Shown here: in pieces, positions 1 through 35,665 of the stretch
How the letters are laid out: every line of letters starts with the position of its first letter
Position numbering within the stretch: the first letter of the stretch is position 1
From: Chloroflexota bacterium
GTDB lineage: Bacteria > Chloroflexota > Dehalococcoidia > UBA2979
Direction of reading: 5' to 3'
Length of the DNA stretch: 35,665 nucleotides
NCBI GenBank assembly: GCA_009839925.1
Contig: VXOS01000059.1
Span: forward strand, 1 to 35,665
Translations under genes and position numbers: made by a program
Notes under the pieces: generated by a model
What the model saw: the letters and a program-made list of their open reading frames with translations, nothing else
Database searches by the model: none
What the model was told of the DNA's origin: nothing

Positions 1-1734
1 CCCCACCCCCCATCCCTCTACGGCGCGGGGGCTCGTATATGTGTAAACGCGACCGGCGTGCGCGGTCGCTTCCATTACGCCGCCGGCGGCGACGGCGAGC
101 GGCTGAGCCGCTCGCTCGTCCGCGAGGGCGACCTGCTGCTTCCGGCCGCGCCGGAAGACGCGCTCGCCGAGGCCGCGCGGCTGCTCTCGGGCGTCAAGGA
201 GCAGCACGGGTCCGACGCGATCGCCGTCCTCGGCTCGCCGCTCGCGACGAACGAGGAGGCGGCGCTGCTCGCGAAGCTCGCGGGCGAGGTGATCGGCACG
301 CCGCACCTCGACTTCTCGCACGGCCCGGTGCATCGCGCCGCCGCCGCCGCCTTCGAGCGTGGCCTCGGCTCCGCCGAGTTGCCGTCCAGCTACTCGGACA
401 TCGAGCAGGCCGGCACGATCGTCGTGGTGGGCGGGGACATCGAGGAGTCGCACCAGGTCATCTCGCTGCGCGTCAAGGACGCGGTGGTGAAGCATGGCGC
501 GAAGCTGGTGCTCGTCTCGCCGCGCTGGGGCGAACTGGTCGACTTCGCCGCCGTCTGGCTGCAGCCGCAACCCGGCGCCGAGGCCGCCACGGTCCAGGCG
601 CTGGCCGAAGCCGGCGACCCCGCGCCGACGGGCGTGGACGCAGAGTCCCTCGAGGCCGCGCGGGCGCTTCTCGCGGAGCTACAGGCGGACGGCGACGACG
701 GTGCGCCCTCGTGCGCGATCGTCTTCGCGCCGGGCGCGCTCAGCGCCGAAGCGGCCGGGGCACAGGCGGCGGCCTGCACGAATCTCGCCATCGCCGCCCT
801 CGGCGACCGCGCCGCGCAGGGCCTGCACTACCTCCCGACCGACGCCAACGTGCTCGGCATCACCGACATGGGGGTCGCGCCCGGCGAGGGCGGCCGCTCT
901 TTCCCCGAGATCATCGAGGCAGCGCGCGACGGTGCGATCCGCGCGCTGCTGATCCACGACGACAACCCGCTGCTCAACGCACCCGGCAGCGACGACATCC
1001 GAGCCGCCCTCGAGACGGTCGAGGCGCTGGTCGTGATCGACTCGCTGCGCTCGACCACGGCGGCGCACGCGAACGTCGTGCTGGCGGAGCTGCCGTTCTT
1101 CGCGAAGGACGGCACGCTCACCACGGGCGACCGCCGCATCACCCGGCAGCGCCCCGCCGCGCAGCCGCGCCGCGACGAGCGCGACGGCGTCGCCATCCTC
1201 GTCGCGCTCGCGAACGCGCTCGGCGGCGACTTCGCCTACGAAAGCGCGGGCGAGGTCATGGCCGAGGCGGCCGCGAGCCTCGAGGGCTACGAGCCGTACG
1301 AGGCGGTCCGCTCCGGCCGCACGCGCGCGCTGTCTTCATCGCCGGCCTCCGGCGCAAGCCCGCAGGCGCTGCCCGCGAGCAGCGACGGCGCGGCGGCGGA
1401 CGGGCTGCGGCTGATCGCCGACCGCTCGCTCTACACCTCGTGGGAGGGCGCCTCGCTGCGCTCCGAGGAGGCCGACAAGCTGCACCGCGAGGAGTCGCTG
1501 CTGATCAACCCCGCCGACGCCGAGCCGCTCGGCGTGCGCGCCGGCGACGAGCTGGTGCTGGCGAACGGCTCGCACGAGGTGCGCATCCCCGCGCAGCTCG
1601 ACGACGGCGTCCCGCCCGGCGTCGTCTATGCGTCGCGCTACTTCGACGGCGGCGCACTGATGGCGCTGTTCCCGCTGCGCGGCACGGCGGACGCCGCGGC
1701 CGAGGTCCGGGTGCGGGCGCTGCAGCCCGCCTGA
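1..1734 (+). CDS. nuoG: NADH-quinone oxidoreductase subunit G, 5'-truncated (molybdopterin-oxidoreductase fold)
   Basis: The reading frame is open from base 1, so the gene is cut by the window edge; a GTG at 58 is internal. NuoG is the large peripheral-arm subunit of respiratory complex I, carrying Fe-S clusters that pass electrons from NADH towards quinone on the cytoplasmic side. The visible part begins near the segment that follows the last Fe-S site (an RICV...RGRF stretch, like the CxxGRF of NuoG), continues through the molybdopterin-oxidoreductase fold (a VVVGGDIEESH strand-turn, then a LLIHDDNPL stretch and an ANVVLAELPFFAKDGT block), and ends in a molybdopterin-dinucleotide-binding-type beta domain from about base 1490. 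The N-terminal ferredoxin part is absent. Unlike the usual nuo operon, nuoH does not follow. A related molybdopterin oxidoreductase subunit is the alternative. Confidence 0.75.
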   Translation, partial: PHPPSLYGAGARICVNATGVRGRFHYAAGGDGERLSRSLVREGDLLLPAAPEDALAEAARLLSGVKEQHGSDAIAVLGSPLATNEEAALLAKLAGEVIGTPHLDFSHGPVHRAAAAAFERGLGSAELPSSYSDIEQAGTIVVVGGDIEESHQVISLRVKDAVVKHGAKLVLVSPRWGELVDFAAVWLQPQPGAEAATVQALAEAGDPAPTGVDAESLEAARALLAELQADGDDGAPSCAIVFAPGALSAEAAGAQAAACTNLAIAALGDRAAQGLHYLPTDANVLGITDMGVAPGEGGRSFPEIIEAARDGAIRALLIHDDNPLLNAPGSDDIRAALETVEALVVIDSLRSTTAAHANVVLAELPFFAKDGTLTTGDRRITRQRPAAQPRRDERDGVAILVALANALGGDFAYESAGEVMAEAAASLEGYEPYEAVRSGRTRALSSSPASGASPQALPASSDGAAADGLRLIADRSLYTSWEGASLRSEEADKLHREESLLINPADAEPLGVRAGDELVLANGSHEVRIPAQLDDGVPPGVVYASRYFDGGALMALFPLRGTADAAAEVRVRALQPA

Positions 1735-1777
1735 CCCGGCTCGCCTCGGTGACCTGGCCGGCACAGCCCGCCCGACA

Positions 1778-2176
1778 GTGACCTCACCCTCTGACCCGGC
1801 GGAGCTGCCACCCGGCCAGCGCGGGCTAGTCCTGCTGACCGTCGAGGAAGACGCCGAGAGCGCGGGCGAGTACCACGACCTGCTGCTGTCCGAGGGCATC
1901 GACGCCGAGCTGCACATCGAGCACGCGGCGAGCTTCGGGTCGCGCTCCTCCGTCTACCCCGCGGGGGCGCCGTTCGTCTATGCGTTGTTCGTCCCCGCGC
2001 GCAAGGCGGAGGCCGCCGCGGCGGCGCTGATCGAGGCCGGCTGGGACGGACGGCGCAGCGCCTTCTCGCGGGGCCGGAGCCGCCTCGATCCGTCGTTCGT
2101 GCTGCGCGGCGCGCTGCTCGCCCTGCTCGCCGGCGTGGCGCTGGCGGCGGTGCTGCTCGTGCTGCGGCCGGAGTAG
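1778..2176 (+). CDS. DUF2007-like small protein with C-terminal membrane anchor
   Basis: 132 residues from a GTG start. Residues 14-85 form an alpha/beta ferredoxin-like pattern (LVLLTVEEDAESAGEYHDLL, then strands and helices ending AAALIEAGWDG) resembling DUF2007, a putative signal-transducing domain that binds no known ligand. Residues about 108-130 are a single hydrophobic helix (LRGALLALLAGVALAAVLLVL), so the domain should face the cytoplasm on a tail anchor. It lies 43 bases after nuoG on the same strand and could be cotranscribed. The family match is by pattern only; the function is unknown. Confidence 0.6.
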   Translation: MTSPSDPAELPPGQRGLVLLTVEEDAESAGEYHDLLLSEGIDAELHIEHAASFGSRSSVYPAGAPFVYALFVPARKAEAAAAALIEAGWDGRRSAFSRGRSRLDPSFVLRGALLALLAGVALAAVLLVLRPE

Positions 2177-2247
2177 CGCGCCCCAGCGCCACATTCCCCT
2201 TCGAGCACGCCCCCTCCGCGGCGTACACACGCGGCGAGGGGGCCCGC

Positions 2248-2916
2248 ATGGCCATCGACCTGACGGACCGCTACTTCGCGACGGAGCTTATGCGCGGCGG
2301 GATGGCGCGCTGGAAGCTGGACCGCGATGCGTGGCCCTTGCGTGCGATCGTGCTGCACCACGCGGCGGGCTGGTACGGCCCGCCACTCGGCGCGGACGCC
2401 TCCCGCCGCGAGGAGGAGCAACGCATCCGCTCGCTGGCGCGCGACCACCACGCGCGCTTCGGCATCGGACCCGGCTACCACTACGTCGCCTTCCCCAGCG
2501 GGCGGCTCTACGCCGTCGGCAAGGCCGGAACCCACCGCGCGCACACGAAGGGGCGAAACCCGAAGACCGGCGTGCGCTGGAACATCGAGGCGATCGGCGT
2601 CTGTGCCCTCGGCGATTACGAGCGCACGGGCAGGGACGAGCCGACACCCGGCCTGCGCGAGGCAATCGAGGAAGCCGTCGAGGAGATCCGCGGCTTCCGC
2701 TTCACCTTGCCGGGCGCTCCGGTCTTCGGGCACGGCATGACGCCGACGGTGAACACCTCGGGTGACCCGTTGCCTCAGGCGACATCCTGTCCCGGCCGGC
2801 GACTGATCCCGCTGCTCGCCGAACTCAACCGCCCGGCGGCGCCGGACGTGAACGGGGAGTTGGCGGCGATTCGCGCCGCCGCCGAGGCGATCGAGCGCAA
2901 GCTGCAGGCCGCGTAG
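2248..2916 (+). CDS. N-acetylmuramoyl-L-alanine amidase domain protein (Amidase_2/PGRP fold)
   Basis: 222 residues from ATG. The domain at about residues 30-190 matches the zinc-dependent Amidase_2 family, which cleaves the amide between N-acetylmuramic acid and L-alanine in peptidoglycan. The expected zinc ligands are visible: His37/His38 in the VLHH strand, His162 in the FGHG turn, and Cys181 in the TSCPG motif. A GYHYV strand near residue 77 and a RAHTKGRN loop near residue 97 fit the substrate cleft. No signal peptide is evident, so it may act in the cytoplasm (recycling), be exported by another route, or be phage-derived. The last 30 residues form a charged helix. It converges with the downstream minus-strand gene across 17 bases. 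Confidence 0.8.
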   Translation: MAIDLTDRYFATELMRGGMARWKLDRDAWPLRAIVLHHAAGWYGPPLGADASRREEEQRIRSLARDHHARFGIGPGYHYVAFPSGRLYAVGKAGTHRAHTKGRNPKTGVRWNIEAIGVCALGDYERTGRDEPTPGLREAIEEAVEEIRGFRFTLPGAPVFGHGMTPTVNTSGDPLPQATSCPGRRLIPLLAELNRPAAPDVNGELAAIRAAAEAIERKLQAA

Positions 2917-2933
2917 CGAATTCTCCGAGGCGG

Positions 2934-4580
2934 CTACTCGCGCTGCATCATCGTCGAGTAACCGCCGAACGGGACCGTGCTGGCCCGCGCGTGCTCGTCG
3001 GCGACGACGTGCACGCAGGCGGGCTTGCCGCTGGCGAAGGCGCGCTCGATGGCCGGGCGGATCTCCTCCGGCTTCATGACCAGTTCGCCGTAGCCGCCCA
3101 GCGCCTCGACAACGTCGTGGTAGCGCTGAGACTGTCCGAGGCTGCGGCCCGGCGTGGTGTTCGGGCCGCCGGTCCAGCCGCCGTTGTTGTTGATCACGGC
3201 CACGATCGGCAGGTCGTGCCGCACCATCGTGTCGAACTCCTGCACGTTCATCAGGAACGAGCCGTCGCCGATGAAGGCGACCACCTGGCGGCCCGGCGCC
3301 GCGGCCTTCGCGCCCATCGCGAAGGGGATACCCGTGCCCATGCAGCCGTTCGGTCCGGAGTTGAGCCGGCCGCCCTCGGCGAACGCGGGGATCCACTGCC
3401 GGCCGAAGTTCAGCGTCTCCATGCCGTCGATGCAGATGATCGCGTCGCGCTCGACCGTGTTCACGATCTCGTTCGCGATGCGCAGCGGATGGATCGGCGT
3501 CGCATCGGACTCGGCCATCTCGAGCGTCCGCTGACGCCTCGAGTGGTCGCTCTCGCCGAGGCGGGCGATCCAGTCCTGCGAGCCCTGCAGGCCGACCTCC
3601 TTCGCCTTGTCGGTCAGCGCGCGCAGGGACACCTTCGCGTCGGCGACGATGCCGAGCTCGATGGGTCGGTTATGGCCGAGCTCCGTCGAGTCGGTGTCGA
3701 TCTGGATCACCTTCACGTCCTCGGCGAAGCGAGGCGGGTGCCCGAACGAGATGATGAAGTTGAAGCGCGTCCCCACGACGAGGATCGCGTCCGCCTCGCG
3801 GAAGGCCTGCCCGCGTGAGGCGAGGAACGCCAGATCGTGATCCTCGGGGACCACGCCGCGTCCGAGCGGCGTCGTGTAGAAGGGGATGCGCGCCGTGTCG
3901 ATGAACTCGCGCAGCTCCGCGGCGGCGTCGGACCAGAAGACGCCGCTCCCGCTGAGGACGAGCGGGCGCTCGGCCTCGGAGAGGATCTCGATCGCCCGTT
4001 CGATCGAGCCCTCGTCCGGCGCGGGGCGGGCCGGCCGCTGGCCGCCGGGCGGGAACCACACCCCGGAGTCGTCGACCCGCTCGTAGAGCGCGTCACCGGG
4101 CAGATCGAGGTAGGTCGGGCCGGGCTTCGGGCCCTGCGCCTTGCGCATCGCCATGTTGAAGTACTCGGCCATGCGGTCGGCGTGGTGGACGCGCGCGGCC
4201 CAGCGCGTGACCGGCTTCGCCATCGTGAGCTGGTCGTACTCCTGGAAGGCGTCGCTGTCGAAGGCGCGCAGCGCCGCCGCGCCGCCGAGGGCCACCATCG
4301 GGACGCCGTCGAGGTAGGCGTTGGCGACGCCGGTGAGCAGGTTGGTGGTCGCCGGCCCGGAGGCGGCAAGGCAGATGCCGGGCGATCGCTTGACGCGCGC
4401 GTAGCCGTGGGCGGCCATCGCGGCGCCCTGCTCGTGGCGGCAGTCGATCGTGCGGATGCCGAAGTCGCCGGCGAACCCGGCGGTCTCGATGATGGGGCCG
4501 CCCATCAGGTAGAAGAGGTCCTCGACCCCCTCCTCGCGCATCTGACGCGCAAGCAGTTCCGATCCAGAGTTCTCGGCCAT
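2934..4580 (-). CDS. Thiamine-pyrophosphate-dependent enzyme (acetolactate synthase / 2-hydroxyacyl-CoA lyase / oxalyl-CoA decarboxylase superfamily)
   Basis: 548 residues, the normal length for this family. The N-terminal pyrimidine-binding domain holds the catalytic glutamate Glu50 in the CRHEQGAAMAAHGYAR motif. A central Rossmann-like domain spans about 190-330. The C-terminal diphosphate-binding domain has the GDGSF...NNNGG magnesium/TPP motif (about 440-470). These enzymes cleave or make C-C bonds next to a carbonyl through a TPP carbanion. The substrate cannot be read from sequence: acetolactate synthase normally has a regulatory subunit gene beside it and none is here. The CoA-transferase two genes upstream makes an acyl-CoA lyase or decarboxylase plausible. 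The ATG start follows an AGGGAGGTG-like ribosome-binding site. Confidence 0.8.
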   Translation of the reverse strand: MAENSGSELLARQMREEGVEDLFYLMGGPIIETAGFAGDFGIRTIDCRHEQGAAMAAHGYARVKRSPGICLAASGPATTNLLTGVANAYLDGVPMVALGGAAALRAFDSDAFQEYDQLTMAKPVTRWAARVHHADRMAEYFNMAMRKAQGPKPGPTYLDLPGDALYERVDDSGVWFPPGGQRPARPAPDEGSIERAIEILSEAERPLVLSGSGVFWSDAAAELREFIDTARIPFYTTPLGRGVVPEDHDLAFLASRGQAFREADAILVVGTRFNFIISFGHPPRFAEDVKVIQIDTDSTELGHNRPIELGIVADAKVSLRALTDKAKEVGLQGSQDWIARLGESDHSRRQRTLEMAESDATPIHPLRIANEIVNTVERDAIICIDGMETLNFGRQWIPAFAEGGRLNSGPNGCMGTGIPFAMGAKAAAPGRQVVAFIGDGSFLMNVQEFDTMVRHDLPIVAVINNNGGWTGGPNTTPGRSLGQSQRYHDVVEALGGYGELVMKPEEIRPAIERAFASGKPACVHVVADEHARASTVPFGGYSTMMQRE

Positions 4581-4661
4581 TCCGCACCTCCCTAGGCGAG
4601 CGCCATCATATCGGAGCGCGGGAGGCGGCGGCGGCGCGACAACGAGGGCGGTCCGGGCCGG

Positions 4662-5507
4662 CTATCCGCCGGCCGTTCGCCAGGTGACGATCCCGATCTC
4701 CCGGGGCCCCAGCGGCAGCCGGACGCCGTCCGGCCCTCCCCACCACCGGTCGATGAGATCGCACATGCGCCGGTCCTTATCCGAACCGGGCCGCAGCCAG
4801 AGCAGGCGCCGCACGAATGTCCGCGCCTGCTCGGGATTGATCGGCTCCGCCAGCCAACCCGCCCACACCCGGCGCACCTCGTAGGAGCGCCCGAGCGCTC
4901 CGAGCAGCGCCACGAACTCATGCAACGCCGGGAGCGCCTGGAACGGCTCCCCGTGGACCGTCTCGAACAGCTCGGCGAACTGGACGCCCCGGGGGAACCG
5001 CGCCAGCGACACCACGCAAAGACGCCGCGCGTGGCGTTCCATCGCCTCGATGAATGGGAGCGGCTCGCGATTGTCGTAGAGGCAATGGGCGGCCAGCGCC
5101 ACGTCCGCCTGCTCCGTCCAGCCCTCCACCGGCCAGCGCGCATCGTGCACGGTGAGGTTCGTCAGACCCGCCTCCTCCACGCCCTCGGCGAGCACGCGGC
5201 GCATCGCGGGCGAGGGCTCGATCGCGATGACCTCCCCCACCTCGCGCGCGAGCGGCAGCGCGAAGCGGCCGCCTCCCGCACCGATGTCCAGCCAGCGATC
5301 CTCGGGCTGCGCGAGCGACGCCAGTACCTCGAACTCGGCGGCCGAGGACTCGGACGGCCGGAAGGTGCCCGCGACCGGCGCGTAGAAGTCGTGCGCGGGT
5401 TCGGGCTCGCGCACGCGTGCGACCTGCTCGGCGTCGGCATCGACCAGCTTCGTCCACGCCTCGCGCGCCTCTTCGAGCGACGGCCTCAATGCGTGCGTGG
5501 GATCCAT
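4662..5507 (-). CDS. SAM-dependent class I methyltransferase
   Basis: 281 residues from the ATG at 5507, which follows a GGAGG-like site; the frame stays open further upstream but that part reads as low-complexity arginine/serine sequence. Residues 73-80 (LDIGAGGG) form the glycine-rich SAM-binding motif I, followed by an acidic strand end in IAIEPSP (motif II) and VHDARW (motif III). The rest is a typical Rossmann methyltransferase with an extended C-terminal helical part. The substrate is unknown. It lies between the TPP enzyme and the CoA-transferase on the same strand with short gaps, so cotranscription is likely. Confidence 0.75.
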   Translation of the reverse strand: MDPTHALRPSLEEAREAWTKLVDADAEQVARVREPEPAHDFYAPVAGTFRPSESSAAEFEVLASLAQPEDRWLDIGAGGGRFALPLAREVGEVIAIEPSPAMRRVLAEGVEEAGLTNLTVHDARWPVEGWTEQADVALAAHCLYDNREPLPFIEAMERHARRLCVVSLARFPRGVQFAELFETVHGEPFQALPALHEFVALLGALGRSYEVRRVWAGWLAEPINPEQARTFVRRLLWLRPGSDKDRRMCDLIDRWWGGPDGVRLPLGPREIGIVTWRTAGG

Positions 5508-5547
5508 CGCGCCTCCTGCAGGCCGAACGGGGCGGGCGCCGCCCGGA

Positions 5548-8085
5548 CTACGCGAGGCGCACCTTCTCGAGGAAGTCGGCGTCGAAGCGCAGGATCGAAC
5601 CGAGGCCGGCGTAGTCCGCGAACTCCGCATCGCGGGCCGCGACCACCTCCGGATCCCACCAGCCTGCCGAGGGCGCGACGAGGCCCTGCGAGCCCGCCGC
5701 CTCGCGCGCCTCGGCCTCCGTCAGCCCGACCTCCATCAGCGCCTCGGCGGTGTGCTCGCCGAAGGGGGGCACGGGGTTGCGCGTCGGGAAACCCCGGCCG
5801 TCGAACTTCGGCGGGAAGTAGCGCTGGAGCGGCACCGGGCCGAGGTCTTCGACATAGACCGGGTCGAAGAACTCTCGAGCGCGAAGGTGCGGGTCGAGCA
5901 GGATCTCATCCGCCTTCAGCACCCCGGCGGCCGGCACCCCGGCTCCCTGCAGCAGCTCCGCGACCTCCGACTTCGAGCGCTCGCGCGTCCAGTCCGCGAT
6001 CAGCGCGTCGATCTCGTCGTGGTGCCGCGTGCGCGCCTCGGCGCTCGCGAAGCGGTAGTCGGAGAGCCAGGCGTCGTGGCCCGTGGCCCGGCAGAACGCC
6101 CCCCACTCGGCATGGTTGCGCAGCGAGATCGCGACCCAATCGTCCTCGCCCGCGCACGGGTAGGCGCCGCGCACCATGCCCGGGCGGCGGTTGCCGTCGC
6201 CGCCGTGCAGCCGCCCGTTGAGCAGGTAGTCGCCGAGGTACGGCCCGAGCGTCGGCACCGTCGACTCCTGCATCGAGACGTCGATGCGCTGGCCGCGCCC
6301 CGTCACCTCGCGGCGCATCAGGGCGGCGATGATCGCGCCGACGCCGTTGAGCCCGGTGAAGGGGTCGACCCAGGTCTGGCCGGTCTTGAGCGGCGGCTCG
6401 CCGGGGTAGCCGGTGACGGCGGCCGGGCCGGAGGCGGCCTCCATCGTCATGCCCACCGCCGAGCGCTCGCCGTTGGGGCCGGACTGCCCGAACCCGGCGA
6501 TCGAGCACATCACGATGCGCGGGCAGCGGTCCACGATCTCCGGATAGGTCAGGTGCAGCCCGCGCGTGACGCGCGGCGGGAAGTTCTCGACGAACACGTC
6601 CGCGCGCTCAAGCAGGCGCAGCATCAGCTCGCGGCCCTCGGGCGTGCGCAGGTTGAGCGCCGCCGACCGCTTGCTCGCCTGCCGCGCCGTGAAGTAGGCC
6701 GGGCCGATCGAGGAGTGCGGCGGACGCGCGTACTCGACCTTCACCACGTCCGCGCCGAGCTCCGAGAGCAGCCGGCCGGCGAGCGATCCCGTCCACCCGC
6801 GCGAGAGATCCACCACGCGGATGCCCTCGAAGTAGCGGAGGCGACCACTGGGAGCCTCGCGGCGAGTGGCGGCGGGCGCCTGCGCGGGCTCGTCCGCCAC
6901 GCCTGCCTCGGGCAGCAGCGCGTTCGCCTCGCCGAGGGCGGGCGCTTCCGGGCCGATCAGCAGCGGGCTCTCGGTGAACCTCCCGGCTGGTCCGGGGAGC
7001 ACGCCGCCCGTGGCCTCGCCGTCCGCGTCGACTTCGGCCCGCCAGTAGCCACGGTCCTCGAGGTGCGGGTCATCGAGCAGGTCGGGCACGGACGCCACCT
7101 CGCCGAAGCCGAGGTCGAGCTCGCCGGTGCGCAGGAAGATCTCGCGCGAGGTGTGCGAGTCGAACCACGGCTGGACCAGCTCGTCGAACTCGCGCCAGTG
7201 CACCACCCGCGCGGCCGCGTCGGCGAGGAGCGGATGCGTCGCAAGCTCGGGCCGCTCGATCAGCTTCGAGATATTGCCGGCGAAGTCGCGCCCGCCGGGT
7301 CCGGCGGTGACGAAGGCGATGTAGCCGTCCTTGCAGGCGAAGATGTCCGAGGGGTAGCCCGGCAGGATCTGCGAGTAGAAGCGGCGGCGTACCCCGCCGG
7401 TACCGAGGTAGACCGAGAGGTTGTGGTCGTCGGTCATCGTCAGCGTCTCGTGGATCGAGACGTCGACGAAGCCGGGGCGCTCCCCGGCCCTGCTCTCCGC
7501 GACCGCGGCGAGCGCGCCGATCCAGCCGACGACCGCGCCGAAGTAGTCCGCAAGCTCGACGCCCGAGCTGAGCGGCTCGCGATCGGGGTCGCCGCTCACG
7601 TAGGAGTTTCCGGCGAGCGCCTCGATGATGTGGCTGTCGGCCTGGTGGGAGGCGTAGGGGCCGTCGATGCCGAACTCGCTGATCGAGACGTACGTCGTAT
7701 CCGGGAAACGCTCGCGCATTCGCTCCGGCTCGGCCAGCGGCAGCGCCGAGGGCGTGCGCCAGCTCCCGATCAGCAGCGCGCTGTCGCGCAGGAGCGGTTC
7801 GAGGGCCGCGACACCTTCGGCCGTCGTGAGGTCGAGCGCGATGCTGCGCTTGCCCGCGTTGAGCAGCCGGTGCAGGCCGCCGCCGTCGAGGTCCGAGCGG
7901 TCGTCCTTGAACGGCCCGGCCTGGCGAATCGCGTCGCCGCCGGGCGGCTCGATGCGGATCACCTCGACGCCCGTCTGCGCCAGCAGCCGCCCGCAGTAGG
8001 CGACCGCGAGCCCCGAGGCGATCTCGATCGCTCGCACGCCCTCAAGGGGGGGAGGAGCACCGTCGGGCATCAGGGGCGTCACCAT
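5548..8085 (-). CDS. Two-domain (fused) family III CoA-transferase, CaiB/BaiF type
   Basis: 845 residues, about twice the usual 400. Two complete family III CoA-transferase domains lie in tandem: about 12-400 (LEGVRAIEIASGLAVAYCGRLL onwards) and about 420-800 (FEGIRVVDLSRGWTGSLAGRLL onwards). The family moves CoA between carboxylic acids through an aspartyl-CoA intermediate. The catalytic Asp is present in each half: Asp180 in VELADYFGA, and the Asp of TWVDPFTGLNG in the second half. The active protein in this family is an interlocked dimer, so the fusion may make a pseudo-dimer with two different sites. The start is ATG with GGAGGGAG upstream. Acyl substrates are unknown; the nearby TPP enzyme suggests a shared catabolic route. 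Confidence 0.85.
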   Translation of the reverse strand: MVTPLMPDGAPPPLEGVRAIEIASGLAVAYCGRLLAQTGVEVIRIEPPGGDAIRQAGPFKDDRSDLDGGGLHRLLNAGKRSIALDLTTAEGVAALEPLLRDSALLIGSWRTPSALPLAEPERMRERFPDTTYVSISEFGIDGPYASHQADSHIIEALAGNSYVSGDPDREPLSSGVELADYFGAVVGWIGALAAVAESRAGERPGFVDVSIHETLTMTDDHNLSVYLGTGGVRRRFYSQILPGYPSDIFACKDGYIAFVTAGPGGRDFAGNISKLIERPELATHPLLADAAARVVHWREFDELVQPWFDSHTSREIFLRTGELDLGFGEVASVPDLLDDPHLEDRGYWRAEVDADGEATGGVLPGPAGRFTESPLLIGPEAPALGEANALLPEAGVADEPAQAPAATRREAPSGRLRYFEGIRVVDLSRGWTGSLAGRLLSELGADVVKVEYARPPHSSIGPAYFTARQASKRSAALNLRTPEGRELMLRLLERADVFVENFPPRVTRGLHLTYPEIVDRCPRIVMCSIAGFGQSGPNGERSAVGMTMEAASGPAAVTGYPGEPPLKTGQTWVDPFTGLNGVGAIIAALMRREVTGRGQRIDVSMQESTVPTLGPYLGDYLLNGRLHGGDGNRRPGMVRGAYPCAGEDDWVAISLRNHAEWGAFCRATGHDAWLSDYRFASAEARTRHHDEIDALIADWTRERSKSEVAELLQGAGVPAAGVLKADEILLDPHLRAREFFDPVYVEDLGPVPLQRYFPPKFDGRGFPTRNPVPPFGEHTAEALMEVGLTEAEAREAAGSQGLVAPSAGWWDPEVVAARDAEFADYAGLGSILRFDADFLEKVRLA

Positions 8086-8182
8086 CTCGGGCTCCCTCCG
8101 GCTGTGTCGTGCCGGTCGCTAGGTTACAACGCGCGGAATGCGTCGCGTCGGCGCGGGCTGCAGAGACGCGCCCGGACGGGAG

Positions 8183-9325
8183 TCAGGTCGGGACGCCCAG
8201 GGTCGTGGCGGCCGAGGGGTCGAGGGCGTGCAGCGCGGGCAACGCGCCCTCCGCGAAGAGCCGCATGCTCCGCTCGGCGACCTCGTAGGGCATCGTGCCG
8301 TACTTGAAGACGATCACGAACTCGCGCGCGGCGGTCATGCGCTGGATGAAGCGCAGCTTCTCGACGCACTGCCCGGGCGTGCCCCAGACCTGCGTGAGCG
8401 CGCTCTCGCGGGCGAGCTGCTCCGGCGTCGAGTTGAGCCGCCGCTCCGCCGCCTGGGCGTAGTGCTCGTACCCGGTCGCCTCGAGGAAGTGCGTCGGTTC
8501 GTCCCACTCGTAGTGGCGGTTGGTGCCGTCCTTCAGCTCGCCGAAGTAGCGCAGCAGGTCGTCCCACGCCTGCTCCTCGGTCTCGGCGCAGACCGCGTTG
8601 ACGACGACGGTGGGCTGCGCCGGCGAGAAGCCGTGGTGCGCGCGGGCCGCGTTGTAGCGCCCGACCTCCTCGCCGTAGTCCTCCCACGGCTTGTGGTTGA
8701 GCAGCAGCAACCCCAGCCCCTCGCGCCCCGCGATCTCGATCGTCTCCGCGCTGTTCCCCGCGACCATGAAGCGCTCGACGAGGTCCGCGCTGCGGGGACG
8801 CGGCCGCAGCGAGGTTTCGGCGACCGCGTAGTGCTCGCCCTCGTAGGAGAAGCGCTCGCGGGTGAGCGCGCGGCGCAGGATCTCGAGGCCCTCGAGGAAG
8901 CGCGCGCGCGACTCGCCCATCGGGATCCTGCGCGGATCGAACTCGCGCCGCGCCGCGCCCCGTCCGAGGCCGACGAAGAGCCGCCGCCCCTGCAGCAGGT
9001 TGTCGACCATCGCGATCTCCTCGGCGACGCGCAGCGGGTCGTGCCAGGGCAGCACGATCACCATCGTGCCGATGTCGACGCGGCGCGTGCGGCCCGCGAG
9101 GTTGGCGAGGAAGAGTAGCGGGCTTGGCGTCAGGTTGAGCGGCGAGAAGTGGTGCTCGACGGCCCAGATCGAGTCGTAGCCGAGTGGCTCGATCTGCTCG
9201 GCGAGCGCCAGCTCGGCGTCGTAGGTCGCCTGGTCGGTCGCGGGCGGGCGCTGCGAGCCCTCGCCGTCCTCGAAGCGATCCCAGTCGCCGTGGTTCTGCG
9301 TGAAGAGCGAGACGCCGACTCTCAA
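8183..9325 (-). CDS. LLM-class flavin-dependent oxidoreductase (luciferase-like monooxygenase)
   Basis: About 380 residues of a bacterial-luciferase-like TIM barrel, beginning LRVGVSLF and continuing with SIWAVEHHFSP and IGTMVIVLPWHDPLRVAEEIAMVDNLLQGR, segments typical of LLM monooxygenases and F420- or FMN-dependent oxidoreductases. The VGLGRGAARREFD block is the usual flavin phosphate region. I chose the TTG at 9325 because GGAGG lies 10 bases ahead and homology begins there; the frame can extend to a TTG at 9397, but that adds a proline/glycine-rich stretch. FMN versus F420 and the substrate cannot be told. It ends 97 bases downstream of the CoA-transferase start and may share its regulation. 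Confidence 0.8.
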   Translation of the reverse strand: MRVGVSLFTQNHGDWDRFEDGEGSQRPPATDQATYDAELALAEQIEPLGYDSIWAVEHHFSPLNLTPSPLLFLANLAGRTRRVDIGTMVIVLPWHDPLRVAEEIAMVDNLLQGRRLFVGLGRGAARREFDPRRIPMGESRARFLEGLEILRRALTRERFSYEGEHYAVAETSLRPRPRSADLVERFMVAGNSAETIEIAGREGLGLLLLNHKPWEDYGEEVGRYNAARAHHGFSPAQPTVVVNAVCAETEEQAWDDLLRYFGELKDGTNRHYEWDEPTHFLEATGYEHYAQAAERRLNSTPEQLARESALTQVWGTPGQCVEKLRFIQRMTAAREFVIVFKYGTMPYEVAERSMRLFAEGALPALHALDPSAATTLGVPT

Positions 9326-9401
9326 GCGTGTGCTCCCTCCGCCGCGAGGTTGCCCGGATCGCGGGACGATCTCCGCATCCGGCGCGCGGTCCGTCAACCG
9401 C

Positions 9402-10628
9402 TCAGGCAGCCAGCCCCAGCATCTCCCCCGCCATCGAGGCGATGTGCTCGCCGATCAGCAGCGAGGAGGTCGCCCCCGGCGAGGGCGCGTTGAGCACGTG
9501 CAGGGCCGCCTCGCTGCGCTCGATCAGGAAGTCGTCGAGCAGCGCGCCGTCGGGCGCGACTGCCTGCGCGCGCACGCCGGAGCCGCCGGTGGCGAGATCG
9601 TCGCCGCGAACCTCCGGGATCAGCCGTTGCAGGTCACGCACGAAGACGGACTTGCGCAAGGAGCGGTGGACCTCGTTGAGCCCGGTCCGCCACTCGCGCA
9701 GCGCGACCCGCCAGAAGCCCCCGTAGCGGGCGATCTCCCAGACATCGCCGAGATTCACGTCACGCTTGCGGTAGCCCTCGCGCGCGCTCGCGAGCACGGC
9801 GTTGGGGCCGGCCTCGACGTAGCCGCGGATGTTGCGCGTGAAGTGCACGCCGAGGAAGGGCAGCGCGGGGTCGGGCACGGGGTAGATCAACCCGCGCACG
9901 AGGTCGGCCCGCTCCGGCCGCAGCGTGTAGTACTCGCCCCGGAAGGGGACGATTCGCACCGGTGTGCGCGCCCCCAGCCGCCGGGCGACGCGATCGGCGT
10001 GCAGCCCCGCGCAGTTCACGAACAGCCGCGCCGAGCGCTCCAGCTCGCCCGCCTGCACGTAGCGCACCCCGCCCGCGACGTGTGAGGCCTCGACGCGTGC
10101 GCCCAGCAGCACCTCGCCCCCGGCCTCGCGGACGATGGTGGCGTACGCCTCGGCGAGCAGCGTGAAGTCCACGATGCCGGTCGAGGGCACCCAGAGCGCG
10201 CGCAGGGCGCGCACGTGTGGCTCAATCTCGGCCACCCGCTCCGGGCCGACCAGCTCGTGCCCCCGGACACCATTCGCCGTCGCGCGCTCGGCGAGCGTCT
10301 CGAGGCGCGGCAGCTCCTCCTCGCGGGTGGCGACGATCAGCTTGCCGCAAAGCTCGTGGGGGATCTCGCGCTCCTCGCAGAAGCGCACGAGGGCGTCCCG
10401 GCCGCGCACGCAGAACTCGCTCTTGAGCGAGCCGGGCCGGTAGTAGATGCCGGAGTGGATCACGCCGCTGTTGTGCGAGGTCTGCTGCCCGGCGATCCGC
10501 GCGTCCTTCTCCAGCACGCAGACCCGCAGGCGCGGCCAGCGTTCCAGCAGCGCCTTGGCCGTCGCGAGGCCGACGATGCCCGCGCCGATCACGGCGACGT
10601 CGTGCGTGGCCTCGCCGCTGGCGCTCAT
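9402..10628 (-). CDS. lhgO: L-2-hydroxyglutarate oxidase (FAD-dependent)
   Basis: 408 residues of the DAO/LhgO family. The N-terminal dinucleotide motif GAGIVG (15-20) binds FAD. The block QQTSHNSGVIHSGIYYRPGS followed by KSEFCVRG is characteristic of L-2-hydroxyglutarate oxidases (YgaF/LhgO). The enzyme oxidises L-2-hydroxyglutarate, a side product of 2-oxoglutarate reduction, back to 2-oxoglutarate, usually at the membrane with electrons going to the quinone pool. Its ATG overlaps the stop of the upstream HAD gene by four bases (ATGA), so the two are probably translationally coupled. Other FAD-dependent 2-hydroxyacid oxidases are less likely. Confidence 0.85.
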   Translation of the reverse strand: MSASGEATHDVAVIGAGIVGLATAKALLERWPRLRVCVLEKDARIAGQQTSHNSGVIHSGIYYRPGSLKSEFCVRGRDALVRFCEEREIPHELCGKLIVATREEELPRLETLAERATANGVRGHELVGPERVAEIEPHVRALRALWVPSTGIVDFTLLAEAYATIVREAGGEVLLGARVEASHVAGGVRYVQAGELERSARLFVNCAGLHADRVARRLGARTPVRIVPFRGEYYTLRPERADLVRGLIYPVPDPALPFLGVHFTRNIRGYVEAGPNAVLASAREGYRKRDVNLGDVWEIARYGGFWRVALREWRTGLNEVHRSLRKSVFVRDLQRLIPEVRGDDLATGGSGVRAQAVAPDGALLDDFLIERSEAALHVLNAPSPGATSSLLIGEHIASMAGEMLGLAA

Positions 10629-11335
10629 GCGCCCGTGGCCACGGTGCGCGCCACGGCGAGCAGCGCCTCGACGGTGTACTCGCCGCCCGTGAGGTCTCCG
10701 AGCAGCAGGTCGGCATCGGCCTCACGCAGTTGGTCGGCGTCGTGCCCGCCTGTGGCGACGCCGATGGCCGCAGCCCCGATGGCGTGCGCCGCGCGAATGT
10801 CGTGCTCGGTGTCGCCGACGTGCGCGAGCGGCGCGCCGGGGGTCCAGCCGATGGCGCGCGCCGCCTCACGGGTGATGTCGTCCCGGTCCTCGTGGCGGTC
10901 GCCGAAGCCGCCGCTCGCGAAGTAGCCGTCGATGCCCGTGCTGCGCAGCTTGGCGAAGGCCCCCGCCCGCATGTTGCCCGTGCAAAGGCCCAGCACCACG
11001 TTCTCGCGTGCGGCGAGCCGTTCGAGCAGGTCGGCGACTCCCGGCAGCGCCCGCGGGTTCCGCGCGTCCAGCTCCTCCTCGAGGATTTCGAGGTAGCGCG
11101 GGACGTAGGATCGGCGGTCGATGCGCACGCCGGTCGTGCGCTCGACCTCGGAGAGGATCCAGGAGTCCGTGCGGCCGGCGAAGACGACGCCGTCCATCGC
11201 ACCGGGGATGCCGGTCGCCTCGTCGTAGGCGCGTTCGAGGGCGGCGCGACCCGCGCCCTCGGCCTCCATCAGCGTGCCGTCGATGTCGAACAGCAGGTAG
11301 CTGCGGGTGCCGGGGGTACCGGGGTCGGCGGTCAT
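10625..11335 (-). CDS. HAD-superfamily hydrolase (phosphoglycolate-phosphatase-like)
   Basis: 236 residues with all HAD motifs: motif I FDIDGTL with Asp17 (nucleophile) and Asp19, a four-helix cap (about 25-100), motif II in GLCTGN, a Lys-bearing motif III region (FAKLRSTGIDGYF), and motif IV GDTEHD. Cap type and order fit phosphoglycolate phosphatase-like enzymes. Overlap with lhgO suggests a role in clearing damaged or dead-end metabolites; this is inference. The start is ATG, and the gene follows the rhodanese gene by 25 bases on the same strand. Confidence 0.8.
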   Translation of the reverse strand: MTADPGTPGTRSYLLFDIDGTLMEAEGAGRAALERAYDEATGIPGAMDGVVFAGRTDSWILSEVERTTGVRIDRRSYVPRYLEILEEELDARNPRALPGVADLLERLAARENVVLGLCTGNMRAGAFAKLRSTGIDGYFASGGFGDRHEDRDDITREAARAIGWTPGAPLAHVGDTEHDIRAAHAIGAAAIGVATGGHDADQLREADADLLLGDLTGGEYTVEALLAVARTVATGA

Positions 11336-11360
11336 GCGCGTGCGGGCGGCGCGCCCGCCG

Positions 11361-11696
11361 CTACAGCTCCATCGGGTAGCCGGCCTCGCGCCAGTCGTCG
11401 TGGCCGCCCTCGACGTTGTAGAGGTCGGTCAGGCCCATGGTGGCGGCGAACTCGGCGGCGACGGCGGAGCGCTGGCCGGACTTGCAGATGAAGAGGATCG
11501 GCCGGTCGGTCGCCAGCTCCCCGGCGCGCGGCAGGGTGGCCATGTGCGGGATGTTGAGGGAGCCGGGCACGTGGCCCTCGGCGTGCTCGTACGGCTCGCG
11601 CGTGTCGACCACCTGCACGTCGCCTTCCTCGATCATCTCGTGCGCCTCGTGCACGTCGATGCGCGTGAAAGGCTCCAGCTCGTTCTTGACGGCCAT
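11361..11696 (-). CDS. Single-domain rhodanese-like sulfurtransferase
   Basis: 111 residues, one rhodanese domain from residue about 12 to the end. The active-site loop is Cys71 in CKSGQRS, the six-residue loop expected of sulfur transferases of the GlpE/PspE kind, and the CH2A motif is DTREPYEHAEGHVPGSLNIPH. It should carry a persulfide on Cys71 and pass sulfur to an acceptor such as thiosulfate/cyanide or a protein. A cysteine desulfurase is encoded 1.5 kb away, a possible partner but not linked by an operon. The start is ATG with GGAACGA upstream; no signal peptide, so cytoplasmic. Confidence 0.85.
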   Translation of the reverse strand: MAVKNELEPFTRIDVHEAHEMIEEGDVQVVDTREPYEHAEGHVPGSLNIPHMATLPRAGELATDRPILFICKSGQRSAVAAEFAATMGLTDLYNVEGGHDDWREAGYPMEL

Positions 11697-11791
11697 CGGT
11701 CGTTCCTCTCGGCATGGGTGAGGCCTGGAATCGTGTTCTGCCGGCGAGTGTAGCAGAGCCGCCGCAGAGCGCCGGTTCCGAGGGCGACCGG

Positions 11792-12484
11792 CTACTGGTC
11801 GAACTCGGAGCGCGGCTCGCCCTCGCGGTGCAGGTAGGCCATCGAGGCGCGGTAGTCGTCCGGGTCGATCCGCTCCTCGCCGTGCAGGAAGGTGAGCAGC
11901 ACCTCCAGCGTGAGCGTCGGGTGCAGCCGCACGCCGAGCGCCTCGAGGCGCCGCGTCGCGCCCTGCTCACGGTCGATCAGCACCGCCGCGTCGCGCACCC
12001 GCAGACCCGCTCGGCGCAGGCTCTCCACCGCCTCCACGAGCGAGCCCCCGCCCGTTGCAAGGTCGTCGACGATCAGCGCGGTCTGGCCGGGCCGATAGCT
12101 GCCCTCGATCTGCGGCCGCTGGCCGGACTCGTCGCCGGCCGCCCGAGGGCGCGCGTAGATGAGCGGCGTGCGCATCTGCAGCGAGAGCGCGGTCGCGATG
12201 TGCAGCCCGCCTATCGGGACGCCCGCGATCACGTCGAAGCGTTCCACGTGCGGGTTGCGCATCGACATCGCAAGCCGCAGCTCCTCGTCAATCAGCGCGC
12301 CGACGCGCGCGAGCGCCTCGGGCTGGGAGACGATGAGCTTGGGGTTGATGTAGATCGGCGAGTTGCGGACGGTGCGGCCCAGCGAGAAGTCGCCGAACTG
12401 CACGCAGCCGATGCGCCAGAGCAGATCGGCGAGCCAGAGGCGGCCGCGCGGTTCGTCCGTACCCGCGTCCCGCGGCAGCGTCAC
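11792..12484 (-). CDS. pyrE: Orotate phosphoribosyltransferase-like protein
   Basis: 230 residues with the type I phosphoribosyltransferase fold. The PRPP-binding motif is LIVDDLATGGGS (acidic pair 140-141), and an AGVPIGGLHIATAL segment (87-100) is typical of orotate phosphoribosyltransferase, which makes OMP from orotate and PRPP in pyrimidine synthesis. The protein is slightly longer than usual and has a substituted N-terminus (WLADLLWRIGCVQFGDFSLG), the FGDF..G pattern also being normal in PyrE of some phyla. No other pyr gene is present. The HTH gene upstream (30-base gap, same strand) probably shares its promoter. An orphan PRTase with another base specificity is the alternative. Confidence 0.75.
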   Translation of the reverse strand: MTLPRDAGTDEPRGRLWLADLLWRIGCVQFGDFSLGRTVRNSPIYINPKLIVSQPEALARVGALIDEELRLAMSMRNPHVERFDVIAGVPIGGLHIATALSLQMRTPLIYARPRAAGDESGQRPQIEGSYRPGQTALIVDDLATGGGSLVEAVESLRRAGLRVRDAAVLIDREQGATRRLEALGVRLHPTLTLEVLLTFLHGEERIDPDDYRASMAYLHREGEPRSEFDQ

Positions 12485-12514
12485 GCTCGGGCCTCCGGCG
12501 TCCTGGGGCGCGTC

Positions 12515-12730
12515 CTAGATCAGGCGGCGGAGCGGCTTGCGGCCGGGGCGCGGGTCGTAGTTGGCCTTGAACATCTCGAGCTTGTCGCGCTCGATCAGGT
12601 ACTTGCCGGCGAAGAGCACCGCGGGGACGCGCTTCTGCTTGATCAGCCTGCGCAGGCTCTGGGGATGGATCCCCAGCTCGCGGGCGGCCTCCACGAGGTC
12701 GAGATAGTCGTCGAACGGGGAGTCGGGCAC
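12515..12730 (-). CDS. Small helix-turn-helix DNA-binding protein (excisionase/MerR-like fold)
   Basis: 71 residues from a GTG at 12730, placed by a strong AGGAGGA site five bases upstream. Residues 10-35 (LDLVEAARELGIHPQSLRRLI) form a helix-turn-helix, followed by the KQKRVPAVLFAGKYLIERDKL wing seen in excisionase-type (AlpA/HTH_17) proteins; the C-terminus is basic (RPGRKPLRRLI). It probably binds DNA as a local regulator. It precedes the pyrE-like gene by 30 bases and has a promoter of its own with two similar flanking sites, so autoregulation and control of pyrE are reasonable guesses. No integrase or phage gene is nearby, so a true excisionase role is unlikely. Confidence 0.75.
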   Translation of the reverse strand: MPDSPFDDYLDLVEAARELGIHPQSLRRLIKQKRVPAVLFAGKYLIERDKLEMFKANYDPRPGRKPLRRLI

Positions 12731-12762
12731 GCAGCTCCTCCTATCGGCATGGAATTGTTGAC

Positions 12763-12813
12763 GTGCATACGCAACCATAACTTGCCAACAGCCCTGATGT
12801 AAAGCGCATACAC
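12763..12813 (-). promoter_or_regulatory. Promoter of the HTH-pyrE unit with two flanking operator-like sites
   Basis: On the minus strand, TTTACA (12803-12798) and TTATGG (12780-12775) are spaced by exactly 17 bases, a good sigma-70-type pair. Two ten-base sites of the form GYGTATGCRC flank it: 12813-12804 just upstream of -35 and 12772-12763 just downstream of -10, 41 bases apart and matching at 8 of 10 positions. The local A+T content is clearly above the surroundings. The binding protein is not known; the HTH product is the nearest candidate. Confidence 0.5.
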
Positions 12814-12834
12814 AGTTCCGGCGCAGCCCTCCCG

Positions 12835-13135
12835 GTCCCTCTCCCCGAGGGAGAGCCTCGCGCAACTCCGCATGCGCGATCCGGCCCCCTCTCCCTGGGG
12901 TGAGGGGGCTCGTCCACGGATGCTCCCCCCTCGATCGGTTGTTGCGCCCCCGAGGGCTCGTGCCCCGCGGGCGTCGGACGAGCGCGCTGCGCGGCTCGGC
13001 TGGATTCCGGCTTTCGCCGGAATGACGGGGTTGGGGAACCGACCCTCCGAACCGTTTCCCGCCGGTCCCCTCTCCCCAGGGGAGAGGGAGCCGGATCGGG
13101 CTTGTGTGAGTTCGCAAGGGTCTCCCGATGGGAGA
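12835..13135. repeat. Cluster of five palindromic GC-rich repeats in a gene-free region
   Basis: The 429 bases between the HTH gene and the cysteine desulfurase gene (12731-13159) hold no supportable gene. Beyond the promoter they contain hairpin-forming repeats: 12839-12855 (7-bp arms CTCTCCC/GGGAGAG), 12884-12909 (8-bp arms, GCCCCCTC type), 13004-13023 (8-bp arms ATTCCGGC/GCCGGAAT, loop TTTC), 13066-13089 (CCCTCTCC type), and 13121-13135 (6-bp arms TCTCCC/GGGAGA). Similar units recur at 32776-32930 and 35431-35621, so this is a dispersed REP/MITE-like family. They may also act as transcription-ending structures. Confidence 0.7.
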
Positions 13136-13159
13136 GAGCTGGGGCGAGAGTCGCAGCGG

Positions 13160-14368
13160 CTACGGCAGGACGGGCGCGCCAGCCTCGCGGAGTCGCGCGA
13201 CGAGCGACGGCAACCGCTCAACGACGTAGTCGATGTCCGCCTCGCCGAGCTCCGGGGTGAGCGACATCCGCACCGAGCCGATCGCCAGCTCGAGCGGCAC
13301 GCCCATCGCCAGCAGCACGTGCGAGGGCTCCCACGTAGCCGAGGTGCAGGCCGCTCCCGCCGAGCACTCCACGCCGATCTCGTCGAGCGCACCGACGAGC
13401 GACTCGCCTTCGATACCGTCGAAGCAGAGGTGGAGGTTGTGCGGCAGACGCTGCGAGGGGTGGCCGTTGAGCCGCGCGCCGGGCAGCGCGAGGGCCAGCC
13501 CGTCGCGGAGCCGGTCGCGCAGCGTCGAGGTGCGCTCTGCGAACGCCTCGCGCTCGGCCTGCGCGAGCTTGAGCGCGGTCGCGAAGCCGGCGGCGCCCGG
13601 CACGTTCTCCGTCCCGGAGCGGCGCTGCCGCTCCTGGCCGCCGCCCGAGGTCTGCTCCAGGAACGGCACGCCGCGGCGGATGTAGAGCAGCCCCACGCCC
13701 TTCGGCCCGCCGAACTTGTGCCCCGACAGCGAGAGCAGGTCCACCCCGAGCGTGTCCACGTCGAGCGGCAGCGAGGCGGCGGCTTGCACGGCGTCCGTGT
13801 GGAACGGGATCGGCCGGCCGATGGCGCGCTGGCGCTCGCGCACGGCCTCGACGATCGCGGGCAGCGGCTGCACCGTGCCCACCTCGTTGTTCGCGTACAT
13901 CACCGAGACCAGCACGGTGTCGTCGCGCACCGCCGCCGCGATCGCCGCCGGGTCGGCGACGCCGTGCTCGTCCACCGGGACGATCTCGACCTCGAAGCCG
14001 AAGCGCTCGAGGTAGTGCATCGAGTGCAGGACGGCGTGGTGCTCGACGGCGCTGGTGACGACGTGCGCGCCGGCGCCGGCCTCGCGCTGCGCGAAGGCGA
14101 CGCCCTTGATCGCGGCGTTGATGCTCTCCGTCCCGCCCGAGGTGAAGACGACCTCCTCGGCACGCGCGCCGAGCACCTCGGCGACGGTCTCACGCGCCTC
14201 CGCCAGCGCCTCGGCCGAGGCGCGCCCGCCCGCGTGGTGCGCCGAGGGGTTGCCGAAGTGCTGCGAGAAGAGCGGCAGCATCGCCTCGAGCGCCTCGGGC
14301 CGCACGGCCGTCGACGCGGCCGCGTCGAGGTAGATGTGGCGCTCGGGCGGGTCCGCGGAGTTGGTCAT
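13160..14368 (-). CDS. Cysteine desulfurase (NifS/IscS type)
   Basis: 402 residues, normal for class V PLP enzymes. The PLP lysine is Lys218 in SLSGHKFGGPKG, the PLP-stacking histidine lies in TSAVEHHAVL (about 110), and the catalytic cysteine is Cys341 in GAACTSATWEPSHVL, the long flexible loop of group I (IscS/NifS) desulfurases. The enzyme takes sulfur from L-cysteine, leaving alanine, and supplies Fe-S clusters or tRNA thiolation. No iscU, iscA or mnmA gene is next to it. The start is the ATG at 14368; a TACCAT -10-like hexamer lies about ten bases upstream on the coding strand. Confidence 0.9.
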   Translation of the reverse strand: MTNSADPPERHIYLDAAASTAVRPEALEAMLPLFSQHFGNPSAHHAGGRASAEALAEARETVAEVLGARAEEVVFTSGGTESINAAIKGVAFAQREAGAGAHVVTSAVEHHAVLHSMHYLERFGFEVEIVPVDEHGVADPAAIAAAVRDDTVLVSVMYANNEVGTVQPLPAIVEAVRERQRAIGRPIPFHTDAVQAAASLPLDVDTLGVDLLSLSGHKFGGPKGVGLLYIRRGVPFLEQTSGGGQERQRRSGTENVPGAAGFATALKLAQAEREAFAERTSTLRDRLRDGLALALPGARLNGHPSQRLPHNLHLCFDGIEGESLVGALDEIGVECSAGAACTSATWEPSHVLLAMGVPLELAIGSVRMSLTPELGEADIDYVVERLPSLVARLREAGAPVLP

Positions 14369-14429
14369 GGCACGATGGTACCGCGTTGGCGGCGGTTCGG
14401 GGCCAAGCAGCGGGGGCGCTGCCCGCCTG

Positions 14430-15857
14430 CTACAGCGCCGCGAGCCACTCCCGGTACGCCACCACGCGCGAGAGGGCGAGGGCGGCGCGGTCGAAGGACT
14501 GGTAGACCGCGAAGCCGCGGCTGATCACGTCGTCGCGCAGCGGAATCACGTCCTCGTCCTTGTGGCCGGGGTGCATCACCGTTACCAGCGGCAGGCCGGT
14601 GCGCGTGCGGAAGTCGTCGAGGGTGCCCATCATCTCGTCGAACAGCCCCGGCTCTTCCTTCCAGAAGCGCGCGAAGAAGTTCGCCGTGAACTCGTAGACC
14701 ATGCCGTCGATGTTCGGATCCTCGGCGAGGATGTCCATGATCCGCCGCAAGTTGTCCGAGTCCCCTGCCCGCCCGATCGTGTTCGCCATGTCGAACGGGT
14801 TGCGGTAGGAGCCCCCGATCACGTTGAAGAACTCGCCCAACTGCTCGTAGGAGCCGTCCGCCAGCTCCGGCACCTCGAGGCCGACGCGACCGAAGGCGTC
14901 CGAGATCGCGACAGACTGCCCGCCGGTCATCGCCATCAGCGCCAGGCGGCGGCCCTGCGGCGGCGCGGAGTGCACCAGCGCCTGGATCACGTCGATCACC
15001 TCGTCGCCGTTGTTGGCGGGGATCGCGCCCGTTTGCTTGATCAGCGCGTCCCAGGTCGCCGAGGAGGTCGCGAGCGAGGCGGTGTGCGAGCGCGTCGCGC
15101 GCTGCCCGGCGGTCGTCTGCCCGCCCTTCCAGATCACGACGGGCTTGATGCGCGTGGTCTCGCGCAGCGCCTCGAAGAAGCGCCGCCCGTCCTTCAGCCC
15201 TTCGAGGTACATCCCGATCACTTCGGTGTCGGGGTCGTCGCGCAGGTACTCGAGGTAGTCCGCCTCGTTGATGACGACGGCGTTGCCGATCGAGATGCCG
15301 CGGCCGACGTCGATGCCGGCGCGCTGGGCTGCCGTGGTCATGTTGATCGTGTGCGTACCGCTCTGGCCGACGATCGAGACGTTGCCGCTGTCGCCCTGGT
15401 CCACGTCGGAGTGGAACTTGACGCCTCGGCGGCGGTTGTAGACGCCCATGCAGTTCGGGCCGACGACGGGCATGCCATCCGCGTTCGCCATCTCGACGAT
15501 CGCCTCTTGCAGCCTGATGCCGTCCTCCTCGCCGGTCTCGGCGAAGCCGGCGGTGAACATCGCGATGCCGGCGACGCCCTTCTTGATCGCGTCGCTGAGG
15601 ATGGAGGGCGCGATGTTCCGGGGCACCGCGCAGATCACGAGGTCGATGTCCTCGGGGACGTCCTCGAGCTTCAGGTAGTTGGTGAAGCCGCGCTTCTCGA
15701 TCTCGACGATCTCGTTGGGGTCGAGCTGCACGGAGTAGAGCGGGCCCTGGAACTCGCGCTGGTTCTCGATCCAGCCGAAGTCCGGCCCCTTCGCGCCGAC
15801 GACGGCGACGGTGCGCGGGGTGAGCGTGCGGTGCAGCCGATCGCGGTCGACGGCCAT
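14430..15857 (-). CDS. ADP-forming acyl-CoA synthetase alpha-type subunit (CoA-binding and succinyl-CoA-ligase-like domains)
   Basis: 475 residues. Residues 12-140 form a CoA-binding Rossmann domain (TPRTVAVVGAKG onwards), 150-300 a ligase-CoA flavodoxin-like domain with the phosphohistidine candidate His258 in TRSHTASLAT, and about 310-470 a second such domain (ALMAMTGGQSV onwards). This is the domain order of the alpha part of acetate/acyl-CoA ligase (ADP-forming), which converts acyl-CoA, ADP and phosphate to acid, CoA and ATP, or the reverse. The matching ATP-grasp beta subunit lies 7 bases upstream. Which acyl group is used is unknown. Confidence 0.85.
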   Translation of the reverse strand: MAVDRDRLHRTLTPRTVAVVGAKGPDFGWIENQREFQGPLYSVQLDPNEIVEIEKRGFTNYLKLEDVPEDIDLVICAVPRNIAPSILSDAIKKGVAGIAMFTAGFAETGEEDGIRLQEAIVEMANADGMPVVGPNCMGVYNRRRGVKFHSDVDQGDSGNVSIVGQSGTHTINMTTAAQRAGIDVGRGISIGNAVVINEADYLEYLRDDPDTEVIGMYLEGLKDGRRFFEALRETTRIKPVVIWKGGQTTAGQRATRSHTASLATSSATWDALIKQTGAIPANNGDEVIDVIQALVHSAPPQGRRLALMAMTGGQSVAISDAFGRVGLEVPELADGSYEQLGEFFNVIGGSYRNPFDMANTIGRAGDSDNLRRIMDILAEDPNIDGMVYEFTANFFARFWKEEPGLFDEMMGTLDDFRTRTGLPLVTVMHPGHKDEDVIPLRDDVISRGFAVYQSFDRAALALSRVVAYREWLAAL

Positions 15858-15864
15858 CGAGGCG

Positions 15865-16557
15865 CTATGCCTCCGCGAGGACGACGCGCGCGTCCACCGC
15901 GATCGCGCCGTCCGGGCGCGCGAACACCGGGTTCAGGTCGAGCTCGGCGATCTCCGGGTGCGCCTCCGCGAAGGCGGAGACCTCGAGGATCATCGACTCA
16001 AGCGCGTCGATGTCGGCGCCGGGCTGGCCGCGCACGCCCTCGAGGACCGGGTAGCCCTTGATCTCGCGCACGATCTGACCGGCGTCGCGCGGCTCCAGGG
16101 GCACGATGCGGAAGGCCACGTCCTTCAGCACCTCGACCATGATGCCGCCGAGGCCGAACGCGAGCACGGGCCCGAACTGCGGGTCCGTCGTCATGCCGAT
16201 GATCACCTCGACGCCGGGGTCGGCCATCTGCTGGACGGAGACGCCGCCCACGTGGGCGTCCGGCTCCGCGGCCTTCACGGCGGCCATGATGCGGTCGTAC
16301 GCCGCGCGCACGGCGTCGCCATCGCCGAGCCCGAGCTCGACGCCGCCGACGTCCGACTTGTGGGCGATGTCGCCGGAGACGACCTTGAGGACGGCCGGGT
16401 AGCCGAACTCCTCGGCTGCGGCTACCGCCTCGTCGGCGCTCGTGGCGAGCCGCGCCTGCGTGACTGTGATGCCCGCGTCATGGAGCAACTGCTTCGACTC
16501 GACCTCGGTGAGTAGGGTGCGGCCGTCCGCGCGGGCGGCGGCGATCGGGTCGCTCAA
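15865..16557 (-). CDS. ADP-forming acyl-CoA synthetase beta-type subunit (ATP-grasp domain)
   Basis: About 230 residues of an ATP-grasp domain as in the beta subunit of ADP-forming acetate-CoA ligase. Recognisable blocks are LLHDAGITVTQARLATSADEAVAAAEEFGYPAVLKVVSGDIAHKSDVGG cut into its motifs: the AGI strand, the Lys of AVLKV, the HKSD...GGV nucleotide loop, VEVIIGM, and the Mg-binding end AELDLNPV. I chose the TTG at 16557, with GGAG six bases ahead; another TTG at 16569 is possible, and upstream the frame turns into low-complexity sequence. The length fits stand-alone beta subunits. It lies seven bases before the alpha gene, so a heteromeric enzyme from one operon is expected. Confidence 0.8.
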   Translation of the reverse strand: MSDPIAAARADGRTLLTEVESKQLLHDAGITVTQARLATSADEAVAAAEEFGYPAVLKVVSGDIAHKSDVGGVELGLGDGDAVRAAYDRIMAAVKAAEPDAHVGGVSVQQMADPGVEVIIGMTTDPQFGPVLAFGLGGIMVEVLKDVAFRIVPLEPRDAGQIVREIKGYPVLEGVRGQPGADIDALESMILEVSAFAEAHPEIAELDLNPVFARPDGAIAVDARVVLAEA

Positions 16558-16648
16558 CTCGTGCTCCAATCCTCGTTCCGGCGTAAGGCGCTGCGAGCAT
16601 ACGGACGCGCGTTCGTGAGCCGCAAGCGAGGTGGGCGGAGGAGGAGCC

Positions 16649-17917
16649 TCAGGCGTTGACCCGGAACAGCCGGGAACCCTCGATGCCGACCGGCGTGCGG
16701 AGCTGGTCCAGCGCGTGCTTGGCCAGCGCCGCCTGCGCGCGCCCATCGTTCGGGTGGTGCACCGGCCCGGAGCGCACGTCGCGGTAGCAGCGCTCGAGGG
16801 GCGAGCCACCGCGGAGCGCCGCCCCGCCGACGATGCGCATCGCGGCGTCGACGACGCGGATCGCGGTCGACGTGACAACCAGCTTCGCGGCCGCCTCGAT
16901 TGGTTCGATCGCCTCGAAGCGGGGCGATTCGAGCAGTTCGAGTCCGGCTGCCGACGCGGCGACGAGGATCGTGGATTCGGCTGCCATCAGCTCGGCGTCC
17001 ATCTGCCCGGTGAGTTCGCGCACATGCGGGTCATCGGCCACACGGGCTCCTCGGCCGGGGCGTCGGGTGCGGGCGTACTCCACGGCGTGATTCCGTGCGG
17101 CGCGCGCAATGCCGAGGTAGACCGCGGCGACCGGCAGCGCGAACCAGGGAGTCATCGCCGGCCGCTTCGTGAGCACGCGGTACGAAGAGCGGTTGACGAC
17201 GTCGTCCCCCTCGACGGGTGTGCCGTCGAAGATCACGTCGTGCGAGGCGGTCGCCCGCATGCCGATGGTGTCCCAGGTCCGCTCGATCGATACCCCGGGA
17301 GCCGACATCGGCAGCAGCACGAGGCAGACGTCATCGGACCCATCGCCTACCGAGGCGTAGACGACCGCGTGGCTGAGCTCCTCGGCGAACGTGGCGAACG
17401 ACTTGCGTCCACTCAGGATCCAGCGGTCCGGACCGTCCGGGACGAGGGTCGTCGCGGGCCGCTCGAGGCGCTGTGGCGCTCCAAGCTCGGGCTCCGTCGC
17501 CAGGACGTTGAAGAGCGCGCCGGGCTCCCGGGCGTAGGCAAAGAGGCGCTCCCGGCGGCGCGGGTGCCAGCGCGTCCCCCAACCCTCGTTACCGATCACC
17601 ATCAGGTGCATCCCGACGCCGAGCGCGGTCGACGCGTCGTACTCGGCGAGGGCCGCCTGCGCCAGCACGATCTCGCCGAGGCTGTGCCCGCCGCCGCCCG
17701 CCGGCCGCGGCAGCACCGCACTCAGGTAGCCCGCAGCTCGCAGATCGTCGAGCAGCGCGGTGTTGATCTCGCCGCTCCGGTCGCACTCCGCCGCGGCGTC
17801 GGCGTGCGCGGCGCCGAGGTTGCGCGCGATGTCGATCAGCTCGCGACAGGGCGGAGCGACCATCGCCGGTCCGCCCAGTCCGACGAATCGCGTCACTTCG
17901 CTTGGAGCGTGCGTCAC
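16649..17917 (-). CDS. Acyl-CoA dehydrogenase family flavoprotein
   Basis: 422 residues from a GTG at 17917 that has GGAGG six bases ahead; the frame runs nine codons further to a TTG without a site. N-terminal helical domain about 20-130, middle beta domain about 130-240 (FNVLATEPELG, then WILSGRKSFAT, the flavin-contact strand), C-terminal four-helix domain about 250-410. The catalytic Glu of classical enzymes is not obvious, and the sequence looks closer to the SfnB/DszC-like or hydroxylase branch, so it could be an FMN-dependent monooxygenase component rather than a beta-oxidation enzyme. Its predicted promoter lies under a perfect palindrome. Confidence 0.75.
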   Translation of the reverse strand: MTHAPSEVTRFVGLGGPAMVAPPCRELIDIARNLGAAHADAAAECDRSGEINTALLDDLRAAGYLSAVLPRPAGGGGHSLGEIVLAQAALAEYDASTALGVGMHLMVIGNEGWGTRWHPRRRERLFAYAREPGALFNVLATEPELGAPQRLERPATTLVPDGPDRWILSGRKSFATFAEELSHAVVYASVGDGSDDVCLVLLPMSAPGVSIERTWDTIGMRATASHDVIFDGTPVEGDDVVNRSSYRVLTKRPAMTPWFALPVAAVYLGIARAARNHAVEYARTRRPGRGARVADDPHVRELTGQMDAELMAAESTILVAASAAGLELLESPRFEAIEPIEAAAKLVVTSTAIRVVDAAMRIVGGAALRGGSPLERCYRDVRSGPVHHPNDGRAQAALAKHALDQLRTPVGIEGSRLFRVNA

Positions 17918-17955
17918 AGGTGACCTCCAGGCAGCGCACACCAACGCAACGGGCG

Positions 17956-17985
17956 ATGATACTCGGTATCATAACAGGGATTCAA
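17956..17985 (-). promoter_or_regulatory. Promoter for the acyl-CoA dehydrogenase gene overlapped by a perfect palindromic operator
   Basis: ATGATAC (17956-17962), a three-base spacer TCG, and GTATCAT (17966-17972) form a perfect 7-bp inverted repeat. On the minus strand TTGAAT (17985-17980) and TATCAT (17961-17956) are 18 bases apart, giving a plausible promoter for the acyl-CoA dehydrogenase gene. The palindrome covers the -10 hexamer and most of the spacer, the geometry of a repressor site such as those of TetR- or GntR-type acyl-CoA/xenobiotic regulators. The same site lies 24 bases before pth on the other strand. No regulator gene is adjacent. Confidence 0.55.
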
Positions 17986-17995
17986 GGCCCTGAGG

Positions 17996-18757
17996 ATGAC
18001 CCGGCACCGAGCGCCCTTGCGCCTGCGCCGCCCGGGGCCGGACGATGGCTGCATGGGCCTGCGCCGCCGTTTCGCCGCCTTCCGCGCCCGCCTCCGCGAG
18101 GCGCCCCGCCACGACGCCGCACCCGAGGAGCCCGGGGAGGCTCCGTCGGGTGAAGGGGTACGCCCGCGGCTCGTCGTCGGCCTCGGCAATCCCGGCGGCG
18201 AGTACCGCGGTACGCGTCACAACGCCGGCGCCTTCTGCATCGAGCGGCTCGCCACTCGCTACGGCGCTCAACTCGCTCGCGACCGGCGGGTGCTGCACGC
18301 GACGATCGAGATCGACGGGCACACGCTGCACCTCGCCACGCCGCGCAGCTACTACAACGAGAGCGGCCCCACCATCGCCGCCGAGCTGCGGCGACTTCGA
18401 TTGCTTCGCGACGCGCTGCTCGTCGTCTACGACGAGATCGACCTGCCGCTGGCGCGCGTGCGGATGCGCCCGCAGGGCGGCCACGGCGGCAACAACGGGA
18501 TGCGCTCGATCATCGGCTCGCTCGGCGGCGGCGACTTCCCGCGTATCCGCATCGGCATCGACCGCCCCTACGACGACGGCAAGCCCGTGCGCGACCCGGA
18601 TCGCGTGGCGGACTGGGTGCTCGGCAAGCCCGGCCGCGAGGAGCGAGAGGCGATCGAGGCCGCCGTCGAGGCGGCTGCGGACGCGGTGGAGCTTGCCGTG
18701 CGCGAGAGCGTGGAGGCGGCGATGCGCAGCCTCCACGACGGCGGGGGCGGCGAGTAG
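17996..18757 (+). CDS. pth: Peptidyl-tRNA hydrolase
   Basis: 253 residues from ATG 17996, or 234 from ATG 18053; neither has a good ribosome-binding site. The enzyme frees tRNA from peptidyl-tRNAs dropped by ribosomes. The core starts at about residue 57 (RLVVGLGNPG, with Asn65), has the catalytic His75 in GTRHNAG, the catalytic Asp in VYDEIDLPLA (about 146), and the GGHGGNNGMRSI tRNA-binding loop. The core is of normal size, but the protein has an unusual 38-57-residue arginine/proline-rich N-terminal extension. It precedes mfd, a neighbourhood seen in many bacteria. Confidence 0.9.
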   Translation: MTRHRAPLRLRRPGPDDGCMGLRRRFAAFRARLREAPRHDAAPEEPGEAPSGEGVRPRLVVGLGNPGGEYRGTRHNAGAFCIERLATRYGAQLARDRRVLHATIEIDGHTLHLATPRSYYNESGPTIAAELRRLRLLRDALLVVYDEIDLPLARVRMRPQGGHGGNNGMRSIIGSLGGGDFPRIRIGIDRPYDDGKPVRDPDRVADWVLGKPGREEREAIEAAVEAAADAVELAVRESVEAAMRSLHDGGGGE

Positions 18758-18815
18758 CCGCCGCGACGCGAGGGCGTAAACCCGGGCCGCGATAGACTCG
18801 TTGTCATACACGCAC

Positions 18816-18869
18816 ACCTCACGAGGGCGCTCCGCCGGTAGCGCCCCGCATTGAGGTGCGCGTCGCACC
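18816..18869 (+). promoter_or_regulatory. Structured leader of mfd with overlapping alternative hairpins
   Basis: Stem 1 has outer arms ACCTCA (18816-18821) and TGAGGT (18852-18857) and inner arms GGGCGCT (18825-18831) and AGCGCCC (18840-18846), all perfectly paired. Stem 2 is GGTGCG (18855-18860) with CGCACC (18864-18869), loop CGT. The two share 18855-18857, so the outer part of stem 1 and stem 2 cannot form together. A TAGACT hexamer at 18793-18798 could be the -10 element. A GAGGAGG site follows at 18881-18887. This looks like an attenuator-type switch; no ligand or leader peptide was identified. Confidence 0.45.
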
Positions 18870-21800
18870 GCCGGAGCAGCGAGGAGGCCACACTGGAGGA
18901 TTCGTCCCCCGGCTTCGCGGCGCCGCTGGAGGCGCTGCTCGACCCGCTCGGCGCGGTCCCGCCGCTTGCCGAGGCAGCAACACGCCTCGGGACGGGCGAG
19001 CGCCTGGCGCTCGGCCTTGCGGACGGGGCGAAGGCTGCGGTCGTCGCCTCGCTGCAGCACGGCCTGCGCCGGCCCACGCTGCTGCTGGTCCCGCGTGAGC
19101 GCGACGCGGAGGGTTACGCGGAGGCGCTGGGCGTCTGGGTCGGCGTCACGGCGCTGCACTTCCCCGCGCGGCCGGGCCTGCCCTACGCGCGCGAGCCCGC
19201 GCCGGCGACGGTCACGCAGCGCCGCCTCGCGGTCCTCGCGAGGCTCGCGCTCGGCGATCGCGACCCGCAGCCGCCGCTCGTCATCGCCTCGGTCGCCGCG
19301 GCAACCGCCTTCACCGCGCGCCGCGCCGATCTCGGCGCCGGACCGGGGCGCATCGTGGTCGGCGGGCGGATCGCCCTCGATACCCTCGCGCTCCAGCTCG
19401 TCGAGGCCGGCTACACGCTCGGACCGCTCGTCGAGGCGTCCGGCGAGGCGGCTCGCCGCGGCGGCATCCTCGACGTCTTCCCACCGACCGAGGCGCTGCC
19501 GCTGCGCATCGAGCTGTTCGGCGACGAGGTGGAGTCGATCCGCCGCTTCGACCCGGAGACGCAGCGCACGGTCGAGCGCCTCGACGAGGCCGTGATCGGC
19601 CCGGCGCGCGAGTGGTTCCCGGACCACCACGCGCTGCTCGAGCTGGCGAGCCGCCTCGATGGCTCGCGCGACGCGGCGCACGCGAGCAGCGAGCTGGAAG
19701 AGGAGCTGGCGGCACTGGGGCGAGGCGAACTGCCGGCGGCCTCCCGCTACGGGCCGCTCGCCGGCGACTCGACGCTCTTCGATCACCTCGGCGCCGACGC
19801 GCTGCTGATCGTTGACGAGGAAGACGCGGTGCTCGCCGCGGCGGCCGAGCAGGACGAGCTGACCGCCGAGCGCGCTCGGCTGCTCGCGCGGGAGGGGGAA
19901 TTGCCCGCCGAAGCGCCCCGTCCTCACCTCGGCGAGCAGGCGCTGATCGAGCAGATCGAGCAGCGCGCACCGCGCGCGACCTTCTCGCGCTGGGCGACCG
20001 GCGCCGAGGCGGGCGCGCTGCGCCTGCCGTTCGCCGCACACGACGCCTACGCCGGACGACTGCAGGTCGCCGCGCGCGAGCTGGAGCGGCGCGTGCAGCG
20101 CGGCGACCGCATCGTCGTCGTCACGCAGCAGGCACAGCGCTTCCGCGAGCTGCTTGCCGAGGCGGGCGTGGCCGTCACCGTCGAGGGAGCCCTCGCCGCC
20201 CCGCCCGCGCCCGGCTCGCTCGCCCTCGTGCAGGGCTCGCTGCCAGGCGGCTGGCGAATCGCGACGCCTCGGGGCGAGCTGGCGCTGGCGACGGACCGCG
20301 AGCTGCTGGGCTTCATCCGCAAGCGGCGCGCGTTGCGCCGCGGCGCCTCGCACCGCGCGCGCTTCCTCGCCGACGTCTCGCCGGGCGACTTCGTCGTGCA
20401 CGCCGACCACGGCATCGCGCGCTTCGCCGGCATCGTGCGCCGCGACGTGGGCGAGGAGCAGCGCGACTACCTGCAGCTCCGCTACGCCGGCGAGGACCGG
20501 CTCTACGTCCCGATCGAGCAGATCGATCGCGTCAGCCGCTACCTCGCCGACTCGGACCGCGCGCCGCGGCTCACGCGCCTCGGCACGCAGGAATGGGCGC
20601 GGACTCGCGCCCGCGTGCGCGAGGCCGTCGGCGAGCTGGCGGCGGACCTGCTGCGCCTCTACGCGGCGCGCCAGCTGTTGCGCGGCCACGCCTTCGAGGC
20701 CGACGGCGAGTGGCAGCACGAACTGGAGTCCGCGTTCCCCTACGAGGAGACGCCGGACCAGACGCGCGTCATCGCCGAGGTGAAGCGCGACATGGAGGCG
20801 CGGCAGCCGATGGACCGCATCGTCCTCGGCGATGTCGGCTTCGGAAAGACCGAGGTGGCCGTGCGCGCCGCCTTCAAGGCCGTCCAGGACGGCTACCAGG
20901 TCGCCATCCTCGTGCCCACGACGGTGCTCGCCCAGCAGCACGAGCGCACCTTCCGCGAGCGCCTGGCGCCGTTCCCCGTCCGCGTGGAGACGCTCTCCCG
21001 CTTCCGCACGGACACCGAGGCGCGCGCGGTGCTCGCGGGCCTGCACGAGGGCTCCATCGACATCGTGATCGGAACGCACCGGCTGCTCCAGCCGGGTGTC
21101 GAGTTCGCCAACCTCGGCCTCGTGGTGATCGACGAGGAGCAGCGCTTCGGCGTCGCCCACAAGGAGCGGCTCAAGCGGATGCGCCTCGAGGTGGACGTGC
21201 TCACGCTCTCGGCGACGCCGATTCCGCGCACGCTGCACATGACGCTGGCCGGCATCCGCGACATGTCGACGATGGAGTCGGCCCCCGAGGACCGCCTGCC
21301 CGTGCAGACCTGGGTGGCAGAGTGGGACGACGCGCTGGTGCGCGAGGCAATCCTCGGCGAACTCGAACGCGGTGGGCAGGCCTATGTGGTCCACAACCGC
21401 GTACACAGCATCGACCAGTTCGCCGACCGGCTGCGCGCGCTCGCACCCGAGGCGCGCATCGTGGTCGGGCACGGGCAGATGCACCGCGGGCTGCTGCGCA
21501 GCGTGATGGAGCGCTTCGCCGCCGGCGAGGCGGACGTGCTGGTCTGCACCACGATCATCGAGTCCGGCATCGACATCCCCAACGTGAACACGCTGATCGT
21601 GGACCTCGCCGAGCGGCTCGGCCTCGCGCAGCTCTACCAGCTGCGAGGGCGCGTCGGGCGCGGATCGCAGCAGGCGCGCGCCTACCTGCTGCACCGTCGC
21701 GGCGGCGTCCTCAACGAGGCCGCACAGCAGCGCCTCGCCACGATCTTCGAGGCGACCGAGCTGGGAGCGGGGCTGCAGGTGGCGCTGCGCGACCTCGAGA

Positions 21801-22408
21801 TCCGCGGCGCCGGCAACCTGCTCGGCGCCGAGCAGAGCGGCCAGATCGCCGCAGTCGGCTTCGACCTCTACACGCAGATGCTGGCGACGGCCGTCGAGGG
21901 CCTGCGCGCGAAGCGCGACGGCCGGGACGCGCCCGCGCCGCCGCCCCCGGTGTCGCTCGACCTGCCCGCCTCCGCCTTCATCCCGGAGCGCTACATCGAG
22001 GACCTCGAGGCGCGCATCGCGCTCTACCAGCGGATCGCCGGGCTGCGTGACCTGCGCGAGGAGGCCGACCTTTGCGCCGAGGTCAGCGACCGCTTCGGAG
22101 AACTCCCCGGGCCGCTGCGCGAGCTGCTCGCCCTCGTGCGCATCCGCCTCGCCGCGGGCGAGGCGGGCGTCGCGGCGGTGCGCGCCGAGGGGAGCGAGAT
22201 CGTCCTTGTCGCCCGCGAGGGCGCGCCATTCGGCCGCCGCAACCTCCCGCCGCTGCCGGCCGGTGTGCGCGTCGGGCAGACGCAGCTGCGGCTGCCTCGC
22301 GCAGCCCTCGGGGCGGACTGGCTCGACGCGATCGAGGCGCTGCTGCGGCTGATCGGCGAACCGCACGCGGCCACGCTGCGCGCGCCCGCGGGGGCGGTGC
22401 GCGCATGA
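18851..22408 (+). CDS. mfd: Transcription-repair coupling factor
   Basis: Up to 1185 residues, the usual size. Mfd removes RNA polymerase stalled at DNA damage and recruits UvrA. Order seen: UvrB-homology module (to about 330), RNA-polymerase-interacting CarD-like domain (about 510-570, GDFVVHADHGIARFAGI onwards), then a RecG-like helicase with Walker A GDVGFGKTE (about 660), DEEQ box (about 760), the LSATPIPRTLHMTLAGIRD motif, and motif VI RGRVGR; a C-terminal TRCF domain ends the protein. The start is uncertain: the TTG at 18851 lies inside a hairpin with no ribosome-binding site, whereas a CTG at 18893 has GAGGAGG five bases upstream and is close to where homology begins. The stop overlaps the GNAT start. 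Confidence 0.95.
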   Translation: MRCASHRRSSEEATLEDSSPGFAAPLEALLDPLGAVPPLAEAATRLGTGERLALGLADGAKAAVVASLQHGLRRPTLLLVPRERDAEGYAEALGVWVGVTALHFPARPGLPYAREPAPATVTQRRLAVLARLALGDRDPQPPLVIASVAAATAFTARRADLGAGPGRIVVGGRIALDTLALQLVEAGYTLGPLVEASGEAARRGGILDVFPPTEALPLRIELFGDEVESIRRFDPETQRTVERLDEAVIGPAREWFPDHHALLELASRLDGSRDAAHASSELEEELAALGRGELPAASRYGPLAGDSTLFDHLGADALLIVDEEDAVLAAAAEQDELTAERARLLAREGELPAEAPRPHLGEQALIEQIEQRAPRATFSRWATGAEAGALRLPFAAHDAYAGRLQVAARELERRVQRGDRIVVVTQQAQRFRELLAEAGVAVTVEGALAAPPAPGSLALVQGSLPGGWRIATPRGELALATDRELLGFIRKRRALRRGASHRARFLADVSPGDFVVHADHGIARFAGIVRRDVGEEQRDYLQLRYAGEDRLYVPIEQIDRVSRYLADSDRAPRLTRLGTQEWARTRARVREAVGELAADLLRLYAARQLLRGHAFEADGEWQHELESAFPYEETPDQTRVIAEVKRDMEARQPMDRIVLGDVGFGKTEVAVRAAFKAVQDGYQVAILVPTTVLAQQHERTFRERLAPFPVRVETLSRFRTDTEARAVLAGLHEGSIDIVIGTHRLLQPGVEFANLGLVVIDEEQRFGVAHKERLKRMRLEVDVLTLSATPIPRTLHMTLAGIRDMSTMESAPEDRLPVQTWVAEWDDALVREAILGELERGGQAYVVHNRVHSIDQFADRLRALAPEARIVVGHGQMHRGLLRSVMERFAAGEADVLVCTTIIESGIDIPNVNTLIVDLAERLGLAQLYQLRGRVGRGSQQARAYLLHRRGGVLNEAAQQRLATIFEATELGAGLQVALRDLEIRGAGNLLGAEQSGQIAAVGFDLYTQMLATAVEGLRAKRDGRDAPAPPPPVSLDLPASAFIPERYIEDLEARIALYQRIAGLRDLREEADLCAEVSDRFGELPGPLRELLALVRIRLAAGEAGVAAVRAEGSEIVLVAREGAPFGRRNLPPLPAGVRVGQTQLRLPRAALGADWLDAIEALLRLIGEPHAATLRAPAGAVRA

Positions 22409-22878
22409 CCGCGGGCGGACTGCCGGTCGAACTGCGGGAGGTCGCGCCCGGCGAGCGCGAGAGGTTCTTCGCGATGCTGGCGGACTACCTCGCCGAACTC
22501 GACGCCTACGAGCTGCCCTGGGACCCCGCGCCGCCCGTCGAGGCGTACCGCACAGCGCTCGATGCCGACCCGGGCGGCCAGCGGATCGAATGGATGATCG
22601 CGGGCGGCGAGCGCGCCGGCTTCCTGATCACGCGCGTCGTCCCGGACTGGCCGGAGGAAGAGCGCGAGATCGGCGAGGTCATCGAGTGCTACGTCGAGCC
22701 TGGGCGCCGCCTCGGAGGCGTCGGACGCGCCGCCGTCAAGATCTGGCTGGCGAGGATGCGCGCGCATGGTGTCTCCTCGGTGGAGGCCTCGGTGCTGTGG
22801 CTGAACACGCCGGCGCGGCGCTTCTGGGAGCGGCTCGGCTTCGAAGCGCGCGCGGTGCAGACGATGCGCGAGCCGTAG
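22405..22878 (+). CDS. GNAT-family N-acetyltransferase
   Basis: 157 residues from the ATG at 22405, which overlaps the mfd stop (ATGA), so translational coupling is likely. The acetyl-CoA pyrophosphate loop is in the motif-A segment VIECYVEPGRRLGGVGRAA, the RxxGxG type, and a motif-B segment (VLWLNTPARRFWERLGFEA) is typical of GNAT enzymes. The N-terminal part (FFAMLADYLAELDAY) matches uncharacterised bacterial acetyltransferases. Substrate unknown. Confidence 0.85.
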   Translation: MTAGGLPVELREVAPGERERFFAMLADYLAELDAYELPWDPAPPVEAYRTALDADPGGQRIEWMIAGGERAGFLITRVVPDWPEEEREIGEVIECYVEPGRRLGGVGRAAVKIWLARMRAHGVSSVEASVLWLNTPARRFWERLGFEARAVQTMREP

Positions 22879-22903
22879 GCTGACGACGAAGGAGGGAACG
22901 ATC

Positions 22904-23800
22904 GTGATCTGGGACGTACATTGCCATTTCCCTCTCGACTGGGACAACCCCGAGGGCGCAGACCACGCACAGCAGATTGATGCGCGCGCCGAGGCCTTGC
23001 GCGCCGCCGGCGTCACTCGTGCCTCGGTGCTCTGCGGGGGCCGCAACATCCCCGGCCCGTCGCACGACGAGGCGTTGCAGTACCTGGCGCGGCACGAGGA
23101 TCTGATGGTCCCCATCGCCTCGCTGCCCATGGAGGAGGTTCCTCCGGGCGAGGTCGAGCGGCTCCACGATCTCGGCTACCGAGGCCTCAAGATCATCGGC
23201 TCGCCGCTGCCCATCGACGACCCCGGCTACTTCCCCGTGTACGCCGCCGCCGAGGAGCGGCGGATGCCGATCCTCTTCCACCTCGGCGTGATCGGCGGAG
23301 GCGTGGACTACTCGATCACGCACCCGCGTCGCGATCCGGAGGCGGCCGCTGCGCTGCGCCGCTGGCAGGAGTTCCGCCGTCGCGGCGGCCCGCGCAACGT
23401 CTCGGCGGCGCGGATGCGCCCGTTCCAGCTCGACACGATCGCAAACAACTTCCCGGACCTGCCGCTGATCGGCGCGCACCTCGGCGGCACGGGCAACTAC
23501 GAGGAGGCCTCGTCGGTGGCGCGCTGGCGGCACAACGTGGTCTTCGACCTCTCCGGCGGCGAGACGATCGAGCGCCACGCGATGGAGCGCCGCCTGATCG
23601 GCCGCGAGATCGGCGTCGAGAAGCTGGTCTGGGGCTCAGACTGCGGAAACGAGGAGATCGGACAGCACGTCGATCGCTTCCGCTGGATCTTCGAAGCGCT
23701 GGGACTGAACGACGAGGAGCGCGATCGCATTTGGTACCGTAACGCCGCGGAGCTGTTCGGCGAGGAGGAGCCCGTGCTCGCCGACGAACAGCCGGACTGA
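22904..23800 (+). CDS. Metal-dependent amidohydrolase (Amidohydrolase_2 family)
   Basis: 298 residues from a GTG with GGAGG ahead. A TIM-barrel hydrolase/decarboxylase of the Amidohydrolase_2 type: the first metal motif is DVHCHF (His6, His8), a later FHLGV strand gives a metal His, an AHLGG strand gives another, and the WGSDC strand gives the conserved Asp. Family members act as decarboxylases (ACMSD-type) or lactone/amide hydrolases on aromatic or carboxylated substrates. No signal peptide. It follows the GNAT gene by 25 bases and may be its operon partner. The substrate cannot be assigned. Confidence 0.8.
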   Translation: MIWDVHCHFPLDWDNPEGADHAQQIDARAEALRAAGVTRASVLCGGRNIPGPSHDEALQYLARHEDLMVPIASLPMEEVPPGEVERLHDLGYRGLKIIGSPLPIDDPGYFPVYAAAEERRMPILFHLGVIGGGVDYSITHPRRDPEAAAALRRWQEFRRRGGPRNVSAARMRPFQLDTIANNFPDLPLIGAHLGGTGNYEEASSVARWRHNVVFDLSGGETIERHAMERRLIGREIGVEKLVWGSDCGNEEIGQHVDRFRWIFEALGLNDEERDRIWYRNAAELFGEEEPVLADEQPD

Positions 23801-23827
23801 GCGACCAGCGAGGAGCCGGACGGCGCC

Positions 23828-25261
23828 GTGACCGAACCCGACACGCCGAGCGACCTTCGGGCACGCTGGTTGCAGTTGCGCCGGCTGGCGCGCGGGCGGG
23901 TGCAGCAGCTGCGCGACCTCGGCAGCCGGGCACGTCCCCGGTTACAGGAGCTCGGCGACTTCGCCGCGCGCGCGCTCGCGCGGGTGCGTGGCCTCATCGC
24001 CGGGGGGCGCGCGCGGCTGCACGAGTTCGCCGCCTGGGTACGCCCCCACTTGCAGAAGCTGCGCGACTTCGCCGCAACAGTCCTCGCGCGCGTGCGGGAC
24101 TTCATCGCCGGGGCGCGCGCGCGGCTGCGCCAGTTCGCCGCCTGGGCGCACCCTCGATTGCAGGCGCTGTGCGACTTCGCCGCACGGGTGCTCGCGCGCC
24201 TGCGCGAGTTCGCCGCCTGGGCGCGCCCCCGACTGCAAGCGCTGCGCGACGCCGCCGTGCGGATCCTCGCGCGGCTGCGCGACCTGGCCGCACAGGCGAT
24301 CCCCTGGCTGCGCGTGCTGCGCGACCTCGCTGCTCGGGCACTCCGGCGGCTACGCGGGCTCGGCGCCTGGGCGCTCGTCTGTCTGCTCTACGCCGGCGTG
24401 CTGGCGCTGCGAACGGTACGCGGGCTCGTGGTTCGGGCGATCGGGCGGCTGCGGGCGCTGGGCAAGCTGTTGGCCGAGGCGTTCCTGTGGCTGCGCGCGT
24501 CCGTGCCTGCCGCGGCCGTCGTACTGGCGACAATCGTCACGCTGTCGTTCCTGATGTTCGTGCTCACCGAGCCCGCGCCGCGCTGGATCCTGCTCCTCGG
24601 AGTCCTCGCCGCCGCCCTTGGTACGCACGGCGTACTGCGCGGCGAGCATCCGAGGACGTTCGAGCTGGGAGCGGACAGCACGCCACAGCTCGTGCTGCCG
24701 GCGCTGTACGCGCTGGCGATCCCGCTCTTCATCGACGAGAACGCTCGTGGCCTCTGGGTTCCGTTCTGCGCCATCGCCGCCGGGCTCGGCTTCGCCGCGA
24801 TCGTGGTCGCCGAGGTTCGCAGCGTCCGTGAGTTCGAGCGCGGCGCCGCGGAGGCTCGGCTCATCGCGGACGCGGGCGCCTACCTGACCGCCTTCGCGCT
24901 GCTCTCGCTGCTCTACACGCGCGACCCCTCGCTTCCCGCCGCGATCGTGACGGCGGCGCTCGTGGCCGGCCTGCTCTCGTTCGAGGTGCTGCGCAACTCC
25001 ACCCTCGGTCTGCTCGACATGCTGACCTTCGCGCTGGTCGGCGCACTGGTGATCGGAGAGTTGCGCTGGGCGCTGCACTTCGTACCGCTGGACGGCCACC
25101 TGGCCGCGGTCGCACTGCTGATCGCCTTCTTCTTCGTCAGCGGCGTGCTGGCCGCCCGGCTGCGCGGCCAACTCACCCGCGAGGTGCTGTTCCAGTACAG
25201 CGCCCTGGCCGCGATCGGGGCCGTGGTGGTCACCGCCGCGCGAGCGGCCAACCTCGCCTGA
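23828..25261 (+). CDS. Membrane protein with tandem helical repeats in the N-terminal half
   Basis: 477 residues from a GTG, with GAGGAG about 12 bases upstream. Not a family I recognise. Residues 36-182 consist of five copies of a 25-residue module of the form PxLxxLxDxAxxxLxRxR (36-60, 72-96, 108-132, 133-157, 158-182) with an 11-residue insert RARLxxFAAWx at 61-71 and 97-107; together they give a 36-residue (108-bp) direct repeat at 24008-24223. The modules are arginine- and alanine-rich amphipathic helices. Residues about 183-477 contain about eight hydrophobic segments, so the helices probably lie along the inner face of the membrane. The third repeat base pattern is also conserved in DNA, pointing to recent duplication. 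Confidence 0.65.
   Translation: MTEPDTPSDLRARWLQLRRLARGRVQQLRDLGSRARPRLQELGDFAARALARVRGLIAGGRARLHEFAAWVRPHLQKLRDFAATVLARVRDFIAGARARLRQFAAWAHPRLQALCDFAARVLARLREFAAWARPRLQALRDAAVRILARLRDLAAQAIPWLRVLRDLAARALRRLRGLGAWALVCLLYAGVLALRTVRGLVVRAIGRLRALGKLLAEAFLWLRASVPAAAVVLATIVTLSFLMFVLTEPAPRWILLLGVLAAALGTHGVLRGEHPRTFELGADSTPQLVLPALYALAIPLFIDENARGLWVPFCAIAAGLGFAAIVVAEVRSVREFERGAAEARLIADAGAYLTAFALLSLLYTRDPSLPAAIVTAALVAGLLSFEVLRNSTLGLLDMLTFALVGALVIGELRWALHFVPLDGHLAAVALLIAFFFVSGVLAARLRGQLTREVLFQYSALAAIGAVVVTAARAANLA
24008..24223 (+). repeat. In-frame 108-bp direct tandem repeat, two full copies
   Basis: Copies at 24008-24115 and 24116-24223 encode two 36-residue units that differ at a limited number of positions, with long identical DNA blocks such as the TTCGCCGCCTGGG segment. 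Related 75-bp partial units precede (23933-24007) and follow (24224-24373). The repeat lies inside the membrane protein gene. Confidence 0.75.
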
Positions 25262-25311
25262 TCCGTCCGCGGCGAGGCGTCGCGCGCCGTCTGGCCCCAG
25301 CGAGACGCCCT

Positions 25312-25319
25312 GTTAGAAT
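25312..25319 (+). promoter_or_regulatory. Extended -10 promoter of the tRNA gene
   Basis: TG, one base, then TAGAAT at 25314-25319 forms an extended -10 element 16 bases before the tRNA 5' end. No -35 hexamer is apparent, which an extended -10 can tolerate. Confidence 0.45.
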
Positions 25320-25335
25320 CGAAATCGGCCTTCGT

Positions 25336-25412
25336 CGGGGAGTGGCGCAGCCTGGCAGCGCACTTGACTGGGGGTCAAGAGGTCGCCGGTTCAAATCCGG
25401 CCTCCCCGACCA
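25336..25412 (+). tRNA. tRNA-Pro (anticodon GGG), CCA encoded
   Basis: A 77-base cloverleaf. The acceptor arm pairs CGGGGAG (25336-25342) with CTCCCCG (25402-25408), discriminator A, then encoded CCA (25410-25412). The D arm has GCGC...GCGC, the anticodon arm pairs CTTGA with TCAAG around the loop CTGGGGG, giving anticodon GGG for proline codon CCC, and the T arm has GCCGG-TTCAAAT-CCGGC. It lies 75 bases after the membrane protein gene and converges with ridA. Confidence 0.95.
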
Positions 25413-25438
25413 GCCTCCCTTGCCCTGCGAACACGGAC

Positions 25439-25455
25439 GACCGGCCATGCCGGTC
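25439..25455. terminator. Perfect inverted repeat between convergent tRNA-Pro and ridA-like gene
   Basis: GACCGGC and GCCGGTC form a 7-bp perfect stem with loop CAT. It sits between two convergent transcription units and is probably a bidirectional terminator, though no T-run follows on either side. Confidence 0.4.
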
Positions 25456-25470
25456 GCGCTGCCGAACCCG

Positions 25471-25878
25471 CTACAGCCGCGCCGTGCAGCGAATCTCGAC
25501 CATGAGGTCCGGGTGCGCCAGCGCCACGACCTGCACAAGCGTGCTTGCCACCGCGATCGGCTCGCCCTCGGGCGCCCCGTAGGCCTCGTGGCGCACTTCC
25601 CCGGCGGCCTTCGAGGCGGCGGCGACATCGGTGACGTACACCACCTCCTCGACGACGTTGCCGAGGCCGGCAGCGAACGGGGCGAGCGCGCGGGAGATGT
25701 TGGCGTAGACGGCACGCAGCTGCGCCGCCATGTCGCCCGCGCCGACCAGCGCGCCGTCCTCGTCGCGCGCGATCTGCCCGGAGACGTACACGGTGTCGCC
25801 GACGCGCACGGCCTGCGCGTAGCCGTAGCGGCGCTCCGCCTCGCCACCGAAGAACGCGGGCTGGCGTTCGCTGGTCAT
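25471..25878 (-). CDS. RidA/YjgF family protein, probably lacking the deaminase arginine
   Basis: 135 residues from the ATG at 25878, which overlaps the nudC stop by four bases (ATGA). The fold shows in VGDTVYVSGQIARDEDG (about 27-43), the helix AAQLRAVYANISRALA, and the final strand LMVEIRCTARL. Classical RidA enzymes hydrolyse reactive enamine/imine intermediates with an arginine just before the last strands; here that stretch reads EPIAVAST with no arginine, so enamine deaminase activity is doubtful and another Rid-family role is likelier. Translational coupling with the NADH pyrophosphatase gene suggests a shared metabolite-repair theme; this is inference. Confidence 0.8.
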   Translation of the reverse strand: MTSERQPAFFGGEAERRYGYAQAVRVGDTVYVSGQIARDEDGALVGAGDMAAQLRAVYANISRALAPFAAGLGNVVEEVVYVTDVAAASKAAGEVRHEAYGAPEGEPIAVASTLVQVVALAHPDLMVEIRCTARL

Positions 25879-26846
25879 GCGCCCCGGGCCTCCGAGGTCC
25901 AGGCGCGGATCAGCTGGTGCGAGATCGTGAACGGCGCGGGTACGCCGAAGTCGAGGCCGCTCTCGCCCTCGATCTCGCCGGCGGCGAAGTCGAGCGCGCG
26001 CGCCACGTCCGCGCGGTCGAACCAGCGGGCGTCCTTGATCTCCTCCGGGTCGATCGCGATCGACTCGCTCGCCGCCTCGGCGTGGCAGCCCAGCATCAGC
26101 GAGGCGGGGAACGGCCAGGGCTGCGAGGAGTGGTAGCGCACGGCCGCGACCTCCACGCCGGCCTCCTCGCGCACCTCGCGGCGCACGGCCTCCTCGACCG
26201 TCTCGCCGGGCTCCATGAAGCCGGCGATGCAGGTGTAGTTGGAGCCGGGGCGGCCCCGCCCGCTGACGAGCAGGCAACGATCGCCGTCGATGATCAGCAC
26301 GATCACGACCGGGTCGACACGCGGGAAGTGCTCGGCGTCGCAGTCTCCGCAGACGCGCATCAAGCCACCGTTGCGCGAGGTGGTCGCGCCCCCGCACGCG
26401 GCGCAGAAGGGATGGCGCGCGTGCCAGTCGACCAGCGAGCGCGCCTGCGCGAGGATCGCCGTGTCGTCCGTGGGCAGATCGGGCGCGACGCCGCGCACCT
26501 CGGCGAAGCGCCGCCCATCGGCCAGCGGCCCGGCGAGCGCCGCCCCGTCGACAGCCGTGAGGTCGATCGCGAAGCGCGGCTCGCCGCCATCGAGGCCGAG
26601 CAGGACCGCCTCGCCCTCGGGCGCGCCGTCGGGCAGCTCGGCCGGCGTGAGCCAGGCCACGGCTGGCGCCGGGTCGCCCTCCACGAGCGCCTCAAGGTCG
26701 CGTAGCGCGAGGAAGCGGCGCGCCGGCTTCGCGTGCTGGCCCTCGATCCATGCACGGTCGCGACGCTCGTTCCCCGCCCGGTCGAGCGGGCTGCCCGTGA
26801 AGACGTGGCCGGGATCCTGGGCCGAGCCGTAGCCTTGGCCGGGCAT
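25875..26846 (-). CDS. nudC: NAD(H) diphosphatase (NudC-type Nudix hydrolase)
   Basis: 323 residues from the ATG at 26846, preceded by GGGAGG; the frame extends 32 codons upstream but that part is arginine-rich and unlike the family. The zinc ribbon has four cysteines, Cys148, Cys151, Cys166 and Cys169. The Nudix box runs about 209-231 (GFMEPGET...REVREEAGV), and the NudC signature SQPWPFPAS is at about 240-248. The enzyme cleaves NADH to NMNH and AMP and in some bacteria removes NAD caps from RNA. The N-terminal domain (about 40-140) is present, so the gene is complete. Confidence 0.9.
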   Translation of the reverse strand: MPGQGYGSAQDPGHVFTGSPLDRAGNERRDRAWIEGQHAKPARRFLALRDLEALVEGDPAPAVAWLTPAELPDGAPEGEAVLLGLDGGEPRFAIDLTAVDGAALAGPLADGRRFAEVRGVAPDLPTDDTAILAQARSLVDWHARHPFCAACGGATTSRNGGLMRVCGDCDAEHFPRVDPVVIVLIIDGDRCLLVSGRGRPGSNYTCIAGFMEPGETVEEAVRREVREEAGVEVAAVRYHSSQPWPFPASLMLGCHAEAASESIAIDPEEIKDARWFDRADVARALDFAAGEIEGESGLDFGVPAPFTISHQLIRAWTSEARGA

Positions 26847-26967
26847 CGCGCCTCCCTCGAACACGGCGTCGCGCGCCGCCCGTGAGTCTGCGCCCTCGCG
26901 CGCGCCGCGTCGAGGGCGCAACGCGCGTGGTGCGGCTACCATCGCGCGGCGCGAGCAGGAGGCGGAG

Positions 26968-27372
26968 ATGGTGCTGCAACTGGCGAAGGCGGGGATGGAC
27001 GTCGCGATCGTGGTGACGGACGCGGAGCGGATGGTCGCCTTCTACCGCGACACGCTGGGGCTGACGTTCCAGCGCTCGCGCCAGACCGGGCCCGGCGGGA
27101 CGATGCACCTCCTCGAATGCGGCGACTCGCTGCTCAAGCTGCTCGATCCGCCCGAGCCGCCGCCGCACCGCCACGCGCGCGGCGGCACGCGTGCGCAGAC
27201 CGGCCTTCGCTACCTCACGATCCACGTCCACAACATCGACGAGCTCGTCGCGCGCTGCGAGGCGGCCGGCTGCCACTTTCCCGTCCCGCTGCGCGACTCC
27301 ACCGGCGAGGGCCGCTACTGCCAGATCGAGGATCCCGAGGGCAACGTCGTCCAGCTCCAGCAGCTCGACTGA
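26968..27372 (+). CDS. VOC-superfamily (glyoxalase/dioxygenase fold) protein
   Basis: 134 residues from ATG with GGAGG ten bases before. Two beta-alpha-beta-beta-beta modules: VAIVVTDAERMVAFYRDTLGLTFQ at the start and LTIHVHNIDELVARCEAAG then IEDPEGNVVQLQQ at the end. The final acidic residue of DPEGN is the usual metal ligand, but the first strand lacks the expected histidine, so metal binding is uncertain. Possible roles are lyase, isomerase, dioxygenase or binding protein. It is divergent from nudC; a TACCAT hexamer at 26938-26943 may be its -10 element. Confidence 0.8.
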   Translation: MVLQLAKAGMDVAIVVTDAERMVAFYRDTLGLTFQRSRQTGPGGTMHLLECGDSLLKLLDPPEPPPHRHARGGTRAQTGLRYLTIHVHNIDELVARCEAAGCHFPVPLRDSTGEGRYCQIEDPEGNVVQLQQLD

Positions 27373-27439
27373 GGGCCGCTCGCGCCTCACAACCGCGTTA
27401 TGATCAGTGACCTTCGCGCAGAGTTGGGAGCGGATCGAC

Positions 27440-28117
27440 ATGGCAGACCCAAGCCTCGAGGACCTCGTCGCCAACCGTACGATGTCGCCGGAGATGGCGG
27501 CGACGCTGGCGGCGGCCGCGCGCGAGCGGCGCTCGCTGCTCTTCTTCGCGATCCCGCGCCTCGCGGGCAAGACAACGACGATGCTCGCCACGCTCGATTA
27601 CGCGCCCGAGGGCACACCGATCCACGAGCTCTCAGCCGAGACCGAACCGGACCTCGGAATCCCGGACGAGCCGGACGGCGGCTACCTCGTGATGCACGAG
27701 ATCGCGCAGACCGACTTCCCCCACTACCTCTGGGGCGAGCCGGTGCGCCGCGTCTTCGAGGCGCTGCGCGAAGGCGGCCTCTCGCTCGCGACGGTGCTCC
27801 ACGCCGGCGGATACGAGGAGGCGTTCTCGATCATCATCGACGGCAACGAGGTGCCGGATGCGGACGCGGCGCTGATCGACTACGCGGTGCACATCCGCAG
27901 CCTCGGCCCCGACTGGCGCGAGCCGACACGGCGCGTCGTCGCCGAGCTGCACGAGGTAACGGACATCCGCGACGGGAGTGTCGAGGCGAGGCTGCTGCAC
28001 CGCTGGGAGGAGGCGAGCGACCGCTTCGAGGTCGTGGGCGAGCCCTCGCTGCTGGCGAGCGGCGCAGCGGCGCTCGGGGAGCTGGCGGAGCAGTTCCGCC
28101 GCCGGCTGGACGAGTAG
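27440..28117 (+). CDS. Degenerate P-loop protein resembling type II/IV secretion (PilT/GspE-like) ATPases
   Basis: 225 residues from the ATG at 27440, with GGGAGCGG ahead; a GTG at 27407 in frame is less likely. A Walker-A-like loop IPRLAGKT (38-45) lacks the first glycine, then TTTMLATLDYAPEGT parallels the GKTTTLYA segment of PilT/GspE ATPases. A later LREGGLSLATVLHAGGYEEAF block corresponds to the TGHLVLSTLHT segment and TRRVVAELHEV to the RRV.EI.EV strand. The Walker B/Asp-box part is short, and no N-terminal domain is present, so ATPase activity is doubtful. A possible -10 TATGAT is at 27399-27404. No pilus or secretion genes are nearby. Confidence 0.55.
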   Translation: MADPSLEDLVANRTMSPEMAATLAAAARERRSLLFFAIPRLAGKTTTMLATLDYAPEGTPIHELSAETEPDLGIPDEPDGGYLVMHEIAQTDFPHYLWGEPVRRVFEALREGGLSLATVLHAGGYEEAFSIIIDGNEVPDADAALIDYAVHIRSLGPDWREPTRRVVAELHEVTDIRDGSVEARLLHRWEEASDRFEVVGEPSLLASGAAALGELAEQFRRRLDE

Positions 28118-28143
28118 CGGAGCGGGTCGGGGAGCAGCGAGCC

Positions 28144-28842
28144 TTGGACCGCCACGTACCGCTCGAGGGCGCACGGAACTTCCGGGACGCCGGCGGTTAC
28201 TTGACGGCCTCGGGCGCGTCCGTGCGCTGGCGCACGCTCTTCCGCGCCGATTCGCTCGCCGAGGTGACGGCGGACGACATCGGAACACTCCGCGGCCTCG
28301 GCCTCGCCGTCGCGTTCGACCTGCGGACGCAGGCAGAGCGCGACGACCTCGGCGTCGCGCCGCTCGCCGAGCACGGCGTCTCCGTACGGCACACCCCGCT
28401 CGCCGAACGGATCGGGCCGGAGTTGTACCCGGTGAAGGCGCCGGTCCGGGACTGGACGCCCGAGGACTACGCGGTGCAATACACGTGGCTGCTGGAGCAA
28501 GGCCGCGGGGCCATCGGTGCGGTGGTCAGAGCGCTCGCCGGGGAACGCCCGACCGCCCTGGCGTACAACTGCACGGCCGGCCGCGATCGCACCGGTCTCG
28601 TGACCGCCGTGATCCTGCGCGCGCTCGGCGTCTCCGACGAGGACATCGTGGCCGACTACCACCTCACCGATCGCTATCGGCCCAGCGAGCTCGGGACTCC
28701 CGCCGAAAACATGACGCTCACGCTGCACGCCATAGACGAGCGCTGGCCCTCGATCGAGGCCTACCTCGAGCAGTGCGAGGTGACCGCGGAGGCACTGCGA
28801 GGGTTGCGCGAGCACCTGCTTGAGCCCGGCCCGGGGGCGTAG
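28144..28842 (+). CDS. Tyrosine-protein phosphatase family protein (Y_phosphatase3 type)
   Basis: 232 residues from a TTG at 28144, the start nearest to homology with GGGGAGC ahead. The N-terminal ARNFRDAGGYLTASGASVRW segment is the hallmark of this bacterial family (as in Mycobacterium PtpB). The active site is Cys143-Arg149 in YNCTAGRDRTG, a CX5R loop; the histidine usually before the cysteine is asparagine here. Substrates could be phosphotyrosine or phosphoinositide-like compounds. It lies 26 bases after the P-loop gene, same strand. Confidence 0.8.
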   Translation: MDRHVPLEGARNFRDAGGYLTASGASVRWRTLFRADSLAEVTADDIGTLRGLGLAVAFDLRTQAERDDLGVAPLAEHGVSVRHTPLAERIGPELYPVKAPVRDWTPEDYAVQYTWLLEQGRGAIGAVVRALAGERPTALAYNCTAGRDRTGLVTAVILRALGVSDEDIVADYHLTDRYRPSELGTPAENMTLTLHAIDERWPSIEAYLEQCEVTAEALRGLREHLLEPGPGA

Positions 28843-28866
28843 CACAGGCCAGCGCACCACCCGCGG

Positions 28867-28895
28867 TTCACATCGCAGCGCGATTCGCGTACGGT
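28867..28895 (+). promoter_or_regulatory. Promoter for the dienelactone-hydrolase gene
   Basis: TTCACA (28867-28872) and TACGGT (28890-28895) are separated by 17 bases. They are 48 bases before the GTG start of the next gene and sit in the 100-base intergenic stretch. Confidence 0.45.
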
Positions 28896-28942
28896 GCTGC
28901 GCGACCGCGACACACCACCCGGGAAACTGAGAGGAACCTACC

Positions 28943-29707
28943 GTGTGTTTCAAGTTCGACGCCCTGCCACCCGTGCCGCCGATTGCCGGCGCCGCCGTCC
29001 AGCACGAGGACCTGACGCTCACCGCCTCGGACGGAAATCAGCTCTCCGCGTTCAGCGCGCTGGCCGATGAGCCGCTCGGCCCCGCCGTGGTCGTGATGCC
29101 GGACGTGCGCGGGCTCTACCGCTTCTACGAGGAGCTGGCGCTGCGCTTCGCCGAGCGCGGCTACGACTCGGTCGCGATCGACTACTTCGGCCGCACGGCC
29201 GGCCTCGGCAAGCGGGGCGAGGACTTCGACTTCTGGCCGGAAGTGAAGGCCACCACCGCCGCCGGGGTCGCCGCCGACGTGCGAGCGGCCAGCGACCAGC
29301 TGCGCAGCCGCGAGGGCCAGGCCGACCGCGCCGTCTTCACCATCGGCTTCTGCTTCGGCGGCTCATCGTCCTGGCAGCAGGCCGTCGAGGGCCACGGACT
29401 GGCCGGCGTGATCGGCTTCTACGGCATGCCGACGAACCAGTGGTTCGAGGACTCGGCGCCTGTGATCGAGCGCGCCGGCGAGTTCGCGTGCCCGGTACTG
29501 GCCATCCAGGGCGGCGCCGACGGGAACATCACGAAGGAGCACAACGACAGCTTCCAGGCCGCGCTCAGCGAGGCAGGCGTCGAGCACCTCGTGATTTCCT
29601 ACCACGGCGCGCCGCACTCCTTCTTCGACCGCACCGCCGAAGAGAACCAGACCGCCTCGGCGGACGCCTGGGAGCGCGTGCTCGCCTTCATCGCGAACCA
29701 CTCGTAG
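28943..29707 (+). CDS. Dienelactone hydrolase family protein
   Basis: 254 residues from a GTG with GAGAGGA ahead. An alpha/beta hydrolase with cysteine nucleophile: Cys137 in GFCFGG, Asp193 in GGADGN, His225 in GAPHSFFDR, together the DLH triad. DLH enzymes open dienelactones in the chlorocatechol pathway, but many relatives act on other esters or lactones. The VVVMPDVRGLYRFYEELALRFAERGYDSVAIDYFGRT segment is the typical N-terminal half. No catechol pathway genes are nearby, so the true substrate is unknown. Confidence 0.85.
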   Translation: MCFKFDALPPVPPIAGAAVQHEDLTLTASDGNQLSAFSALADEPLGPAVVVMPDVRGLYRFYEELALRFAERGYDSVAIDYFGRTAGLGKRGEDFDFWPEVKATTAAGVAADVRAASDQLRSREGQADRAVFTIGFCFGGSSSWQQAVEGHGLAGVIGFYGMPTNQWFEDSAPVIERAGEFACPVLAIQGGADGNITKEHNDSFQAALSEAGVEHLVISYHGAPHSFFDRTAEENQTASADAWERVLAFIANHS

Positions 29708-29744
29708 GCGGGACACCCGGGGGCAACGAGGGCCGGGAAGGCGC

Positions 29745-30644
29745 GTGAGCACGCGCCTCGACGGCCGCGTGGCCGTCGTCACGGGGGGCGGGCGCGGCAT
29801 CGGCCGCGCCGCCGCCGAGGCGCTCGCCGCCCTCGGCGCGTCCGTCGTCGTCAACGACCCCGGCGTGAGCGACCGCGGCGAGGGCGAGGACCGCGCCTTC
29901 GCCGACGAGGTCGTCGAGGGCATCCGCGCCTCCGGCGGCACGGCGGTCGCCAGCTACGACTCCGTCGCCGAGTGGGAGTCGGCCGGCGGCATCATCGCGA
30001 CGGCGGAGCGCGAGCTGGGCGCGGTCGACATCCTCGTCAACAACGCCGGGATCGCGGCGGGCGCGCCGATCGATAAGCTGGATCCGGAGCTGTTCGCCAC
30101 CGTCGTCGGCGTGCACCTCTTCGGTACGTTCCACTGCACCCGCCGCGCCATCGAGGGGATGCGAGAGCGCGGCTGGGGCCGGGTCGTGAACATCGTCTCG
30201 CGGGCCGGGCTGCTGGGGTCCGCGGGCGCCTCGGCGTACGCGGCGGGCAAGGCGGGCATCTACGGCTTCACCAACTCCGCCTCGCGCGACCTCGGGCGCT
30301 ACGGGATCACGGTGAACAACGTGAACCCGGCGGCCACGCACACGCGCATGATCGACGACGCCGTCGAGCGCGCCCGCGCGAGGGGCCTCGACAGCTCCTC
30401 GGCGGAGCGGATGCTGGCGGTGGCGCAGGAGCCGGAGCGGGTCGCGACGGTGATCGCCTTCCTCTGCACGGAGGCGGCGGCGGACATCAACGGCCAGACC
30501 TTCTTCGTGCAGGGCAACTCCGTCGGCCTCTTCGCCCCGCTCGAGGTCACCCAGACCCTCGAGGGCGACGAGCCCTGGACGCCCGAGACCCTCGCCGAGG
30601 CCGTCCCGGAGTTCCGCTTCCACCCCCTCGACGCGCTGTATTGA
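29745..30644 (+). CDS. Short-chain dehydrogenase/reductase
   Basis: 299 residues from a GTG; GGAAGG lies three bases before. Classical SDR: cofactor motif TGGGRGIG (13-20), NNAG at about 99-102, and the active-site triad Ser152, Tyr165, Lys169 in the expected spacing. The VVVNDPGVSDRGEG stretch after strand two resembles the (3R)-hydroxyacyl-CoA dehydrogenase branch related to multifunctional enzyme type 2, which suits the acyl-CoA metabolism theme. The C-terminal extension (about 255-299) is longer than in most SDRs. Whether NAD or NADP is used is unclear; an Asp after strand two favours NAD. Confidence 0.85.
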   Translation: MSTRLDGRVAVVTGGGRGIGRAAAEALAALGASVVVNDPGVSDRGEGEDRAFADEVVEGIRASGGTAVASYDSVAEWESAGGIIATAERELGAVDILVNNAGIAAGAPIDKLDPELFATVVGVHLFGTFHCTRRAIEGMRERGWGRVVNIVSRAGLLGSAGASAYAAGKAGIYGFTNSASRDLGRYGITVNNVNPAATHTRMIDDAVERARARGLDSSSAERMLAVAQEPERVATVIAFLCTEAAADINGQTFFVQGNSVGLFAPLEVTQTLEGDEPWTPETLAEAVPEFRFHPLDALY

Positions 30645-30683
30645 GGCGCGCTCGCTGACAGCGCCGGGTCGCTGTAACGTGGA

Positions 30684-30742
30684 CCACCCCTGTCGCTTCG
30701 GCGGCAGGGCCGAGACCGCCCTCGTGGCGGTCTCTGTCTTTG
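30684..30742 (+). ncRNA. Structured RNA repeat, copy 1, upstream of the NYN gene
   Basis: A 59-base element differing from copy 2 at only four positions. Hairpin A pairs 30688-30696 with 30701-30709 (9 bp with one G-U) around a UUCG tetraloop closed by C-G. Hairpin B pairs 30712-30720 with 30726-30734 (9 perfect base pairs, GAGACCGCC/GGCGGTCTC, loop CTCGT) and is followed by TGTCTTTG, a weak terminator-like tail. Whether it is transcribed separately is not known; a clear promoter was not found for this copy. Confidence 0.6.
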
Positions 30743-30781
30743 CGACGCTCGTTGGCGCGGAGCCCGCAGACGCCAGGCCAC

Positions 30782-30810
30782 TTGACGGGGCAAGGCTGCA
30801 GCAGTAGCAT
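30782..30810 (+). promoter_or_regulatory. Promoter of structured RNA copy 2 and the NYN gene
   Basis: TTGACG (30782-30787) and TAGCAT (30805-30810) are separated by exactly 17 bases. A start site seven or eight bases downstream would coincide with the first base of the second RNA repeat. Confidence 0.6.
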
Positions 30811-30817
30811 CTTTGTG

Positions 30818-30876
30818 CCACCCCTATCGCTTCGCCGGTAGGGTCGAGACCGCCCTCGTGGCGGTCTCTGTCTTTG
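30818..30876 (+). ncRNA. Structured RNA repeat, copy 2, immediately before the NYN gene
   Basis: A 59-base element like copy 1. Hairpin A pairs 30822-30829 with 30836-30843 (one G-U); hairpin B pairs 30846-30854 with 30860-30868 and is identical to copy 1. Of the four differences, two (G to A and C to T) occur at paired positions 30826 and 30839 (30692 and 30705 in copy 1), turning a G-C pair into A-U, which supports selection on RNA structure. Bases 30819-30825 (CACCCCT) are complementary to 30880-30886 (AGGGGTG), the NYN gene's ribosome-binding/start region. Confidence 0.6.
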
Positions 30877-30889
30877 TGCAGGGGTGCCG

Positions 30890-31520
30890 GTGATCACCAA
30901 CGTCTACATCGACGGCTTCAACCTCTACTACCGCGCCCTCAAGGACGGCCCGTTCAGGTGGCTGGACCTGCGAAAGCTCGCCGCTATCCTCTTCCCGCAC
31001 GATGACATTCGCACGATCTCGTACTTCACCGCTCGCCTGGACACACGCGCGGGGAATCCCGCTCAACCGCAGAGGCAGCAGGCGCATCTGAGGGCCCTGG
31101 CGACACTGCCAAACCTCGAGATCCACTACGGAGCGTTCCGATCCGGCATCAAGCGCCGCCCTCTGGCCGAGCCGGTGCGCGGGCTCCCGGCCTACGTGCG
31201 TGTCAGGGACTCGGAAGAGAAGGGGTCGGACGTGAACCTTGCCACCCGCCTGCTCGTGGATGGCTTCAACGGCGAGTACGAGCAGGCGGTCGTCGTGTCC
31301 AACGACGCCGACTTCGCCGGCGCGATGCGCTACGTGCGGGACGGCCTCGGCCTGCGCGTGACGCTCGTCAATCCCGACGCACGAACCAGCAGCCCCGCGG
31401 GCACTCGCGGGCGCCGCCACCTACGTGAAGCGCCTCTGGAAGAGCCATCTGCGGCGCAGCCTGCTCCCCGACACGCTGACCGACGAGGTCGGCAACATCA
31501 CGAAGCCACGCGGCTGGTAA
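30890..31520 (+). pseudogene. NYN-domain (LabA/DUF88-like, PIN-fold) RNase, frameshifted near the 3' end
   Basis: From a GTG at 30890 with AGGGG five bases ahead (alternative GTG 30884). The frame encodes the NYN domain: YIDGFNLYY with the first catalytic Asp, then EKGSDVNLA and VVSNDADF, giving the acidic residues of this PIN-like metal-dependent nuclease family. After VNPD the frame goes out of phase: the family's C-terminal block (ALAGAATYVKRLW, then LLPDTLTDEVGNITKPRGW) continues in the next frame and stops at 31518-31520. Removing one C from the CCCC run at 31393-31396 restores a 209-residue protein. It could be a real inactivating mutation, a programmed slip or a sequencing error. The uncorrected frame runs through into the thiolase gene. 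Confidence 0.75.
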
Positions 31521-31579
31521 CCGCCGCCCCACGCCAACCCGCCGCTCCGCTATCCTCGCAGCGCGCGCGAGGAGGCAGC

Positions 31580-32761
31580 GTGAGCGTTCGCAACCGGGCC
31601 GCGATCGTGGGGGTGGGCGAGACGGAGTTCTCGCGCAACGCCGGGCGCTCCAACCTGCAACTCGCCCTCGAGGCAATCACCGCCGCGCTCGATGACGCCG
31701 GGCTCACGGCTGACGATGTCGACGCGATCGTGAAGATGCACGCCAACACCGACCTCTTCGAGATCGACATCATGCGCAGCCTCGGCATCCAGAACCTGCG
31801 CTTCTTCAGCGAGATCCCGCACGGCGGCGGCGGCTCCGTCGGCACCGTCGTACACGCGGCGGCGGCGATCGCCGCCGGGCAGGCCGACGTCGTGGTCTGC
31901 TTCCGCTCGATCCGCCGCTCGCTGATGCCGGCCAGCCGCTCGCGGGCGGGCCGCTACGTGCCGGACGGGATGCAGTACCGCATCCCCGTCGGCCTCGTCA
32001 CCCCCGTGCAGTGGGTGGCGATGTTCGGGCGGCGCTACCTGAACGACTACGACCTCACCACCGAGGCGTTCGGCCTCTGCGCCGTGCAGATCCGCAACAA
32101 CGGCGCGATCAACCCGCACGCCATGCAGTACGGCCGCACCGTCACCCTCGAGGACCACCACAACTCGCGCTGGATCTCGGAGCCGCTGCGGCTGCTCGAC
32201 TGCTGCCTCGAGACGGACGGCGGCAGCGCGGTCGTCGTCGTCTCGGCGGAGAAGGCGCGGGAGCTGGCGGCGAGCGGACGCTCGAAGCGACCGCCGGTCT
32301 ACATCACCGGCGCCGCGCAGGGCACCGGCAGCCGCACCGAGTCGATGACCAGCTACCAGCGCGACAGCATGTCGGTGCTGGAGGAGGCCGAGGAGACGGC
32401 GCGCGAGGTCTACCGCGTGGCGGAGATGGAGCCGGGCGACATGGAGACGCTGCAGCTCTACGACCACTTCACGCCGATGGTGCTGATGTCGCTGGAGGCC
32501 TACGGCTTCGCCGAGCCGGGCCAGTCCCACGAGCTGTTCCGCGAGGGCCGGACCACCCTCGAGGGTGACATCCCGCTCAACACGCACGGCGGCCAGCTCG
32601 CCGACGGCTACCTGCACGGCTTCAGCATGATCACCGAGGCGGCGCGCCAGATCCGCGGCGACGCTGTGAACCAGCTGGAGCGCCGCCCCCGGACCGCCCT
32701 CGCGACCGCCGGCACCGGCGTCCCGACGAGCGCACTGATCCTCTCCGCCGACGGCGCGTAG
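31580..32761 (+). CDS. Thiolase-like protein (SCP2-thiolase / lipid-transfer branch), no nucleophilic cysteine seen
   Basis: 393 residues from a GTG with GGAGG four bases ahead. The thiolase fold shows in VGVGETEFSRN, LEAITAALDDAGLTADDVDAIV, and the C-terminal NTHGGQLADGYLHGF, which corresponds to the catalytic His region of SCP2-type thiolases. The usual nucleophile segment GxCxS reads PHGGGGSVGT, so Claisen-type thiolysis through a cysteinyl intermediate is unlikely. Such paralogues usually sit beside a DUF35 (OB-fold, zinc-ribbon) partner gene, which is absent here. It may be a thiolase-fold partner in acyl-CoA or sterol side-chain metabolism. Substrate unknown. Confidence 0.8.
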   Translation: MSVRNRAAIVGVGETEFSRNAGRSNLQLALEAITAALDDAGLTADDVDAIVKMHANTDLFEIDIMRSLGIQNLRFFSEIPHGGGGSVGTVVHAAAAIAAGQADVVVCFRSIRRSLMPASRSRAGRYVPDGMQYRIPVGLVTPVQWVAMFGRRYLNDYDLTTEAFGLCAVQIRNNGAINPHAMQYGRTVTLEDHHNSRWISEPLRLLDCCLETDGGSAVVVVSAEKARELAASGRSKRPPVYITGAAQGTGSRTESMTSYQRDSMSVLEEAEETAREVYRVAEMEPGDMETLQLYDHFTPMVLMSLEAYGFAEPGQSHELFREGRTTLEGDIPLNTHGGQLADGYLHGFSMITEAARQIRGDAVNQLERRPRTALATAGTGVPTSALILSADGA

Positions 32762-32775
32762 CGCGCCCCTCCGGC

Positions 32776-32930
32776 CTTCTCTCCCGGGGGTGAGGGAGGG
32801 CCCGCCTTCCGGGATTAAGTTGCGCCATCGGGGGCTTTCGCAGGCACGTGGGAGTCTTCCCCTCACCCCCGCCCTCTCCCCAGGGAGAGGGGGCCGGATC
32901 GCCGGAATGACGGGACGGGGAATGCCAGGA
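32776..32930. repeat. Pair of palindromic GC repeats between the thiolase and DinB genes
   Basis: The 182-base gap carries two units of the family seen at 12835-13135. The clearest hairpin pairs 32872-32880 (CCCTCTCCC) with 32883-32891 (GGGAGAGGG). A GCCGGAATGACGGG half-unit at 32901-32914 also occurs at 13016-13029. Between convergent genes they could end transcription. Confidence 0.6.
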
Positions 32931-32943
32931 GGGGAGGGGCCGC

Positions 32944-33486
32944 TCAGTCGCGCTGGAGGGGCGGCTCCTGCTGGCCGGGGGCGTATTGCGGCTCGTAGTC
33001 GGAGACCTCGCCGAGCATCTGGGCGTGGTGCATGCGGTCGTGGCGGTAGTAGGAGCGCAGCCACTGCAGCACCGTCAGCTCGCCGAAGATCTGCGTACGC
33101 GCCGTACGGTCGAACTGCTCCGGCGTGAAGGTGCGCGCGAGCTCCAGCGTCTCCTCGCGCTCGCCCTGCATCTGCGCGACGAGGCTCGCGAGGTCGGCGT
33201 CGTGCGCCTGTTCGAACGGGATGTCGAGCGGGATGTTCGGCGTCCGGCCGTCGGAGACGTTGGGGCTGTCCTCGGCGATCGCGCGGCGCACCCAGCCTCG
33301 ATAGCTGCGGTCCATCCCCGCGAGATGCACGACCTGCTCCTTGACGGACCAGCCCGCCTCGCCCTCGCCCTCGGGCGGGCGGTGCTCCGCCTGCTCGTCG
33401 GACATGCCCTCGAGCGTGACGAGCATCGCCGAGCGCTCGATCTCGAGCTTCTCGAACAGTTCCGCTATCTGCTCACTGGTCGCCAT
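32944..33486 (-). CDS. DinB/YfiT-like metal-binding four-helix-bundle protein
   Basis: 180 residues from ATG 33486; the frame opens further upstream, but that part is proline/arginine-rich without homology. DinB-fold proteins are thiol-dependent transferases or hydrolases using a three-His metal site; visible are His54 in QVVHLAG and His149 with His153/His154 in YYRHDRMHHAQML. Residues 1-45 form the first helix (QIAELFEKLEIERSAMLVTLEGM). Bacillithiol or mycothiol use is not known here. It is divergent from the alpha/beta hydrolase; TATGAT at 33498-33493 may be its -10 element. Confidence 0.85.
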   Translation of the reverse strand: MATSEQIAELFEKLEIERSAMLVTLEGMSDEQAEHRPPEGEGEAGWSVKEQVVHLAGMDRSYRGWVRRAIAEDSPNVSDGRTPNIPLDIPFEQAHDADLASLVAQMQGEREETLELARTFTPEQFDRTARTQIFGELTVLQWLRSYYRHDRMHHAQMLGEVSDYEPQYAPGQQEPPLQRD

Positions 33487-33536
33487 GCGCGCATCATAGC
33501 CGTGTAGGCTGCCCGGTGCGGGGGAGGGCGCGCGAG

Positions 33537-34463
33537 ATGACCGGAGATCCTCTGGAACTGATGGCGGCCGCCGCCGAGGCGGCAGGCGTCGAGCCACCCA
33601 GGTTCGTGCTGCCCGAGGACCACGAGGTCGAGCTGAACGGCCTGCGCTTCCACTACGTCGACTGGGGGAACAAGCACCTGCCGCACGTGGTGCTGCTGCA
33701 CGGCGGCTCGCTCACCGCGCACACCTGGGACATGGCCGCGCTGCTGCTGCGCGACTCTTACCACCTCGTCGCGCTCGACCAGCGCGGCCACGGCGACACC
33801 GACTGGACCCCGAACGTCGACGACGACACGAGCGCGCTGATGGTCGAGGACACGCGCGCCTTCCTCGACCACCTCGGCTTCGAGCACTTCACGCTCGTCG
33901 GCATGTCGATGGGCGGGATCAACTCCTTCCAGCACGCCGCCGCCCACCCGGAGCGCCTCGACGCGCTCGTGATCGTCGACGTCGCGCCGGAGACGATGCG
34001 CGCCGGGATTGTCGAGATGGAGCAGTTCGCGCAGGCCACGGAGACGCTCGACCGCTTCGAGGATTTCCTGGACCGCGCGACGAAGTTCAACCCCGACCGC
34101 TCGGTCGGTCACCTGCGCTACAGCCTGATGCATGCGCTGCGCGAGACCGACGAGGGCTGGACCTGGAAGAACGACCGCCGCCCGCGCCCGAAGCTTGACG
34201 AGGATGCTCGCAAGCGGCTGGCCGACGAGCGCACCTCGCTGCTCTGGGAGTGCGCGCGCGCGATCCCGACGCCGACGCTGCTCGTGCGCGGAACGGAGAG
34301 CAAGATCCTCTCCGCCGAGCACGCCCGCGAGGTCGTGGACGCGATGCAGCACGCCGAGCTCGTCGAGATCGAGGGCGCACGCCACACCGTGCAGGGCGAC
34401 AAGCCGGTCGAGTTCGCGCAGGAACTGGACGCCTTCCTGCAACGCAGGCTACCGGCGCATTGA
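33537..34463 (+). CDS. Alpha/beta-fold hydrolase
   Basis: 308 residues from the ATG at 33537, with GGAGGG eight bases ahead. The oxyanion-loop HGG is at about 55-57, the nucleophile elbow GMSMGG at 122-127 (Ser124), an Asp follows the strand LLVRGTES, and the catalytic His is in GARHTVQGD near the end. The family includes esterases, haloalkane dehalogenases, epoxide hydrolases and C-C hydrolases; nothing here separates them. A cap region lies at about 155-235. No signal peptide. Confidence 0.85.
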   Translation: MTGDPLELMAAAAEAAGVEPPRFVLPEDHEVELNGLRFHYVDWGNKHLPHVVLLHGGSLTAHTWDMAALLLRDSYHLVALDQRGHGDTDWTPNVDDDTSALMVEDTRAFLDHLGFEHFTLVGMSMGGINSFQHAAAHPERLDALVIVDVAPETMRAGIVEMEQFAQATETLDRFEDFLDRATKFNPDRSVGHLRYSLMHALRETDEGWTWKNDRRPRPKLDEDARKRLADERTSLLWECARAIPTPTLLVRGTESKILSAEHAREVVDAMQHAELVEIEGARHTVQGDKPVEFAQELDAFLQRRLPAH

Positions 34464-34472
34464 GGGCGTGCT

Positions 34473-34502
34473 TTGACAGCGCCGCGCCCTCGCCTCTACG
34501 TT
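34473..34502 (+). promoter_or_regulatory. Promoter of the cupin gene inside a hairpin
   Basis: A consensus -35 TTGACA (34473-34478) and TACGTT (34497-34502), 18 bases apart, precede the cupin gene. The -35 lies in the loop of a stem formed by GAGGGCG (34462-34468) and CGCCCTC (34485-34491), which starts within the stop codon of the hydrolase and may end its transcript. Confidence 0.55.
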
Positions 34503-34558
34503 CCGCCTGCACGCGTCGCACCGCGACGCGGATATCGCTCGAAGCGGATGGGAGCAGC

Positions 34559-34936
34559 ATGGTCGAGGTGATCAAGTCTTCCGAGGGTGAGACATCGGAG
34601 AGCACGCCCGCCGAGATCTTCACGGGCGGACAGGTCTGGGCGCGGCGCCTCTCCGGCCCCGGCACCGGCCGTGGCCAGGACATGAGCTTCGGCATCGTGC
34701 AGTTCGGCGCGGGCGCGCGCACGCGCATGCACCGCCACAGCAGCGACCAGATGCTCTACGTCGTCGCCGGCATCGGCAAGGTCGGCACCGCGGACAGCGA
34801 GGAAGTGATCAGCGCGGGCGATTTCGCCCTCGTGCCGGCGGGCGAGGACCACTGGCACGGCGCCGCCGACACCGGCTCGCCGATGTCCCACATCACCGTC
34901 ACCCGGGCCGACAGCGTGACCGAGGTCACCGAGTAG
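34559..34936 (+). CDS. Single-domain cupin protein
   Basis: 125 residues from an ATG with GGGAG ahead. Cupin motif 1 is MHRHSSDQMLYVVAGIGKV (about 61-79), with the usual His-X-His but Gln instead of Glu; motif 2 is VPAGEDHWHGA, with His residues that could complete a metal site. Cupins of this size act as isomerases, dioxygenases, or small-molecule sensors. It has its own promoter and is followed by the SnoaL-like gene after 38 bases, so the two may be transcribed together. Confidence 0.8.
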   Translation: MVEVIKSSEGETSESTPAEIFTGGQVWARRLSGPGTGRGQDMSFGIVQFGAGARTRMHRHSSDQMLYVVAGIGKVGTADSEEVISAGDFALVPAGEDHWHGAADTGSPMSHITVTRADSVTEVTE

Positions 34937-34974
34937 CGCGGCCCGCCGGGACAGCCTGACGGGGCGAACGGCCG

Positions 34975-35400
34975 ATGAGCACCAGCGAGCAGGCAATCCG
35001 CCGCCTGATGTTCCGCTACGCGGAGCTGCAGGACGCCGCCGACTTCGACGCCGTCGCCGAGCTGTTCTCGCACGGCATCTTCCAGCGGGGCGACGGCAAG
35101 TCGTTCCGTGGTCCGGAGGTGTCCGCGCACCGCAAGCGCTCCAACATCCTGCACGACGGCAGCCTCGCCACGAAGCACGTCACGACGAACATCACCATCG
35201 AGGTGGACGAGGAGAGCAACGCCGCCTCGGCGGACTCGTACTACACGGTCTTCCAGGGTACGGACGAGCTTCCGCTTGAACCGATCGTCGCCGGCCGCTA
35301 CCACGATCGCTTCGAGCGCATCGACGGCGAGTGGCGCTTCCTCTTCCGCCGCTCCTACGTCGACCTTGTGGGGCGCATCGAGACGCACCGCGCCTTCTAG
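34975..35400 (+). CDS. SnoaL-like / NTF2-fold protein
   Basis: 141 residues from ATG. The cone-shaped NTF2-like fold is indicated by the first helix EQAIRRLMFRYAELQDAADFDAVAELF, the central KHVTTNITIEVDEESNAASADSYYTVFQ sheet, and the final GRYHDRFERIDGEWRFLFRRSYVDLVG strands, the pattern of SnoaL_4 proteins. This fold covers ring-hydroxylating dioxygenase beta-subunit relatives, isomerases and polyketide cyclases. The substrate is unknown. A 6-bp hairpin (35404-35418, CGCCGC/GCGGCG) just after the stop may end transcription. Confidence 0.8.
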   Translation: MSTSEQAIRRLMFRYAELQDAADFDAVAELFSHGIFQRGDGKSFRGPEVSAHRKRSNILHDGSLATKHVTTNITIEVDEESNAASADSYYTVFQGTDELPLEPIVAGRYHDRFERIDGEWRFLFRRSYVDLVGRIETHRAF

Positions 35401-35430
35401 CGACGCCGCATAGCGGCGCTCCGCGCCGTC

Positions 35431-35621
35431 CCCCTCACCCTCTCCCGCCGGGGGAGAGGGCCGGACCGCGCTCGAATCCGCGTTCCACCCTCGGAGCTCC
35501 GGCGTGCGCCTCCCTCACCCTCCGCCCCCTCCCGCGGGGAGGGGGGACCGGATCCGGGTTCGATAGAATTGGTGCGCCGATCCGGCCCCCTCTCCTGGGG
35601 GGAGAGGGTTGGGGTGAGGGG
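35431..35621. repeat. Composite palindromic repeat with inverted ends
   Basis: The region after the last gene holds three hairpin units: 35438-35446 paired with 35452-35460 (CCCTCTCCC/GGGAGAGGG), a CCCCTCCC/GGGGAGGGG unit at about 35526-35544, and a third at about 35585-35608. The outer ends are inverted (CCCCTCACCC at 35431 and GGGTGAGGGG at the right end), so the 190 bases look like one MITE-like block. No gene is evident to the window end (35665). Confidence 0.6.
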
Positions 35622-35665
35622 ATTTCTTGCCTTTCTAACCGCATGACAGCACAGTCAATATGTAC

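Follow-up and report, generated by a model that had tools for sequence, protein, structure and literature searches.

What a pair of structured RNA elements does for the nuclease gene directly behind it is the question raised by one locus of the window, the 35,665-nt stretch of Chloroflexota DNA analysed here. The preliminary description of this locus, made from the sequence alone, had left two branches open, an RNA-toxin-like cassette and an autoregulated one. The features of the locus are these:

30684..30742, + strand: RNA element copy 1, with hairpin A at 30688-30709, hairpin B at 30712-30734 and a U-rich tail (covariance-model match 30682-30744, 73 bits)
30782..30810, + strand: sigma-70-like promoter TTGACG-17-TAGCAT preceding copy 2, read from the sequence (score 9/12)
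30818..30876, + strand: RNA element copy 2, with hairpin A at 30822-30843, hairpin B at 30846-30868 and a U-rich tail (covariance-model match 30816-30878, 67 bits)
30880..30884, + strand: possible ribosome-binding site AGGGG for a GTG start at 30890, inferred from the sequence
30884..31520, + strand: NYN-domain nuclease gene of the HEC-09 family (GTG start at 30884 or 30890; TAA at 31518-31520)

Sequence comparison agrees with the earlier account that the two elements are each 59 nt long, start 134 nt apart and differ at four positions (93% identity). The hairpin A and 9-bp hairpin B described for each copy are likewise supported, with folding energies of -35.6 kcal/mol for copy 1 and -29.6 kcal/mol for copy 2 (each folded alone), z-scores of -5.1 and -5.2, respectively, and none of 200 shuffled sequences folding equally well. 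Two of the four differences, G30692 to A and C30705 to T, constitute one compensated pair that converts G-C to A-U and so preserves the pairing of hairpin A, as had been claimed; a third, G30701 to C, disrupts the base pair closing the loop of hairpin A in copy 2, and the fourth lies in the linker. The promoter proposed for the second element is present, its TTGACG (30782-30787) and TAGCAT (30805-30810) boxes separated by a 17-nt spacer and ending 5 nt before the model match of copy 2. Scoring of promoter sites in front of copy 1 found no convincing promoter (6/12 matches). The U-rich tail of the window element is weak as a terminator, as it is in many other loci.

The gene behind these repeats had been assigned an NYN domain, and profile searches confirm it, with matches to Pfam NYN (E 2.6e-9) and to the PADLOC model HEC-09 (E 3e-30); the acidic active-site residues are present. 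Its reading frame is broken at about 31390-31404, with the conserved C-terminal end (about 40 codons) continuing in another frame. The relatives are intact, unlike the frameshifted window copy, which may reflect decay or an assembly error. A second NYN gene of the same genome (C3) is intact and 41% identical to that of the window, and it too is preceded by a two-hairpin RNA of the same kind, of quite different sequence. All 51 relatives tested match both HEC-09 and Pfam NYN (51/51 each). In an AlphaFold2 model of one of these proteins (L163), computed with 50 relatives as input (pLDDT 96.5), the closest solved structures are VPA0982 (Z 17.1) and the NYN domain of MARF1 (Z 16.3-16.7), followed at a distance by ExoIX (Z 9.3); solved relatives sought by sequence amounted to VPA0982 alone, at E 0.58. 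Five acidic residues (D8, E110, D114, D139 and D141) are invariant and fit an NYN/PIN active site; RNA cleavage is an inference.

Whether the RNA itself is under selection, as the preliminary description had suggested, can be judged from its variation among relatives. In a consensus of 25 elements lying 5' of NYN genes and aligned on sequence alone, both sides change in 17/18 pairs, and covariation exceeds that of all 500 shuffles and all slid controls; 18/18 pairs covary in an alignment of 112 elements, and 17/18 in an independent cross-phylum set whose loci were chosen by the NYN protein. A search of 196 related genomes with the covariance model R1 returned about 42 strong matches that are separate from background and mostly adjoin independently found NYN genes. 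A broader sample of 301 genomes from the phylum contains 49 with R1 matches, and NYN homology is found near 53 of the 80 R1 sites examined in the phylum; at 51 of these 53 the NYN gene lies directly downstream on the same strand, its start mostly no more than about 30 nt away. The E-values of R1 are optimistic, since an rplS-trmD terminator (L342) scores 46 bits. A search of this kind had been set as the test of the earlier proposal, and its outcome, with matches concentrated beside NYN genes and many further compensatory changes, supports that proposal.

The RNA does not belong to a known Rfam family. No match at gathering score was obtained for the window element or the loci scanned against Rfam 15, including abiF and DUF3800-I to XI, and the names that appear below threshold (sbcD, P9) fall far short of that score. 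Nor did the literature search find a paper on an NYN-linked RNA or on HEC-09 function, with the qualification that preprints were outside its scope and that the motifs of Weinberg 2017 were compared only through Rfam. NYN relatives below about 40% identity mostly have no R1 match, and several of them show, by inspection and without statistics, two hairpins and a U-run before the start. Among distant NYN genes on viral contigs (L263, L270, L274, L278, L283, L291, L294, L298, L308, L311 and L315; about 25-44% identity), two hairpins, often with a U-run, likewise precede the start in differing sequences; these could represent additional RNA families of this type. The two-hairpin RNA of the present loci is real, under selection for its structure and tied to one NYN nuclease subfamily; that it is transcribed independently rests on sequence criteria.

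The strength of that tie is best seen when loci are chosen without reference to the RNA. GTDB genomes scanned by the NYN protein alone yielded at least 568 relatives, and in the best 80 of these R1 detects the RNA no more than 80 nt from the nuclease in every case (80/80), so that no nuclease without RNA was seen among them. These 80 loci span at least 12 phyla, their taxa including Chloroflexota, Actinomycetota, Pseudomonadota, Acidobacteriota, Armatimonadota, Planctomycetota, Gemmatimonadota, Bacteroidota, Rhodothermota, Spirochaetota, Verrucomicrobiota, Myxococcota, Latescibacterota and Eremiobacterota. The RNA is upstream on the same strand in 62 loci, convergent at the 3' end of the nuclease gene in 17 (16 of them in Actinobacteria) and divergent in one; L340 is a second divergent case, such layouts occurring in some Acidobacteria. 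Yet another arrangement is observed at L082 (G134:C182:3620-4369), where an RNA with a promoter-like site lies about 190 nt downstream of the NYN gene on the same strand. When 51 NYN proteins are placed on a tree, 12 of 13 convergent loci fall into one weakly supported actinobacterial group; elsewhere host phyla are mixed, a betaproteobacterium grouping with Acidobacteriaceae at 100/98, for example. Because of this mixing, the tree suggests that the nuclease gene has spread by horizontal transfer. In Proteobacteria the distribution is patchy, with an RNA match in only 5/299 genomes.

These data bear on the simplest explanation, that the elements are ordinary intrinsic terminators or chance hairpins beside a gene. 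Hairpin B with its U-rich tail does resemble an intrinsic terminator, and the model matched one such in L342, but conservation extends to the first hairpin, the linker and the tail, and a promoter stands directly in front. Together with the covariation and the 80/80 association across phyla, this leaves the explanation barely tenable, and the possibility that the elements act only as terminators, which had been named as refuting the proposal, is rejected.

The autoregulated branch of the preliminary description, in which the hairpins would serve only as cis control of the nuclease mRNA by autoregulation or attenuation, deserves closer attention because the element shares the strand of the nuclease gene in the window and most phyla, with about 10 nt between its end and the start codon. 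Such a 5' leader is difficult to reconcile with the 17/80 convergent and two divergent loci, and with promoters of the RNA's own. When 8 or more of 12 matches are taken as a promoter-like site, 71/109 elements of the Chloroflexota set have one, compared with about 8/109 expected; in the cross-phylum set such a site lies a few nt before the 5' edge of the RNA in 68/79 elements (54/61 in same-strand and 14/18 in opposite-strand loci). Tandem copies often have one promoter each, and orphan copies of the RNA carry promoters as well. Because an own promoter is usual in both main orientations, the RNA is, on this evidence from predicted sites, an independent small RNA gene and cannot be a leader only. 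Of the two branches, then, the RNA-toxin-like one is favored and the autoregulated one is not, given the convergent loci of Actinobacteria, the divergent loci of some Acidobacteria and the usual presence of an own promoter; as a general role the 5' leader is refuted and retains very little credence, although it may coexist with the role preferred below.

The settings in which the RNA and nuclease occur together are often mobile. Mobilizable 4.6-kb plasmids of E. coli, Salmonella and Klebsiella carry tandem hairpin units and a perfect terminator before the NYN gene; the six that were read have 4 or 5 units with a period of 33/29, and unit number varies by one between plasmids otherwise at least 96% identical. 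A terminator between RNA and nuclease gene is clear on the enterobacterial plasmids. Most loci have a single RNA unit, with two copies in the window and some others; on a 3.46-kb plasmid of E. coli and Serratia, folding indicates two units, one of which is a model match. The RNA is upstream of the NYN gene on a Leptospira plasmid and convergent with it on an arthrobacterial plasmid and in an M. abscessus prophage, where the module sits between integrase and immunity repressor. Among viral contigs with NYN relatives, 29/75 have a model match. By PADLOC and Pfam annotation, the module is also embedded in type I restriction operons (L224, L239, L190, L237, L171 and others) and in Hma operons (L181, L191). 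In L191 (about 2222-3651), the RNA-NYN pair is preceded directly by a truncated HmaB start and followed by a full HmaB gene, an arrangement that resembles insertion of the module into the Hma operon together with a duplication.

Judged by anatomy, the best reading of these observations is a mobile, defence-associated two-component module that functions in the manner of a type III toxin-antitoxin system, to which a probability of roughly two in three may be given, toxicity and neutralisation being inferred. The two-hairpin RNA of about 60 nt would be transcribed independently from its own promoter and would act in trans, either singly or in tandem, binding the neighbouring NYN-fold endoribonuclease and restraining it; the nuclease would probably also trim the RNA. 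In the common layout, nuclease mRNA would arise by read-through past the second hairpin or terminator, so that the RNA would be in excess. If the short-lived RNA were to disappear, as on a shutdown of transcription by a phage or a failed restriction system, the nuclease would be set loose on RNA. Four steps of this scheme are inferred, namely that the nuclease cleaves RNA, that it is toxic, that the RNA neutralises it and that phage attack releases it, and the substrate or inhibitor role that the preliminary description had allowed for the RNA remains an inference without binding, cleavage or toxicity data.

Covariation of the RNA, constant pairing in three orientations, promoter-like sites, the AbiF/RCd22 precedent described below, plasmid arrays with a terminator, carriage by plasmids and prophages, embedding in defence operons, the NYN/PIN ribonuclease fold and its invariant acidic residues all speak for the toxin-antitoxin reading, as does the contrast between common orphan RNAs and a nuclease never seen without RNA among the 80 loci. 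Against it stand the prevalence of one RNA unit with no array, the weak terminator tail in many loci and an actinobacterial layout unlike that of type III systems. Orphan RNAs, moreover, are in part false positives of the model (L342), and the contrast may also stem from the small size of the RNA, which deletions would spare more readily than a gene.

Any partnership of an RNA with a protein would account for constant adjacency regardless of orientation, and a place within defence operons suits an effector; the small RNA could be a cofactor or guide that activates or directs the NYN protein within a ribonucleoprotein effector rather than an inhibitor. This alternative appears unlikely, as the RNA has no variable guide segment, its stem variation being mainly compensatory, and orphan RNAs and RNAs before broken nucleases have no obvious use as cofactors. 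The nuclease might instead be a dedicated maturation enzyme and the small RNA its product, acting elsewhere and not as an antidote. A precedent exists in the CRISPR-associated NYN of B. fragilis, a Mn-dependent single-stranded RNase that trims crRNA (PMC11346440), but the patchy, mobile and defence-linked distribution, the multi-copy plasmid arrays and the absence of a third conserved gene, none having been found when neighbouring genes of the loci were compared, make this more doubtful still.

The toxin-antitoxin reading invites comparison with ToxIN/AbiQ, CptIN and TenpIN (PMC8860590, PMC4627078), which resemble the enterobacterial plasmid copies in their order of promoter, tandem RNA repeats, terminator and nuclease gene, in variable repeat number and in plasmid and phage carriage. 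The plasmid copies satisfy all four criteria of layout applied to ToxIN (PMC8860590), their promoter having been recognised only by eye. The ToxN fold is not found; the predicted fold is NYN/PIN, nearest to VPA0982 and MARF1, and two plain hairpins stand in place of the pseudoknot described for that group. Loci here also differ in often having a single unit and convergent or divergent layouts, and inhibition is inferred. Because the protein fold, as modelled, differs, membership in the ToxIN superfamily fails, while the comparison "works like" ToxIN stands.

The closest proven precedent is AbiF with RCd22 (abiF motif, RF03085), in which a prophage-borne RNA with its own promoter and terminator, its motif duplicated, lies just upstream of a nuclease-like toxin gene and neutralises AbiF by direct binding (PMC12373285). 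AbiF belongs to another protein family (Abi_2, related to Cas13), and its RNA is different, with no Rfam match of the present element to the abiF motif. The DUF3800 RNA motifs (DUF3800-I, DUF3800-IX and others) likewise are structured RNAs adjoining a nuclease-like gene of unknown role, but the element matches none of them at any reported threshold and has NYN as its partner nearly everywhere. HEC-09 (Hma-embedded candidate 9 of PADLOC) is the same protein family as the nuclease here, modelled as a protein alone with no RNA partner and no function given. The B. fragilis enzyme (PMC11346440) shares an NYN fold, metal-dependent ribonuclease action on a small RNA and a defence setting; unlike the present nuclease, it is not tied to the RNA described here or proposed as a toxin with an RNA antidote. 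With the present analysis, a widespread family of structured RNA that is apparently unlisted (absent from Rfam 15) comes to light, and HEC-09, an unexplained candidate defence gene, turns from a lone nuclease into one half of a testable RNA-protein pair. If the toxin-antitoxin reading is true, NYN/PIN nucleases join ToxN and AbiF as partners of RNA antitoxins, a question made directly testable by the natural copies on 3.5-4.6-kb E. coli plasmids.

The partner nuclease may not be fixed. At L071 (G003:C79:57300-60500), in the window's genus, two near-identical RNA copies, nearly identical to the window's pair, precede an intact DUF3800 gene rather than an NYN gene. At L073 (G100:C3), a broken DUF3800 gene and a known DUF3800-IX RNA (1863-1932, - strand; RF02968, E 1e-12) adjoin one copy of the two-hairpin RNA. 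An RNase H fold has been predicted for DUF3800 (PMC10910872). Exchange of NYN for DUF3800 is possible on this basis, with one intact case only, a lead and not a rule. A broader reading can be offered only tentatively, at somewhat less than even odds. It takes the RNA as a new class of antitoxin found across phyla, with NYN in most loci and DUF3800 in at least one as exchangeable partners; bacteria, plasmids and prophages would employ it as an alarm against transcription shutdown that protects restriction systems and mobile elements.

RNA without an intact nuclease is common, both as orphan copies and as copies before broken NYN genes, and the weak orphan matches include false ones such as L342. 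Orphan RNAs near hflX (L118, L130, L136) and hisF (L135, L144) recur at matching positions in several genomes within one genus, in some cases with a promoter-like site, and may be orphan antidotes or small RNAs that have acquired another function. At L142 and L149, RNA-like elements lacking promoter-like sites precede a small two-gene unit that resembles a DUF433/DUF5615-type pair.
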